From: Myxococcales bacterium
GTDB lineage: Bacteria > Myxococcota_A > Polyangia > GCA-2747355
Reading direction: 5' to 3'
Length of the DNA stretch: 53,774 bases
Assembly (NCBI GenBank): GCA_020431405.1
Contig: JAGQIK010000096.1
Span: 1-53,774, forward strand
Under the pieces are notes generated by a model. The model did not search any database, had not been told where the DNA came from, and saw only the letters and a program-made list of their open reading frames with translations. Positions 1 through 53,774 of the stretch are shown here, piece after piece. Both the position numbers and the translations under genes were made by a program. Positions within the stretch are counted from its first letter, which is position 1. Each line of letters starts with the position of its first letter.

Positions 1-236
1 GAGCCTTCCGCCGTGCCCGCCGCCGCCGCCGCCGTACCGGCCGCCGGGTCCTTCTTCGCCGAGCCGGCCGCCGCCTTCTCGGTGGTCGCGCCGCTGCCAG
101 CCGCCGCCGAGCCAGCCGCCGCCGCCGCCGTGCCAGCCGCCGTACCGGCGCCTGGCTTCTTCTCCTTCTTACAACCGCTGACCACGAGCGCCGCGCTCGC
201 GACGAGCAGCAGCAGCATCGAAAGTGAACGTTTCAT
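1..236 (-). CDS. Ala/Gly-rich lipoprotein, partial (runs off left edge)
   Basis: The minus-strand frame opens with MKRSLSMLLLLVASAALVVS followed by GC, a signal peptide with the lipobox V-S-G-C, so the product should be a lipid-anchored envelope protein. After the cysteine come Lys-rich residues (KKEKK) and a long low-complexity Ala/Gly/Thr/Ser linker that continues past the window edge. The start is supported by AAGGAG about 8 bases upstream. It resembles the next gene at 494-982 in layout (lipobox, Lys patch, AGT linker), suggesting tandem paralogues. The folded C-terminal part lies outside the window, so no function can be given. Confidence 0.75.
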   Translation of the reverse strand, partial: MKRSLSMLLLLVASAALVVSGCKKEKKPGAGTAAGTAAAAAGSAAAGSGATTEKAAAGSAKKDPAAGTAAAAAGTAEG

Positions 237-353
237 CGGTTCGTCTCCTTCGGCCGTGCGGGGCCTTCTATCGCGCCGAAGCACGTGGTTTTGCCGACTC
301 TCGCGAGCCGATCGAGCGCGCATCTACGATGCGAGGGGCGGGATTACAAGGAA

Positions 354-384
354 AAAGCCCGACCACCACCGGTGGCCGGGCTTT
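354..384 (-). terminator. Rho-independent terminator after the 494-982 lipoprotein
   Basis: An inverted repeat with arms AAAGCCCG and CGGGCTTT continues inward through one mismatch to CCACC/GGTGG, leaving a three-base loop. Read on the minus strand the stem ends in GGGCTTTTT, a classic intrinsic terminator. It sits between the stop of the minus-strand gene at 494 and the start of the next minus-strand gene at 236, so the two lipoprotein genes are probably separate transcripts. Confidence 0.8.
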
Positions 385-493
385 CCAGATCTGATGCGCG
401 ATGAGCCTGGGCGAGGGTCTAGGCTGGCTGCGGCGTACAGCGGTGAGCCAGTGTCAACTCGTCAGGCCATCGGACACGCGCCGACGGCAACAG

Positions 494-982
494 CTACTTG
501 CTGCAGTCGTCGACCCACTTCTTCATCTGCGGCGACGCGGCAGCGGACTTCTTCCACGCGTCCATCGCAGCCTTGCAAGCGGTCGCGAGACCGGCTTTCG
601 GCATCTTCGCCCAGGCGTCGACCGTCGTCTTCCACGCCTTCTTGGCCGGACCCGACGCGGCAGCCGGGAGCTTGCCGAGGTAGCAGCTGTACATCTTGAA
701 GTACGACTTGCACTCCGCGACGCCCGCGACGGCCTCGGGGACATCGCCACCACCGCCAGCGGCCGTGCCCGCAGCGGAGCCGGTGCCCGCAGCGGCCGTG
801 CCTTCTGCGGTGCCGGCCGGCTTGCTCGCCGAGCCGCCCGTGCCCGCGGCAGCCGTTCCGGCAGCGGCGGTGCCAGCAGCAGCGGAACCGGTTCCGGCGC
901 CGTCGCCCTTCTTCTTCTTGCAGCCCGCCAGGGCGAGACTGCAAACAAACGTGATAGCGAGAAGCTTGGTAACGCGTTTCAT
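494..982 (-). CDS. Lipoprotein with Ala/Gly/Thr linker and small Cys-containing C-terminal domain
   Basis: A 162-residue protein. Residues 1-20 form a signal peptide ending in the lipobox L-A-G-C, followed by KKKK. Residues about 25-85 are an AAGT-type repeat linker, and the last 75 residues form a compact Lys/Trp-rich domain with four cysteines (ECKSYF, YSCYLG, ATACKAA, DDCSK), possibly two disulfides. AAAGGAGG before the ATG supports the start. The layout fits a surface or periplasmic lipoprotein with a long flexible stalk. The C-terminal domain is not one I recognise. A terminator lies downstream at 354-384. Confidence 0.85.
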   Translation of the reverse strand: MKRVTKLLAITFVCSLALAGCKKKKGDGAGTGSAAAGTAAAGTAAAGTGGSASKPAGTAEGTAAAGTGSAAGTAAGGGGDVPEAVAGVAECKSYFKMYSCYLGKLPAAASGPAKKAWKTTVDAWAKMPKAGLATACKAAMDAWKKSAAASPQMKKWVDDCSK

Positions 983-1333
983 CGTGTGTCCTCCTTTAGA
1001 GTTTCAACATTCACCAGCCGCAGCCAAGCGCTGAGGGAAACTTCAACTTCAACTGCGCGCAGCATACACGAAAGCTGCGCCTGCGATACACCCTGCCTCG
1101 ACCGACGTCGAGGCTTTCTTGAACATCGTGAAGGTTGCTGTTTATCACACTGTCGGCCCTGCTGGCCAATTCAGATCGTGGCACTTTCGTGGCAGCGCCC
1201 AGCCGCGAAATAATACGTAACTGGTGAGAATCATAGTAGCGGTGGCAGGTTTGTGGCAGGAGGCGGGAATGTCGCGAGCTGCTGCGTATATTTAGACATA
1301 GCCCCACACGATATCGCGCCGAGGAGTCTGCCC
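983..1333. other. Divergent intergenic region
   Basis: This 350-base gap separates the minus-strand lipoprotein from the plus-strand zinc-ribbon gene and holds no convincing gene. It is less GC-rich than its surroundings. The strongest structure seen is two copies of TGGCA-N6-TGGCA, listed separately. GAGGAG just before 1334 is the ribosome binding site of the plus-strand gene; AAAGGAGG near 990 serves the lipoprotein. Confidence 0.6.
1179..1258 (+). promoter_or_regulatory. Two TGGCA-N6-TGGCA elements, possible sigma-54 promoters or activator sites
   Basis: At 1179-1194 the sequence is TGGCACTTTCGTGGCA and at 1243-1258 TGGCAGGTTTGTGGCA. Both have GG and GC dinucleotides separated by 10 bases, as in the sigma-54 consensus TGGCACG-N4-TTGCA, with one mismatch in the -12 element. 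Equally they are 11-bp-period direct repeats of TGGCA, which would suit a dimeric activator. They point toward the gene starting at 1334. Assignment to sigma-54 is inference. Confidence 0.4.
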
Positions 1334-2047
1334 ATGCATGCCTGTGCAACCTTCGACAGCACCTCCTCTGCCTGCGTCCACGCCGGCCACGACGCCTACC
1401 GCGGCGCGTCGATCCGGCCGCTTTGCGGCGTCTGCAATCACACCACCACCGACGGCATCGCGTGTCCGCGCTGCAGCACACCACTATGCACCGAGCATGC
1501 GACGACGGCGGGCGAGCGCTGCGGCGCGTGCGAGGCGACCTACACGCGCTTGCTCGACGACCGTCGCGCCGATCCGTTGCCCACCTGGACGCTGCCGCTG
1601 ATCTACGTGGCCAGCTCCGTCGGTGCTGCGTTGCTGGTGCCGCTCGTCGCGGCGGCCACGCGCAGCGTCGCGCTCGCGTCGCTCAGCGGTCTCGCCGTCG
1701 CGTGCCTGCCGCTGGCCGTCGGCTGGTTTCGCAAGCGGCGCCTTCGGCCGCGCTTCCTGCGCGAGACGCCGTCGAGCCGCTCGCTGCAGGTCAACCACGT
1801 CCCCTTGCCCGCCGAGCCCAAGCCGAAGCTGCCCATCTCGGTGTGGGGTGTCGCCTCGTTCGTGACGAGCCTCGTCTTCTTCATCCCGCTGCTGCCGCTC
1901 GCCGCCATCGTCTTCGGCGGGCTGAGCGTTCGCGACCAAGGCCTTCGCGACACCACGCTGGGACGCACCGGCCTGATCGTCGGCATCGTGATGCTCGGGA
2001 TGCAGGCGATGGTCTTCGGGCTCGCGATGATGTGCAGGGCGTTCTAG
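1334..2047 (+). CDS. Zinc-ribbon/B-box-like membrane protein with DUF4190-like C-terminus
   Basis: A 237-residue protein. The N-terminal half contains clustered cysteines and histidines (LCGVCNH, CPRCSTPLC, HATTAGERCGAC), a B-box-like zinc-binding pattern at residues about 34-72. Two adjacent hydrophobic segments follow at about 95-135. After a basic linker, the C-terminal part (about 180-237) has two more membrane segments around GLSVRDQGLRDTTLGRTG, resembling DUF4190 proteins. ATG 1334 was chosen because GAGGAG lies 7 bases upstream; a longer frame back to 1253 lacks this. Similar B-box/DUF4190 membrane proteins are common in myxobacteria, function unknown. Confidence 0.8.
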   Translation: MHACATFDSTSSACVHAGHDAYRGASIRPLCGVCNHTTTDGIACPRCSTPLCTEHATTAGERCGACEATYTRLLDDRRADPLPTWTLPLIYVASSVGAALLVPLVAAATRSVALASLSGLAVACLPLAVGWFRKRRLRPRFLRETPSSRSLQVNHVPLPAEPKPKLPISVWGVASFVTSLVFFIPLLPLAAIVFGGLSVRDQGLRDTTLGRTGLIVGIVMLGMQAMVFGLAMMCRAF

Positions 2048-2147
2048 CGCGCGCCTCGCTCCGCCCCGCCCCGCCCGCTCGTAGCCCCCTGCTCGTAGCT
2101 CGCGTGCCACGCTCGACAGGCTCGGACGAGACGATAACAATGGGCGC

Positions 2148-2696
2148 ATGAGCGACAGCGCGATCCCTGCACCCGACCTCGACGCCAGCAAGACGCAGCG
2201 TCTCGCCCGCGGCGAGGTCATCGTCGAGAATGAAACCGTCGCCGGCGTGTCGGCGCCGATGGTGCGTGCCTACGCGCGCATCGATGCGCCGCCCGAGCGC
2301 GTCTGGCCGCTGATCGATCAGACCGCCAACTACGAGCGCACGATGGTCGGCGTGAAGCGCTCCGAGGAGCTCAAGCGCGACGGCAACCGCATCCACGCCA
2401 AGGTGACCGTCGGTATGCCCTTTCCGCTGCGCGATCTCACGTCGGTGACCGAGGCGGTGCACACCGTCGAGCCCGGCGTGGCCTATCAGCGCCGCTGGAA
2501 GCTGCTGTCGGGCGACTACCAGCGCAACGAAGGCAGCTGGGCGCTGTTTCCGTTTCCGGGCGCCGAAGGCGCGACGCTGGTGCGCTACGAGCTCTGCGTC
2601 GAGCCCAACATCCGCATCCCCAAGAAGCTGCAGAACTTCGCCCAGACGCGCACGGTGCCCAAGCTCATCGACCGTCTGCGCGAGCTCTCCCGCTGA
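2148..2696 (+). CDS. SRPBCC-family lipid/ligand-binding protein
   Basis: A 182-residue soluble protein. From about residue 38 it follows the START/Bet v1-like (SRPBCC) pattern: a beta-strand start (VRAYARIDAPPERVWPLI), the helix-grip segment DQTANYERTMVGVKRS, then repeated beta strands ending in a C-terminal helix (KLIDRLRELSR). There is no signal peptide and no catalytic motif, so it is assigned only to the fold, which usually binds hydrophobic ligands in a central cavity. It stands alone between a membrane protein and the FG-GAP lipoprotein. Two other SRPBCC genes occur in this window (4953 and 20570); they are not close copies. Confidence 0.8.
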   Translation: MSDSAIPAPDLDASKTQRLARGEVIVENETVAGVSAPMVRAYARIDAPPERVWPLIDQTANYERTMVGVKRSEELKRDGNRIHAKVTVGMPFPLRDLTSVTEAVHTVEPGVAYQRRWKLLSGDYQRNEGSWALFPFPGAEGATLVRYELCVEPNIRIPKKLQNFAQTRTVPKLIDRLRELSR

Positions 2697-2866
2697 ATGG
2701 GGACAGTTGTCCGTTACAGAAACGCTTCAAATCCCCGCTGACCGCCCGCTAACCCGTTGAGATCCGGGGCGCCACAACTGGCCCCCGACTTGCTCTCCCA
2801 CTTCGCACCGAGCGGTAGCCTACAATTCGTCTCAACGGCGCTACGCTTCGGTCGCGGGGGGAACCA

Positions 2867-4940
2867 ATGAAACGCTCGATCGCCACGTTGTGGCTCGCAT
2901 CGCTTATCGCGCTCGCCGGCGCGTGTGGCGAAGGCAGCATCAAAGGAACCGGTGACGGCGGCGGGCCGAGCGGCGGCGACGGGACGAGCGGCGATCTGAT
3001 GTTCAGCGGCGAAGGTGGCGGTCCTCCCGGCGACTGCGCCTCGACCAGCTGCCAGAGCGGCTTGGTCTGCTACCAGGGCAAGTGCGTCGCCGACAACGGC
3101 CCCTGTCAGGGCGGCGACGAGTGCCTCGGCGACAGCTTCTGCCACCAGGGAAGCTGCGTGCCCTACGGCCCCGAGACCAAGCAGAACGACCCCAAGTGCA
3201 AGAACGACGGTTTCGCAGCCGAGGCGCTCGAGCAGCCGGTGGTCAAGTGCAGCTGGACCGGCGGTCAGGTGCGCATGAGCCCGATGGTCGCCGACCTCGA
3301 CGGCGACAAGAAGCCCGAGATCATCTTCAACCTGCACGACGGTACGCTGATCGCGATCCGCGGCGACACCTGCAAAGAGGTCTTCAAGAACACCAAAGCC
3401 AACCTCGCGCTCGGCCAGAACCCGGCCATCGCCGATCTCGACGGCGACGGCGTGCCCGAGATCGTCGGCATCGCCAAGGGCGATCTCGTCACGGTCTTCG
3501 ACAACAAGGGCCAGCAGATCGTGCAGACCACGACCAAGCCGAAGCGACAGTTCAGCGAGTCGTCGGGCGGCGCGGCGATCGCCAACACCGACGGCAAGGG
3601 CCCGCCCGAGATCGTCTACGGCGGCATGGTGCTGCGCTACGAGAACAAGAAGCTCACGGTGGTCTTCAACAAGCCGGTCTACGGCGGCTACCGCGGCGTG
3701 TTTTCGACCGTCGCCGACGTCGACCTCGATGGCGTGCAGGAGATCATCTCCGGCAACACGATCCTCGACGCCGTCACCGGCGCACATCAAGCAGCTCAAG
3801 GGCGGCCACGTCGCCATCGCGCAGTTCGACAAGTCGACACCCGAGCCCGAGATCGTGATCATCTCGTCGCTCAGCAACTCGGCCGCCGAGGTGCGCGTGT
3901 TTCACCCCGTGACCGGCAAGGTCATCTTCGGCCCCTACACGTTCGGCCAGCGCAACGGCGGCGCGCCGACGGTGGCCGACTTCGACGGCGACGGCGAGGC
4001 CGAGTTCGCGGCCGCCGGCTACATCGGATACGCCGTCTTCGATCGCGAGTGCGCGGCGACGCCGCTGCCGCCGCACTGCTACGCCCCCGGCATGCGCTGG
4101 TTCAAGACGACGCAAGACAAGTCGTCGGGCGTGACGGGCTCGTCGGTGTTCGACTTCAACGGCGACGGCAAGGCCGAGGTGGTCTACCGCGACGAGTGCT
4201 GGCTGCGCGTTTACGACGGCAACACCGGCAAGGTGCGCTTCGCGCACGCCATCACCTCGGGCACCAAGATGGAGCTTCCCGCCATCGCCGACGTCGACAA
4301 CGACGGTCACGCCGACATCGTCGTCTCGAGCGACAACTACAACAGCTGCAGCGGCAAGGAGGCCGAGCTCGGCCTCACGCACACCGGCACCACGCAGGGC
4401 GTCTACGTGCTGCAGGACCCCAAGAACCGCTGGATGTCGTCGCGCCCGCTGTGGAACCAGCACGCCTACCACATCACCAACATCAACGACGACCTCAGCG
4501 TGCCGCTGGTGGCGAAGAACAACTGGGACACCTGGAACAACTTCCGCCAGAACACGCAGGGGCTGCTCAAGACCGAAGAGCCGGCGCCCGACCTGACGAC
4601 GGCGAGCGCCTCGGGCATCGACTCCGCGTCGGACTGCAAGACGGCGTGGGTGCTGCAGGCGCGCGTGTGCAACCGCGGCACCAACCGCACGGGCGCGGGC
4701 GTGGTGGCGGGTTTCTACGACGGCGACCCCAACGGCGGTGGCACCAAGCTATGCACCGGCCAGACCACCGGCGCGCTCGACCCGGGGCAGTGCGAGGTCG
4801 TCAAGTGCACTTGGCAGAATCCGACCAAGACGTCGCTGGACCTGTGGATCAAGGCCGACGACGAGGACCGCGAGGTCGAGTGCAAGGAGCTCAACAACCT
4901 GCTGCACCTGCCGGGCGCGCGCTGCGACATCATCGGCTGA
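2867..4940 (+). pseudogene. FG-GAP/VCBS-repeat lipoprotein with one frameshift
   Basis: The frame starting at ATG 2867 encodes a signal peptide ending ALAGAC, a Gly-rich linker, a Cys-rich head (DCASTSCQSGLVCYQGKC and following) and the first VCBS/FG-GAP blades with Ca-binding motifs such as DLDGDKKPEI and DLDGDGVPEIVG. Near 3779-3782 the coding sense jumps to the +1 frame, where the propeller resumes (DFDGDGEAEF, DFNGDGKAEV, DVDNDGHADI) and ends in a CARDB-like domain about residues 570-690 to the stop at 4940. Dropping one base at the TGGCGCAC junction restores a single protein of about 690 residues. It is either a recent loss-of-function mutation, a sequencing error or programmed shifting. 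Predicted to be a surface lipoprotein. Confidence 0.8.
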
Positions 4941-4952
4941 TCGGCTGAGCGG

Positions 4953-5411
<459 letters not shown>

Positions 5412-5441
5412 GGGTTCGAGCTTCGCCGGCGTACCGCATGG

Positions 5442-5487
5442 AGACAATGTGCACTCGCGAGACAGATTGTCTTGTCTGTGAGACAAT
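5442..5487. promoter_or_regulatory. Probable LysR operator in divergent promoter
   Basis: AGACAAT (5442-5448), AGACA-gat-TGTCT (5460-5472) and ATTGTCT...AGACAAT (5466-5472 and 5481-5487) form nested inverted repeats of one half-site. They sit between the divergent SRPBCC gene (start 5411) and LysR gene (start about 5495). The spacing fits a LysR-type multi-site operator that controls both genes; the pairing is inference. Confidence 0.6.
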
Positions 5488-5494
5488 CGCGCGC

Positions 5495-6415
5495 GTGACC
5501 GTGCGCCTCGACGACATGCGCATCTTCGCCGCCGTGGCGCAGCACGAGAGCTTCACGCGCGCCGCCGAGGCGCTCGCGCTTCCCAAGCAGACGGTAAGCC
5601 GCCGCGTGGCTGGGCTCGAAGCAGAGCTCGGCGTGCAGCTGCTGACGCGCACCACACGGCACGTGCGCGCCACCGACGCGGGGCTCGAATACGCCGAGCG
5701 CTGCGCCGACCTGCTGCGTCGCGCCGACGAGGCCAACGACGCCGTGCGGCGCGCCGACGCCGAGCCGCGCGGGCGGCTGCGCGTCACAGCCGATCCGGTT
5801 TTCGGCGAGTCGTTTCTTGGCCCGATCATCTGCGAGTTCGTCGCGCGCTACAGCGCGGTGGAGCTCGAGGTGGTGCTCACGCGACGGCGCGTCGATCTGG
5901 TCGGCGAGGGCTTCGACGTGGCGATCCGCGTTGGCGCGCCGCGCGATCCGGCGCTGACGGTGACGAGCCTCGGGCCAGCGACGATCTGCTATCTCGCCTC
6001 GCCCGACTACGTCGCCCGCCACGGCGCGCTGCGTGCCCCGGCGCAGCTCGAACGGGGCCATCGCGCCATCGTGCTGCTCACCGAGGAAGGCCCCATGCCG
6101 TGGGTCTTTCGCACGCGCGGCGGCGCCGACGATGGGGCGCTGGTGCGCCACGTGCCGCGCGGACCGCTGGCCGTCAGCAGCTTGCGGTTGGCGCGCGAGG
6201 CGGCGCTCGCTGGCCTCGGCGTGGGGCTCTTTCCCGCGTTCTTTTGCGCCGCCGACATCGAGGCCGGCACGCTGCGGCCGCAGCTTTCGCGCTACGTGCC
6301 GGCCGTGGGCAGCGTTTACGTTGCCTACCCGTCATCGCCGTTTGTCTCGGCGCGGGCGCGGGCCTTCATCGATCTCGCCGTCGAGCGGCTGCGCGCCGCG
6401 CGGCCATGGACTTGA
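5495..6415 (+). CDS. LysR-family transcriptional regulator
   Basis: About 306 residues. The N-terminal winged helix-turn-helix reads LDDMRIFAAVAQHESFTRAA, continuing with KQTVSRRVAGLEAELGVQLL, the standard LysR DNA-binding domain. The remainder is a substrate-binding effector domain with the usual GRLRVTADPVFGE opening and DVAIRVG motif, closest in style to the CrgA/AaeR-like subgroup. GTG 5495 is chosen; GTG 5501 and ATG 5516 are alternatives, the last trimming only six residues of the family N-terminus. The ORF also extends upstream to 5438, but that portion overlaps the palindromic operator. It is divergent from an SRPBCC gene, its likely target. Confidence 0.88.
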   Translation: MTVRLDDMRIFAAVAQHESFTRAAEALALPKQTVSRRVAGLEAELGVQLLTRTTRHVRATDAGLEYAERCADLLRRADEANDAVRRADAEPRGRLRVTADPVFGESFLGPIICEFVARYSAVELEVVLTRRRVDLVGEGFDVAIRVGAPRDPALTVTSLGPATICYLASPDYVARHGALRAPAQLERGHRAIVLLTEEGPMPWVFRTRGGADDGALVRHVPRGPLAVSSLRLAREAALAGLGVGLFPAFFCAADIEAGTLRPQLSRYVPAVGSVYVAYPSSPFVSARARAFIDLAVERLRAARPWT

Positions 6416-6444
6416 GGCGCGGTTAGCGTCTATAAGCCTACGCC

Positions 6445-7482
6445 ATGCGAATCGGACTCTGCGGCTACCCGGGCTCGGGCAAATCCACCGTCTTTCAGGC
6501 GCTCGCGCCCGGCTCGTCCACCGAGCGCGGCGGCGTGTCGCTGGGCAACATCAAGGTGCCCGACGCGCGCGTCGATCGCCTCGCCGAGCACTTCAAGCCC
6601 AAGAAGAAGACCTACGCCGAGATCACGTTCATGGACGTCGGCGGCGGCGGTCGCCCCGACACCGGCGCCTTCCCGCCCGAGGTCGTGCAGCAGATGCGCA
6701 ACGCCGACGTGCTGGTGCACGTGGTGCGCGGCTTCGAAAACCCGATGCTGGCCAAGGACGCCGATGTCGCGCGCGACGAGGCGCTCTTCGACGACGAGCT
6801 CCTGCTGCTCGACCTGTCGGTGATGGAGAAGCGCCGCGCGCGCTTTCGCAAGGAGTCGCGCAAGGACCGCGCGGCCGACGTCACCGAGAAGGCCACGGCG
6901 CACCTCGAAAACGGCGAGCCGCTGCGCACGCTCGAGCTCGATGACGACGATCTCGCCACGCTGCGCGACACGCAGCTGCTCTCGCTGACGCCGCTGATCG
7001 TGCTCTACAACCTCTCCGAGGAGCTGTGGAGCGACGACGCGTCCAAGGCGCTGCGCGAGGCCAAGACCCCGTCTCACAACCGCCTCTCGATGGCGATCTG
7101 CGGCGCTATCGAAGCCGAGATCGCCACGCTGTCGGGCGAGGACCAGGCCGAGTTTCTTGAGGGCCTCGGCCTCGGCGAGCCGGCGCGCGACGAGTTCATC
7201 CGCCAGGCCTACCGCCTGCTCGATCTGATCAGCTTCCTCACGGCGGGCCCCGACGAGTGTCGCGCCTGGCCGATCCGACGCGGAACGGTGGCGCGCAAGG
7301 CGGCCGGCAAGGTGCACAGCGACATCGAGCGGGGCTTCATCCGCGCCGAGATCTACCAGCTCGAAGAGCTGCTCGAGCACGGCTCGGAGGCGGCGCTCAA
7401 GTCGGCCGGCAAGATGCGCCTCGAGGGCAAGGAGTACGTCATCCGCGACGGCGACGTGGTCAACTACCGCTTCAACGTGTAG
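6445..7482 (+). CDS. ychF: YchF/OLA1-family P-loop ATPase, divergent paralogue
   Basis: A 345-residue protein of usual YchF length (about 360). The C-terminal TGS part is almost canonical (LISFLTAGPDECRAWPIRRG; ERGFIRAEIY; LRLEGKEYVIRDGDVVNYRFNV-like ending), and the nucleotide-specificity motif is NLSEEL, the NxxE form that makes YchF prefer ATP over GTP. The N-terminal G domain is unusual: the Walker A is GYPGSGKST instead of GLPNVGKST, and the G3 region is DVGGGG rather than DIAGLV. YchF proteins bind ribosomes and act in translation and stress control. Whether this is the only ychF or a second, specialised copy cannot be decided from the window. Confidence 0.85.
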   Translation: MRIGLCGYPGSGKSTVFQALAPGSSTERGGVSLGNIKVPDARVDRLAEHFKPKKKTYAEITFMDVGGGGRPDTGAFPPEVVQQMRNADVLVHVVRGFENPMLAKDADVARDEALFDDELLLLDLSVMEKRRARFRKESRKDRAADVTEKATAHLENGEPLRTLELDDDDLATLRDTQLLSLTPLIVLYNLSEELWSDDASKALREAKTPSHNRLSMAICGAIEAEIATLSGEDQAEFLEGLGLGEPARDEFIRQAYRLLDLISFLTAGPDECRAWPIRRGTVARKAAGKVHSDIERGFIRAEIYQLEELLEHGSEAALKSAGKMRLEGKEYVIRDGDVVNYRFNV

Positions 7483-7604
7483 AGCAGGTGGCCAAAGTCG
7501 CCGTTACGTTTCTCTTTTCGGAGAGGCCGCGAGGCAACAGTCGCCGCTAAGCTGTTGAAAAGACGTGGGCGCGCCGTGGATCGGGAATTGCTCTGACCTC
7601 GGCC

Positions 7605-8888
7605 ATGCATTTCGTCGGTCTATCACGCTGGCCTCGGAGCAGTCGTCCGCGGCGCATCCGCCTCGCGGTTGCCCTGCTGGTCGTCTCGTTCGTCACCACG
7701 TCCGGACTGGCGCTGGCGCCGCGCGCCGAGGCTGCCCCCTGGTCACGAGGCAAAGCCCGCGTCGGCAAGCGGCGGCTGACCCGCGACCTCAAAGCGCTCT
7801 TTCGCCAGGTCCCCAAGACCGAGCTTCACATGCACCTCGGCGGCTCGACGCCGATCAAGATCCTGCGCGACTTCCACGTCGAAAACGGCACGCCGCGCCG
7901 CAAGGTGCGCAAGCAGACGCGCATCGCGCCGGTCTTCCGCAGCCTCAACGACTTCCTCAAGACCTACTACCGCGTGGCCATCGACCAGTCTCCGTCGCAG
8001 ATGGAGCGCGCCGCCGAGGCGCTGGTCAAAGAGGTGGCCAAGGAGAACGTGCGCTACGTCGAGATCCGCAGCTCGATCACCGGCAAGAAGGGCACCGAGC
8101 CGAAGGAGATCGCGGCGGCCATCGAACGCGGCATGAAGAAGGGCGCCGCCTGGGTCAAAAAGAAGAAGGGCTGGGACATGGGCATGAGCTTCATCGTGCT
8201 CGGCCAGCGCCACAAGTCGCCCGCGGAGTCGCTGCAGGCCGCCAAGCTCGCCGTCGAGCTGGCCAAGCAGCCCGGCTCGCTGGTCGGCGGTTTCGACCTC
8301 GCGGGCAGCGAGAGCGATCACAACGTCGACAAGCACCGCGCCGCGCTCGAGTACATCCGCGACCACGGTCAAAAGAACGGCGTGAAGCTGACCATCCACG
8401 CCGGCGAGGTCGAAAACTCCGAGCACCTCAGCGGGCTGCAGTCGATGTGGCACGCGCTCGCCTACAAGCCCGATCGCATCGGCCACATCACGCAGGCGTA
8501 CAAGGACCCCAAGCTGATGAAGGCGCTGCGTGACCAGGGCGTGCACGGCGAGCTCAACCCGTGGTCCAACGTGCAGCTCAAGAGCGTGCGTGACTACGAG
8601 CACTACCCGCTGCGTCAGTTCCTCGCGGCCGGCCTGAGCCTCAGCCTCTCGACGGACAACCGCACCATCTCGAGCATCGACCTCACCAAGCAGCTCGGCC
8701 AGCTCTACCAGCACCGTCAGATCATGAGCTGGCAGGAGATCAAGAAGCTCACGCTGGACGGCATCTCCGCCGGCTTCGCCAGCCAGGCCGAGCGCGATCG
8801 CGTGACCGCCGAGGTGCAGGCCGAGTTCGCGCGCATCGAGTCCGACCCGCGCCACAAGCGCACCATCTCCAAGTACCTCACCCCTTGA
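7605..8888 (+). CDS. Exported adenosine deaminase-family protein
   Basis: A 427-residue protein. Residues about 17-43 are a signal peptide (basic RRPRRIRL stretch, hydrophobic core, cleavage near AEA-AP). The body is an amidohydrolase of the adenosine/AMP deaminase family: metal ligands HMH in KTELHMHLGGS, the TIHAGE motif with catalytic Glu, RIGHIT, and STDN in place of the usual STDD. Adenosine deaminases hydrolyse adenosine to inosine and ammonia with zinc; here the enzyme would act in the periplasm or outside the cell, perhaps scavenging nucleosides. Its last 11 bases overlap the convergent gene at 8878. The specific substrate is not established. Confidence 0.85.
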   Translation: MHFVGLSRWPRSSRPRRIRLAVALLVVSFVTTSGLALAPRAEAAPWSRGKARVGKRRLTRDLKALFRQVPKTELHMHLGGSTPIKILRDFHVENGTPRRKVRKQTRIAPVFRSLNDFLKTYYRVAIDQSPSQMERAAEALVKEVAKENVRYVEIRSSITGKKGTEPKEIAAAIERGMKKGAAWVKKKKGWDMGMSFIVLGQRHKSPAESLQAAKLAVELAKQPGSLVGGFDLAGSESDHNVDKHRAALEYIRDHGQKNGVKLTIHAGEVENSEHLSGLQSMWHALAYKPDRIGHITQAYKDPKLMKALRDQGVHGELNPWSNVQLKSVRDYEHYPLRQFLAAGLSLSLSTDNRTISSIDLTKQLGQLYQHRQIMSWQEIKKLTLDGISAGFASQAERDRVTAEVQAEFARIESDPRHKRTISKYLTP

Positions 8889-9282
8889 GCCAGGCGAGCG
8901 CCTCCGCACGCGTGGCGAAGTACGCGGTGGGGTAGTCTGCCGGGCCTTCGCGCGCCGGCGCTTTGCCGATGGCCGGCATGCCGGCGGGCATGATGAAGGC
9001 GAACTTCGTCAGGCCCGCTTTGTTGTAGCGCGGCACGATGTGCTCGTCCCGCCAGCCCATCGACATCTTCTTGATGTCCATGTGGAACTGTACGGCGTCG
9101 ACCAGCGCGCCCGAACGGCCGCAGCGCTCGACGTGTGAGGCGTAGGTCGACAGGAAGTCGTTGAAGTCGTCGCCGCTCATCGCCGATGTGCTGTCGAACC
9201 AGCGGATCTCCACGCAGTGATCGTCGGCGCGATCGATGATGTCTCCGAAGCGATCACTGTAGAGCAGCTTGTTTTCGCCCAC
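8878..9282 (-). CDS. Small STAS/SpoIIAA-like protein
   Basis: A 134-residue protein with alternating beta strands and helices (LLYSDRFGDIIDRADDHCVEIRW start, then SGDDFNDFLSTYASHVERC, LVDAVQFHMD, FAFIMPAGMPAI, and a terminal helix ATRAEALAWL). This pattern resembles the STAS/SpoIIAA-like superfamily found in many proteobacterial small proteins. GTG 9282 is chosen because GGAGGG lies 7 bases upstream; the frame extends to a GTG at 9336 without such a site. It ends inside the adenosine deaminase gene (11-base convergent overlap) and is divergent from a LysR gene, which may control it. Function unknown. Confidence 0.65.
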   Translation of the reverse strand: MGENKLLYSDRFGDIIDRADDHCVEIRWFDSTSAMSGDDFNDFLSTYASHVERCGRSGALVDAVQFHMDIKKMSMGWRDEHIVPRYNKAGLTKFAFIMPAGMPAIGKAPAREGPADYPTAYFATRAEALAWLKG

Positions 9283-9321
9283 CGCGTTTCCCTCCGATGT
9301 CTGACGGTCAATGTCGCGCGC

Positions 9322-9376
9322 GGACAAAGTGTCCACAAACGAAAAGATTGCACCTGTTCGTTTCCAATATGGAAAC
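9322..9376. promoter_or_regulatory. Two palindromes between divergent STAS-like and LysR genes
   Basis: GGACA-aag-TGTCC spans 9322-9334 and GTTTCCA-ata-TGGAAAC spans 9360-9376; each has perfect arms around a 3-base centre. They occupy the 109-base gap between the two divergent starts (9282 and 9392) and are the only AT-rich stretch nearby. Likely operator or promoter elements of the LysR regulator. Confidence 0.5.
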
Positions 9377-9391
9377 AGTTAGAATGACGCG

Positions 9392-10303
9392 ATGGAGATC
9401 CATCGCGTGCGGGCCTTTCGCGCCATCGTCGAGTTGGGCGGGCTGACGCGCGCGGCGTCGGTGCTGCACGTCACGCCGAGCGCGCTGTCGAAGTCGATGC
9501 AGCGCCTAGAGGACGAGGTGGGGCGCTCGCTGTTCGAGCGCGAGGGCCGCGGGCTGCGCCTCACCGAGCAGGGCAAGCGGCTCTATCACGCCAGCGCCGA
9601 GTTGCTCGAGGCGCACGGCCGCGCGTTGCGCGCGCTCGATCTGGCCACCGACGAGGCGGCCGAGCGCACCGTGCGCCTGACATCGTTCGAGGTCTTCACG
9701 ACGCACTGCTTGGCGGCGATGGCCGAGCACGAGGCGCTGAGCGACTGCGCGCTGACAGTGCTCGACCTGCGCGTGGGCGAGATGGAGGCCGCGGTCGCCG
9801 AGGGGCGTGCCGACGTCGGCATCACCTACGTGCCCGTGCCGCGGCCGGGGCTCGTCTTCACGCGCGTCGCCGAGATCAGCTTTCGTGTCTACGTGCGCCG
9901 CGGGGCGTTTGCCGGGGCGCGCTTTGGCGAGATCCCGTTCGCTATCCCGACGGCGAGCATCGAGGCGACCCTCGGCGACGTGCTCGGCATCGACTGCTGG
10001 CCGGTGCAGCGCGCCTCTCGGCTGGTGCGTTATCGGTTGACCTGCATGGAGTCGGCGCTGGCGCTCTGTCGCGACGGGCGCTGCGCGGTGTTTCTGCCGC
10101 GCTTTGTCGCGGGGCTGCACAACGTCTCGATGCCGCGGCGCCGGCAGCTGGTGGCGCGCCGCGGGCCGCGCGCGCTCGGGCAGGTGACACGGCCGGTGCA
10201 CTTGATCTGCCGCGAGGGAGATCGCGATTCTCCGGCGCTGGCGGCGGTGCGCGAGGCGCTGGTGGCGGCGATGGCGCGCGGCGAAGGCGTCGCTGAGGGC
10301 TGA
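9392..10303 (+). CDS. LysR-family transcriptional regulator
   Basis: A 303-residue protein. The DNA-binding domain is plain at the start (MEIHRVRAFRAIVELGGLTR, then VTPSALSKSMQRLEDEVGRSLF). The effector domain begins near residue 88 (ERTVRLTSFEVFTTHCLAAM) and contains ADVGITYVPVPRPGL. The ATG at 9392 gives the canonical family N-terminus. It is transcribed away from the small STAS-like gene, with palindromes between them, so that gene is the first candidate target. The LysR here shares no particular similarity with the one at 5495 beyond the family. Confidence 0.9.
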   Translation: MEIHRVRAFRAIVELGGLTRAASVLHVTPSALSKSMQRLEDEVGRSLFEREGRGLRLTEQGKRLYHASAELLEAHGRALRALDLATDEAAERTVRLTSFEVFTTHCLAAMAEHEALSDCALTVLDLRVGEMEAAVAEGRADVGITYVPVPRPGLVFTRVAEISFRVYVRRGAFAGARFGEIPFAIPTASIEATLGDVLGIDCWPVQRASRLVRYRLTCMESALALCRDGRCAVFLPRFVAGLHNVSMPRRRQLVARRGPRALGQVTRPVHLICREGDRDSPALAAVREALVAAMARGEGVAEG

Positions 10304-10314
10304 GCGCGCGTTGG

Positions 10315-11091
10315 CTAGCGCGCGCCGGGCAGCGGCAGCGCGGCGACGTTGCGGCGCGGGTTGTCGCGGTCGAACAGCACCCACAGCGGCGTACCCACCG
10401 GCGGTGGCTCGAGTGTCTCCACGGTGCCGTTGATCGTGTCGCCGGCGGGGCTTTCGAAGACATAGTGCACGCGCATCACCGGTCGGTTGTTCTGCCGGCC
10501 GGACGTGCGTTTGACGCGTTCGACGCGACCGAGCACGGGCTCGCCATTGCGGTACGTGCGACGCTGCCGGCTTCGCGCGCGCAGCAGCAAGAACAGCGGT
10601 ATCGCGAGCGCGAGCGCGACGCCGAGCGGCAGCAGCACCCACTTGCCGAACAGCGAGGCCGTGTTGCCGCGTACGCGGTTGCGCGACGGGTTTTGCGGGT
10701 CGTACTCGACGGCGAAGACGCCGTGGTTTTTGCCGGCGCTGATCTCGCGCTGTTTGAGCGTGATGTACGAGACGTGATGCTGCTTGCCCGACGGGTCTTT
10801 GAAGCGCGCGTGGATTCGGCGATAGGTGCGGCGATTGTGGCGCATGCTGGTGAGCTCGACGCGATAGGCGCGCGCCGTGGTCTTGACGCCGCGCGCGTCG
10901 AGGATCCAGTCGTCCCAGATCGGACCGCCCACGAGCGTGAAGACCGTCGTGCAGGTGACGGCGATGCCGAACCAGGGCACGACGAAGATCAGAAAGAAGC
11001 GCACCATCCACGCCACGGCCTTGGACGGCACGGCGCGCGGTGCGTCGGGCGGGCGCTGCGGCGTGGCGGTGTGGGCGCTGAAGTGAAGCAT
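10315..11091 (-). CDS. DUF3592-like membrane protein
   Basis: A 258-residue protein with a membrane segment at about 29-50, an extracytoplasmic beta-rich segment (KTTARAYRVELTSMRHNRRT; VEYDPQNPSRNRVRG), a second membrane segment about 150-172, and a second beta-rich repeat (GEPVLGRVERVKRTSGR; VHYVFESPAGDTINGTV; WVLFDRDNPRRN). The two repeated soluble parts, each ending in (Y/F)D-(P/R)xNP, match the DUF3592 pattern. It starts 15 bases after the TetR gene stop and so is probably co-transcribed with it. Function unknown. Confidence 0.75.
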   Translation of the reverse strand: MLHFSAHTATPQRPPDAPRAVPSKAVAWMVRFFLIFVVPWFGIAVTCTTVFTLVGGPIWDDWILDARGVKTTARAYRVELTSMRHNRRTYRRIHARFKDPSGKQHHVSYITLKQREISAGKNHGVFAVEYDPQNPSRNRVRGNTASLFGKWVLLPLGVALALAIPLFLLLRARSRQRRTYRNGEPVLGRVERVKRTSGRQNNRPVMRVHYVFESPAGDTINGTVETLEPPPVGTPLWVLFDRDNPRRNVAALPLPGAR

Positions 11092-11106
11092 CGCGCGGGG
11101 CGCCGG

Positions 11107-11730
11107 TCAGTCGGCGCTGCCGAGCAGGTAGCGCAGCACCAGCGCGCAGATCTCGCGCTCGAGGGTGCCGTCTTCGAGCTTGGCCGCCGACGCGTCCGAC
11201 TCGAGCACGGCCATGTGGATCACGGCGTCGACGGCGTGGCAGAGCACGAAGGCGGCCGTGTCGTAGTCGTCGGGCAGCACTTCGTCGGCGTGCGCCTCGA
11301 GATAGGCGCGCACCAGCTGCTGGGCGCGGCGATCGAACTTGCGCGTGTGCTCGAGCCCGATGTGCATCACCTGCTGTACGAGCACGCGGTGCAGCTGCGG
11401 GTCGAGGGCGTGGGCGGCGAGCATCGCGCGCACGAAGGTGCGCACGGCGTCGGGGATCGGCGCGGCGCCGAGGTCGGCGATGGTGCGCTCGAGCATCGCG
11501 ATGAGCTGGTCGCTGTGGCGCTCGACGACGGCGATAACCAGCGCCTGCTTGTTGGGAAAGTACTGGTAGAGCGAGCCGACACTGACCCCGGCGACCTCGG
11601 CGATGCGGTTGGTGGAGGCCTTCTCGTAGCCCTCGCGCTTCAGAACGCGAGTCGTGGCGGCCACGATGGCGTCGTAGGTTTCGCGGCTGCGTTGCTGCTT
11701 CGGGCGTTTTCGGGGCTTTAGCGTCGGCAT
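11107..11730 (-). CDS. TetR/AcrR-family transcriptional regulator
   Basis: A 207-residue protein. Residues about 12-60 are the TetR helix-turn-helix (RSRETYDAIVAATTRVLKRE; STNRIAEVAGVSVGSLYQYF; PNKQALVIAVVERH). The C-terminal half is an all-helical ligand-binding domain of usual size, with similarity in style to regulators of fatty-acid or xenobiotic genes. It is divergent from a cytochrome P450 gene, and the gap holds two copies of a 14-base operator-like element, so it very likely represses the P450 and itself. The DUF3592 gene follows 15 bases downstream. Confidence 0.9.
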   Translation of the reverse strand: MPTLKPRKRPKQQRSRETYDAIVAATTRVLKREGYEKASTNRIAEVAGVSVGSLYQYFPNKQALVIAVVERHSDQLIAMLERTIADLGAAPIPDAVRTFVRAMLAAHALDPQLHRVLVQQVMHIGLEHTRKFDRRAQQLVRAYLEAHADEVLPDDYDTAAFVLCHAVDAVIHMAVLESDASAAKLEDGTLEREICALVLRYLLGSAD

Positions 11731-11762
11731 GGCGTGCGCTCGGGGAACGCGAGTTTACAAAA

Positions 11763-11800
11763 GCGAGCGGTCGCTCACATTATAACGCGAGTAATCGCTC
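11763..11800. promoter_or_regulatory. Duplicated TetR operator
   Basis: GCGAGCGGTCGCTC (11763-11776) and GCGAGTAATCGCTC (11787-11800) are two copies of GCGAGyrrTCGCTC, each with dyad symmetry GCGA-N4-TCGC, starts 24 bases apart. They lie between the divergent tetR-like gene and the P450 gene and flank an AT-rich CATTATAA stretch that could be a -10 element. Two dimers bound on one DNA face would be expected. Confidence 0.7.
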
Positions 11801-11861
11801 GGAATCTAGCCGTCCCTGCCGCTCCTGAGAAGCGAGCCTGACAAGCAAGCGAGAGGCTGCC

Positions 11862-13241
11862 ATGAACCTCGCGTCAGCGCTGCACGCGCGCCCCCGTCCC
11901 TGGATGCCCGCCACGTCGAGCCTGCTCGGGCATCTGCCCGACTACAGCCGCGATCCGCTGGCTTTCACCGATGGGCTGCTGAGAAGCGGCCACGACGTGG
12001 TGTTCTGCCGCTTCGGGTGGGTTCGCTCCTACTTCGTCTTCGACGCCGACATCGCGCACCACGTGCTCGTCGGCAACGCCGCCAACTACGGCAAGAACAC
12101 GCGTGGCATCCGCAAGCTGAAGCTGCTGCTGGGGCGCGGGCTGCTGACCAATCAGGGCGACGCGTGGCGGCGGCAGCGGCGCATCGCGCAGCCGGCGTTT
12201 CGGCGCAAGGCGATCAACGCCCTCGGCGAGATCATGGTCAACGCCGCGCAGCAGAGCGCGGCGCGCTTCGCGGCGCGTGGCGCGCATGTCGATGACATCA
12301 CGCGCGAGCTCAACGCGCTGACGCTGCGCATCGCGGCGGAGACGTTGTTCTCGGTGGACATCGGCGACGACGGCGCGCGCGTGGCCGAGTCGCTGACCAC
12401 CGCGCTGGCGCACTTTCCGCGGCTGGTCACGGCGCCGCTGCCGTATCCGGAGCTGCTGCCGACGCCGGGCAACCTGCGCTTTCATCTGGCGGTGCGCAGC
12501 ATCGATCAGATCGTCTGCCGCATCATCGAGCAGCGCCGGCGCGAGCTCGAGCGCGGCGGCGAGCACAAGGCAGACCTTCTGGGGCTGCTGATGGAGGCGC
12601 GCGATCCGGAGAGCGGCGAGGCGATGAGCGATCGGCAGCTTCGCGACGAGGTCGTGACGATGATGCTTGCCGGGCACGAGACGACGGCCAACGCGCTGGC
12701 GTTCACGCTGATGATGCTCGGCAAGCATCCCGATGTGGCTGCCGAGGTGGAGCACGAGATCGACACGGTGATCGGCGGGCGCGCCCCGACGGCCGCCGAC
12801 GTGATGCAGCTTCGGCGCACGCGCTCGGTGCTGTTCGAGTCGATGCGGCTGTATCCGCCGGCGTGGACCACGGTGCGCACGGCCGAGGGTGCGGACCGGC
12901 TCGGCGAGTACCCGATCAGCAAGGGCGCCTACGTCTATATCTCGCCCTACGCGCTGCATCGCTCGCCGCGCTACTGGCGTGACCCCGACGTGTTTCGGCC
13001 CGAGCGCTTCGACGACGAAGAGCAGGCCAAGGCGCGACCGAAGCTGGCGTTCATGCCGTTTGGCGCAGGGCAGCGCAAGTGCATCGGCGATCACTTCGCA
13101 CAGCTCGAGGCGACGCTGGTGCTCGCGGTGCTGCTGCGGCGGCTGCGCTTTTCGGCGCTGCGCGGGCAGCTCGTCGAGCTCGAGCCGAGCGTCACGCTGC
13201 GTCCGCGCGGCGGGCTGACGATGAGCGTCGCGCCGCGCTGA
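11862..13241 (+). CDS. Cytochrome P450
   Basis: A 459-residue haem-thiolate monooxygenase. Diagnostic motifs are present in order: the helix-I oxygen-activation motif [10 protein letters not shown] (about residue 267), the ExxR motif in [10 protein letters not shown] (about 326), and the haem-binding loop [17 protein letters not shown] (about 391-407) with the axial Cys. There is no N-terminal membrane anchor, as is typical for bacterial P450s; the sequence style is that of the CYP102/CYP4-like class E group common in myxobacteria. GAGAGG upstream supports the start. The divergent TetR gene and duplicated operator indicate ligand-inducible expression. No ferredoxin or reductase gene is adjacent. 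Confidence 0.95.
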
Positions 13242-13398
13242 TCGCGCTCGCGCGCGGCCGTCATCCGGACGGCGCCGGACCGTTATCCGCACGCCGGACG
13301 CCGCGCGGACGAGATCGCGTGCGCAACGGCGCGGGATCTGGTCTGCGTTGATCTGGCGCGCGACGTGCTCTCTCCGTCTCCATCAAGGAGGCGCGAAG

Positions 13399-14445
<1,047 letters not shown>

Positions 14446-14465
14446 GTCGCGTCCGAGGTGTTTGG

Positions 14466-15548
14466 CTAGCGGAAGCGGATCGCCTGGCCGTGGACGTAGC
14501 GCAGGTAGATGCTGTAGGTGCTTACTGGCTTCTGCACGCAGAGGCCAACCTCGTAGCTGCCCGCGGCGAGCGCCGGCGTCACCATGTGCGCGGTGATCGA
14601 CGATCGCTGAGTCGAGTCGTCGCTAACGAAGTAGAACAGCGTGTTGTAGCCGAGCTGCAGCGCGCCGGTGGTGCCGAGGCGATAGCAGCCACGGTAGTAG
14701 ATGTACATCGACCCGGTGCCGCTGCCGTTGCGGTGCACGACCGCGCTCACGCTGAAGCTGATGCGATCACCGGCGTTGACGGCGATCTGCGTCGTCTCGG
14801 GATAGATCGTCGTGGCGGTGGTGGCGTCGGCGATGGCGTAGCTGCTCATGGACAGCTCGCGCGCGTCGAGGATGCCGGGTGGTCCGGTCGGTCCGGTGGG
14901 CCCCTGTGGTCCCTGCGGTCCTTGTGATCCCGCTGGGCCGGTCTGTCCGGCTGGCCCTGCAGGGCCCGCGGGGCCGGCGGAACCAGCGGGGCCGGTCGGT
15001 CCGGCGGAACCGGCTGGGCCCGTGGGACCTGCCGGGCCTTGCGGGCCGGCTGGGCCTTGTGGACCGCTGAGCCCGGTAGGATCGCCGACCCACTTGCCGC
15101 TAGCGTCGATGACGGTTTTGCCGGCGACGCTGACCGAGCGTGGCGTGATGTCGCCGGTAGCGTTGTTGGCGACGAGGGCGTAGGGCACCGAGTGGAACGC
15201 GACGCGCGGTGTGAGCGTCTCGTTGCCGACGGTGATCTCGAGCCAGCGCGTGGAGCCATCGAAGACGGACTGGCCGATGGGCGTGTTGGCGCCGAGGTTG
15301 ACAGCGAAGACACCGCCGACCGCCGTGACCCCAGGCCAGCTTTCGGTCCACAGCTGCGTGCCGCCGCTGGCTTGGTCGAAGATGGCAAAGGTCACCGCGA
15401 TGGTGCCGACGACGGGCTGTCCGTTTTGTACGAGGCGGCCGACATAGGCGACCTGCGTGGGCACGGCCAGCGCTCGCGTGGCGAACGCGAGCAGTAGGAG
15501 CGCGCTGAGCGTCGACAGGGTTCGGCGTACGAGACGACTCGAGAACAT
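14466..15548 (-). CDS. Exported collagen-like protein
   Basis: A 360-residue protein with a signal peptide ([20 protein letters not shown], cleavage about ALA-VP). Residues 30-135 are a beta-rich head ending in a [10 protein letters not shown] motif, typical of tail-fibre-like trimeric proteins in myxobacteria. Residues 162-224 are 21 uninterrupted Gly-X-Y triplets, mostly GPA, GPQ and GPT, so a collagen-type triple helix is expected. The last 135 residues may form a trimeric jelly-roll-type head (inference). GGAGAGG 4 bases before ATG 15548 sets the start; the longer frame to 15896 runs through the upstream lipoprotein gene. It lies 14 bases downstream of that lipoprotein and is likely its partner. 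Confidence 0.85.
14877..15065 (-). repeat. Gly-X-Y coding repeat (21 triplets)
   Basis: An imperfect 9-base repeat encodes 21 consecutive collagen triplets within the protein at 14466-15548. Copy number in such tracts often varies between strains by slippage. Confidence 0.85.
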
Positions 15549-15562
15549 AGCCTCTCCGTTGC

Positions 15563-15907
15563 TCACCACGGGATCACCGCGGCGTTCCAGCGCAGCGCGT
15601 TGGTGGCGCCTGATTGCAGACCGGGGCCCAGCGGCATGCCGACCTGCGACTGCAGCTCGTAGCTGGCGCTCGTCGAGCGGCCGGCGCCCGAGACGATCTC
15701 GTTGGCGCGCTTGGGATCCGGCAGCGGCAGATCGGGCCGCATGTCGGCGACGCGCTGGTCCGCCGCGAGGTCGGCCTGCGCGTCGGTAGGCGGCGGCGCC
15801 GCGCCGTCGGCGTCGCGCCGAGCGTCGGAGGGTGTAGTCGTGCCCGAGCTGCACGCCGACAGCACGACGACCCCGACCAGCAATGCCAGCGCGCAAAATC
15901 TTCGCAT
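15563..15907 (-). CDS. Small lipoprotein upstream of collagen-like protein
   Basis: A 114-residue protein with signal peptide and lipobox LSAC ([19 protein letters not shown]), an Asp/Ala/Pro-rich linker and a short C-terminal segment containing [18 protein letters not shown]. Such an S-x-S-x-x-Y-E-L segment is often seen in myxobacterial exported proteins next to collagen-like or fibre proteins. The collagen-like gene starts 14 bases after its stop, so the two form an operon. The product is predicted to be anchored in a membrane and could be an assembly or anchoring partner; the exact role is unknown. Confidence 0.75.
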
Positions 15908-16022
15908 TCAGCCTATCCGTCGCCCTATTCAGGGTATCACAGTCGATCCGCTGGGGCGGGGGTTTGGCGCCTGCCGCAGGCCCGCGGCCACGGGCTCGGG
16001 ACGGTCGCGACGGCTAGAACGA

Positions 16023-16826
16023 CTACGAGGAAGTCGCGAGCCAGCCGCAGAGCGTCTCGGCGATGGACACCGCTTGGCTCTTCTGCGGGTTGTGGCCGCC
16101 TTTGCTGAAGCGCAGCCGCGGACCGTCGGGCAGCGCGGCGGCGAGCTCGTGCGCGATGTCGCGCTCGATCAGCGGATCGTCCTCGCACCACGCGACGAGG
16201 GTTGGCAGCGCCACGCGGCGCACGTTGTCGGCGTGGCGCGCGATGGAGGTATGCGTGACGCAGGTGATGGTGCGAAGCAGCTCGCCGTCGGGGTAGCCGC
16301 GAAAGCCGCTGCTGCGAAAGAGCGCGCGCAGCGCGGGCGTCAGCGCCGGTCCGAGCAGCGGCAGCGAGAGCAGTGTGTTCATGGTGCGAAAGGGCAGGCG
16401 GCGCAGCATGGTGTGCGGCCTCAAGCCGGGCGAGGAGAGCAGGGCGAGGCGCGCGAGGCGGCCGGGTGGCGCTGCGACGGCGGCCGCGCAGGCGACGACG
16501 CCGCCCATGGAGTGGCCGAGCAGCGTCGGGGGCTCGAGGTCGAGGGCATCGATGGTGGAGAGCACGAAACGGGCGCGGCCTTCGGGCGATGGATCGGGCT
16601 CGGTCGCCGCCGGCGTCTCGCCGAAGCCGGGCAAGTCGATGCGGATCACGCGCGCGCAGCGTGCGAGGTGCGGCGCGAGGTGGCGAAAGTCGCGCGCGCT
16701 GCCGGGCAGGCCGTGGACGGCGACGATGACGGGGCCGCGGCCTTCGTCGGTGTAGGCGGCGTGGCCGCTGCCGAGCGAAACGGTGAGGCGCGGTGGATCG
16801 CTCGGCTGAGGGGCTCGCGTCGACAT
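16023..16826 (-). CDS. Alpha/beta hydrolase
   Basis: A 267-residue protein of the alpha/beta-hydrolase fold. The oxyanion segment is VAVHGLPGSARDFRHLA, the nucleophile elbow GHSMGG carries the Ser at about residue 117, the likely acid is in the WCEDDPLIE segment, and the His is in GGHNPQKSQ near the C-terminus. The substrate is unknown; the family includes esterases, lactonases and C-C hydrolases. It begins 17 bases after the stop of the adenosylhomocysteinase-like gene and is probably co-transcribed with it. No signal peptide is seen, so it should be cytoplasmic. Confidence 0.9.
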   Translation of the reverse strand: MSTRAPQPSDPPRLTVSLGSGHAAYTDEGRGPVIVAVHGLPGSARDFRHLAPHLARCARVIRIDLPGFGETPAATEPDPSPEGRARFVLSTIDALDLEPPTLLGHSMGGVVACAAAVAAPPGRLARLALLSSPGLRPHTMLRRLPFRTMNTLLSLPLLGPALTPALRALFRSSGFRGYPDGELLRTITCVTHTSIARHADNVRRVALPTLVAWCEDDPLIERDIAHELAAALPDGPRLRFSKGGHNPQKSQAVSIAETLCGWLATSS

Positions 16827-16843
16827 GGGTCAGTGCGCGGGCG

Positions 16844-19024
16844 CTAGCGCGCGAGGTCGGCGAGGGTCTGTTTGTAGGCCGCTTCGAGCAGCGCGCGCAC
16901 GGGCGCGGGCGGTGGCGGGCGCAGCTTGCGCACGATCGCCATGAAGCGCTGGGCGAGCTGGCGCTGCCCATCGCGCTCGAGCGCGACGAGGCCTTTGGTG
17001 CCGCGCGGCAGGTCGCGCGCTTGGCGGCTGGCGAGCAGCATCATCGAGCGGATCAGCTGCGCGTAGAGCGGGGCGATGGTGTCGGGGCCACCCGTCAGGT
17101 TTACCGGATAGCCGCCGTTGAGCACTAGCAGCTCTTGATTTCCGCGTTTTAGTGGCTGATGCCAGTGTGTTGGGCTTCCGGAGACGCCGAGAAGCGTTTT
17201 CTTTCCGGCGAAGGTGACGGTCTGGGCCTGCTTGGCCAGCGCTTCGTAGCTCGGCGTGCTAAAGCCATCGCGCGCGCGCAGGCTGAACTCCTTGTTGGAG
17301 CTCGACGCCGACGCGAGCCAAGCGCCGGAGGGCAGCCGGGCGATCTCGCGCGGCGACAGCCACGGAATGCCGACGCAGCCGACGACGAGCTGGGCGTCGA
17401 AGCGCTCGGGCACCTCGCTGATCACGTTGTGACGTCCGAGCTCGCGCACGGCCCGCTCGCCGTTGGCGCTCAGCTTGCCGTCCGCGCCGCGCGGCTCCTT
17501 GACGATCACGCGGTAGCCGAGCGCGCGCAGCAACGTGGTGACGGTGCGGCCGGTGGAGCCGTAGCCGCCGACGAGGATCGTGCGCGGGCGGCGATGTCCC
17601 TGGCGTGTGAGATCGGAGATCGTGCGCTGTAGGTCTTCGACCACCGACCATCCGATAAGCGCGCCGACGATGTGCGTCTTGAGCGGCGCTTCCGCGAGGT
17701 TGACCACGCCGAAGGCGAGCTTGGCGCGTGCGAGCTTGCGCGCGCCGTCGCGCGTGCCTTCGACGCCGGAGACATGGTGTCGAACCTGCGCGAAGCTGCC
17801 GAAGCCGTACCACGGCACGCCCTTGGCCAGCGGGCGCGAGATCGGCTTGAAGGTCTTGTGCTCGGCGCGGTGGCGGTCCTTGACGAGGGCGTTGAGATAG
17901 AGCAGCGCGTCGGCGCCCTCGTCGATGACCTGAAAGTGCTTGCCGCCGTCGACGCCGACGGAGCGCAGCTCGTCGAGCAGCTCGTGGTAGAGGTTGGGCG
18001 AGCTGCCGCGCACGTGAAGCGCGCTGAGCACGTTGTCGCGATCGGCGACCACGTTGCCCATCAAGCTCGAGGTGCTGAGCCACGGAACCGAGGCGGTCTG
18101 CTCGGCGACCACGGCCTCCGACACGGAGTAGTTCTTGCCCACGCGCGTGGTGCGTGGGCCGAGCACGTGCGCCAGCGTGGCGTTGGAGCGCATCATGTGC
18201 TGCCGAAAGAAGATGTGCGTGTCGTAGGGGTCGCGCTTGTTGGGGCGGATCTTGTCGACCAGCTTGACGAGGGCCATCGGTTTTTCGCGCAGGCGGCGCT
18301 GCTCGGCGACGACGGCGCCGCGTACGCCGCTGGCAAGATGTGTCATCACGTGCGGGACGCCGAAGGGGGCGTCGACCTGCTGTTTGATGCGGGCTCGTCG
18401 CGGCATGCGATCGAGCGCCGTGATCAGCGTCTCGATCTCGCTGCGCCGGCCGCGAAGCTGCGTCGCGTCGATCTCGCCGCGGGTGTTGGCGGTGCTGGCG
18501 AAGAGCTCGGCCAGCGCGTAGCGCGCGATCTCTTGGCGCGCGACGCCACGCGCGAGCAGCATGGTGACGACGTGCTGTTGCTGCTCGCGGCCGGCGATGA
18601 AGCCGAAGCCGCCCTCGAGCCTGACGGCGTTTGGGTGGTCGTCGGAAAAGACGATGCGGCCGCCGCCGATGGTGTGCATGCGCTCGCTGATGGCGCGCAG
18701 CTCGCGCGCGAGGCGGCCATTGCTCGGGAGGCCGAGCGCCTTGATCAGCGGTGCGATCTCGCCGCGCGGTCCCACCGCAGGGAGATCGATGCGCAGCAGC
18801 AAGCTCATGAAGGTGGAGACGGGCAGACGGTCGCGCAGCGACAGGCGCGCGCGGCGCGGCGCATGGTCGACGCTGCGCGGAGCGAACGCTGGGCGAAAGC
18901 CGTGAACGAAGCCGCGCAGACCGCGCATCTCGACCCGGCGCGCGACGCGCGAGGGGCGCGCGCCGGCAACGCTGGCGCCGCCGACGAAGGTCGCGAGCAA
19001 CAGCGCTGCCGAAAGCCACCTCAT
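16844..19024 (-). CDS. Exported adenosylhomocysteinase-like NAD-binding protein
   Basis: A 726-residue protein starting MRWLSAALLLATFVGGASVA, a signal peptide with cleavage near AGA-RP. The region about 380-640 follows adenosylhomocysteinase: FQVIDEGADALLYLN (compare DDGGD), FGVVNLAEAPLKTHIVGAL (compare the NVNDSVTKSKFDN loop, with the Lys kept but the Asp replaced), and a Rossmann motif ILVGGYGSTGRTVTTLLRAL. The N-terminal 300 residues are not recognised. An NAD enzyme outside the cytoplasm is odd, so the signal peptide or the activity needs explanation. ATG 19024 is chosen; a longer frame to 19162 lacks family residues. An alpha/beta hydrolase follows in the same operon. Confidence 0.75.
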   Translation of the reverse strand: MRWLSAALLLATFVGGASVAGARPSRVARRVEMRGLRGFVHGFRPAFAPRSVDHAPRRARLSLRDRLPVSTFMSLLLRIDLPAVGPRGEIAPLIKALGLPSNGRLARELRAISERMHTIGGGRIVFSDDHPNAVRLEGGFGFIAGREQQQHVVTMLLARGVARQEIARYALAELFASTANTRGEIDATQLRGRRSEIETLITALDRMPRRARIKQQVDAPFGVPHVMTHLASGVRGAVVAEQRRLREKPMALVKLVDKIRPNKRDPYDTHIFFRQHMMRSNATLAHVLGPRTTRVGKNYSVSEAVVAEQTASVPWLSTSSLMGNVVADRDNVLSALHVRGSSPNLYHELLDELRSVGVDGGKHFQVIDEGADALLYLNALVKDRHRAEHKTFKPISRPLAKGVPWYGFGSFAQVRHHVSGVEGTRDGARKLARAKLAFGVVNLAEAPLKTHIVGALIGWSVVEDLQRTISDLTRQGHRRPRTILVGGYGSTGRTVTTLLRALGYRVIVKEPRGADGKLSANGERAVRELGRHNVISEVPERFDAQLVVGCVGIPWLSPREIARLPSGAWLASASSSNKEFSLRARDGFSTPSYEALAKQAQTVTFAGKKTLLGVSGSPTHWHQPLKRGNQELLVLNGGYPVNLTGGPDTIAPLYAQLIRSMMLLASRQARDLPRGTKGLVALERDGQRQLAQRFMAIVRKLRPPPPAPVRALLEAAYKQTLADLAR

Positions 19025-19163
19025 CTCCGAGGTCGTAAGAGCAACAGCCGTTCCAGCACGAAGGCCTCCAAGGCCCTGAAAGTAGTGGCTCGCCGGAGGC
19101 GGGGTGTGGCGTGCAGGCACCACACGACAGCTGCAGTGGCCGCCGGCGGTCGGCCACCACACG

Positions 19164-19628
19164 CTACGCTCCCATCTGCGCCATCGACGCCTGCATCTGC
19201 TCGATGGTCGGCTCGGCCGTCTGCGTCGCGAGCGACCAGCGGTGGCCGTAGGGGTCTTCGACCTGACCGAAGCGGGCGCCCCAGAATTGGTCGCTGGCGG
19301 GCATCAGCAGCGTCGCGCCTTCGGCGACGGCGTTTTCGATCGCCTTGTCGACGTCGGGCACGAAGAGGTGCAGCGACGTCGCGGTGCCGCCGATCTGGCG
19401 CGGCGAGCGCGTGCCGAAGCGGTCGTCGGCGTCGGCGAGCCACAGGCGCGAGTCGCCCACGCGCACGTCGGCGTGCATCACCTTGCCGGTCTGCGGACAG
19501 GCGAGCCGGCCGATCTCCTCGGCACCGAAGGCGCGGCGATAGAAGTCGATCGCCTCGGCGGCGTTGTCGACGATGAGGTGCGGCGTGACGCTGGCGTGGT
19601 CGCTCGGACGTCCGTTGGTGATGGTCAT
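19164..19628 (-). CDS. VOC-family (glyoxalase/PhnB-like) protein
   Basis: A 154-residue vicinal-oxygen-chelate protein. It begins ASVTPHLIVDNAAEAIDFYR and has the PhnB-like features RAFGAEEIGRL, MHADVRVGDSRLWLAD, SLHLFVPDVDKAIENAVAEG and FGQVEDPYGHRWSLAT. AAAGGAA precedes the ATG. PhnB-like proteins have varied or unknown activities, often metal-dependent. The gene is divergent from the Crp/Fnr-type regulator; a Crp-like site lies 115 bases upstream of its start, so it may belong to that small regulon. Confidence 0.85.
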   Translation of the reverse strand: MTITNGRPSDHASVTPHLIVDNAAEAIDFYRRAFGAEEIGRLACPQTGKVMHADVRVGDSRLWLADADDRFGTRSPRQIGGTATSLHLFVPDVDKAIENAVAEGATLLMPASDQFWGARFGQVEDPYGHRWSLATQTAEPTIEQMQASMAQMGA

Positions 19629-19742
19629 GGTGGATTCCTTTCGTGTCTGTTTGAAGTAGGGTCTTGGGTTTGGCGGTGCCGCGTCGTGCGGGCCGCGTCA
19701 GTGGTTGCTACTTACGAGCGCGGCGCGGCGTGCGGCCGCAGG

Positions 19743-19758
19743 TGAGAAACACTTCACA
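19743..19758. promoter_or_regulatory. Crp/Fnr-type operator before the regulator gene
   Basis: TGAGA-AACACT-TCACA differs at one base from the perfect TGTGA-AACACT-TCACA at 21097-21112; even the 6-base spacer is the same. It lies about 27 bases before the start of the Crp/Fnr-family gene, a position suited to autorepression, and also in front of the divergent VOC gene. Confidence 0.65.
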
Positions 19759-19784
19759 CACGCGCGGCGGGCGGAGGCGATGTG

Positions 19785-20552
19785 ATGACGAGCGCGGCGG
19801 CGATCATCGCGCGCAACCCGATCTTCAGGCACGCGTCGTCGGCGTCCGTGGCGGCGCTGTGCGAGGCGTCGACAGCGCGCACGTTCGCGGCCGAAGAGAT
19901 CATCCTGCGCGAGGGTGAGCCCGCCGAGCTGGTCTACGCGCTCGACAGCGGCTCGGTGCGAGTCTTCCACGGTGCGCCGCGGGCCAAGCAGATCGTGGTC
20001 AAGCTGTTTCGCGGCCCATGCTTCTTCGGCGAAGCGGAAGCCTTCGCGCGCATCCCGTGGCTCGTCAGCGCCGCGGCGGTGGAGCAGGCGTCGATCCTGT
20101 GTATGCCGCCACGCGCGATGCTCGAGTTTCTGCGCCGTGAGCCAGAGTGCGCGGTTCGCATGGTCATCGATGTTGGCGTGCGTCTCGCCATCGCCTCGTA
20201 TCACGAGCGGTCGCTGGCGTTCGATCCCTCGACGATCCGGCTGGCGAATTACCTGCTCGACTACGGCGCGCACGCCAATCCCGAGCGCGAGCAGCGCTGG
20301 CGTATCGACCTGACGCAGGAGGCGATGGCGGCGGCGATCGGCGTCACTCGACGCTCGGTGGCCGCTGACATGGCGGCCTGGCAGAAGGAAGGGATCCTCG
20401 CGCGCGAGGACGGCGCCTACATCGTGCTCGACGTCGACGCGCTCGTGCGCTACGGCGACCCAGGGCGTATGTCGCTGTCCTATCGGTTGGGTGACGACAT
20501 CGAAGCGCTCTTCGGCGAGTCGCGCCCGGCACGCGACGACGGCGAGCGCTAG
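19785..20552 (+). CDS. Crp/Fnr-family transcriptional regulator
   Basis: A 255-residue regulator. Residues about 15-125 form a cyclic-nucleotide-binding-type beta barrel (EEIILREGEPAELVYALDSG; CFFGEAEAFARIPWLVSA). The Glu of the phosphate-binding cassette is kept (FFGEAE), but the Arg-Ser pair that contacts cAMP in E. coli CRP reads V-S, so cAMP binding is doubtful. A winged HTH follows at about 180-215 (DLTQEAMAAAIGVTRRSVAA). No Fe-S cysteine cluster is visible. ATG 19785 is preferred over the adjoining GTG 19782 given GGAG spacing. Two near-identical operators, one just upstream and one before the SRPBCC gene, suggest its targets. Confidence 0.9.
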   Translation: MTSAAAIIARNPIFRHASSASVAALCEASTARTFAAEEIILREGEPAELVYALDSGSVRVFHGAPRAKQIVVKLFRGPCFFGEAEAFARIPWLVSAAAVEQASILCMPPRAMLEFLRREPECAVRMVIDVGVRLAIASYHERSLAFDPSTIRLANYLLDYGAHANPEREQRWRIDLTQEAMAAAIGVTRRSVAADMAAWQKEGILAREDGAYIVLDVDALVRYGDPGRMSLSYRLGDDIEALFGESRPARDDGER

Positions 20553-20569
20553 GGCGCGCTAGGCTGCGG

Positions 20570-20992
20570 CTAGGCTGCACCCTCGCAGCGCTGCTTGAGT
20601 CCGGCGGCGAAGGCTTCGAATGCCTCGCTCATGTCGGGCAGCGACTTGGCGACGAGCTTGAGCATCGGCCCGCTGAACACTTCGCGCAGTGTGAACGCGG
20701 TGGTGCCGTCAGCCGTGTGCTCGAGCGTGAAGGTGCGCACGCCGCGAAAGAGCCCCAGCGGTGCCCCGCCGCGCCAGGTCATGCGGCGCGCGGAGTCGAG
20801 CTCGACCACTTTGACTTTGAAGCCGCGGCCAGGCGCCAGCCGCGAGAAGGCTTTGATCTTGTTCCCCAGCGCGACCTGCCCCTCGATCTTCTCGCAGTAG
20901 GGGTCCCACTCGGGGTAGCGCTCGGTATCGGTGAGGACCTCCCAGACTTTGTCGGGGTGGGCCGAGATGGTCGTGCTCGCTGCGAACTCCAT
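20570..20992 (-). CDS. SRPBCC domain-containing protein
   Basis: A 140-residue SRPBCC protein: MEFAASTTISAHPDKVWEVL, DTERYPEWDPYCEKIEGQVALG and a C-terminal helix (LPDMSEAFEAFAAGLKQRC). This subtype (W-x-x-L-x-D-x-x-x-Y-P-x-W-D/N) is widespread, with unknown ligands. AGGAGA 7 bases before ATG 20992 fixes the start; the longer frame to 21055 is not needed. The perfect TGTGA-N6-TCACA site at 21097-21112 is about 105 bases upstream, tying it to the neighbouring Crp/Fnr-type regulator, with which it is convergent. Confidence 0.85.
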   Translation of the reverse strand: MEFAASTTISAHPDKVWEVLTDTERYPEWDPYCEKIEGQVALGNKIKAFSRLAPGRGFKVKVVELDSARRMTWRGGAPLGLFRGVRTFTLEHTADGTTAFTLREVFSGPMLKLVAKSLPDMSEAFEAFAAGLKQRCEGAA

Positions 20993-21096
20993 GACAGTGT
21001 CTCCTGATGCATCGCGTTGTTGGGTGGTGGTGGCGGCGGCGACCACACACTCCATTTACGAAGCACCCCGGGAGTACATCCGGCCTTTGCGGCCGG

Positions 21097-21112
21097 TGTG
21101 AAACACTTCACA
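21097..21112. promoter_or_regulatory. Crp/Fnr-type operator before the SRPBCC gene
   Basis: TGTGAAACACTTCACA is a perfect TGTGA-N6-TCACA dyad, matching the half-sites of the E. coli CRP consensus. It lies upstream of the minus-strand SRPBCC gene (start 20992) and beyond the stop of the lipoprotein gene at 21139, so its likely target is the SRPBCC gene. Confidence 0.7.
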
Positions 21113-21138
21113 TCGGGCTTGCCACAAACGCGGCGCGG

Positions 21139-21414
21139 CTACTTCGAGGCGGCCGGGCTACAGCTGCAGATCACGAGCGCGTCTTTGCCGGCGCGCGCGT
21201 TGCCAGTGAACACGGCCGACTTGGGATCGACGTAGGAGCGAAAGGTCTGGCCGCGCTTTTTGCAGCAGGCGGCACAGCCTTCGATGCTGGCGCGCGCCGA
21301 GGCGCTCGCGTTGCAGTCGCGGGCGGTCTTCTTGCTGCAGCCGCACGCGGCGAGCGCGACGAGGAGCAGCAGGAGTCTGGCGAGCCGGCGGGCTAGCTGT
21401 GGTGCGTCGCTCAT
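21139..21414 (-). CDS. Small Cys-rich lipoprotein
   Basis: A 91-residue protein beginning MSDAPQLARRLARLLLLLVA with a lipobox LAAC just after, followed by a short domain with six further cysteines (GCSKK, DCNAS, EGCAACCKKRG, ICSCS). The spacing suggests several disulfides or metal binding in the periplasm. ATG 21414 is chosen because the longer frame to 21501 overlaps the divergent YARHG gene. No good ribosome binding site is seen, which lowers confidence in the exact start. Function unknown. Confidence 0.65.
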   Translation of the reverse strand: MSDAPQLARRLARLLLLLVALAACGCSKKTARDCNASASARASIEGCAACCKKRGQTFRSYVDPKSAVFTGNARAGKDALVICSCSPAASK

Positions 21415-21433
21415 GCGGGGTAGTATGTAGCCC

Positions 21434-22195
21434 ATGAAACACATCCTGAGTAGCGCGCTCTGCGTCGCCTTGTTGCTGCCCGCGGCCGGCGCGAGCGCCA
21501 AGGCTAGACCGTTCTACTACAAGCGCGCCATCACGCGAGCCGATCTCGCCGGCCGCACGTTGCGCGAGCTCAACCTGATGCGCAACTGGATCTTCGCGCG
21601 CGTGGGCAAGCGCTTCCGCAAGAAATGGCTGCACCACTACTTCAGCAAGACGCGCTGGTATGCGCCGAAGAAGAAGCCCAGCTACAAGAGGTTGAGCAAG
21701 GTCGACTGGGACAACTCGAAACGCATCGTCGCCTACGAGGCGAAGCTGCCCGACGCCGAGCTTCGGCGCCATCAGAAGGCGTTGGCTGCCAAAGCGCGCG
21801 CGGGCAAGCTCACCGTGCCCGAGATCATCGAGGTGCGCCTGCTGTCGATCCGGCTCGGCAGATGGGCCGGCGTCGGCGCAGCGAGCGCCAACCCGCTGGA
21901 GAACCCCTCGCTGCTCGATTCGCAACTGACACTGGCGCTGCTGTCCGATCTTTCGCTGCGCGACCTGCGCGTGCTGCGCAACATGGTCTACGCGCGGCGC
22001 GGCCGACGCTTCAAGAACCCGGCGCTGCGCGCCTACTTCAAGGTAGCCAAGTGGTACAAGCCGGTGGACAAGTTCGTCGCCGGCAAGCGCCTACGGCGTG
22101 TCGACTGGCGCAACATCCGCATCATCAGCAGCCTCGAAAAGAAGCTCGGCGGGCCGCTCAAGGATCGCGGCTACGGCTGGTTCGCCGACGCCTGA
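21434..22195 (+). CDS. Exported protein with two YARHG domains
   Basis: A 253-residue protein with a signal peptide (MKHILSSALCVALLLPAAGA, cleavage ASA-KA). Two copies of the YARHG pattern occur: LRELNLMRNWIFARVGKRF...YFSKTRWY (about residues 40-75) and LRDLRVLRNMVYARRGRRF...YFKVAKWY (about 176-211). The YARHG domain is an extracellular domain of unknown role named for a conserved Y-A-R-H-G motif; here the motif reads FARVG and YARRG. The protein is very basic, so it could bind acidic envelope polymers; this is inference. Its start lies 19 bases from that of the divergent lipoprotein. Confidence 0.85.
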   Translation: MKHILSSALCVALLLPAAGASAKARPFYYKRAITRADLAGRTLRELNLMRNWIFARVGKRFRKKWLHHYFSKTRWYAPKKKPSYKRLSKVDWDNSKRIVAYEAKLPDAELRRHQKALAAKARAGKLTVPEIIEVRLLSIRLGRWAGVGAASANPLENPSLLDSQLTLALLSDLSLRDLRVLRNMVYARRGRRFKNPALRAYFKVAKWYKPVDKFVAGKRLRRVDWRNIRIISSLEKKLGGPLKDRGYGWFADA

Positions 22196-22250
22196 TAGGG
22201 CGCCGCCGGCGTCCCGTGTGGACGCGACATCCGAACGTGCGACCTCGGCC

Positions 22251-23240
22251 TCAACGAATCCACGCCACGCCGCCCTTGACGTCGAAGGGCGAGCTTTCGA
22301 GCGCGCGCAAGAGCTCGAATACGCCGGCGGCGTCGCGCGAGGGGCGCGCCGGCTGACCGGGCTCGCGGCCCACATCGATGGGGGCCACCGCGGCGGCGAG
22401 GTGCTTGCCACGCCGTGCGACGTAGAGCAGCAACCCTTCGCGCGCGCGCGAGCAGCGGCACGCGAACACCAGATTGCCGAGCCCCCAGGCGATGACCGCG
22501 TCGCCGCGGCGTTCGATACGGGCTAGCTCGTGGGTGCCGTGCGCGACGACCACGCGCGCGCCGGCGGCGATGGCGATGTCGACAGCGCGCGCGAGGCGAG
22601 GGCTCGGCAGGTAGCTCGGCGGATGCGCCACGTGAAAGGCCACGGCGAAGAGCGCGCTGTCGCGGCTGCCGCGCGCGCGCTGCAGCGACGCCGCCAGATC
22701 GGCGGGCAGGCCGCGCGAGAGATCGACGGCGGCGACGATCGCGCCGGCGAGCCTGGCCGGCTGCGCGTCGTCCGCGGTGCGCAGGTCAGCCGCCGCGAGC
22801 ACGCTTCGCGTGCGCGCGCGACCGCTGGGGCCATCGTCGCCGGCGTGGTTGTTGGCCAGCGTGGCCACGGCGACGCCGGCTCGCGCCAGCTGCGCGGCGA
22901 CGGACGGGGCGTTGAACAGCAGCCAGCGCCGATCGGCGCGTTGGCGAGTGGGCTGCGAGGCGATGGGGCCTTCGAGGTTGATCACGCCGCGCGCGCGCGC
23001 GAGCAGCGGCAGCGCGTGGGTCAGCAGCGGCGCTGCGCGGCCGGCGCCGACGTGCACGTCACCGCCGAACCACAAGCGTACGTGCTGCGCCTCGGGCGCT
23101 AGCTGGCTGCCCGCCAGGGCGGTGCGCGCGCCGCGGGCGGGCGTCGTGGGCGCTTGGCAGGCTCCGAGCGTGCCGCAGGTCAACGCGGCCGCGGCTGCAG
23201 CGCTGAGCCAGACGGGAAGCGCGCGTGTCGCTAGTCCGAT
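22251..23240 (-). CDS. CapA-like (PGA_cap) metallophosphoesterase lipoprotein, start uncertain
   Basis: The coding sense begins right at the end of the PDZ gene and gives about 329 residues: a hydrophobic segment ending in lipobox LGAC, then a calcineurin-like CapA fold with GGDVHVGAG, INLEGPIAS, TLANNHAGDDG, VVVAHGTHE and AWGLGNLVFAC. CapA-family proteins are linked to capsule/poly-gamma-glutamate synthesis, but many members have other roles. In frame, no ATG or GTG exists between 23490 and the signal peptide; the only nearby options are a non-canonical ATC at 23240, a TTG inside the signal peptide, or an ATG at 23492 that would overlap the PDZ gene by 260 bases. Translation is likely coupled to the PDZ gene. 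Confidence 0.7.
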   Translation of the reverse strand: MGLATRALPVWLSAAAAAALTCGTLGACQAPTTPARGARTALAGSQLAPEAQHVRLWFGGDVHVGAGRAAPLLTHALPLLARARGVINLEGPIASQPTRQRADRRWLLFNAPSVAAQLARAGVAVATLANNHAGDDGPSGRARTRSVLAAADLRTADDAQPARLAGAIVAAVDLSRGLPADLAASLQRARGSRDSALFAVAFHVAHPPSYLPSPRLARAVDIAIAAGARVVVAHGTHELARIERRGDAVIAWGLGNLVFACRCSRAREGLLLYVARRGKHLAAAVAPIDVGREPGQPARPSRDAAGVFELLRALESSPFDVKGGVAWIR

Positions 23241-23539
23241 GACGCGTCGGGCTCGAGGTCGATCACCTCGGCCTTCTTCTCGCGCGACACGGTGTAGGTC
23301 AGCAGCTGCTGCTTGCCCCGCAGCACGACGAAGGTCATCTCCTCGCCGGCGACCTCGAGAACAGCGACGCAGTCTCTGAGGGTGCGGATCGGGCGCCCAT
23401 CCATCGCGATGATGTGGTCGCCGCGCTTGAGCGGCCAGGTCGACGCGATCGACCCGGGAATGGCGCCGCGGAACACGATTCCGCCTTCCCATTCCTTGTC
23501 CCAGAGTGCTTCCAGGTCTACTAAGTCGTTGCGCTGCAT
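23231..23539 (-). CDS. Small cytoplasmic PDZ-domain protein
   Basis: A 102-residue protein that is little more than one PDZ domain: ALWDKEWEGGIVFRGAIPGS, IASTWPLKRGDHIIAMDGRP, then IRTLRDCVAVLEVAGEEMTF and a closing strand. It resembles the PDZ domains of DegP/CtpA-type proteins but has no protease part and no signal peptide. ATG 23539 with GAGG upstream is chosen; the longer frame to 23620 adds a non-conserved leader. The CapA-like gene begins at its 3' end, so the two are likely translationally coupled. Role unknown; a peptide-binding adaptor is plausible. Confidence 0.75.
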   Translation of the reverse strand: MQRNDLVDLEALWDKEWEGGIVFRGAIPGSIASTWPLKRGDHIIAMDGRPIRTLRDCVAVLEVAGEEMTFVVLRGKQQLLTYTVSREKKAEVIDLEPDASSD

Positions 23540-23637
23540 GCGCGGTACCTCATAGGAAATTCTAGCGCATCGGACCTTCGCTGCACCCCCCGTAGTCGAG
23601 GTTTCGCGCGTAGATCCCATGCGTTAGGTAGGGAGAC

Positions 23638-24465
23638 ATGCCACCCGTCACGCCACTTCACGACGCTCACGCGCACCTGACCCACCCGCGGCTGCGCGAC
23701 GATGTCGACGCCGTGCTCGACCGCGCCCGCGATGCCGGGGTCACGCGCGTGATCGCCAACGGGCTCAACTACTCCGACAACCTGGCGGTGCAGGCGCTGT
23801 CGCGGCGGCGCCCCGATATCGTGCGCCCCGCTTACGGGCTCTATCCAGTCGACGCCGTGCTCGAGGAGATGACCGCCGCCGGCGTTGACTACCCTCGCGA
23901 CCCCGGCGAGATCCGCGCCGAGGAGACCATCGCGTGGGTGCGCGAGCACGCCGGCGAGGCCATCGCCATTGGTGAGGTGGGGCTCGACGGCAAGTGGGTG
24001 CCGTCGGAGTTCTGGCCGCTGCAGGAGCAGCGTTTTTGCGCGATGGTCGAGCTGGCGTTGGCCGCGGACCGCCCGCTGATCATCCACAGCCGCAAGCGCG
24101 AGCTGCGCTGTTTCGAGCTGTGCCGAGAGCTGGGCGCCGAGCGGGTGCTCTTTCACGCCTACTCGAGCAAGCTCAAGCTCGCGCAGCGCATCGCCGAGGC
24201 TGGCTACTACCTCTCGGTGCCGAGCAACGCGCGGCGCGCCGACCAGTATGGCGCGTTGGTGCGCAAGATCCCTCGCGAGCGCTTGCTGCTCGAGACCGAC
24301 GCGCCCTATCTGAGCCCCGATCGCGAGCGCTGGCCGCGCAACGAGCCGGCGACGGTGGCAGAGACGGTGGCGTTCGCGGCGGAGGTCTGGAGCGAGCCGG
24401 CGCCCTCGGCCGCGCAGGTGTTCGCGGATAACTACGAGCGGCTGTTTCGCGAGCCGGCGAGCTAG
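23638..24465 (+). CDS. tatD: TatD-family metal-dependent hydrolase
   Basis: A 275-residue TIM-barrel hydrolase with all TatD metal-site motifs: DAHAHL, AIGEVGLDG (Glu), LIIHSRK, LFHAYS and LLETDAPYL (Asp). TatD proteins are Mg-dependent 3'-5' exonucleases acting on DNA and RNA, involved in repair of oxidative damage; some family members have other hydrolase activities. GGGAG 4 bases before ATG 23638 supports the start. It is convergent with the phosphate permease gene, their stops only 11 bases apart. TatD function is known for family members; here it is by similarity. Confidence 0.88.
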   Translation: MPPVTPLHDAHAHLTHPRLRDDVDAVLDRARDAGVTRVIANGLNYSDNLAVQALSRRRPDIVRPAYGLYPVDAVLEEMTAAGVDYPRDPGEIRAEETIAWVREHAGEAIAIGEVGLDGKWVPSEFWPLQEQRFCAMVELALAADRPLIIHSRKRELRCFELCRELGAERVLFHAYSSKLKLAQRIAEAGYYLSVPSNARRADQYGALVRKIPRERLLLETDAPYLSPDRERWPRNEPATVAETVAFAAEVWSEPAPSAAQVFADNYERLFREPAS

Positions 24466-24476
24466 GCGGCGAGCGT

Positions 24477-25619
24477 CTAGCTTCCGAAGAGGGCGGTGCG
24501 CACGACCGGGTTGATCACCACGGCCAGCGCGAGCGAGACCAACAGGCCGATGCCCGCGAGGATCACGTCCTTGGTGATGATCCAGAGAAGCTCGCCGCGC
24601 GAGCGCCGCTGGTGCGCGGGCAGCGCGGCGTTGATGACGATCTCGCGGCCGCCGAGCAGTCCGATGAAGACCCATGTCGTGCTCATCGGCATTCGGCTCA
24701 CGACTTTGAAGACGTAGAGGATGGCCGCGTAGACGAGGTTGACGAAGGTCGCCGGGCGCGTGTCGAGCACGTCGCTCTTTTCGGTGATGACGCCTTGGAT
24801 GCGACCGCCGCGACGCTTGATGAGCAGCACCAGGCCAGCGGAGAGCAGCGAGCCGTAGAGCACGAGCTCCCAGATCGACAGCGAGCGCGGCAGGAAGACG
24901 GCGACGTTAGCTGCGTCTTGCATCAACCAGACGGCCCACAGAATGCCCGACGTGGCCCATTGGCCGACGCGCCAAGCAGGGTGCGCCTCGCCGCGCGCCA
25001 TCAGGCGGCGCGTCAGCGGCGCGAGCGCGAGCCACATCACGATCGCCACGGCGAACGCGACGCCGTAGCCGCTGACGCTCTTGATCAGCACGCCCCACAC
25101 GCTGCCGCTGGTGCTGGCAAAGCAGGACAGGATCAGGAAGGTGGTCGAGACGGGCATGCGCAGCCGCGTCAGCACGAGCAGAAACAGCGGCGCCGTGATC
25201 TGCAGGTAGCTGAACGAGGTGGGTGCCGTGGCGAACCCCTTGGCCATCAGTCGCCCGTAGGAGACGTCACCGCCGTAGGTGAGCCAGCCGTAGAGGGTGG
25301 TGACGAGGAAGATGCCGGCCACGAAAAGCCACAGCGCCCACCAGGGCATGCGCATGTTGGCGCTGAGAAACGTGCCGATGGTCTGGATGCTGTCGTTGGC
25401 CACCACCGAGTAGCCCGCGAAGGCGAAGCCGAGCCACGCGGCGATGGTGGGCGTGCCGTAGCCGAGCGCGGCGACGAGAAAGGCCGCGCCCAGCACCAGC
25501 GCGAAGCCGAGCTCGCCGCGAATGACCTCGAGCCAGCCGCTGGGTTTGCGCTGCGCGGCGGCGGCGGGCGCTGCCTGGGGCCGGATGACGGAAATTGAAG
25601 GGATGGAGTGCTCGGTCAT
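24477..25619 (-). CDS. PiT-like inorganic phosphate permease
   Basis: A 380-residue integral membrane protein with about nine or ten hydrophobic segments. The N-terminal half has VVANDSIQTIGT, resembling the PiT signature GANDxxNxxGT, and the C-terminal half contains MQDAANVAVFL and RMPMSTTWVFIGLLGG, resembling the second repeat. These motifs suggest a sodium- or proton-coupled phosphate (or related anion) transporter of the PiT/SLC20 group, though the sequence is divergent. A near-consensus PHO box at 25748-25767 lies 129 bases upstream, strengthening the assignment: expression should rise under phosphate limitation. Confidence 0.75.
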   Translation of the reverse strand: MTEHSIPSISVIRPQAAPAAAAQRKPSGWLEVIRGELGFALVLGAAFLVAALGYGTPTIAAWLGFAFAGYSVVANDSIQTIGTFLSANMRMPWWALWLFVAGIFLVTTLYGWLTYGGDVSYGRLMAKGFATAPTSFSYLQITAPLFLLVLTRLRMPVSTTFLILSCFASTSGSVWGVLIKSVSGYGVAFAVAIVMWLALAPLTRRLMARGEAHPAWRVGQWATSGILWAVWLMQDAANVAVFLPRSLSIWELVLYGSLLSAGLVLLIKRRGGRIQGVITEKSDVLDTRPATFVNLVYAAILYVFKVVSRMPMSTTWVFIGLLGGREIVINAALPAHQRRSRGELLWIITKDVILAGIGLLVSLALAVVINPVVRTALFGS

Positions 25620-25747
25620 GGCGCCAGGTCCTCGTCGATGCGGCTGCTGTGCAAGGACAGAGCCGAAACGCCGGCGCGTGGATCTGGGGGCTTACGGAGG
25701 TCTTGTCACATAACTGGTCACTCAATTTTCCATGTGTCTCCGAGGGG

Positions 25748-25767
25748 TTGTGACAGCTATGTGACAG
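25748..25767 (-). promoter_or_regulatory. PHO box (PhoB-type binding site)
   Basis: On the minus strand the sequence reads CTGTCACATAGCTGTCACAA: two CTGTCA repeats 11 bases apart with an AT-rich spacer, close to the E. coli PhoB consensus CTGTCATAWAWCTGTCAY. It points toward the permease gene starting at 25619. A weaker relative (TTGTCACATAACTGGTCA, 12-base period) lies at 25703-25720. Confidence 0.75.
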
Positions 25768-25839
25768 GAAAGGATCACGACGCGAGCGCGTGTTTCTACG
25801 CGCGTTGAGTTCGGCCGGTGGGCGTCGTATGAACGAGGC

Positions 25840-26640
25840 GTGGGCGAGGCAGTCTTTCTGATCGGCGCGGCGCTGGCGGCGGCTCTGCTGTGGCGCATGC
25901 GCCCGCGCCGCGGCGAAACAACGCTCGAGGTCGACGCTGACCTGCAGGTCGTGTTTCATCTCGCCGAGCACGAGGCGCGCGTGCGGCGCCACGCCCGCGT
26001 CGAGCCGTTGCACCTGATGCACGCGCTGCTGCAGAACGAGGAGATCTCGGCGGCGCTCGCACGCGAAGGCGTCGACATGGCGGCGGTGGACGCGCATTTT
26101 CAGCGCCGGCTCGAGGCGCTCGACGACAGCGCTACGGCCGACAGCGAGTCCAAGGGCGCTTGGTTGTGGTCGCCCGAGTCGCGGCAGGTTGTGCTCGAGG
26201 CGTTGGCCGAGGCGCGCGCGTCGCAGCGTGGGGAGGTGCGTCTCACGCAGCTGGCGAATCGGCTGTCGCGCATCTATCCCGAGTTCTTGTCGGAGGTGGA
26301 GGACGCGAGGCTTTCGCGGCCGGTGTTGCTCGCGGCGATCGCCCACGGCGCGGACGAGGACGAGGCGCCGCCGCTGATGCTAGAGGCCGGCGAGCGCGCC
26401 GAGGTGTTGCTGCACAACGATGACTTCACGCCGATGGAGCTGGTGGTCAACGTGCTCTGCGAGGTCTTCGGCTACGCGCAACAGGCGGCGATCGACAAGA
26501 TGATGGCGGTGCACAACGGCCCGCCGGCGGCCGTCGGCTGCTACGACGCCGAGGAGGCCGAGCGCAAGCTCGGGGAGGCCACCGACCGGGCGCGCGCCGC
26601 GGGCTTTCCGCTGCGCTTCTCTTTGCGGAGACCAGCGTGA
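25840..26640 (+). CDS. Membrane-anchored fusion of ClpA-type N-domain and ClpS adaptor
   Basis: A 266-residue protein. Residues 3-20 form a hydrophobic anchor (GEAVFLIGAALAAALLW), residues about 30-160 resemble the paired helical repeats of the ClpA/ClpC N-domain (LQVVFHLAEHEARVRRHARV; EPLHLMHALLQNEEISAAL; VVLEALAEARASQRGEVRL), and residues about 185-266 are ClpS: LLHNDDFTPMELVVNVLCEV, then KMMAVHNGPPAAVGCY. The ClpS N-degron pocket residues (NDD, M, VH) are kept. In E. coli ClpS docks on the ClpA N-domain to deliver N-end-rule substrates; here both are in one chain at the membrane, with no AAA+ domain. GTG 25840 is the start, without a strong ribosome binding site. The next gene overlaps its stop (GTGA). 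Confidence 0.85.
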   Translation: MGEAVFLIGAALAAALLWRMRPRRGETTLEVDADLQVVFHLAEHEARVRRHARVEPLHLMHALLQNEEISAALAREGVDMAAVDAHFQRRLEALDDSATADSESKGAWLWSPESRQVVLEALAEARASQRGEVRLTQLANRLSRIYPEFLSEVEDARLSRPVLLAAIAHGADEDEAPPLMLEAGERAEVLLHNDDFTPMELVVNVLCEVFGYAQQAAIDKMMAVHNGPPAAVGCYDAEEAERKLGEATDRARAAGFPLRFSLRRPA

Positions 26641-28184
26641 CACGACTTCAGCGCCTCGGACGCGTGAGCAACGCCTACAGCAACTTCCTCGAGGTCGTCG
26701 CGCTCGACGCGCTCGATTGCGCCAAGCCGGCAGGTGACGTGTCGATCGAGGTCGGCGGGTGCGGCACGTCCGATGTGTTTCGCGCGGGCGACGTGCTCGT
26801 GATGGTCGAGCACTACAGTGACGATTGGGATGACGACATCGAGCGCGACTTCCTGCGCACGGTCGTCGAGCACCCGACGTCGAGCGCGATCCAGCGGCTT
26901 GGCTGCGTGCAGCTGCGCAGCGGCGTGTTGGCGCTGGTGCCGACGCTCGAGCGCGAGGACGTTAGCTTCTCGTCGGGCGAGGTCGCCGCGGTCTCGGCTG
27001 CCGGCGGCGCCAAGCAGCACGGCGCTGGCCTGCTGGTCGCGCTACATCCGGGGCGCTATGACGTGTGGGCCGAGGCGTTCGAGATCAAGGGCGAGTGGGG
27101 CGCGATCGCTGGCCGCTTTCGCGTGGTGCCCGCGGGGCGCGCCGTGCGCGCGGGCGAGCCGCTGGCGAAGGCTGATGATGCGCCACCGGCTCGCGCTGGC
27201 GCCCAGGCTGCCGCGCTGCCCGCGGGCGAGCGTCGCGCGCTCGAGATCGCGAGCTGGGATGCGATCCAACACGTGGACGTGAGCCGCGACGGCGCCTTCG
27301 TCGTCGCTGGCGAGCACGGAGGCTCGCGCATCTGTTGCTGGCATGCCGACGGAACGCTGATGTGGCAGCACGCGCTGCGCCCGACGCCTGACCGCTCGCG
27401 CTATGCGCGCCACGTGCAGGTGCGTTTCGATCCGGATGGCGAGCACGTGATGGCCGTCGACTACAACGACGCGCTCGCACGCATCGCGGTTCGCAGCGGC
27501 GCGCTGACGCGTATGGCTTCGCCCAAGCCCGGTGCTCGCGCCCTGCGCGTCGCACCCGGCGGCGAGCGCGCCGTGCTGCGCGCTGGCACCGACACGTGGC
27601 TGCTTTCGTATCCGCAGCTCGAGGTCATCGGCCAGCTCGATGGCTATGCCAATCGAAACGACATCGCCTTCACGCCTGACGGCACCCTCGTCGCCGTTAA
27701 CGGCATCGAGGTGCACGTCTATCGCGTCGACGGAGGCGAGCACGTGGCGAGCGTCAAGGGTCCGCAGGATCCGAAGGCGGTCGCCTTCAGCGCCGATGGG
27801 CAGCGGCTCGCGGTGGCGCACGGTGACGGCGCGCTGCGCTTCTACGACGCGAAGAAGCTCGAGCAGCACGCGCCGCTCGACGCGCTCGATGTGCTCGATG
27901 TGGCGCCAGAGCGCACGCGCAAGCCGGAGATTACCTGCGTGGCGTTCTCTGCCGATGCACGGCACCTCGCCGTGGCAGGAGATGACGGCGCCGTGCGGCT
28001 GTTCGACGCTGCGACCCTCGAGCCGCGAGCGACGTTCGCCAAGCACAACACCGCCATCCCCGACACGGGCGCGCGACGGCTGAGCGAGATCGTTTTCGCG
28101 CAGTCGTCGCGCTGGCTGCTCGTTTCGGCGTCGCTGAAGAAACAGCCCACAGCCGTCAGCGCCTACGCGCTGTCATCGCGCTAG
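26637..28184 (+). CDS. WD40-like beta-propeller protein coupled to the ClpS fusion
   Basis: A 515-residue cytoplasmic protein. Residues 1-165 are an unrecognised beta-rich domain (LRRVSNAYSN-like start; FRAGDVLVMVEHYSDDWDDD), and residues about 205-515 form a WD40/YVTN-like propeller with repeats such as FDPDGEHVMAVDY, FTPDGTLVAVNGIEVHVY, FSADGQRLAVAHGDGALRFY and FSADARHLAVAGDDGAVRLF. The GTG start overlaps the ClpS-fusion stop by four bases (GTGA), so translation is coupled. A propeller is a typical protein-binding scaffold; a substrate-receptor role with the ClpS fusion is my inference. Its TAG stop shares a CTAG tetranucleotide with the convergent lipoprotein gene. Confidence 0.85.
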   Translation: MTRLQRLGRVSNAYSNFLEVVALDALDCAKPAGDVSIEVGGCGTSDVFRAGDVLVMVEHYSDDWDDDIERDFLRTVVEHPTSSAIQRLGCVQLRSGVLALVPTLEREDVSFSSGEVAAVSAAGGAKQHGAGLLVALHPGRYDVWAEAFEIKGEWGAIAGRFRVVPAGRAVRAGEPLAKADDAPPARAGAQAAALPAGERRALEIASWDAIQHVDVSRDGAFVVAGEHGGSRICCWHADGTLMWQHALRPTPDRSRYARHVQVRFDPDGEHVMAVDYNDALARIAVRSGALTRMASPKPGARALRVAPGGERAVLRAGTDTWLLSYPQLEVIGQLDGYANRNDIAFTPDGTLVAVNGIEVHVYRVDGGEHVASVKGPQDPKAVAFSADGQRLAVAHGDGALRFYDAKKLEQHAPLDALDVLDVAPERTRKPEITCVAFSADARHLAVAGDDGAVRLFDAATLEPRATFAKHNTAIPDTGARRLSEIVFAQSSRWLLVSASLKKQPTAVSAYALSSR

Positions 28185-29398
28185 GGTTTGCTGGAACAGC
28201 CGGCGTAGCGCACGCAGGTGCGCCATCCGTCGGTGCCGCTGCCGTGCTTGCTGATGCAGCAGGCCGTACACTCGGCGTTGGTTGCCTTGGCCTTGCACTC
28301 GTTGTCGGGGTTTTCGGCCTGACAGGCCTTGCAGCCGTCGAGCTTCTTCCACTCGTAACCACACTTGCCGAGCGCGCGGCATACCGCCTCGTGCACGTAG
28401 AACGGCTTCTCGCCGGCGCCGGGCGAGTGCGTCGCCGTGCACCAGAGCTTGGTCTTCTTACAGTCCTTGCTCTTCCATGCGGTGCATAGCTTGTCCCAGC
28501 AAGCCTGCGGCGGGTTGTCGGTGATGCTGCCCGTGTTGGGCCAGCAGCACTTTTGGCTGTTGCTCTGCGGTTCGACCATGCAGAAGCAACCGTTGCTGAC
28601 GTCGCCTTCGGCGTTGGCGCAGTTGCCCGCGGTGAACTCGGCGATGTTGATCACGTGCCCCCAGGTGGCGCCGCCGCCGTACTTCTTCTTGCACTTCTCG
28701 CAGGTCTTTTGTTTGGGGTCGAGATCGGTGCCCTGGAAGCTGAGCTGACAGACGTTGTAGCCGTTGGCGAGACCCCAGTGCTGGCAGACGAGCGCGAAGT
28801 CGTCGCAGTCGAAGTGGTCGGGGTTTTCGCTCTGGTCGCCGCGGCACTTGGTGCAGCAGCCTTTGGGCCCGCAGTTGTAGACCATCTTGTCAGCGGGACA
28901 GTTGAATGGCCCGTCGATGGGTTTCTTCTGGCAGGTGTGGCCGCCGCTATCATCGACGCCACCATCGCTGCCTCCCGTGCCCGTGCCCGTGCCGGTGCCC
29001 GTGCCCGCCGCCGCCGCAGCGCACGCGCACTGCGAAACGGTGCACTCGCCCAGCGCCACCTGGTTGTCCTCGGTGCACACGCCGCCGAGGCTCGGCTCGA
29101 TGCAGACCTCGCCGAGGTCGCCGAAGCCAAAGTCGAGCGCGCCGAAGACGTCGGACGTGGCGTCGGAGCATCGAGCGGCGTCGCCGTCATCGCCGGCGTC
29201 GGCGCTCGTTCCGCTGCCGCTGCCGTCATCGCCACCGGCGTCCATCGATACGGTGCCTGGTGCGACGGCGGTGGTCGTGCGATCATGGCCGCCGCCCCCG
29301 CCGATCAAGCCGTTGCAAGACATGACGATCATTGCGAAGGCGGCGCAGGCGAGGCAGACGACGACCGCCAGCGCCCGCCGTCGAAGGCGTGTGCTCAT
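28181..29398 (-). CDS. Large Cys-rich lipoprotein
   Basis: A 405-residue protein. The signal peptide MSTRLRRRALAVVVCLACAA ends in lipobox VMSC. A Gly/Asp/Ser-rich linker (residues about 35-80) and a Gly-Thr repeat linker near 130-142 separate short Cys modules, and the last 260 residues hold about 40 cysteines in patterns such as CCTKCRGD, CEKCKKKYGG and CTACCISKHG, implying many disulfides or metal sites. AGGAGGAG before ATG 29398 fixes the start. The product should sit on the cell surface or outer membrane. I do not recognise the family; several local modules look duplicated. Confidence 0.8.
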   Translation of the reverse strand: MSTRLRRRALAVVVCLACAAFAMIVMSCNGLIGGGGGHDRTTTAVAPGTVSMDAGGDDGSGSGTSADAGDDGDAARCSDATSDVFGALDFGFGDLGEVCIEPSLGGVCTEDNQVALGECTVSQCACAAAAAGTGTGTGTGTGGSDGGVDDSGGHTCQKKPIDGPFNCPADKMVYNCGPKGCCTKCRGDQSENPDHFDCDDFALVCQHWGLANGYNVCQLSFQGTDLDPKQKTCEKCKKKYGGGATWGHVINIAEFTAGNCANAEGDVSNGCFCMVEPQSNSQKCCWPNTGSITDNPPQACWDKLCTAWKSKDCKKTKLWCTATHSPGAGEKPFYVHEAVCRALGKCGYEWKKLDGCKACQAENPDNECKAKATNAECTACCISKHGSGTDGWRTCVRYAGCSSKP

Positions 29399-29459
29399 GT
29401 GGGGGCTCCTCCTGGGTGTATGTTCATGTACTACGTCGCGGACTGAGCGAACCTTGACC

Positions 29460-30497
29460 TTGGCGATCAAGACCGTGTTGTTTGGCAACCCGACGGCGCA
29501 GTCAGGTCGCGCCGCCGAGTTCATCGAGCGCGCGCGGGTCGAGCTCGACGAGGCGGGCATCGCGCACGACTTCGAGCCGACGCGCCCGCGCGGCGAGACG
29601 GTCGACTTCGTGCGCGCCGCCATCGACAGCGATCGCTACGCCGCGCGGCGCCTCATCGCGCTCGGCGGTGACGGCACGTTCTCCGAGGTCGCGCGCGGCA
29701 TCCTCGCCTCGCAGCACGCAGGCGAGGTGACGATGGGCATGCTGCCGCTCGGAACGGCCAACGACCAGGGACGCTCCTTCGGGCTGCAGGCCGGCGAGGA
29801 CGGCCTCGAGCGCAACGTGGCGGTCATCGCCGCGGGACACCTCGCGCTGCTCGACGCGGGCAAGCTGTCGCTGATCGATCGCGCCGGCAAGGTGCTGCTC
29901 GAGCGGCTGTTCTTCGACTCGGCGAGCGTCGGCTTCTCCGCGGCGATCCTGCGCACGCGCAATCGCGACGAGCGCAACGCCGCCGAGCTCGGGCCGCTGG
30001 GCAAGCTGTATCGCGGACACCTTGCCTACGTCGGCGCGGCGCTCGCCGAGCTCGCCAACACCTATGTCGATGACAGCGCCAAGCTCGACATCGAAGCCGA
30101 GCTCGACGGCAAACGCTATCGCTGGGATCGTCTGCTCGACGTGATCATCAAGAACACGCGCGTCTATGCCGGGCAGTGGGTGTTGGCTCCCGAGAGCCAA
30201 CCGGACGACGGCATGCTCGAGCTGGTGCCGATCACGTCGCGACGCGAGCTGACCTCGAAGCTGCTCTCCAATCTCGACGGCTCGCTGCTCGACGACGAGG
30301 CGCTGCGCGGCATCGGCGTCGATCACGAACGGCCGATCTCGTTTTCGCAGCTGTCGCTGCACGTCAGCAGCGGGAGCGAGCCCCCCGCGGTGCAGGCTGA
30401 CGGCGAGGAGCTCGGACGCGCGCGGCGCTTGCGCGTCGACGTGCTGGCGCGCGCGCTGCGCCTGATCGTGCCGCTGCGCTACGCGACAACCTCCTAG
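29460..30497 (+). CDS. Diacylglycerol kinase-like (LCB5/YegS-family) lipid kinase
   Basis: About 345 residues with the DAGK catalytic fold: KTVLFGNPTAQSGRAAEF, the nucleotide motif LIALGGDGTFSEVARGIL, and MLPLGTANDQGRSFGL, which matches the GTAND loop. The second, beta-rich domain follows (LVPITSRRELTSKLL; PPAVQADGEELG with the usual DGE/DGD motif). These enzymes phosphorylate diacylglycerol or related lipids with ATP. No ATG is well placed; TTG 29460 or TTG 29454 gives the right N-terminal strand, while ATG 29397 would overlap the divergent gene start and add a non-conserved leader. Confidence 0.85.
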   Translation: MAIKTVLFGNPTAQSGRAAEFIERARVELDEAGIAHDFEPTRPRGETVDFVRAAIDSDRYAARRLIALGGDGTFSEVARGILASQHAGEVTMGMLPLGTANDQGRSFGLQAGEDGLERNVAVIAAGHLALLDAGKLSLIDRAGKVLLERLFFDSASVGFSAAILRTRNRDERNAAELGPLGKLYRGHLAYVGAALAELANTYVDDSAKLDIEAELDGKRYRWDRLLDVIIKNTRVYAGQWVLAPESQPDDGMLELVPITSRRELTSKLLSNLDGSLLDDEALRGIGVDHERPISFSQLSLHVSSGSEPPAVQADGEELGRARRLRVDVLARALRLIVPLRYATTS

Positions 30498-30524
30498 GCT
30501 CGCGGACTATCGAGCGGGCACTGG

Positions 30525-30552
30525 CATACGGCATGCTTCATCTCGCCGTATG
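30525..30552. repeat. Inverted repeat overlapping a small ORF start
   Basis: CATACGG (30525-30531) and CCGTATG (30546-30552) are perfect inverted arms with a 14-base loop. The right arm contains the ATG of the small ORF at 30550. It could hide that start in mRNA or end the lipid-kinase transcript; there is no T-tract. Confidence 0.4.
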
Positions 30553-30711
30553 GGCCGTTGGGCGTTCGCATTGCTGTTGCTGACGCTGGCGCTCGTGCTG
30601 CTAGCAGGCGTCGTCGCACCCGAATACGGCTGTGACTGCGCCGACGAGGGGCCGATGCCCGACGCCTTCACGTTGCCTCGTTCGACACCGGCGCCCGACC
30701 TGTCACCCTGA
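30550..30711 (+). CDS. Possible small membrane peptide (53 aa)
   Basis: ATG 30550 opens a short frame: MGRWAFALLLLTLALVLLAG, then VVAPEYGCDCADEG and a Pro-rich tail, ending at TGA 30711. A strong hydrophobic segment followed by a C-D-C pair suggests an exported or membrane-bound peptide; the VLLAG-VVA region could be a signal peptide. It fills much of the 329-base gap between the lipid kinase and the polyprenol-kinase-like gene. No clear ribosome binding site, and the start is within a hairpin arm, so confidence is moderate to low. The rest of this gap shows nothing else. Confidence 0.4.
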   Translation: MGRWAFALLLLTLALVLLAGVVAPEYGCDCADEGPMPDAFTLPRSTPAPDLSP

Positions 30712-30825
30712 CCCGACGCGTCGGCGAGAGGACACGGCAGCTTGCGAAGACGCTGCGACGCCGTGGCCCGCGCTTTACGGACGCTGCGCGCGCGTGGTCC
30801 CTCACGACACGACCTCGGCGCTGCC

Positions 30826-31503
30826 TCAGGTGCCGAGGATGCGAAGCCACATCCACTGCGCCGCCGGAACCACGAAGTTGTCCGCGGATCGCGGTGCGAG
30901 CCCTTCGGCCAGCGCCGCCACCAGCGCGCCGCTGGCGACGAGGCGCAGCGTGATCGGCGCGCCGAAGAGCGCGGCCGCGGCGACGAGCGCCAGCGCGCTG
31001 GCGAGCGCCACCGTCAGCGAGCCTTCGACGCTCTTCTGCTTGGCGTTGGGCGCGCGATAGTGCAGTCGCCCGAAGCGACGACCGACGAAGCCGCCTAGAC
31101 CATCGCCTAGCGAAAGCGACAAGAGCGCAGCGCCCGCCGCGAAGCGGTGCGATCCAAGCAGGCCGGCGGCGGTGAAGATCGCGTAGGCGACTGCGTAGAG
31201 CGCGATGCCGCTCCAGCGCTCGCCGCGACCGCAGAGCGCAGCGAGCACGCGGCGCGCGCCGTGCAAGCGCGGCGCCGCGACGAACAGCGCCGCCACGCCG
31301 AAGCCGAGCAGCACGGGCACCCACGCGGTGTGCCACAGCGGCCAGCCGACGACCCACGCGGCGGCGCCGACATGCAGCGCGTCGCGCAGGTAGGTGGCTG
31401 GGACGCCGCGCCGGTAGAAGGCGACGCTGGCAGCGACGGCGAGCCCTGCCGCCGCGATCCACGCGAGGGCGAACAGCCCGTCCATTGCCAGCGCCGCGCT
31501 CAT
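30826..31503 (-). CDS. Polyprenol/phytol-kinase-like membrane protein
   Basis: A 225-residue polytopic membrane protein with six or seven hydrophobic segments. It carries the CTP-dependent dolichol/phytol kinase pattern: DALHVGAAAWV near the start, LSLGDGLGGFVGRRFGR (GDG-x-A/G-x-x-x-G motif), and KQKSVEGSLTVALASA (KS-x-EGS motif). Related enzymes phosphorylate polyprenols or phytol with CTP. The ATG overlaps the stop of the oxidoreductase gene (ATGA), so the two are coupled and likely act on the same isoprenoid lipid. The substrate cannot be read from sequence. Confidence 0.8.
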   Translation of the reverse strand: MSAALAMDGLFALAWIAAAGLAVAASVAFYRRGVPATYLRDALHVGAAAWVVGWPLWHTAWVPVLLGFGVAALFVAAPRLHGARRVLAALCGRGERWSGIALYAVAYAIFTAAGLLGSHRFAAGAALLSLSLGDGLGGFVGRRFGRLHYRAPNAKQKSVEGSLTVALASALALVAAAALFGAPITLRLVASGALVAALAEGLAPRSADNFVVPAAQWMWLRILGT

Positions 31504-33047
31504 GCTTGGCGGCTCCGGTGAAGACTGCGCCGCGCCGAGATCCCACGCGCGGCGAGCATCGCACGTGCGGCCTGCATGCCCGACGAGGCGGCCATCTCGA
31601 TCCCGATGCCGCTGCCGCCCGCGCCGTCGCCGCACAGAAACAGCCCGCGCACGGGCGTGGCGACCGGCAAGCGATCGCGTCCGACCTGTCCTGGCCACTG
31701 TCCGTTGGAGATCGCCGCGCGCGAGCGACGTCCCATCCATGCGCCGATCTCGGGCACGGGCGTGAGCTCGTAGAACAGCAGCTCGTCGCGCAAGCCGGGC
31801 ACGATCTGCTCGAAGGCCGCGAGGATCGCGTCGGCCCAGCGCGCGGGATCGTCGATGGGCTCGCTGTCCGTCGGCGCGTAGACGCTGGCCGTGATCAGCT
31901 GCTGCCCGGCGGGCGCGAGGCTGGCGTCGTAGTTGGTCGGTACGGGCGCGTAGATCGCGAGCGGATCGCTGACGCGCCCCGATGCGATGGTGGCTACCGT
32001 CTCGCGCATCAAGGGCAGGCTCAGGTCATCTAGCGTCAGACCCGACAGCGAGACGCCGCCGATGATGCAGCCTTCGTCGACGAGCGGGCGCCGCAGCGCG
32101 AGCTTGATCTGGTGCGCGTTGCCAGAGGGCCGCACGTCGCGCGCGGCCTTGTCGAAGCTCGGCGGCACGATCAGGTGCGGGCCGAGCAGCTCGAGCGCTT
32201 CGATCGGCGCGAGGTTGGCCGCCACCTGCCGCGCGTCGTACTCCCTGCCGTCGTCGCAGCTGACACGCAACAGGCCGCCGCGAAGCTCGCGCTCGATGCT
32301 CGTCACGCGCGCGCCGACGACGATGTCTCCGTCAGCAGCGAGCACGCGCGAGAGCAGCGCCGCGGTGATGCGATCCATCCCGCCGCGCACGTAGGAGAGC
32401 GAATAGCTGCGCAACTGGCGGCGCAGCGCGCGCAGGGCTTCGCCGGCGGAAACCTGCCAGGGCGGCAGCACGAAGAAGATCGAAGCCAGGAAGCTGAACA
32501 GGAAGTACACGCCCGGATGATCGGTGTAGCGCAGCACGAAGCGCTCGAGCGACTGGCGGTCGAGCCGGCGCAGCTCGGGCGGCGTCAACGTCAGCAGGTG
32601 AAAGAGCAAGCGCAGGAGGTGCGCGCGCTCGCGCATCGACAGCCCGAGCGCGTTGGCGGCGGTGCGCCCGAAGCGCGGCAGCCCGCTGCGCCGGCGTGGT
32701 GCCGTCAGCTCGAGCATGCCGCGCGAACGCACGGGAATGGCGTGCGTGACGAACGAGACGGCCTTGGCTACGCCGGCGTCGCGCAGCGCACGTCCCACCG
32801 CGCCGCGCTTTCCACACGCGACGAGATGGCTGCCGGCGTCGATCTTGAACCCGTCGCGCGTGTGGGCCGCGAGGATACCGCCGGGAACCTCGTTCTTTTC
32901 GAGCACCAGCACGCGTTGGCCGGCGCGCGAAAGCAGCGCCGCGGTGACGCAGCCACCGATGCCGCTGCCCACGACGATCGTGTCGTAGCGCGGCCGTCGG
33001 CCACGACGTCGCAGCCGTAGATCGGGCGGTGCGACCCAGCGAAGCAC
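31500..33047 (-). CDS. FAD-dependent CrtI/retinol-saturase-like oxidoreductase
   Basis: About 515 residues. The N-terminal dinucleotide fold is YDTIVVGSGIGGCVTAALLS followed by VLVLEKNEVPGGILAAH, and the C-terminal FAD contact is GLFLCGDGAGGSGIGIEMAA. These mark the phytoene desaturase/retinol saturase superfamily. Members desaturate, saturate or isomerise polyisoprenoids. GTG 33047 is taken as start; it overlaps the TAG of a short upstream ORF as TAGTG. The frame stays open further upstream to 33329 but without family similarity. It is coupled to the polyprenol-kinase-like gene and lies downstream of the two ArsA-like genes. Confidence 0.85.
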   Translation of the reverse strand: MLRWVAPPDLRLRRRGRRPRYDTIVVGSGIGGCVTAALLSRAGQRVLVLEKNEVPGGILAAHTRDGFKIDAGSHLVACGKRGAVGRALRDAGVAKAVSFVTHAIPVRSRGMLELTAPRRRSGLPRFGRTAANALGLSMRERAHLLRLLFHLLTLTPPELRRLDRQSLERFVLRYTDHPGVYFLFSFLASIFFVLPPWQVSAGEALRALRRQLRSYSLSYVRGGMDRITAALLSRVLAADGDIVVGARVTSIERELRGGLLRVSCDDGREYDARQVAANLAPIEALELLGPHLIVPPSFDKAARDVRPSGNAHQIKLALRRPLVDEGCIIGGVSLSGLTLDDLSLPLMRETVATIASGRVSDPLAIYAPVPTNYDASLAPAGQQLITASVYAPTDSEPIDDPARWADAILAAFEQIVPGLRDELLFYELTPVPEIGAWMGRRSRAAISNGQWPGQVGRDRLPVATPVRGLFLCGDGAGGSGIGIEMAASSGMQAARAMLAARGISARRSLHRSRQA

Positions 33048-33172
33048 TACGACCCCCGCCGTGAAAAGCCGCGGCTCGCGACGACCTGCGTGTGCAAGAG
33101 GCGGGCGCCACGCCGTAGCTGCCTGGCCCGCATCGTGGCGGGCGACTCGCACGTTGGTGGCAGATCGGGCAT
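33047..33172 (-). CDS. Short leader ORF before the oxidoreductase (41 aa)
   Basis: AGGAGGAG, the best ribosome binding site of this region, lies 7 bases before an ATG at 33172. The frame gives 41 residues (MPDLPPTCESPATMRARQLR...) and stops at TAG 33047-33049, overlapping the GTG of the oxidoreductase by one base. It may be a coupling leader peptide, or the true N-terminus separated from the oxidoreductase by a frameshift. The peptide has no recognised domain. Confidence 0.4.
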   Translation of the reverse strand: MPDLPPTCESPATMRARQLRRGARLLHTQVVASRGFSRRGS

Positions 33173-33271
33173 CGGTCTTCTCCTCCTGATCGCGGCGCCC
33201 GCCTGCTTTCAAAGACAGCAAGCCGCATGCCGGAGACTGCTTTCGCAGCGGGTCGTTTGTGTGTGGTGTCG

Positions 33272-34420
33272 CTAGCGCGGCACGTCGGTGATCGCGTGCG
33301 CGAATCGCTCGAGCTGCGGCAGCGAGCACGGCTCCTGCTCGAGCTGCGTGACGAGCGCGAGCTGGGCGGCGGGCGGCGCCGCGGCCGAGAGGCGGCGCGT
33401 CGCGGCGAGCTCGCGAATGCCCGTTGCGAGCTCGTGGCGGTACACGCCGGCGAGCCAGCGCGCCGGCACGCGCGGGTCGAGGCCTTCGGCGCGCAGCGTG
33501 TCGCCGAGCGCGTCGTCGTCGGAGGGCAACGCGGCGAGCTCGGCTCCGATGTCTGCGGCGGCGAGCAGCGCGCGCTGCAGCGCTGGCGCGGCGCGGTTGA
33601 GCAGCACGTGGGTCGGCGCCGCACGCGCGCGTGCGAGCTCGTCAGTGAAGCGCTGCGCGTGTTGTAGACCGCGCTCGCTGGCCTCGCAGACCAACAGGCG
33701 CGCGCAGCGGTCGCGTCGCAGCAGCTTGTAGACGGCATCGGCGCGCGCGCGCAACGGACGCGCTAGCAGGGCCATGGCGGCGAGGAAGTCGGCGACGTCG
33801 CCGAGGGCCGTCACGCCGACCGCCTGTTCTAGTCGCCCGAGCAGCGGGCGCAGGCCGCGCCAGCGCGCGGAGGCGGCCGCGCCGGCGCGATAGGGCAGAA
33901 ACGCCCAGCGCAACAGGCGCCGCTGCAATAGCTCGAGCACGTGTCGCGGCGCGTCGACGAAGTCGAGCGCGTGCGCGGCGGGCGGCGTGTCCACCACGAC
34001 CAGATCGTATCGGCGCGTCTCGAGCAGCGCGCCGAGCTGCTCCACAGCGAGCAGCTCGTGTGAGCCGGCGAAGCCGCGTGACATGCGCTGGTAGAAGCGG
34101 TTGGCCAGCACGCGCGCGCGCAGCGCCTCGTCGCTGGCGTAGCGCGCGACGAGACGGTCCCAGCCGAGCGCGGGATCGAGGACCATCGCGTCGAACGTCG
34201 CGCCGCCTTCGAGCGCGATGGCACGCGGGGTGTCGGCGAGAGCATCGACGCCGAGCGCGTCGGCGAGGCGCCGCGCCGGATCGATGGTCAGCACCACCGC
34301 GCGCCCTCCAGCGCGTGCGGCCGCGAGCGCCAGCGCCGCCGCGGTGGTGGTCTTGCCGCTGCCGCCACAGCCGAGGCAGAGCAGCACGTCGTGGCGCAGC
34401 AGCGCGTCGACGACGCTCAT
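33272..34420 (-). CDS. ArsA/GET3-type ATPase (second of a pair)
   Basis: A 382-residue P-loop ATPase beginning MSVVDALLRHDVLLCLGCGG with Walker A GCGGSGKTTTAAALAL, followed by VVLTIDPARRLADALG (the A-box DPA motif of ArsA/GET3) and LVVVDTPPAAHALDF (switch II, DTPPxxHAL). Bacterial ArsA-like proteins form a group distinct from arsenite pumps and are of poorly known function; GET3 targets tail-anchored membrane proteins. Its ATG overlaps the stop of the preceding ArsA-like gene (ATGA). Both lie directly downstream of tadG in the Tad locus. Only a regulatory or targeting role is suggested, not arsenic resistance. Confidence 0.88.
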   Translation of the reverse strand: MSVVDALLRHDVLLCLGCGGSGKTTTAAALALAAARAGGRAVVLTIDPARRLADALGVDALADTPRAIALEGGATFDAMVLDPALGWDRLVARYASDEALRARVLANRFYQRMSRGFAGSHELLAVEQLGALLETRRYDLVVVDTPPAAHALDFVDAPRHVLELLQRRLLRWAFLPYRAGAAASARWRGLRPLLGRLEQAVGVTALGDVADFLAAMALLARPLRARADAVYKLLRRDRCARLLVCEASERGLQHAQRFTDELARARAAPTHVLLNRAAPALQRALLAAADIGAELAALPSDDDALGDTLRAEGLDPRVPARWLAGVYRHELATGIRELAATRRLSAAAPPAAQLALVTQLEQEPCSLPQLERFAHAITDVPR

Positions 34421-35355
34421 GGCACGGTATCCCGTGCAGGCAGCTCGTCGAGCGCCCCGCCGAGTGCCCCGTCGAGTGCCCCGTCGAGTACCTCGTCGAG
34501 CGCCAGCCAGGCGCTCTCGTCGAGCCGTCCAGCGCCCGCGAAGGGAAGCTCGAGCGCTGGTAGCTGCGGCAGCGCCGCGGCCAGCGTGCGGCGCGCGGCG
34601 TGCTCGTGTGTGACCAGCGCGACGCGACGTCTGCCAGCGGCCAGCGCCTCTGCGAGCAGCCCGCTCGCCTTCGGCGCCGCGCCGAGCAACGTGGCGATTC
34701 CAGCAGGCGCGTCGTGGCAGCCGTTTATAAGCAAGCACGCTGGCCAAAGCCCCAGCGCGCGCAGGCCCTCGACGAGCTCGAGCGTCTCGCTCACCACCAG
34801 TGCGCGCGGCTGCGTGACGACGCAGACGCTGGTCGTCGCGCGTGCGGTCAGCTCCGCGTCGAGCCGGCGCGCCTCGCGCGTGACCAGCGACTCGCCGAAG
34901 GTCTGCAACACCTCGCGCGGCATGCGCAGCGTGGCCAAGCCGTGGCCGGTGGCGGGCGCGTCGACGACCACACGCTCGCTGCCGCGGCGGGCGGCGTCGT
35001 AGATCTTTCCCAACGCGAGCAGCTCTTCGAGCCCTGGTGCGACCGCGACGAAGCGCCGGTAGAGCTCGCTGCGCAGCACCAGACCGTGCAGCGCTGCCGG
35101 CAAGACGCCGGCGAGATACTCGTCGAGCGCCGAGCGGCCATCGACGGCGATCTCGCGCACGCCCGGCGCCGCCGGCAGAGGCGCGCAGAGCCCGCGGTCG
35201 GCGAGGCGCACCAGCAGCACGTCCTCACCGCGCGCGGCGAGGTGGCGCGCCAGCAGGGTGGCCACCGTGCTCTTGCCGACACCGCCCTTGCCCACCACCC
35301 AGATCACGCGGCTACGCAGCCACGTGGGCCGGGCAGCACCGCCGCACGCGGGCAT
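34417..35355 (-). CDS. ArsA/GET3-type ATPase (first of a pair)
   Basis: A 312-residue P-loop ATPase. Walker A is the deviant form KGGVGKST (VIWVVGKGGVGKSTVATLLA), followed by LLVRLADRGLCAPL and VVVDAPATGHGLATLRMP, matching the ArsA switch-II region (DxPATGH). The C-terminus carries Leu-Asp-Gly-Ala repeats from a 12-base tandem repeat. ATG 35355 is taken; a GTG a few codons later (V of VIWVV) is possible. It starts 21 bases after the tadG stop and overlaps the second ATPase by four bases. The two ATPases probably form a heterodimer, since ArsA proteins pair two nucleotide sites; that is inference. Confidence 0.85.
   Translation of the reverse strand: MPACGGAARPTWLRSRVIWVVGKGGVGKSTVATLLARHLAARGEDVLLVRLADRGLCAPLPAAPGVREIAVDGRSALDEYLAGVLPAALHGLVLRSELYRRFVAVAPGLEELLALGKIYDAARRGSERVVVDAPATGHGLATLRMPREVLQTFGESLVTREARRLDAELTARATTSVCVVTQPRALVVSETLELVEGLRALGLWPACLLINGCHDAPAGIATLLGAAPKASGLLAEALAAGRRRVALVTHEHAARRTLAAALPQLPALELPFAGAGRLDESAWLALDEVLDGALDGALGGALDELPARDTVP
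34447..34506 (-). repeat. Five 12-bp tandem repeats in the ArsA-like gene
   Basis: Units GTCGAGCGCCCC, GCCGAGTGCCCC, GTCGAGTGCCCC, GTCGAGTACCTC and GTCGAGCGCCAG run head to tail. They encode an LDGA-type repeat at the C-terminus of the first ArsA-like ATPase and look like a recent slippage expansion. Confidence 0.75.
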
Positions 35356-35375
35356 CGCTACGATCGCTGCGAGCG

Positions 35376-36881
35376 CTAGTTGTTGCCGGGAGGCGTGTTG
35401 CCGGCGCCCGGCACGGGCCGCTGCTGCGCCATCGGCGAGGCGACCAGCTGCGTGTTGCCCCAGCGGATCACGAGGCGCTTGGACGAGTCGTTGCCGAGCT
35501 CGCGGCAGGCCTGCATGGTGAGCCGGATCTCGCTGTTGCTGTCGATGAACTTGAAGCCGAGACGGTCGCGGTTTTCCGCCGACGTCAGGTCGCTCATCAT
35601 CGGCATCGGCTGCTCGTCGCCCGAGCCATCGTCCATGAAGACGAACAGGCGCCGCTGCGAGCCGGTGAGGTTCATCGTGGCGCCGTTTTGGCGGATCGGC
35701 TCGACGGGGAAGGTGCAGAAGCTCTCGGCGAGGATCGCGAGGAAGCGCTGCGTGTCGTTGACGCTGTCGATGTCGACGACGTGGGCGAAGTTGCGGTCCG
35801 CGCGCGTCGAGTTGGCCGGCCCCGCCAGGCGCGGCAGCACCGAGTCGCCCTCGAGCCACTGAGAGAGGGCGCCGAGGATGCCGGTCTGGCCCACCGTGCG
35901 CAGGCCTACGGCGTGAATCGCGACGCCCGAGCGGCGTAGTGACTGTGCACCTTCGCGCGCGGTGGTGTTGGCGCTTTTCCAGCCGAGGAAGCCGACGTCG
36001 GCATCGAGGAAGTTGTTGCCGCCACTGGTCGGGTTGCCGTCAGAGATCAGCACCACGCGTTTCTTGGGGCCGGGGTCGTTGCGCATGATGTCGCGCGCGA
36101 CCTCGAAGGCGCGCTTGAAGTTGGTGCTCGCCGGGTCCCACTTGAGGGGATTCCAGCCCATCTTGCCCTTGTCGACGTCGAGCCCCTGCAGGGCCTGCGT
36201 GATGGCGGAGCCGTTGAACGAATTGTTGCTCGGCGGTGGCACGCGGCGCGCGCCGTCGTCGACGTGGCGGTGGTAGAACATCACGCCGAGGCGCACCGGA
36301 AATGGGTTCGAAGCGAACGTGCTGACGACCTGCTTGAGCACCTCAAAGCGCGTCTGCGAGCCGCCCCACCTGACCGACGCGCTCATGGACGCCGAACGGT
36401 CGACCATCAGCAACGCAGCGGGCCACTTCTTGGCGCCGCCGATAGTGGTCTCGCGCACGCGCGCGCGCGAGGTGTAGATCAGCTCCTTGGTGCCGGAGTT
36501 GAAGACGTTGAAGGGCGAGGTGTACTGGGCGATGAGCTTGATCTCGACCTTGGCCCAGGTGGTGTTGCCTTGGTTTTCGCTGTCGAGCAGACGGCCCTCG
36601 ACCGTGTACGAGAGCTTGGTGTGCGCGTCGATGACGTCGCGGATCGACTGCGTGAGCCCGATCTTGCCGTCCGCTTGCGGCGCCTGGGGAACGCCGTTTT
36701 CGCGGATCTGGGCGGCGAGCGCCACGGCGGCGGCGTCGGCGGCGGACTGCAGCTCGCGCTTGGTCGTCGCCGCGTGACCGCTTCGCAGCACGAGCATCAC
36801 GATCGTGGAGAGCAATACCAGCGTCGCCGTCGCCGTGATGGCGACGCTACCGTCTTCGCCTCTGCGCCAGCGTTTGAACAT
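35376..36881 (-). CDS. tadG: TadG-like pilus-assembly protein with VWA domain
   Basis: A 501-residue protein. Residues about 10-50 are the TadE/TadG N-terminal anchor (GEDGSVAITATATLVLLSTI, then the RELQSAADAAAVALA pseudopilin-like helix). Residues about 155-370 are a von Willebrand A domain with MIDAS motif DRSASMSAS and a later SDGNPTSGG. Tad loci typically carry TadG with a VWA domain; it is thought to act in pilus assembly or biogenesis. It begins one base after the lipoprotein gene stop, in the same operon as tadD. Confidence 0.85.
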   Translation of the reverse strand: MFKRWRRGEDGSVAITATATLVLLSTIVMLVLRSGHAATTKRELQSAADAAAVALAAQIRENGVPQAPQADGKIGLTQSIRDVIDAHTKLSYTVEGRLLDSENQGNTTWAKVEIKLIAQYTSPFNVFNSGTKELIYTSRARVRETTIGGAKKWPAALLMVDRSASMSASVRWGGSQTRFEVLKQVVSTFASNPFPVRLGVMFYHRHVDDGARRVPPPSNNSFNGSAITQALQGLDVDKGKMGWNPLKWDPASTNFKRAFEVARDIMRNDPGPKKRVVLISDGNPTSGGNNFLDADVGFLGWKSANTTAREGAQSLRRSGVAIHAVGLRTVGQTGILGALSQWLEGDSVLPRLAGPANSTRADRNFAHVVDIDSVNDTQRFLAILAESFCTFPVEPIRQNGATMNLTGSQRRLFVFMDDGSGDEQPMPMMSDLTSAENRDRLGFKFIDSNSEIRLTMQACRELGNDSSKRLVIRWGNTQLVASPMAQQRPVPGAGNTPPGNN

Positions 36882-36882
36882 C

Positions 36883-37182
36883 TTAGTTATCGTCCCCGCT
36901 GCTCTGCGGCGCCGCGGGCACGGTGAACGTGCGCGGCGCGTTGCGAGCAGCTCTGCTCTCTTTGCCCACCATCGTGTCGGTCGCCTTGCTCGCGAGCTCG
37001 GCCTCCATCGGCTTGAGCCACACGCGCGCGTCGGGGTCGCCGCGGCGGCGCTGCGCGCGGAAGGTCTTGTAGAACGACTTGCTGACGTCGTCGCCGAGGT
37101 GGCGCACCTTGATGCAGCCGGTGCCGAAGACGAGCAAGGCGGCCGCGATGACCCAGCGGAGTTTCCAAAGCATCGCTCGCAT
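36883..37182 (-). CDS. Small lipoprotein in Tad locus
   Basis: A 99-residue protein: MRAMLWKLRWVIAAALLVFG then TGC, giving a lipobox with Cys at about residue 23. The mature part is basic and polar (KVRHLGDDVSKSFYKTFRAQ), ending in a Pro/Ala tail. Its ATG shares a base with the tadD stop (TGATG), and tadG follows one base after its own stop, so it is translated within the Tad operon. It could be a secretin pilotin or assembly lipoprotein, but I see no sequence proof. Confidence 0.7.
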   Translation of the reverse strand: MRAMLWKLRWVIAAALLVFGTGCIKVRHLGDDVSKSFYKTFRAQRRRGDPDARVWLKPMEAELASKATDTMVGKESRAARNAPRTFTVPAAPQSSGDDN

Positions 37183-38039
37183 CACTTGCTCTCCTTCTTG
37201 CTCTTCGGCTTGCTCTTCGGCTTCGGCTCGGGATCAGCGGCCTGCGGCGCGTAGGCCGCGGCGGCGTTGGGGTCGAGCGAGCGCAGGTTGCGCAGCGCCG
37301 GCGCGAAGTCGGCGCGCTTTTGCAGCGCGCGCTCGTAGTAGCGCCTGGCCTGTAGCGGCCGGCCGCGCATCTGCGCCACGAAGCCCATGTTGGTCAGCGC
37401 CATCACGAGGCTGCCTGCCTGGCGGAAGGCCTTCATCGCCGCGTCACGCTTGCCTTGAAGCCCCAGCACCAGGCCGAGGTTGTTGAAGGCGCGTCGGTTG
37501 GATGGATCGAGGCGCACGGCCTCTTCGAGCGACTGCAGCGCGTCGGGCAGGCGGCGCTGCAGCAGCAGGCAGAAGCCAAGGTCGCTGTGGTAGCGCGTCG
37601 AGCGCGGCGACAGCTCGACGGCGCGGCGCAGCAGCTTCTCGGCCGCGTGCAGCTTGCGCTGCTTGGTGCGCAGCACGGCCAGCGCGGCATAGGCTGCCGG
37701 CGCCTTGGGCTGAAGCTGCACGGATTTGTGCAGCTCGCGCTCGGCGGCGCCTTCGACGCCCTGCTCGCGCAGGATCACGCCGAGCAGGTAGTGCAGCCGC
37801 GCGTCCTTGGGCTGCAGCGCCAGCAGATCGCGCACGTAGGGGGCCGCCTGCCCGTATTGCTCGCGCTGCACCAGCGCTTCGGCCATCGCGTAGCGCATCG
37901 CCAGCACCTCGCGGTCGCTGGGCTTGCGCAGCGGCGGCGAGCTCTTGGGATCGGGCCGCATGCAGGCGCCCGCGCTCACGCCGAGGCCGATCACGGCGGC
38001 GGTGGCGAGGAGCGTCGTGCGTCTGCGCGCGATGAGCAT
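37182..38039 (-). CDS. tadD: TadD-like TPR lipoprotein
   Basis: A 285-residue protein. A signal peptide ends in lipobox SAGAC (MLIARRRTTLLATAAVIGLG followed by VSAGAC). Four to five tetratricopeptide repeats fill residues about 60-255 (QYGQAAPYVRDLLALQPKDA; KLLRRAVELSPRSTRYHSDL; ALQSLEEAVRLDPSNRRAFN; QARRYYERALQKRADFAPAL). The tail is Lys/Ser/Pro-rich. TadD lipoproteins are outer-membrane-associated partners of the Tad secretin. The gene lies between tadC and the small lipoprotein gene. Confidence 0.85.
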   Translation of the reverse strand: MLIARRRTTLLATAAVIGLGVSAGACMRPDPKSSPPLRKPSDREVLAMRYAMAEALVQREQYGQAAPYVRDLLALQPKDARLHYLLGVILREQGVEGAAERELHKSVQLQPKAPAAYAALAVLRTKQRKLHAAEKLLRRAVELSPRSTRYHSDLGFCLLLQRRLPDALQSLEEAVRLDPSNRRAFNNLGLVLGLQGKRDAAMKAFRQAGSLVMALTNMGFVAQMRGRPLQARRYYERALQKRADFAPALRNLRSLDPNAAAAYAPQAADPEPKPKSKPKSKKESK

Positions 38040-38057
38040 CTTCGAGGCGGCTCTCCG

Positions 38058-38933
38058 TTAGAGGTTCGACAGCAGCGAGAGGAACGACGGACCGACGAGC
38101 ACCAAGATCGCCGCCGGCAACAGACACAGCGTCAGCGGCAGCGCGAGCTTGGCGCTCGACTTGCCGGACTTCTCTTCGAGAGCCATCAGCCGGTTGTGGC
38201 GCATGGCGTCGACGTGCTGGCCGAGCACCTCCGCGATGCGCGTGCCGAGCTGCGAGCCCCAGCCGATCACGCCCGCCAGCGACTTGGCCTCCTCGCTGCC
38301 CGTGCGGGTGGCGAAGCGGCGGAAAGCGTTGTCCAGCGAGAGGCCGAGCTTCAGATCGCCGAGCACCAGGCGCAGCTCGCTGACGAGCACGCTGTCGCGG
38401 CCGCGGCCGCTGGTGGTCACGCGCTCGAGCGCCTGCTGCAGGTTGAGGCCGGCTTCGAGGCTAACCACCAGCAGCGAGAGCACCTGCGGCAGCTCCTCGG
38501 AGATTTCGCCCTGGCGGCGGCGCGCGCGCTGGTCGAGCCACAGGCCGGGGCCGAGGATCGAAAAGCCCGCGAGCATGATCGCGACGGCGCCCCCGGTCAG
38601 CGTGTCGGGGTGAAACGCGAGTGCCAGACCGCCAGCGCCGAGGCCGAGCATCAGGATGATCAGCCGCACGCTGAGATACAGGTCGAGCGCGTCCTGGCCG
38701 TAGAGGCCGGCGTGCGAGGTGCGGCCTTTGAGGTCGGCCAGCGAGCGGTCGCCTTGCGGGCGCAGCATCGCGCCGAGTGCGCGCAGGCCGCCGCCGCCGT
38801 CCTCGGGCGCGAGCTCGCCTTCGCCTTCGTCGGCGATGTCTTTGTTGCGCGCGCGCACGGCCAGCACCAGACACGACACGGCGCTGAGCAGCAGCAGTAG
38901 AGCGAGCAGCGTCATCGCTTTGACTCCCGACAA
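38058..38933 (-). CDS. tadC: TadC, inner-membrane platform protein
   Basis: A 291-residue type II secretion F-domain protein: an N-terminal membrane segment ([20 protein letters not shown]), two central segments about residues 90-135, the F domain ([60 protein letters not shown]), and a C-terminal membrane segment. TadC and TadB form the inner-membrane platform on which the CpaF ATPase acts. It starts one base after the tadB stop region and precedes tadD by 18 bases. Confidence 0.9.
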
Positions 38934-38934
38934 C

Positions 38935-39888
38935 TCATGCGGACTTGTTGCCCGGGCGCACCAACTTGAGCACCCACACCACCCCGAGCGCCCACAGCAC
39001 GAGCGCCGCCAGCATCATCATCTGGCCGGTGGAATCCATCATCAGCTCTTTGACCTTGTCCGGCACCAGGATCGCCTGGAAGGCGAGCGCCGCGCCGGGC
39101 AGCGCCATCAGGATGTAGCCCGAGAGCCGCCCCTCGGACGTCATCGCGCGGTGCTTCGACTCGAAGGCCGCCTGCGCGCGGATCGTCTCGCTGACCGTCT
39201 CGAGCACCTGCACGAGGTTGCCGCCGGTGCGCTTGAGCACGACCACGGCCTCGACCAGCTGGCGCAGCGGGCCGCACTCGGGCCAGCGATCGCGCAGCTG
39301 CTCGAGGGAGTGCTCGATGGCGCGGCCGAGCTTGTACTCTTCGTGGCAGCGCGAAAGCTCGGCGGCGAGCGGCCCGGATACCTCGCGGCCGGCGAGGGCC
39401 AGCGCCTCTTCGAAGGCGTGACCGGCGCGCAGGCCGAAGACCATCATCTCGAGCGCCTTGGGCATCTGCTCCTCGAAGGAGCGCACCGTCGCCGAGGCGC
39501 GCCGCGCGAGCACGGCGTACGCCGCGCCGAGCCCGACGAGCGTGACCAGAAACGCCATCGCGCCGTCGCCGGTGGCGGCGATGGCGACCACGACAAACGC
39601 CGAGAGCGACACGCTCGAGACGAGCAGCACCTTCTTGGGCTTCGCTTTGACGCCGGCGCGCTCGAGGAACTGGCGCGCGCGTTCGCTGCGCGAAGGCTCG
39701 TCGCCGCGGCGCTCGCGGATCTTGATGCGTCCCGAGTCGCCGCCGTCGTGCAGCGCCTCGCCGCGCAGGCGCGCCAGCATCGCCATCTCGCGGCGGCGCG
39801 CGCGACCGCGCACCAGCCAGAAGATCGCGTTGAGCGTGAAGAACAACGCGAGCGACGAGAGGATGGCGATGCCGACATGCGGCGTCAT
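38935..39888 (-). CDS. tadB: TadB, inner-membrane platform protein
   Basis: A 317-residue type II secretion F-domain protein starting [20 protein letters not shown]. Two central membrane segments follow ([39 protein letters not shown]), then the F domain ([40 protein letters not shown]), and C-terminal segments. ATG 39888 sits 2 bases after the cpaF stop; the frame open to 40311 is inside cpaF and not used. Partner of TadC. Confidence 0.9.
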
Positions 39889-39890
39889 GG

Positions 39891-41333
39891 CTACTGCACC
39901 TCCGCCAGATACTTCGACGCCAGGCGCGCGCCCGCGTTGCGGAAGCGATCCATCAGCGTCGAGTGGCCGTTGCAGTACCAGTGGCCCTCGTCGCGGCCCA
40001 TCACCGGCTCGTTGCGCCAGACGAAGATCTCGTGCAGCTCGATCTCGCCCTGGTGTACGTCGCCCGTCTCGGCGACAGAGATCACGCGGCGCGTACCGTC
40101 CGAGCCGCGCGAGACGTTGATCACCACGTCGATGGCGCGCGCGATCATCTCGCGCATCATCGACTCGCCGAGCTGCGTGCCGGCCATGCTGAGCATCGAC
40201 ATCAGGCGCGTGAACGCGTCGCGCACGTTGTTGGCGTGCACGGTGGTCATCGAGCCGTCGTGGCCGGTGTTCATCGCCTGGATCATGTCGAGCACCTCTT
40301 CGGAGCGACACTCGCCGACGATGATGCGATCGGGGCGCATACGCAGCGCGTTGCGGACGAGGTCGCGGATGGTGACCTCGCCGGCGCCTTCGAGGTTGGG
40401 CGGGCGCGTCTCGAGGCGCGCCACGTGCTCCTGCTGAAGCCTCAGCTCGGCGCTGTCCTCGATGGTGATGATGCGCTCGCGCGAGGGGATGTAGCGCGAC
40501 AGCGCGTTGAGCAGCGTGGTTTTGCCCGAGCCGGTGCCGCCGCAGACGAGCACGTTGCAGCGCGCGCGCACGACGCTCTTGAAGTAGTGCGCCATGCCGC
40601 TCGAGCAGGAGCCGCCCTCGATCAGCTCGCGCAGCGAGACGGGGCCGGTCTGGAAGCGACGGATCGAGAGCAGCGGGCCGTCGACGGCCAGCGGCGGGAT
40701 GATCGCGTTGACGCGCGAGCCGTCGGGCAGGCGCGCGTCGACCATCGGCGACGACTCGTCGATGCGGCGCCCGATGCGCGCGACGATGCGGTTGATGGTG
40801 TTGAGCAGGTGCTCGTTGGAGCGGAAGCGCACTTCGCTGCGCTCGAGCACGCCGCGGCGCTCGACGTAGATGCTGTCGGCCCCGTTGACGAGGATGTCGC
40901 TGACGGTCGGATCGCCGAGCAGGCGCTCGATAGGACCGAGGCCGACGATCTCGTCGGTGATGGCTTCGATGACGCGGCGCCGGCCGCGGCTGCCGACGGC
41001 GATCTGGCGCTCGTCGATGGCGCGGCCGACCAGCTCCTGCACGCGCTCTGCGACCTCGCCGGGATCGAGATCGACAATACCGCCGGTGTCGAGGCGGTCG
41101 ACGACCTCGTGATAGAGCGTCTCGAACAGCTCGTTGGCGATGGCGGGCGCTTCGCCGCCGCGCCGGTCGCGCTCGCGGCCGCGCGTGCGTTGGGCGCGAT
41201 CGAGGTCGCGGTCGTAGCCCTCGCGCTCGCGTCGCGTGCCGCGCTCTTCGTGCTCGCGCCCGTCGCGCCCGTCGCCGTCGTCGCGATCGTCATCGCGGCG
41301 ACCGCGACCGAGTCTCTCGGTGAGGCGGATCAC
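39891..41333 (-). CDS. cpaF: CpaF/TadA-family pilus assembly ATPase
   Basis: A 480-residue secretion ATPase. The first 80 residues are a charged, probably disordered stretch ([19 protein letters not shown]). The catalytic core has Walker [15 protein letters not shown], the Asp box [15 protein letters not shown], Walker B-region [14 protein letters not shown] and the His box TTVHANN, all typical of CpaF/TadA. It powers Flp pilus assembly and retraction on the TadB/TadC platform. Its start overlaps the cpaE stop by four bases (ATGA). Confidence 0.95.
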
Positions 41334-42610
41334 GAGCGCTCCTTGCCGAAGCGGCGCTTCTTGGTCGGCTTGAGGCTCACGTGGAAGAGCCCCTCGGTCA
41401 TCTCGATCACGTCGCGGGTGATGCGCGCGCGCTTGGAGATGCCCGAAAGCGGCGTGCCCGAGTCGAGCGCGCGGTGCGCGGTGTTGAAGTCGTTGGCGAC
41501 GACGAAGCTCGGCTCGACGCCGAGGGCGTTCTCGATGGCGCTCAGCGAGACGTTGGCCTTGCGCGAGTAGCGGTTGAGCACCAGGTGCAGATCCGCGTCG
41601 CCCCAGCCGAGGCGGCGAAAGACGTCGAGTCGCAGCGACAGCCCGCGCATCGACGGCACGTCCTGCGAGCCCACCAGCACGACCTGATCGGACTGATCGA
41701 GCAGCGCCATGGCGTGGTCGTTGAAGTCGCGGATGCCGTCTACGATGAGCACATCGAAATGATCCTGCACGAGATGTACCAACGATTTCATGGCCTCATG
41801 GTCGATCTCGCTCACCGAATCGATGTGTCCGACCTGCGAGAGCACGTAGGCGCCGGAGGCGTGACGGGGGAGCCGCTCGCGCCAATGGCCGTGGCTATCG
41901 TCTCTGATCTGTTGCCGATCTTGGTAGATCTCGCTCAGCGGATAGGACTGCTGGAGATCGAGCGCGGTGAGCACCGTGCCGAACTGCAGGTCGAGATCGA
42001 GCAGTGCGACACGACGCCCGGTGGTGGCTAGCTCTGCGGCTACTGAGGTTGCCAGAGTGGTGCAACCAACCCCACCTCGGCAGCCGAAGAAAACCGTAAT
42101 CTCGCAGCCATCGGTGCGCTCTCGCGGTGGTCGTGCCTTGCGCACTTGCTCGGCGGCTTCGGCCGCGCTGAGCATGTGGGTCTGCAGCACGCCGGCCTCG
42201 GCCTTGTGCGCGATGCGCTCGCGATCCTCGCGCCGCGCGCGCTCGCTGGGGCGCTCTTCCGGCTCGCGGCGCGCGCGGGCACTGACGCGTTCTTCGGGCT
42301 CGCGTTGCGCCCGCCCGCTGACGCGCTCTTCGGGCTCGCGGTCGCGCCCGCGGTTGGGGATCTGCGCCGTCTGTGGGTCACGCTTCTTGGGGCGCGGCTC
42401 GAGGCTGTCGGGCGGCAGATGTGTCGGCGCGTTGGTGCCCGGCGGCAGCGGCGGCGGCCCGCCCGACGGCGGCGGCGCGCCGCGATCGAGCGTGGCGTTT
42501 TCTATCTCTTCTTGCAGCTCGTGTTTGGGACGCGGCGTGCGATGCAGTGAAGCGTTGCCCTCTCCTCGGGGCACCACCACCCACTTGGCTCTCACGCCGT
42601 CCTTGCTCAC
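41330..42610 (-). CDS. cpaE: CpaE/TadZ-like pilus assembly ATPase
   Basis: A 426-residue protein. Residues 1-140 are Pro-rich and then Arg/Glu-rich with 12-residue repeats. The ATPase core begins ITVFFGCRGGVGCTTLATSV: the deviant Walker A has Cys where the P-loop Lys before T would be (GVGCTT), so ATP hydrolysis is doubtful, as in several TadZ/CpaE proteins. Other motifs are LLDLDLQFGTVLTAL, DVLIVDGIRDFNDH and VVLVGSQDVPSMRGL. TadZ localises the Tad machine at the pole. It overlaps the secretin and cpaF by four bases each. Confidence 0.9.
   Translation of the reverse strand: MSKDGVRAKWVVVPRGEGNASLHRTPRPKHELQEEIENATLDRGAPPPSGGPPPLPPGTNAPTHLPPDSLEPRPKKRDPQTAQIPNRGRDREPEERVSGRAQREPEERVSARARREPEERPSERARREDRERIAHKAEAGVLQTHMLSAAEAAEQVRKARPPRERTDGCEITVFFGCRGGVGCTTLATSVAAELATTGRRVALLDLDLQFGTVLTALDLQQSYPLSEIYQDRQQIRDDSHGHWRERLPRHASGAYVLSQVGHIDSVSEIDHEAMKSLVHLVQDHFDVLIVDGIRDFNDHAMALLDQSDQVVLVGSQDVPSMRGLSLRLDVFRRLGWGDADLHLVLNRYSRKANVSLSAIENALGVEPSFVVANDFNTAHRALDSGTPLSGISKRARITRDVIEMTEGLFHVSLKPTKKRRFGKERS
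42203..42340 (-). repeat. 12-residue Arg/Glu repeats in CpaE N-terminus
   Basis: REPEERVSGRAQ, REPEERVSARAR, REPEERPSERAR and a degenerate REDRERIAHKAE follow each other at residues 91-138, encoded by a 36-base tandem repeat. Probably a disordered, charged linker between the Pro-rich head and the ATPase domain. Confidence 0.8.
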
Positions 42611-44163
42611 TTCGAATACCCCACCGGTCCCGCTGCGCCGGCGGCGCGCTTGTCGCTCTTCTTGTCGTCCTTGAGCTGCGGATCGGTGCTGCCGAGCAAG
42701 AAGAAGGCGACGGCGCCGGGGTCAGCGATCTCGTTTTCGCCCGGTAGCAGCGGCACCTCGCCGGGCTTGAGCGGCCGCACCAGGTGCGCGGTGACGAGGA
42801 TCACCAGCTCGCGCTCCTCGCGCTCGAACGTCGATTGGCGAAAGAGCATGCCGAGGATCGGGATGTCTCCGAGCAGCGGCACGCGCAGGCTGGTGCTGCT
42901 GACGCGATCTTGCAGCAAGCCGGCAATGGCGAAGCTCTGACCGCTGCGCATGCGCACGGTGGTGGCGGCGTGGCGCGTGACGAGCGCCGGCACCTGCGTG
43001 CCCTGCAGCGATACCGACGTTGCCGTGTCGCGCTCGCTGACCGACACCATCACGCGGCACTGGATCGATCGATTGCGCAGCACCACCGGCGTGAACTCGA
43101 GCTGCACGCCGAACTTCTTGAACTGCACGGTGGTCTGGCCGAGGCCTTGCGGGATCGGGATCGGAAACTCGCCGCCGGCCAGAAAGGACGCCTTCTCACC
43201 CGAGTAGGCGACGAGCGTCGGCTCCGAGAGCACTTTGGCGAGGCCGTGGCCCTGAAGCAGGTTGAGCGCGATCGACAGCGGGATCATCGTGTTGCCGCCG
43301 CTGGCGAAGTGCAGCCCGAAGGCGCTCGAGAGCGGCCCGGCGATGTGCGCCAGCGGCGGCACGCCGGTGGTGGTGGTGCCGGTGCCGGTGTTGTCGGGCA
43401 CCTGCGGCGCCATCGCGCTGCCGCCCGGCTGCAGCGTGTTGCCGGTGGTGCCGAGGTTGGGCGCCGTCTGCGCGCCGAGGGGCGTGCCCGCCGAGAGCAG
43501 GCCGCCAGCGTAGGACTCGCCGCGGCGAAACCAGGCGTTCATGCCGACCTGGCGCAGCGAGCGACGCGCCACCTCGGCGATCTTGACGCGCAGCTGCACC
43601 TGCTGGCGGCCTTTGACGCCGAGGAAGTTGAGCACCTTCGCTTTGCCGCCGCGCGAGCGCACGTACGCTTCGGCGACGGCGCTGGCGCGCTTGACCGTGA
43701 CGGGATCGCCGACGGTGCCCGAGAGCACGACGGTGGCGCCCACCGCGTGCACGCGCATGCGGTCGCTGGGAAACAGCGCGCGCAGCTTGGCCGAGAGGCC
43801 GGCCGTGGGGCTGCTCACATCGATCAGCACGCGCGTGAGCAGGCCGAGCGCGTCCCACACCAGGATCGTCGCCTCGCCCGGGCGTTTGCCCAGCACGCGC
43901 AGCAGGCGCTTGCCTTGCGTCTGCGCGTCGGCGATGCGCGGATCGCTGACGCGGATGCGATCGATGGGGGCCTTGAATCGCACCAGGCGCTTGGCGCCGA
44001 TGGAGAGGCTGATCGGGATGTCGGCTTGTCTGACTTGCCTAGGCTTATTGCGCTGGGCGCGCGCGGGCCGCGGCGGAAGCGTGACGATCAGCGTGGCGAC
44101 AACGAGTACGAGCGGGGCGCCGCGGCGGGCTAGCCGCGGGCGGAGCGGGCAGAGGCGTCGCAT
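42607..44163 (-). CDS. cpaC: CpaC/RcpA secretin
   Basis: A 518-residue outer-membrane secretin. It has an N-terminal signal segment (VLVVATLIVTLPP), the T2SS N-terminal domain (IPISLSIGAKRLVRFKAPID; RVSDPRIADAQTQ), a BON-like segment (LRALFPSDRMRVHAVGATVV; VVLSGTVGDPVTVKRA), and the secretin channel domain (VQLRVKIAEVARRSLRQVGM; GGEFPIPIPQGLGQTTVQFK; PLLGDIPILGMLFRQSTFER). The C-terminus has ELVILVTAHLVRPLKPGE. It forms the pilus exit channel. It overlaps cpaE by four bases. Confidence 0.93.
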   Translation of the reverse strand: MRRLCPLRPRLARRGAPLVLVVATLIVTLPPRPARAQRNKPRQVRQADIPISLSIGAKRLVRFKAPIDRIRVSDPRIADAQTQGKRLLRVLGKRPGEATILVWDALGLLTRVLIDVSSPTAGLSAKLRALFPSDRMRVHAVGATVVLSGTVGDPVTVKRASAVAEAYVRSRGGKAKVLNFLGVKGRQQVQLRVKIAEVARRSLRQVGMNAWFRRGESYAGGLLSAGTPLGAQTAPNLGTTGNTLQPGGSAMAPQVPDNTGTGTTTTGVPPLAHIAGPLSSAFGLHFASGGNTMIPLSIALNLLQGHGLAKVLSEPTLVAYSGEKASFLAGGEFPIPIPQGLGQTTVQFKKFGVQLEFTPVVLRNRSIQCRVMVSVSERDTATSVSLQGTQVPALVTRHAATTVRMRSGQSFAIAGLLQDRVSSTSLRVPLLGDIPILGMLFRQSTFEREERELVILVTAHLVRPLKPGEVPLLPGENEIADPGAVAFFLLGSTDPQLKDDKKSDKRAAGAAGPVGYSK

Positions 44164-44189
44164 CCAATCATTCTACCACTTTCGGCGCG

Positions 44190-45167
44190 CTACCAGCGCT
44201 CGATGCGCGGGCCGCTGGGCTTCTTGGCGGCGGGCGGAGCGGCTTTGGGGGCGGGCTTCGGTCGGCGACGGCGACGGCGGCGTGCGCGGCGTGGACGGCG
44301 CGGCGGCTGCTTGGCGGTCGCGACGGGGCGGCGGTTGGCCTTCGCGTCGGCGCGGTCTTTGTCGTCGTCGTCGTCTTTGCCGAGCAGCGTGGACAGCTTG
44401 GTGCCCTCGACTTTGGCCTTGCCCTTGTCTTTGGGGCTGCGCAGGGCGAGGTCGATCTTGCCTTCGCGTCGCGCGAGGATGAACGTGCTGACCTGCTCGG
44501 GCGTCAGCGCGAAGGTCACGACGCGACGTGCACGCGCGGCCTGCTGCGCGCCGCCGCCGGAAAAGCCGCCGCCGCGGCGCCGCCGCCCGATACGCCGGTG
44601 CTCGGCGCTGGCGGCGTCGATGTCGGGGCCGATGGCGAGCACGCGGATGTCTTGCAGCAGCGGGCGCGTCTGCGCGGTGTAGCTGCCGTCGCGGCGGCGC
44701 TTCTTGAGCGTGGTGAAGAGGTCGATGTGGGCGCCGGGATAGAGCAGCCGCGAGAAGGCCACGCTCATGTCGACGCGGATCGAGACGGCACGCTGGCCGG
44801 GCTCGAGCGTGGCGGCGACGCCCATGCCGCCGTTGGGCTTCGACAGGTGCGCGGTCAGCACCGCCGAGCCCGCCACGAGCGGCACCAGCGGCACCGAGCG
44901 GCGCGCGAGCACCGCCTTGCGCGTGCGAAACGCACCGCGCGGCACCGACGAGATCGGCCATTGCGCGATGCGCAGGTCTTTGCGTTCCATGCGCTCGCCG
45001 GCCGGCACGTCGCGCGCGGCGACGACGATCGGGGCGACGGGCTCGCTGTTGTACTTGGCGCTGAGCACGCGCGAGAAGAGCCAGCCGGCGCCCGCCGCAG
45101 ACGCGACAGCGGCGGCCATGAAGGCCACCGTCGCTACGGAAGTGCTCTTTTTACGAACGGCAGTCAT
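44190..45167 (-). CDS. cpaB: CpaB/RcpC-like Flp pilus assembly protein
   Basis: A 325-residue protein with an N-terminal membrane segment (ATVAFMAAAVASAAGAGWLF), a SAF domain (PIVVAARDVPAGERMERKDL; RIAQWPISSVPRG) and the RcpC domain (RAVSIRVDMSVAFSRLLYPG, then AHIDLFTTLKK). An internal basic linker and a highly basic, Pro-rich tail (RRRRRPKPAPKAAPP) are additions beyond the family core. CpaB sits in the periplasm and is needed for Flp pilus biogenesis. It follows tadE by 12 bases. Confidence 0.9.
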   Translation of the reverse strand: MTAVRKKSTSVATVAFMAAAVASAAGAGWLFSRVLSAKYNSEPVAPIVVAARDVPAGERMERKDLRIAQWPISSVPRGAFRTRKAVLARRSVPLVPLVAGSAVLTAHLSKPNGGMGVAATLEPGQRAVSIRVDMSVAFSRLLYPGAHIDLFTTLKKRRRDGSYTAQTRPLLQDIRVLAIGPDIDAASAEHRRIGRRRRGGGFSGGGAQQAARARRVVTFALTPEQVSTFILARREGKIDLALRSPKDKGKAKVEGTKLSTLLGKDDDDDKDRADAKANRRPVATAKQPPRRPRRARRRRRRRPKPAPKAAPPAAKKPSGPRIERW

Positions 45168-45179
45168 GAGGCCGATGTC

Positions 45180-45650
45180 TCAGAGGGGCATGGTGGCCGA
45201 CGTGTTCAAGTTTATCAGGGTCACGCCGTGCTTCTTGAGAAGCTTTCGCCCCACGCTGCCAACGAAGGCGCAGTGGATCTCGATGTGGATGGCGTCGACG
45301 TGGCGAAGGCCAGCGAGCGCGCGGCGCGAGACGCTGACCTGGACGCCGCTGCCGGTGCTGCCGCCCGCGTCGCCGTCGCCGCCGCCGCCGCCGCACCAGT
45401 GAGCCACCGACGCGATCTTCTGGCGCACGTGCTGCTCGCAGGTGGCCATGTCGGTGGACTCGAGCGCGCAGGCACGCGCCGATTCGTTGGCTGCGCTGGC
45501 CAGCTGGTAGCGCGCGTAGATCGCCTGGCCGAAGGTCACACCAGCGTAGAGCATCGCCACCAGCAGCGGCAGCACGAGCACGAACTCGAGGGCGGCGATG
45601 CCCCGTTCGTTGTCTCGGCCGCGGCCGCGTCGTGTGCGTTGCTCGCGCAT
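45180..45650 (-). CDS. tadE: TadE-like pseudopilin
   Basis: A 156-residue protein. After a short basic head (MREQRTRRGRGRDN) it has ERGIAALEFVLVLPLLVAML, the TadE pseudopilin signature with conserved Glu, followed by YQLASAANESARACALES. The remainder is a periplasmic domain with three cysteines and a Gly-rich loop (CGGGGGDGDAGGSTGSG). TadE is processed by TadV and needed for pilus assembly. ATG 45650 is 5 bases after the tadV stop; the longer frame to 45866 lies inside tadV. Confidence 0.85.
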   Translation of the reverse strand: MREQRTRRGRGRDNERGIAALEFVLVLPLLVAMLYAGVTFGQAIYARYQLASAANESARACALESTDMATCEQHVRQKIASVAHWCGGGGGDGDAGGSTGSGVQVSVSRRALAGLRHVDAIHIEIHCAFVGSVGRKLLKKHGVTLINLNTSATMPL

Positions 45651-45655
45651 TTGTC

Positions 45656-46153
45656 TTAGCCCAAGCCCGGGAGGCCGCCGGCGCGCAGCACGACGAGCAG
45701 ACCGCCGATGGCGATGGCCACTGCGTAGGGCACGCCGCCGCTGCGGCTTGCCTCGCGCAGCGAGAGCGCGCGGCGACCGCGACGTGCGAGCATCGCGATG
45801 GCGAGCACGCCGCCAGCGAGGGTCGCCGCCACCAGCGCGGTGACGAAGGCCTTGGGCCCGAGCCACGCGGCGAGCGCGACGAAGAGCTTGACGTCGCCGC
45901 CGCCGAGCCAGCCCTTGGCGAAGGGCACCAGCAGCACGATCATCGCGCCGAGCGCCGCGCCGAGACCCCAGGCCAGCTCGCCGAAGCCGCCCAGCGCGCC
46001 ACGCGCGACGAGGCCACCCACGAGCAGGGCCACGGTGAGCAGGTTGGGCACGCGACGCGAGCGCATGTCGAGCGCTGCGGCGATCAGCAGCCCTGCGCAG
46101 AGCGGCAGGGATGCGATGCCTTGGCAGCTGCTGAAGAGCTCGGTGATGGCCAT
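45656..46153 (-). CDS. tadV: TadV/CpaA-like prepilin peptidase
   Basis: A 165-residue A24-family aspartic protease with membrane segments. The two catalytic Asp motifs are present: LIAAALDMRSRRVPN (first Asp) and GWLGGGDVKLFVALA (GxGD motif). It cleaves the Flp prepilin and TadE/F pseudopilins. The ATG at 46153 is preceded by GGGAG. It lies between flp (stop 46209) and tadE. Confidence 0.93.
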   Translation of the reverse strand: MAITELFSSCQGIASLPLCAGLLIAAALDMRSRRVPNLLTVALLVGGLVARGALGGFGELAWGLGAALGAMIVLLVPFAKGWLGGGDVKLFVALAAWLGPKAFVTALVAATLAGGVLAIAMLARRGRRALSLREASRSGGVPYAVAIAIGGLLVVLRAGGLPGLG

Positions 46154-46208
46154 GACCTGACTCCCGGTGCGAGGTCGTTAGCGGTTGACGGTCGACAGAC
46201 GATCGAAG

Positions 46209-46397
46209 CTAGTTGCTGCCCGACTGGGTCGCGTTTTCGATCTGATTGCCGGCGTTGGTGAAGGCGTTGTTGATCTTCGGCTTGAGCAGCGCGAAGGCTC
46301 CGACGAGGGCGCCGACCATCACGGCTGCGAGCACGGCGTACTCGGTGGCGCTAAGACCCGACTCGTTCTTCCAGAGCTTCTTGAGCAGTGCCAGCAT
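46209..46397 (-). CDS. flp: Flp-family type IVb pilin
   Basis: A 62-residue pilin: MLALLKKLWKNESGLSATEY followed by AVLAAVMVGALVGAF, the Flp signature with the prepilin cleavage after G (SG-LSATEYA) and Glu at +5. A short polar tail ends GNQIENATQSGSN. It is the major subunit of the Tad pilus, used for adhesion and biofilms. GGAGAG precedes the ATG. A sigma-54-like promoter element lies 66-81 bases upstream. It is first in the Tad operon. Confidence 0.95.
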   Translation of the reverse strand: MLALLKKLWKNESGLSATEYAVLAAVMVGALVGAFALLKPKINNAFTNAGNQIENATQSGSN

Positions 46398-46462
46398 TGT
46401 TCTCTCCGTCGTTTACTGCCGGTTGCGACCGGCTCCGATTTTCGATGACGCTCTCCGACATC

Positions 46463-46478
46463 TGCACGCGCGATGCCA
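46463..46478 (-). promoter_or_regulatory. Sigma-54-like promoter for flp
   Basis: Read on the minus strand TGGCATCGCGCGTGCA matches TGGCACG-N4-TTGCA at the TGGCA and TGCA blocks with GG-N10-GC spacing. A transcript starting about 12 bases on would leave about 55 bases of leader before flp. Sigma-54 control of pilin genes is well known for type IV pili; for this locus it is inference. Confidence 0.5.
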
Positions 46479-46535
46479 GCAGATCCGGCGCCGAAATTAT
46501 TGAGTTTTGGGCCGCAAGTGGTCGGGGCGTGAGCC

Positions 46536-46598
46536 CCACGTGGCAGATCCAGTAGCCGCCAGGCAATTGCAGTAGCCCCACCAGCTGGCGCCACGTGG
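46536..46598. promoter_or_regulatory. Paired CCACGTGG palindromes
   Basis: The 8-base palindrome CCACGTGG occurs at 46536-46543 and 46591-46598, starts 55 bases apart, in the gap between flp and the acyl-CoA dehydrogenase gene. Two identical palindromes in one promoter region suggest binding sites of a common regulator. Confidence 0.35.
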
Positions 46599-46756
46599 CC
46601 GTGGATCGGGGCTTTCGCCGTCAGATCCGGGGCGCGGGGGATCGCAGCGACAGGGAGGCGGCTGCAGTCCCAGGCCGGGAAATCACGCTTGCGGTATCGG
46701 CATGGTCACTGGAAGATATCGCCTCTTCCGAACGCCGCCATTACCCAGAGGACATC

Positions 46757-47869
46757 ATGCCGAGCTATTTGGACGCACTCGAGAAAGCCCTTCCCGTCAT
46801 CACCGAGCACGCGCTGGCCGTCGACAAAGAAGCAAGATTCCCGAAGGAATCGCTCGCGGCGCTGCGCGAGGCGGGCCTCATGGGGCTGATCAGCAGCACC
46901 GACGTGGGCGGTCTGGGGCAAGGTCTGCGCGCGGCGGGTGAGGTCATCGAGCGCATCGCGCGCGAGTGTGGATCCACGGCGATGGTGCTCTGCATGCACT
47001 ACTGCGGCGCGGCGGTGATCGAGAAGCACGGCAGCACCGAGTCGCGCAAGAAGGCGTCGGGCGAAGAGCTCTCCACGCTGGCGTTTTCGGAGGCGGGATC
47101 GCGCAGCCACTTCTGGGCGCCGGTGAGCTCGGCGACGGCGGATGGCGACGACGTGGTCCTCGATGCGCACAAGAGCTGGGTCACGTCGGCGGAAAACGCC
47201 GCGACGTACGTGTGGTCGAGCCAGCCGCTGTCGGCCGAGGGCGCGAGCACGATCTGGCTCGTGCCGCGCGCGGCCAAGGGCATCGCTATCAAGGGGCCCT
47301 TCGAAGGGCTCGGCTTGCGCGGAAACGACTCGTCGCCGGTGACCGCCGAGAAGGTGCGCATCCCGAAGGCCAACATGCTCGGCGAGGACGGCGGCGGCTT
47401 CGGCGTGATGATGGAGACCGTGCTGCCGATCTTCAACGTGATGAACGCCGCCTGCACCATCGGTCTGATGGAGGGCGCGGTGCAGCGCACGATCGCGCAC
47501 GTCTCGGGCACGCGCTACAAGCACCTCGACTCGGCGCTCGCCGACCTGCCGACGATCCGAAACTACGTCGCGCGCATGCGCAACAAGGCCGACATGGCGC
47601 GCACGCTGTGGCAGGACACCATCGCTGCCGCCGAGGCCGGCCGCGCCGACACCATGCTGCGCGTGCTGCAGGTCAAGGCCACCGCCGGCGAGACGGCCAC
47701 CGAAGTGCTCGATCTGGCGATGCGCGTGTGCGGCGGCGCCGCCTTCCGGCGCGATGTCGGCGTCGAGCGCTACTTCCGCGACACGCGCGCGGGCGGCATC
47801 ATGGCGCCCACGACCGACGTGCTTTACGACTTCATTGGCAAGGCTGTCTGCGGCATGGACCTGTTCTAG
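46757..47869 (+). CDS. Acyl-CoA dehydrogenase-family flavoenzyme
   Basis: A 370-residue protein with the acyl-CoA dehydrogenase fold: N-terminal helical domain (FPKESLAALREAGLMGLISS; GSTAMVLCMHYCGAAVIEKH), FAD-contact LAFSEAGSRSHFW (compare AxTEPxxGSD), middle domain (AHKSWVTSAENAATYVW), and C-terminal helices (VCGGAAFRRDVGVERYFRDT). The GGAAF/RDTRAG region is similar to the FAD-binding end. The catalytic Glu position is not clear, so a hydroxylase/desulfurase-type (SfnC/DszC) activity is possible. ATG 46757 has AGAGGA upstream. First gene of the operon with a PhnD-like protein and a diiron protein. Confidence 0.88.
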   Translation: MPSYLDALEKALPVITEHALAVDKEARFPKESLAALREAGLMGLISSTDVGGLGQGLRAAGEVIERIARECGSTAMVLCMHYCGAAVIEKHGSTESRKKASGEELSTLAFSEAGSRSHFWAPVSSATADGDDVVLDAHKSWVTSAENAATYVWSSQPLSAEGASTIWLVPRAAKGIAIKGPFEGLGLRGNDSSPVTAEKVRIPKANMLGEDGGGFGVMMETVLPIFNVMNAACTIGLMEGAVQRTIAHVSGTRYKHLDSALADLPTIRNYVARMRNKADMARTLWQDTIAAAEAGRADTMLRVLQVKATAGETATEVLDLAMRVCGGAAFRRDVGVERYFRDTRAGGIMAPTTDVLYDFIGKAVCGMDLF

Positions 47870-47892
47870 GTCTACAGTCAGAGGAGAAGAAC

Positions 47893-48750
47893 ATGGCAGA
47901 GACGCTTCTGATGGGTGCCGTCGCCTACGACCCCAAGGTCGTGACGATCTGGGACGGCTTCAAAGTCTACTTCGCCGAGCAAGGGCTCGACTTCGACTTC
48001 GTGCTGTACTCGAACTACGAGCGGCAGGTCGAGGCGCATTTCGGCGGCCACTTTCACGTGGCGTGGAACTCGCCGCTGGCGTGGCTGCAGGCCGAGCGCT
48101 TCGCCAAGCGCGCCGGTCGCGCGGCGCACGCCATCGCCATGCGTGACACCGATCGTGATCTGACGTCGGTGGTGATCGTGCGCGACGACTCGACGATCAA
48201 GTCGGTCAACGACCTCGCCGGCAAGAAGGTCGGCGTGGGCGCGGCCGACTCGCCGCAGGCGACGTTGATCCCGCTGTTGCACCTCGCCGAGGCGGGCGTT
48301 ACGCCGCACGACGACTTCGAGGTGGTGCGCTTCGACGTCGACCTCGGTAAGCACGGCGATCACGTCGGCGGCGAGCGCGACGCGGCCAAGGCGCTGCTCG
48401 ACGGGCGCGTCGACGCGGCGTGCCTGATCGACGCCAACCACCTCGGCTTCAGCAAGGAAGGCACGCTGCCGAGCGGCGCCACGCGCGTGCTGGCGCAGAC
48501 CAAGCCGTACGACCACTGCAACTTCACCGTGCTCGACGGTGCGATCGAGGACGCGCGCATCAAGCGCTTCCGCGAGCTGCTGCTCGGCATGTCGTACGAC
48601 GATCCCAAAGTGCGGCCGCTGCTCGACCTCGAGGGGCTCAAGGTCTGGAAGGACGGTCGCACCGAGGGCTACGCGCTGCTCGAGGCGGCTATCGATCGCT
48701 TCGGCACGATCGAAGACTTCCTCGCGGGCCTCGGCAAGCGCTGCATGTGA
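47893..48750 (+). CDS. PhnD/SsuA-like substrate-binding protein without signal peptide
   Basis: A 285-residue protein of the PBP2 fold: MGAVAYDPKVVTIWDGFKVY start, HVAWNSPLAWLQAERF, then VVIVRDDSTIKSVNDLAGKK, VGVGAADSPQATLIPLLHLA and AKALLDGRVDAACLIDANHL. These match phosphonate/sulfonate-type periplasmic binding proteins (PhnD, SsuA). No signal peptide or lipobox is present and no permease or ABC ATPase is adjacent, so the protein probably works in the cytoplasm as a ligand-binding or enzyme-assisting domain. GAGGAGAAG lies 7 bases before ATG 47893. It overlaps the next gene by four bases. Confidence 0.85.
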   Translation: MAETLLMGAVAYDPKVVTIWDGFKVYFAEQGLDFDFVLYSNYERQVEAHFGGHFHVAWNSPLAWLQAERFAKRAGRAAHAIAMRDTDRDLTSVVIVRDDSTIKSVNDLAGKKVGVGAADSPQATLIPLLHLAEAGVTPHDDFEVVRFDVDLGKHGDHVGGERDAAKALLDGRVDAACLIDANHLGFSKEGTLPSGATRVLAQTKPYDHCNFTVLDGAIEDARIKRFRELLLGMSYDDPKVRPLLDLEGLKVWKDGRTEGYALLEAAIDRFGTIEDFLAGLGKRCM

Positions 48751-49985
48751 GCGGAGAAGCGGCCCGCAAAGCGTGCGCGCGGCTCGATCTCGCCGACCTC
48801 GGCTTTGATCGCGGCGCGCACATGCTCGTCGCGCGTGCGCTGTCGGGTATCGGCGTGGGCGAGACGCTCGACGTCTGCGGCCGCGCCCCGGCGCTGGGCG
48901 TGCACCTGCGCGCCTGGTGCCGCCAGATGGGCCATCCCTTCCAAACGCTCGGCGACGATAGCGAGATCGGGGGCGATATCGTCGCGCGCATCGCGCGCGG
49001 CGATGTCGAGATCAAGCGCTGGGCTGGCGCGCAGCGTGCCGGCCACCCCGATCGCGATCGCGACGACGCCGTATCCGAGCACCCCGCGCCGCGTTGGGGC
49101 CTCGCCGCGCGCGGCGCGCTGGTCGAAGACTCGGCGCCGGCGTTTTCGTTCGGCATCGACCACAAGCACGTGGTGTGGACCGAGGAGGCGCCGCGGCTCT
49201 ACGCCCAGGCGGCGGCGGCGCAGTGGGATCCGGCGACGGCGATCCCCTGGGACGCGCCCTTCGACATCCCCGATGACGTCGAAGACGCCATCGTGCAGGT
49301 CATGACCTATCTGGTCGAAAACGAGACGGCGGCGCTGCTGGTGCCGGCACGTTTTCTGGCCCAGATGCACCCGCACTTTCGCGAGATACTGCAGCTGCTG
49401 GCGATCCAGGCGGCCGACGAGGCGCGCCACATCGAGGTCTTCACGCGGCGCGCGCTGCTGCGGCGCGAGGTGCTGGGGCTGTCCACCGCCGGTGGCCAGG
49501 CCTCGCTCAAGACGCTCGTCGACGAGCCCGACTTCGCGCTGGCGATGTTTCTGCTCTCGGTGCTCGGCGAGGGCACGTTCCTCGCGCTGCTGTGGTTTCT
49601 TCATCGCAACGCGCCCGACCCGGTGACGCGCGAGGTGACGAAGCTCGCCGCGCAGGACGAGGCGCGCCACGTGGCGTTCGGTTTGGCGCACCTTTCGCGC
49701 CACGCCGAGCTCGACAAGACGCTGCACGCGCGGCTGGCGCTCGCCGTCGAGCAGCGCCACGAGGCGCTGATGCAGACCGCCGGGCTCAACAGCGAGGTCT
49801 TCGACGCGCTGGTGCTGCTGGCAGCCGGCGAGTTTTCGCCCGAGGCGATCGAGCGCGGCTATCAGGCCGTGATGACGCTGCAGCAAGAGATGGACGTCGG
49901 GCGCCGCAAGCGGCTGGCCAAGCTCGGCTTCGACGACGCCGAGGCCGAGCGCCTCTCCGCGCTGCATACGCGCAACTTCATGTAG
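48747..49985 (+). CDS. Degenerate TusA domain fused to ferritin-like diiron protein
   Basis: A 412-residue protein starting at GTG 48747, overlapping the PhnD-like stop (GTGA). Residues about 8-85 align with TusA/SirA (LDLADLGFDRGAHMLVARAL; GIGVGETLDV; WCRQMGHPFQ) but the catalytic Cys-Pro-x-Pro is replaced by FDRGAH, so no sulfur transfer is expected. Residues about 190-340 form a ferritin-like four-helix bundle with diiron ligands: Glu in VENETAALL, ExxH in ADEARHIEVF, Glu in LGEGTFLAL, ExxH in QDEARHVAFG. This suggests an oxygen-activating non-haem diiron enzyme. Its 3' end overlaps the convergent methyltransferase by eight bases. Confidence 0.85.
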   Translation: MSGEAARKACARLDLADLGFDRGAHMLVARALSGIGVGETLDVCGRAPALGVHLRAWCRQMGHPFQTLGDDSEIGGDIVARIARGDVEIKRWAGAQRAGHPDRDRDDAVSEHPAPRWGLAARGALVEDSAPAFSFGIDHKHVVWTEEAPRLYAQAAAAQWDPATAIPWDAPFDIPDDVEDAIVQVMTYLVENETAALLVPARFLAQMHPHFREILQLLAIQAADEARHIEVFTRRALLRREVLGLSTAGGQASLKTLVDEPDFALAMFLLSVLGEGTFLALLWFLHRNAPDPVTREVTKLAAQDEARHVAFGLAHLSRHAELDKTLHARLALAVEQRHEALMQTAGLNSEVFDALVLLAAGEFSPEAIERGYQAVMTLQQEMDVGRRKRLAKLGFDDAEAERLSALHTRNFM

Positions 49986-50613
49986 CGCGCTTCTTGTCCG
50001 CGCGCTTTTCCTCGCGCGGCCGCGCCACCAGCACGCGGTTCATCGCCGTCACCGCGCGCGGGATGGCGCTCCACTCGACGCGAAAGCCCGCCTGCTCGAG
50101 CCGATAGGTGCGATGCACGTCGGTGGCCAGCCGTGGCCCGAGCGCCTCGCGCAGCGCGGGCGGCGCGGCTTGGGCCGTGCCGAAGTAGCAGCACGGCACC
50201 AGCGCCAGCGCGCCGCGGCGCTCGACGGCGAGATCGATGCAGCGGTCGGTGCGGCTGCCGCAGGCGTGAAGCGCCACCACCGACGCGCCGTCCGGCACGT
50301 GCTCGCGCGCTCGCTGCACGCGCGCCTCGACGTAGCGCACCTTGGCCGGCGCCCACGGCGCTACGCGCTCGATGGCGCGCATGACGTGCGCGTGGCTCTG
50401 CGGCCTTTTGTGATCGAGCAGGATCACCTGCTCGGTGTCGCGCGCGAAGATGGCGAAGAGCGCGCCGGTGAGGCCATGGCCGCAGCACAGGTCAGCGACC
50501 ACCGCGGCGCGCAGCCGGCGGCGCACGCGCTCGAAGACCTCGAAGGACTCGAAGAGCTCCTTGATCGGCAGCGCCTTTTCGTCGCACAGCGCGCGCGCCA
50601 GCCGATGCGGCAA
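49978..50613 (-). CDS. SAM-dependent methyltransferase, start unclear
   Basis: 211 residues counted from TTG 50613. Class I methyltransferase features: VVADLCCGHGLTGALFAIFA (motif I), VILLDHKRPQSHAH (motif II), VVALHACGSRTDRCIDLAVE and ALVPCCYFGTA. The HACGSxTD and PCC(Y/H) pair is typical of the METTL25/RRNAD1-like group. The open frame continues 54 sensible codons further upstream to about ATC 50775 (FRAFRRFNDPELRELTG) but has no ATG, GTG or TTG there; it follows an in-frame TAG that ends the 50812-53142 gene. The true start is therefore unresolved. Substrate unknown. Confidence 0.7.
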   Translation of the reverse strand: MPHRLARALCDEKALPIKELFESFEVFERVRRRLRAAVVADLCCGHGLTGALFAIFARDTEQVILLDHKRPQSHAHVMRAIERVAPWAPAKVRYVEARVQRAREHVPDGASVVALHACGSRTDRCIDLAVERRGALALVPCCYFGTAQAAPPALREALGPRLATDVHRTYRLEQAGFRVEWSAIPRAVTAMNRVLVARPREEKRADKKRAT

Positions 50614-50811
50614 GCTGTCGCTGGCGAAGAACGGCAGCGCGCGCGGACCGAGCCGGCGGCGCAGCCCCGTCAGCTCGCGCAGCTCGGGGTCGTTGAAGCG
50701 GCGGAACGCGCGAAACGGCGCGTCGAGCGTGTCGAGCGCGTCCAGCGTGGTTGGGCTGTCCTCGCCGATGGCGATCCTCGCTCGGGTGCTCGGCCGAAAG
50801 GTGTGCTCGGC

Positions 50812-53142
50812 CTACGGCAGGCCGCCGAGCAGCATCAGCGGCAGCGAGATGCGGCGATCGGAGAGCGCTTCGCGGTAGCGCTTGAGGATGTCTCGCGCGC
50901 GAGAGAGCTCGGTGCGGTCGCCGGTGGCGCGGGCGACGATCACGCGACGCAGCACCTCGCGCAGCGGCTCGCTCTCGTGGCGGATGTCGCCCCAGCGCGC
51001 CCAGCGACGCAGGTGCTCGGCGCCGTTCTGCAGGTGCCGCGCGAGCAGCAGGAAGCGCGCGCCGTCGTCGTGATACTGGCAAAGAAGGCGCGCCAGCTTG
51101 GTGCCGTCGCCGTCGGCGGCGTAGCGCCAGGCGAGCTGGTCCTCGGCCTCGAGCAGGCCCAGCGCGTGCGCGGCCTTCATGCTGCCGTCGAGCTTGATCG
51201 ACAGCAGCGCGGCGATAGCGCGTTTCTCGGGGCTCTCGGCGATGGTGTCGACGACACGCTTGGCCTCGAGCGCGTGGCCGAGCCGCGTTAGCACCGCCGC
51301 CAGCTGCGCGCGGGCAAAGCGCACGTCGCGCGCGACGTCGGTCTCCGCGGCGAGCACTTTGAAGTCGGCGAGGGCGGCGCGGGTCAGCGACAGCGCGCGC
51401 TCGCCGTTGTCGAGCGCGAGCTCGTCGCGCGCTAGCTCGAGCGCCAGCCGCGCACGGTAGCGACGGCGCGAGGTTGTCGGTTGCGCGCTGATCAGGCCGC
51501 GATAGACCGCGCGCCGCAGCGCGATGTCAGCGAGGGTGCGTCGCGTCGAGCGCGTGGTCAGCCGCAGCAGCAGCTTCTCGGGCGCCACCAGCGGGGGCAG
51601 CGTCACGCGCGCATCGGAAGGATCGTGGCCCGCTTCGAGCAGCAGCAGCGCCAGCGCGCGCTCGTGCAGTGGGTCGCGCGCGACGCCGAGCGAAGGCGGC
51701 AGCTGCTTGCGCGCTTCGGGGGCGACGCTGGCCAGCCACAGCAGCGCGCAGGGGCGCGAGGTGGGTGCCAGCAGCGGCGTGGCGATCGAAGGACGCGCGC
51801 GTCGGCGCAGGCGCGCGCGCGCGGCGTCGACATCGTTGCCGAAGGCGACGTCGAGCGCGTCGGCGATGCAGCGCTCGGTGGCGCTGCTGCCGCGCTGGCG
51901 CAGCAGGCTGGTGGCCGCGGTGTGATCACCCACGAGCAGGTGCACCACGGCGGCGCGCCGGCGATCGGCGGGCGTCTCGGGCGGGTGCGCCGCGAGCGCC
52001 GAGCTGGCCGCCGCGATCTCGCCCAGCTTGAGCAGGGTGTGGATCGGCGTCGGGTCGCCGCAGCGCAGCTGCTCGCCGAGGGCGTCCTCGTAGCGGCGGT
52101 GCACGAGCATCAGCCGCACCGTGTGGCGACAGTCGCCGCGCATGCGCGAGAGCTGCACGCGCTGCGTGAAGGTCGCCTCGCCGAAGGCGCAGGCGCGGTC
52201 GAGCGTGCGCTCGAGGTTGGCCAGCGCGCGGGCGCGGTGAAGGGGTGTGGCAGAAGCGATGGCGAAGGCCACGCTGAGATCGCGGCGGTTGCGCTCGCCC
52301 GGCACCGCGTCCAGCAGGCCGTTTTGCAGGCGCTCGGGATCGGCGGTGGCGCGGCGCAGCGACAGCTCGCCCAGCGGCAGGAACGCCATGGCGAAGGCGA
52401 TCACGCCGACGGCGGCGCCGATGCCGAGCTGCGAGTGGTCGGGGCCGACGCGCTGCGGGCGGCCCTCGTAGGCCAGCTTGACGGGGGTCTCGCCGTTGCA
52501 GGTCAGCCGCCAGCGCCCGCCGAGCTCGCGATAGCCGAGCTCGTCGTCGCCCACAGCGGCGACGCGCTCGAGCCGACCGCGCACGCGCACGCGGTCGCCG
52601 GGCTGCAGCGATCGATAGACGAGGTGCTGGCGCGCGTCGAACGTCTCGGTGCCGCCCGCGGCGAGCCACACGCGATGGGCGACGTCGCCGCGCGTACGGC
52701 CCACGCGGCGGCCGGGCAGGCGTTCGCGCGAGCCGACGAGCACGTCGACGTCGCCGTCGAGCTCCACCGCGATGCCGCCGACATCCACCGCCAGCGACGA
52801 CGCGCGCAGGCTCACCGAGCGCGCCTCGTCCTCGACGGCGGCGGCGCTGCTGACGGCGGCCGTGCGTTGATCTTCGAGGCGCTGGCAGTCGGGCAGCACC
52901 GGCGCCGCCTCGTCGTCAGGCGTCACGCAGCGCAAGGTGCCGACGAGGGTGATCTCCTCGCCCGCCGCCGAGGGGGCCAGCGAGCGCGGCTCTCCCAGCG
53001 TCTTGCGCGCGCGCGCGACTTTGCGCGCCATGCGCCGACGTGGTCGCGACCACGCCCATAGCATCCCGAGCACCACGAAGACGACGAGCCCAGTGACCCA
53101 GACCGCCACGCCGTGGGCGACCAACCAGCTCAGAAGCGACAT
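50812..53142 (-). CDS. Membrane protein with GIDE-like domain and helical repeats
   Basis: A 776-residue protein. Residues 1-30 are a membrane segment (GVAVWVTGLVVFVVLGMLWA). Residues about 60-235 are beta-rich, with SVSLRASSLAVDVGGIAVEL and VYRSLQPGDRVRVRGRLERV, like the GIDE domain next to membrane segments in MULAN-like proteins. A second membrane segment lies at about 240-262, and residues about 290-770 are an all-alpha TPR/SEL1-like solenoid with Arg/Ala-rich repeats. The protein would be an inner-membrane scaffold. ATG 53142 begins MSLLSW; the next gene's frame follows its TAG directly. Confidence 0.75.
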   Translation of the reverse strand: MSLLSWLVAHGVAVWVTGLVVFVVLGMLWAWSRPRRRMARKVARARKTLGEPRSLAPSAAGEEITLVGTLRCVTPDDEAAPVLPDCQRLEDQRTAAVSSAAAVEDEARSVSLRASSLAVDVGGIAVELDGDVDVLVGSRERLPGRRVGRTRGDVAHRVWLAAGGTETFDARQHLVYRSLQPGDRVRVRGRLERVAAVGDDELGYRELGGRWRLTCNGETPVKLAYEGRPQRVGPDHSQLGIGAAVGVIAFAMAFLPLGELSLRRATADPERLQNGLLDAVPGERNRRDLSVAFAIASATPLHRARALANLERTLDRACAFGEATFTQRVQLSRMRGDCRHTVRLMLVHRRYEDALGEQLRCGDPTPIHTLLKLGEIAAASSALAAHPPETPADRRRAAVVHLLVGDHTAATSLLRQRGSSATERCIADALDVAFGNDVDAARARLRRRARPSIATPLLAPTSRPCALLWLASVAPEARKQLPPSLGVARDPLHERALALLLLEAGHDPSDARVTLPPLVAPEKLLLRLTTRSTRRTLADIALRRAVYRGLISAQPTTSRRRYRARLALELARDELALDNGERALSLTRAALADFKVLAAETDVARDVRFARAQLAAVLTRLGHALEAKRVVDTIAESPEKRAIAALLSIKLDGSMKAAHALGLLEAEDQLAWRYAADGDGTKLARLLCQYHDDGARFLLLARHLQNGAEHLRRWARWGDIRHESEPLREVLRRVIVARATGDRTELSRARDILKRYREALSDRRISLPLMLLGGLP

Positions 53143-53227
53143 AGATACGTCCCGACGGTCGCGCTACTACCCATTGTATATAGTCTAACCGTCTCGGTGG
53201 TCGCCGTCATCCCACACTGGCGATCGA

Positions 53228-53774
<547 letters not shown>

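Follow-up and report, generated by a model that had tools for sequence, protein, structure and literature searches.

A ClpA-type N-domain fused to ClpS behind a predicted membrane helix: a paralogue family with a possible role in membrane-held N-degron recognition

In a single chain of 266 amino acids, a gene of the window (the whole 53,774-nucleotide stretch of DNA analysed here) encodes a predicted membrane anchor, a ClpA-type N-domain and a ClpS domain (25840..26640, plus strand, GTG start), and this fusion belongs to a paralogue family scattered over the bacterial class from which the window comes. The most likely function of the window protein, with a probability that we put at roughly 0.45, is that of a membrane-held N-degron receptor that captures its substrates rather than delivers them. 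Tethered delivery to ClpAP, a decoy function and self-occlusion all appear less likely than such capture.

The original prediction, made from the letters of the DNA, placed ClpS, a ClpA-type N-domain and a hydrophobic N-terminus in one chain devoid of an AAA+ module, and this architecture was borne out by Pfam, by a profile search of PDB sequences and by AlphaFold2. Pfam detects ClpS (PF02617) at residues 186-260 with 76.7 bits (cut-off 23) and Clp_N (PF02861) at residues 42-83 with 25.2 bits (cut-off 20.7), the latter match covering the first repeat only; no other domain, and specifically no AAA+ module, is matched in the 266 residues at E-values up to 1. The NCBIfam ClpS models yield 54 bits, far under the equivalog cut-off of 143, and the NCBIfam ClpA model matches residues 33-170 weakly. 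When the whole protein is searched as a single sequence against PDB sequences, ClpS is recovered at 4.3e-10 and the ClpA N-domain weakly, at 0.052; the N-domain stretch alone reaches the ClpA N-domain at E = 0.024, but a spurious galectin scores better (0.0043), so that one sequence is insufficient for calling Clp_N. With a profile of 16 family members, the ClpA N-domain is recovered at 2.1e-13 over ClpA residues 2-143, and ClpS at 4e-27.

As the original prediction anticipated, both domains appear in the AlphaFold2 models, which were built with alignments of 16 members (mean pLDDT 85.6, pTM 0.73) and 34 members (mean pLDDT 88.6, pTM 0.78). Both models predict a helix at residues 2-19/20, eight Clp_N helices within residues 33-169 and the ClpS fold from residue 186; in the 34-member model, the pLDDT of the ClpS block is at least 92 from residue 191 on. 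Taken together with Pfam, the PDB sequences and the fold comparison, the models delimit a Clp_N domain with both helical repeats (residues 28-174; 25921..26361, plus strand) and a ClpS domain (residues 183-265; 26386..26634, plus strand), and these limits leave between them a short linker (residues 175-182; 26362..26385, plus strand) in the position that the free N-terminal extension takes up in ordinary ClpS. In Foldseek/VIA-align comparisons of the first model, residues 183-265 match E. coli ClpS (3o2b_C) with Z 16.5 and rmsd 0.8 over 82 residues. Residues 28-174, which span the segment 30-160 originally proposed to be Clp_N, do match Clp_N structurally, with Z 17.3 for the Hsp100 N-domain of Hsp104, 15.5 for that of ClpB and 14.4, over 137 residues, for the ClpA N-domain (1k6k). 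The fold ranking by itself does not single out ClpA, the best Clp_N-type matches among the PDB folds listed being Hsp104 N-domains; it is by sequence, rather than by fold ranking, that the N-domain is assigned to the ClpA type, and among the Hsp100 genes in the genome of the window the family profile scores best with the N-domain of the clpS-adjacent gene (4.7e-18), the runner-up standing at 1.9e-8.

The GC content of the reading frame by codon position (0.76/0.45/0.90) is coding-like. The open reading frames listed include no alternative start codon in frame 5' of the GTG, and an ATG at 25829, read by eye, is out of frame; a promoter and terminator scan around the gene gave nothing useful. 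A chance join or a frame artefact can be dismissed, given the codon-position GC and the recurrence of the architecture, which is kept in at least 30 genomes. An in-frame joining of the clpS-clpA operon was likewise rejected, since the order in the operon is ClpS-ClpA and that in the fusion is Clp_N-ClpS, and since the ordinary pair is present elsewhere in the genome.

The N-terminus of the window protein is short and acidic or neutral; it is followed by a hydrophobic run, itself short at about 15-18 residues, and then by the Arg-rich motif RMRPRR. The run, the charge pattern and both AlphaFold2 models mark residues 2-19 (25843..25896, plus strand), just ahead of this motif, as a predicted membrane helix. 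The charges are distributed as in a reverse signal anchor and not as in a Sec signal peptide, which argues against a cleaved signal peptide and, by the positive-inside rule, for an anchor oriented N-out, C-in that leaves Clp_N and ClpS in the cytoplasm. Hence the membrane anchor of the original prediction stands as a prediction from the hydrophobic run and the charges around it: most likely, the N-terminal helix sits in the inner membrane and both domains are cytoplasmic.

The anchor is a frequent, albeit not a universal, feature of the family. A strict test, which calls for 15 or more consecutive residues free of R, K, D, E, H, N and Q and for a 15-residue stretch with a mean hydropathy of 1.4 or higher, is passed by 21 of the 34 members, a count affected by the choice of the members' start codons, which were picked by eye. 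Of these 21, 20 carry a net positive charge behind the run, higher than the charge ahead of it, the exception being the G241 protein; two more proteins (L130 and L142) narrowly miss the test and have the same charge pattern. The remaining 11 of the 34 have no N-terminal run that passes the test or is visible by eye, and several of these carry two Clp_N domains. None of 105 ClpA N-domains and none of 105 ClpS sequences pass, a weak control because these are domain segments rather than full N-termini. Two fusions without a passing anchor (L200 and L189) have, by eye, four helical repeats, that is, two Clp_N domains, before ClpS.

The search for the same architecture across genomes turned up, within the class, at least 34 genes, that of the window among them, in at least 30 genomes; the bearers are bacteria with large genomes. 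Across the class, 317 genomes were scanned, mostly coarsely, with the best 8 candidates per genome scored; for the class and phylum scans together, 7-8 candidates per genome were scored, and for the scan of the large third family of genomes, the best 24, so that all counts of fusions are lower bounds. Fusions were detected in 1 of 4 genomes of the window's own order, in 11 of 30, 3 of 29 and 13 of 108 genomes of the first, second and third families, respectively (the last figure after inspection of reading frames), and as single finds of the class and phylum scans in G125 and G313. Pfam recognizes ClpS in all 34 members and Clp_N in 26 of the 34 at E-values up to 0.1. Three genomes (G207, G255 and G288) contain two fusion copies each, on different contigs, and in one further locus (L124:4896-6417) two fusion genes lie side by side in one genome. 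Left out of the count were a partial gene in G055 and a copy in G050 with two internal stops; this latter copy (L199; G050:C97:21806-22555), broken by the two stop codons, is apparently decaying.

Outside the class, we detected nothing comparable. Among 50 genomes from several phyla reached from named records (50 of 80 loci, chosen to span record types), all 50 gave a match to the family profile and none gave a full-length uninterrupted match; in the phylum sample outside the class, no open frame spanned both domains among the matches listed. None of 32 plasmid records with a match has a place covering 80% of the query. Three apparent fusions in named records (L013, L014 and L050) proved to be ordinary operon genes: clpS copies in tandem, or a clpS with clpA behind it. 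In two of them (L013 and L014), from Acidobacteria and Blastocatellia records, two ordinary clpS genes stand in a row before clpA.

The fusion is an addition to the ordinary N-degron machinery rather than a replacement for it. The genome of the window encodes an ordinary ClpS directly before ClpA on another contig (C450), away from the fusion locus, as well as the enzyme Aat, which attaches Leu or Phe to N-termini, and so the fusion appears as an extra paralogue. In the first family of genomes, an ordinary ClpS is listed for 10 of the 11 fusion-bearing genomes, and the eleventh (G042) is 73% complete. Two ClpS trees, both built on 88 columns with long branches and including 21 of the 34 fused members, bear on the origin of this paralogue. 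In the tree of 75 rows, 54 ordinary ClpS from several phyla form one well-supported group together with a single fused sequence (L134), and the other 20 fused sequences fall outside, so that the fused label needs 2 changes; in the tree of 48 rows, all 21 fused sequences lie on one side of a branch with support 95/93. Neighbours labelled Myxococcota in the tree of 75 rows suggest that phylum for the window. A single origin of the fused ClpS is likely, and only likely, because the columns are few and the branches long; several origins, or convergence of fast-evolving copies, are possible.

The gene that follows the fusion (26637..28184, plus strand) encodes a WD40 protein of 515 amino acids and, as originally noted, overlaps the stop of the fusion gene by 4 bp (GTGA). 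The further suggestion, that the two proteins make up a two-part receptor, found no support: when 16 loci were compared with the window, no related neighbour was present at the other fusion loci, and relatives of the N-terminal region of the WD40 protein occur away from fusions, so that we rejected this gene as a conserved partner. The first 200 residues of the WD40 protein form a separate region with relatives in 4 other genomes out of 306, none of them recorded beside a fusion; in one of these (G051), the relative and a fusion are on separate contigs. Across the same 16 loci and the window, a shared neighbour is confined to a pair of genomes from a single genus; one further ORF match, common to three loci, runs antisense to the fusion gene, and two isolated ORF matches, each linking two loci, are taken as antisense or chance. 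Operon-like neighbours were seen for 10 members (10 of 62 candidate ORFs); their matches include ERG4/ERG24, PDZ, PEGA, PAS, IgGFc-binding and PPPase, 4 of the 10 have no match, and there is no common theme. Neither these 10 genes nor the compared loci include a neighbour that points to a membrane role.

Other genes of the window near the fusion can be described briefly. On the minus strand upstream (24477-25619) lies a gene for a polytopic membrane protein of 380 amino acids with no credible Pfam and no NCBIfam match, whose NDS and STTW motifs, by eye, recall phosphate permeases. The minus-strand gene at 28181-29623 encodes a Cys-rich protein of 480 amino acids, without a Pfam match, in which a DCDD...GHV pattern, again by eye, resembles that of transglutaminase-type cysteine enzymes. 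At 23638-24465, on the plus strand, is a TatD-type nuclease (193 bits), for which QatD of the Qat defence system is a further match, under the cut-off of that model.

The pocket of the ClpS half argues that the window protein might still recognize N-degrons. ClpS residues are numbered here from what we take to be the full N-terminus of the E. coli protein. This numbering agrees with Pro24-Pro25 in the available text of PMC9663308. With the pocket residues as given in the accessible part of PMC12493166, the motif NDD (26416..26424, plus strand) aligns with N34-D35-D36 of E. coli ClpS, and T197, M199, M221, V224, H225 and L258 complete the tested set, so that the intact NDD/VH pocket claimed originally is upheld at all nine positions (N34, D35, D36, T38, M40, M62, V65, H66 and L99). 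The family as a whole is far less conservative. All nine residues are kept in 3 of the 34 members, the gatekeeper M40 in 14, and N34, D35, D36 and H66 together in 15 of 34 compared with 102 of 105 ordinary ClpS, and N-degron binding is, therefore, probably not family-wide.

We propose, then, that the N-terminal helix would anchor the fusion in the inner membrane with Clp_N and ClpS facing the cytoplasm, that the ClpS half would bind proteins whose exposed first residue is destabilising (Leu, Phe, Tyr or Trp), keeping them at the membrane, and that the Clp_N half might serve as a second docking or unfolded-peptide-binding surface. The original prediction had raised the tethering of N-degron substrates at the membrane, and this we regard as a reasonable inference from the sequence. 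What the fusion by itself would probably do poorly is hand substrates to ClpAP. In E. coli, according to PMC9663308, ClpA pulls the flexible N-terminal extension of ClpS into its channel in the course of delivery, and blocking this entry inhibits degradation. In the window protein, the ClpS core is preceded by a linker of approximately 8 residues, the folded Clp_N domain and the hydrophobic helix, and a free flexible extension is absent; with a folded domain and an anchor in its place, poor delivery is to be expected. If hand-over is indeed poor, the protein would act as a receptor that captures, concentrates or competes, alongside the soluble ClpS of the ordinary kind. All of these steps, namely, membrane insertion, N-degron binding, weak delivery and the role of Clp_N, are put forward as probable rather than established.

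The absence of this extension is also a difficulty for the alternative in which the protein is a delivery adaptor after all, its ClpS half binding the N-domain of a true ClpA in trans and recruiting ClpAP to the membrane, where N-degron proteins nearby would be degraded. The genome does encode a true ClpA with its N-domain, and the window protein keeps all three of E79, E82 and K84, through which, in the available text of PMC12493166, E. coli ClpS contacts ClpA: salt bridges run from Glu82 and Lys84 to Arg86 and Glu23 of ClpA, and Glu79 bonds with Glu28 and Thr81. It could, accordingly, dock on the true ClpA via its ClpS half, by the evidence of these residues. However, the acid-acid-base pattern at 79, 82 and 84 is confined to the window protein, 1 of the 34 members, and because it alone keeps the pattern, the family as a whole appears to be independent of ClpA docking through these positions. 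We consider tethered delivery to be rather doubtful.

Somewhat less probable still is that the fusion is a decoy or anti-adaptor which soaks up N-degron substrates, ligands of the ClpA N-domain or toxic peptides and so shields the cell from ClpAP, much as mycobacterial ClpC2 does with cyclomarin. There is precedent, in that ClpC2, a Clp_N protein without AAA+, sequesters cyclomarin away from ClpC1 (PMC10030653, in the text available), and Myxococcus xanthus lacking clpA or clpS is resistant to the transferred toxin SitA6 according to the accessible part of PMC8546572, from which it follows that Clp activity can be a liability. The patchy presence and divergent surfaces of the family would fit such a role. 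Yet, the fusion has nothing that corresponds to the regulatory or DNA-binding portion of ClpC2, and the full N-degron pocket of the window protein would be superfluous in a pure Clp_N decoy.

Self-occlusion, another idea of the original prediction, would have the ClpS half docked on the Clp_N half of its own chain until freed by a signal. ClpS and the ClpA N-domain are, after all, known partners, and their E. coli heterodimers have been solved (1mbu, 1r6o). In its classical form, this idea is not supported by comparison with the contacts reported in PMC12493166, because the chief ClpS-pairing residues are gone from the Clp_N half. Glu23, Glu28, Thr81 and Arg86 of E. coli ClpA are replaced by Ala, Leu, Ser and Gln, respectively, in the window protein (Ser at position 81 is also found in 43 of 105 ordinary ClpA), and in the family Glu23, Glu28 and Arg86 are kept in 5, 9 and 7 of 34 members compared with 30, 36 and 36 of 36 aligned ClpA from the same phylum and near loci, all of these being alignment-based readings of divergent sequences. 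The partner residues on the ClpS side drift in the family, too. The two halves are, judging from these substitutions, unlikely to dock on each other classically, and a non-classical interface between them is possible; overall, a self-occluded adaptor seems improbable. A structural or signalling role, in which Clp and N-degron functions were lost and the two folds act as generic peptide-binding modules, is an equally slim prospect: pocket residues are decayed in over half of the family, and Clp_N and L12/ClpS-type domains have been shuffled into conflict systems (PMC7159879, in the part available), but D35 and V43 of ClpS are invariant in all 34 members, and the pocket of the window protein is complete.

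Capture at the membrane thus remains our preferred reading for the window protein. Whether the fusions across the class are membrane-anchored N-recognins that sense N-degrons at the inner face of the membrane and hold them for, or withhold them from, ClpAP is a more tentative proposition, in which we have less confidence. Accounts of the bacterial N-degron pathway usually feature a single kind of receptor, the soluble ClpS acting on ClpA. If the proposal is correct, this pathway includes, in parallel with soluble ClpS, a spatial branch that is held at the membrane and has a receptor of its own, and the presence of ClpS and the ClpA N-domain in one, mostly anchored, chain would show that substrate choice is separable from delivery and can be placed at the membrane. 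Moreover, because the family has kept the folds and changed the contact surface, it represents a natural test of which surfaces of ClpS and of the ClpA N-domain are needed.

In the open-licence literature, to the extent of the text available from it and with subscription papers outside the scope, we encountered no description of a Clp_N-ClpS fusion or of a membrane-anchored ClpS, and the comparison with known systems is, accordingly, one of parts. With ClpS (PF02617; E. coli 1mbu, 3o2b), the window protein shares the fold, the pocket residues and E79/E82/K84; it differs from ordinary ClpS in being fused behind Clp_N and a membrane helix, in lacking the free N-terminal extension, and in being an extra copy that is not beside clpA, its gene being flanked by those for a membrane protein on the opposite strand and the WD40 protein rather than lying directly upstream of clpA, with the fused domains mostly forming a separate group in the ClpS tree. 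With the ClpA N-domain (1k6k; Clp_N, PF02861), it has both helical repeats in common; unlike ClpA, it has no AAA+ modules, and Glu23, Glu28 and Arg86 are mostly lost in the family. The plastid system offers another partial parallel, ClpT being a Clp_N-type accessory protein without AAA+, and the model of the window protein matches a chain in the Chlamydomonas Clp core (entry 7eko) with Z 13.8. There, however, ClpT, ClpF and ClpS1 are separate proteins; the ClpP ring is where ClpT is seated, and ClpF, which with ClpS1 has been proposed to form a two-part adaptor (PMC7966870, in its available text), carries uvrB/C and YccV domains and not Clp_N. Mycobacterial ClpC2 (8ad9; fold match Z 13.4) is also a Clp_N protein without AAA+, but according to the accessible text of PMC10030653, it uses an N-terminal domain of its own to dimerise and acts as a repressor of the gene that encodes it, and a ClpS domain and a membrane anchor, the features of the fusion, are not mentioned for it in that text. 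Finally, the proteins of conflict systems, in which the available part of PMC7159879 describes ClpN repeats on vWA proteins and L12/ClpS insertions, do not, as described there, combine Clp_N and ClpS in one chain as the fusion does, but share with it the shuffling of Clp_N and ClpS-like domains into new proteins.

Follow-up and report, generated by a model that had tools for sequence, protein, structure and literature searches.

Three genes, all transcribed in the forward direction, occupy positions 46757-49985 of the window, by which we mean the whole stretch of 53,774 nucleotides that was analysed (Table 1). They encode, in order, a flavoprotein of the acyl-CoA dehydrogenase (ACAD) fold, a PhnD-like substrate-binding protein (SBP), and a fusion of a TusA-like domain to a diiron domain. 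The coordinates and the gene spacing given in the initial annotation proved right: 23 bases lie between the stop codon of the ACAD-like gene and the start of the PhnD-like gene, and the stop codon of the latter overlaps the GTG start of the TusA-diiron gene in the sequence GTGA. Because the flanking genes on either side of the trio are located on the opposite strand, the operon is closed.

Table 1. Positions in the window of the three genes and of their domains, motifs, and predicted metal ligands.
Feature	Position	Strand	Size	Remarks
ACAD-fold flavoprotein gene (Rv1679/FadE16-like)	46757..47869	+	370 aa	Pfam Acyl-CoA_dh_N/M/1 above cut-off; NF049984 nearest NCBIfam
M349-APTT-D354 segment of flavoprotein	47801..47818	+		Replaces YEGTSE segment; alignments
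PhnD/PtxB-fold binding protein gene (Rv1680-like)	47893..48750	+	285 aa	Predicted cytosolic; PF12974, NF049985, AlphaFold model
K153-H154-G155-D156 motif of binding protein	48349..48360	+		Near-invariant
H208-C209 of binding protein	48514..48519	+		In 53/53 module binding proteins
TusA-like + diiron fusion gene	48747..49985	+	412 aa	GTG start
Cys-less TusA-like domain	48777..48995	+	Residues 11-83	Also on radical SAM alternative
Ferritin-like diiron domain	49164..49979	+	Residues 140-411	VlmB/aldehyde-deformylating oxygenase/R2lox fold; Foldseek
Diiron ligand E193 (predicted)	49323..49325	+		93/93 aligned proteins
Diiron ligands E225xxH228 (predicted)	49419..49430	+		93/93 aligned proteins
Diiron ligand E275 (predicted)	49569..49571	+		93/93 aligned proteins
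Diiron ligands E305xxH308 (predicted)	49659..49670	+		E305 93/93, H308 92/93 aligned proteins

Features of the three proteins

The anatomy that the initial annotation had read from the three proteins was borne out. The flavoprotein possesses three ACAD domains, each above its Pfam cut-off, and scores 417.8 bits on NF049984, below the family threshold of 600 bits; a mycobacteria-type relative scores 637.9 bits on the same model. The NCBIfam profile search also matched it to SulpropCoADesulf and SfnB, which are ACAD-fold families acting on sulfur compounds. In acyl-CoA dehydrogenases, the catalytic Glu is located in the YEGTSE segment. This Glu is absent from the window flavoprotein, which has Ala350, and a MAPTTD-like segment with loss of the catalytic base was found in all 36 aligned flavoproteins (36/36), mycobacterial relatives included. 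The description "acyl-CoA-dehydrogenase-like flavoenzyme" therefore holds for the domains but not for the catalytic residue, and an ordinary β-oxidation role was rejected because the Glu is missing from every aligned flavoprotein.

The binding protein matches Phosphonate-bd (PF12974) with 113.6 bits (Pfam cut-off, 27) and NF049985 with 245 bits, the latter below the family threshold of 400 bits, and its AlphaFold model (pLDDT 93.0) matches PtxB at Z 24.5. It resembles the periplasmic binding proteins PtxB, PhnD1, ArrX, and AioX in fold (Z 20-24.5) and in sequence, but differs from them in its invariant motifs and in lacking both a signal peptide and transporter genes. These two absences had already been noticed; the first strand of the model begins at residue 5, and neither a permease nor an ATPase gene is a conserved neighbor at the module loci, by which transporter-linked scavenging was rejected. 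The ligand-side residues R84, D87, S120, H154, D156, H208, C209, and R241 are invariant in all variants of the module, suggesting one ligand. The H208-C209 pair is retained whichever kind of third gene is present, but was found in none of the three solo or outlying homologues (0/3, against 53/53 in the module). Glu161 aligns with the His of phosphonate SBPs.

The third protein is below threshold on both AurF (PF11583; 26.7 bits; Pfam cut-off, 29.6) and TusA (PF01206; 14.3 bits; cut-off, 28.6), while one of its relatives exceeds the PF01206 cut-off with 32.0 bits. Its AlphaFold model (mean pLDDT 94.6) consists of an N-terminal β-α-β-α-β-β domain, the secondary-structure order of which fits TusA, followed by a helical bundle. 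The bundle aligned with VlmB (8wvr) at Z 23.1 over 258 residues and 3.0 Å (VIA-align). VlmB azoxy synthase, aldehyde-deformylating oxygenase (ADO), R2-like ligand-binding oxidase (R2lox), and AurF have the ferritin-like fold (Z 21-23) and the E, ExxH, E, ExxH ligand set in common with the window protein, which differs from them in its low identity (14-23%), its additional TusA-like domain, and its fixed SBP and flavoprotein partners. The predicted diiron ligands, the loss of which in homologues would have counted against the initial annotation, are kept in 92-93 of 93 proteins. The N-terminal domain appears similar to the TusA sulfurtransferase in predicted fold and, weakly, in profile, but the TusA active-site Cys, already reported missing from the window protein, is present in 0/93 aligned proteins, by which an active sulfur carrier role was rejected.

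Linkage and distribution

The three genes, which the initial annotation had treated as one unit, did not turn out to be scattered in other genomes: they stand together at 75 of 80 loci across phyla, from Myxococcota, Planctomycetota, Acidobacteriota, Nitrosomonas, and others. The distance from the end of the ACAD-like gene to the start of the diiron gene is 800-1000 bp in 66 of 72 loci, again from many phyla, and the genome search placed the diiron gene next to the SBP gene at L191/G543. Among 193 genomes of the class, 32 carry both the SBP and the diiron gene, five only the SBP gene, two only the diiron gene, and 154 neither, a co-occurrence far above chance (Fisher p 7e-29, phylogeny not being corrected for). 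The module is patchy inside phyla (4/299 Pseudomonadota genomes and 9/149 in the Planctomycetota sample), and it is carried by a 2.1 Mb Nitrosomonadaceae genome. No other operon gene is conserved at the module loci beyond genus-level synteny, which indicates a stand-alone module.

Alternative third genes

The flavoprotein and the binding protein of the window are distantly related to Rv1679 and Rv1680 of mycobacteria. The Rv1679-Rv1680-Rv1681 set (FadE16, an SBP-like protein, and MoeX; NF049984, NF049985, and NF049973, respectively) contains the named families nearest to these two proteins, with the gene order of the window, but the third enzyme of the window is a diiron protein and not a radical SAM protein, and two of the window proteins are below the curated cut-offs. 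The Rv1679 and Rv1680 NCBIfam families stand beside an Rv1681 radical SAM family. The initial annotation knew of no characterized system with this trio. This stands for the open-licence PMC literature, where only proteome, annotation, and biomarker mentions were found for the trio, Rv1679-Rv1681, or fadE16, but NCBIfam already had names for relatives of the ACAD-like and PhnD-like genes (the Rv1679 and Rv1680 families).

A radical SAM protein of the Rv1681/MoeX type takes the place of the third partner in mycobacteria and in one other lineage. Its N-terminus aligned with the TusA-like domain of the diiron protein at 96.9% (E 1.8e-10) in hhalign, whereas the other pairings of protein halves, used as controls, gave 0.2%. 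Judging from these profile alignments, the radical SAM protein begins with the same TusA-like domain as the diiron protein, and Rv1681-type proteins carry a Cys-less homologue of it, the mycobacterial one being reduced and linked mainly via the family profile. The exchange of a diiron part for a radical SAM part on one TusA-like domain goes beyond what the initial annotation had seen.

The core of the module usually consists of the flavoprotein and the binding protein. Among 50 genomes, 33 have the diiron gene, nine the radical SAM gene, none both, and eight neither (exclusion p 1e-5, uncorrected and with shared ancestry ignored); the window's own genome gave no match to the Rv1681-type radical SAM family (NF049973) at E 1e-40. 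The binding proteins of the variants form well-separated clades in the tree, two of which hold the radical SAM carriers. The radical SAM gene is convergent at two loci and located a few genes away at two others. TusA-less cousins of the radical SAM protein, a separate subfamily, adjoin ArsM-type genes; arsenic was considered as the substrate because of these neighbors, and was set aside because the cousins belong to another radical SAM subfamily.

In a third lineage (three loci), the third slot is occupied by a MetE-like enzyme, which is not an oxidase and has no TusA-like domain. Its carriers form one clade of the binding-protein tree, indicating a single event. The MesD/MesX oxygen-dependent core methionine synthase is comparable in that a MetE-like catalytic-domain protein fills the third slot in this clade, but no DUF1852 gene was seen. 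Three genomes have the core pair with no diiron, radical SAM, or MetE-like gene, and the third gene may thus be dispensable or differ.

Proposed function and alternatives

The general idea of the initial annotation, a small oxidation system, is supported; the organophosphorus, organosulfur, or thioester-bound substrate that it suggested is a guess. We favor, with slightly less than even confidence, a self-contained cytosolic module that captures and oxidizes its substrate, in which a docking domain bears either a diiron oxidase (with O2) or a radical SAM oxidase (without O2). The binding protein would capture a small metabolite, perhaps bearing an oxyanion, and the flavoprotein may either catalyze a two-electron reaction that is not acyl-CoA dehydrogenation or serve as an electron donor. 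The third enzyme would oxidize the same intermediate by radical chemistry, via O2 at the diiron site or via the radical SAM centre without O2, and the TusA-like domain, its sulfur-carrier Cys lost, would be the dock attaching either oxidase to the common partners.

Judging from genome context, the diiron and radical SAM oxidases may carry out the same chemistry. A precedent that works alike is AcsF/BchE, where one cyclase step is performed by an O2-dependent diiron enzyme (AcsF) or a radical SAM enzyme (BchE; PMC7319587). AcsF and BchE share no domain, whereas the two enzymes of the module have a common TusA-like domain and common partners. It is conceivable, though less likely than not, that either oxidase plugs through the Cys-less TusA-like domain into the core of binding protein and base-less ACAD for the same reaction, with mycobacterial Rv1679-Rv1681 as the radical SAM form.

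Alternatively, the common domain and partners might be real while the diiron and radical SAM proteins differ in both substrate and reaction. The core pair would then be a versatile platform for delivery or redox chemistry, to which lineages have coupled various enzymes, the MetE-like one among them. This fits the existence of that third, non-oxidase occupant, the occurrence of the core pair alone in some genomes, and the separation of the variants' binding proteins into distinct clades, by which their ligands may differ; we consider it unlikely, as the ligand-side motifs common to all variants suggest one ligand.

Less likely still is that the SBP-fold protein is itself an enzyme, like MqnA/MqnD and THI5, and that the module forms a biosynthetic branch leading to a cofactor or metabolite, with flavoprotein, SBP-fold enzyme, and oxidase each catalyzing steps. 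MqnA/MqnD work with radical SAM enzymes, the cytosolic SBP fold differs from its transport homologues in having K, H, D, E, H, and C as invariant residues, and small autotroph genomes such as that of the Nitrosomonadaceae fit biosynthesis better than exotic catabolism. Against this, the module is patchy inside phyla, the structure matches are transport and sensor SBPs, and no cofactor gene is linked to it.

It appears improbable that the module takes a methyl or C1 group off a methylated, oxyanion-like compound of S, P, or As, with the diiron enzyme demethylating oxidatively, the radical SAM enzyme acting without O2, and the MetE variant moving the methyl to a thiol. Phosphite, methylphosphonate, arsenate, or arsenite are the ligands of the SBPs closest in fold, and the sulfur-compound matches of the flavoprotein, the MetE-like replacement, and the ArsM-type neighbors of the TusA-less radical SAM cousins agree with it, all indirectly, but those cousins form a subfamily of their own, the MetE-like carriers represent a single event, and Glu161 stands where phosphonate SBPs have His.

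That ordinary fatty-acid or nutrient-scavenging genes lie adjacent by chance, as automatic gene names might imply, along with a proteome of starved mycobacteria that lists FadE16 among β-oxidation proteins (PMC11250799), is strongly disfavored by the missing catalytic Glu, the lack of signal peptide and transporter, and the strict linkage across phyla.

A trio so tightly linked across many phyla, with no function assigned, is likely to represent a missing pathway step, and the exchange of diiron for radical SAM on one small common domain is unusual, suggesting that TusA-like domains may act as docks and not as sulfur carriers. If both oxidases do plug into the same core, the uncharacterized mycobacterial Rv1679-Rv1681 genes would be the counterpart of the window's system with a radical SAM enzyme. 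A substrate found for the O2-using version would be testable on the radical SAM version, including that of mycobacteria.

The three-gene module and its conservation

The genome of the window (733 contigs, 11.2 Mb) carries the three genes as a closed operon, since the genes on either side lie on the minus strand (see table). The nearest NCBIfam family of the flavoprotein was Rv1679 (FadE16; 417.8 bits against a cut-off of 600; runner-up family, 155.6), and that of the binding protein (SBP) was Rv1680 (245 bits against a cut-off of 400; runner-up, 62.1). Because both cut-offs are missed and the radical SAM member is absent, the window genes are a variant of the Rv1679-Rv1681 set, not members. 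The mycobacterial genes had already been noticed by annotators, as separate NCBIfam families exist for Rv1679, Rv1680, and Rv1681. In the open-licence PubMed Central papers searched, we found no function for Rv1679-Rv1681-type genes, and neither the diiron version nor the shared TusA-like domain was described.

Features of the window and of related loci (L numbers) in other genomes
Feature	Location	Strand	Basis
Gene 1, acyl-CoA dehydrogenase (ACAD) domains	46757-47869	+	Pfam
Gene 2, Phosphonate-bd protein (SBP)	47893-48750	+	Pfam
Gene 3, TusA-diiron	48747-49985	+	Pfam AurF and N-terminal TusA matches, both below cut-offs
tad/cpa pilus-like cluster just upstream (CpaE-, CpaC-, CpaB-, TadE-like genes, prepilin peptidase)	41330-46153	-	Sequence reading only
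Gene weakly similar to EgtB/SenA family	L152:6837-7865
301-aa hydrophobic protein	L189:8637-9542		No Pfam match
Solo SBP homologues	L076:8074-8907; L077:8380-9141
Tandem diiron-like pair	L201:6567-9261
Rv1681-related radical SAM proteins lacking the TusA part	L242:5869-8748; L243:5650-8546; L245:7115-8782

Among 193 genomes of the class Polyangia, the SBP was found in 37, the full-length diiron protein in 34, and both in 32, where the two genes were adjacent on the same contig (co-occurrence, Fisher p = 7e-29, with no correction for phylogeny). Scanning the GTDB representative genomes yielded 489 relatives of the SBP; the best 80 of these came from Nitrosomonas and other Pseudomonadota, Planctomycetota, Acidobacteriota, Myxococcota, Eremiobacterota, Rokuibacteriota, and Acidimicrobiia. 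All three genes were present in 75 of these 80 loci, which held no other recurring gene family beyond close Nitrosomonas or planctomycete synteny; therefore the trio grouped in the initial annotation is conserved as a unit, and not scattered in most relatives. The EgtB/SenA-like gene lies between the SBP and diiron genes of one planctomycete.

Properties of the three proteins

The ACAD base is lost in the flavoprotein, which in alignments has MAPTTD or close variants at the IYEGTSE segment of acyl-CoA dehydrogenases. The hydrophobic protein gene of L189 (a mycobacteria-type genome) touches the flavoprotein gene start, and genes of comparable size occupy this place in L239-L241.

The SBP has no signal peptide, for which its model (pLDDT 93.0) leaves no room because the first strand begins at residue 5. 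The model matches PtxB (Z 24.5, 252 residues, 3.4 Å), ArrX, and PhnD1. These structural neighbors bind phosphite, methylphosphonate, arsenate, or arsenite, which is only a hint that the ligand may be of the oxyanion type, because the SBP motifs differ from theirs. In the SBP, K153-H154-G155-D156 is near-invariant, and H208-C209 occurs in 53/53 module SBPs vs. 0/3 solo or outlying homologs. The solo homologs L076 and L077, from two large genomes of the class, have lost H208-C209 and adjoin no ACAD or oxidase gene.

Conservation of the diiron ligands, on which the initial annotation also depended, is borne out: all 93 aligned diiron proteins have E193, E225, H228, E275, and E305, and 92 also have H308. 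Cys is missing from the TusA active position in all 93, and the adjoining Gly23 is invariant. When the model (mean pLDDT 94.6) was compared with known structures, Foldseek included, three matches to its helical part were practically tied: VlmB azoxy synthase (Z 23.1, 258 residues, 3.0 Å), aldehyde-deformylating oxygenase (Z 22.2, 214 residues, 2.4 Å), and the R2-like oxidases (Z 21.9, 250 residues, 3.0 Å). The N-terminal part is predicted to follow the TusA order of strands and helices. Diiron-like proteins encoded in tandem at L201-L204 and L208, one of about 360 aa and the other of about 380 aa, share about 30% identity with the window diiron domain and have no TusA part; in L201 the ExxH ligands are lost in copy one and kept in copy two, and a 140-163 aa gene lies upstream of the pair in L201-L203.

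Exchange of the third gene

Where the SBP is nearer Rv1680, the third gene is not the diiron gene. An Rv1681/MoeX-type radical SAM gene directly follows ACAD-SBP in mycobacteria-type loci (L189, L239-L241) and L190, is convergent in two Pseudomonadota (L230, L231), and lies a few genes off in two Polyangia (L073, L075). Its product's N-terminal stretch aligns with the diiron TusA-like domain (hhalign 96.9%, E 1.8e-10, 68 columns; other pairings of the halves, 0.2%), and the diiron N-terminal profile finds the L230 protein at 7e-11 (hmmsearch). Among 50 genomes (49 with SBP), 9 had an above-cut-off Rv1681 gene, 33 a full-length diiron protein, 8 neither, and none both (one-sided p = 1e-5, uncorrected). 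In the SBP tree, the carriers of the radical SAM gene fall into two distinct clades, of which one groups with a diiron carrier (96%); at least two changes are required by the well-supported branches. The TusA-less Rv1681 relatives (L242, L243, L245) have a longer N-terminus, phosphoesterase-like in appearance; in L242 and L243 the gene adjoins an ArsM-type methyltransferase gene (NF040538, arsinothricin-type; 342-345 bits, below cut-off).

A MetE-like catalytic-domain protein is in the operon at L198 (Actinomycetota sample), L237, and L253 (Planctomycetota sample), in whose genomes a search found neither oxidase; their SBPs form a single clade (97%). The core methionine synthases MesD/MesX require oxygen and have an unknown methyl donor (PMC7857596).

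A putative common pathway

Flavoprotein and SBP are the usual core pair, and the third enzyme is exchangeable, its diiron and radical SAM forms sharing a TusA-like domain; this module and the swap are very probably real. The mechanism is proposed tentatively: the TusA-like domain would dock the oxidase to the core pair, and the SBP ligand, a flavin step, and a radical step would belong to a single pathway. The diiron and radical SAM enzymes may perform equivalent chemistry, which reminds us of AcsF and BchE, a precedent for such equivalence (PMC7319587).
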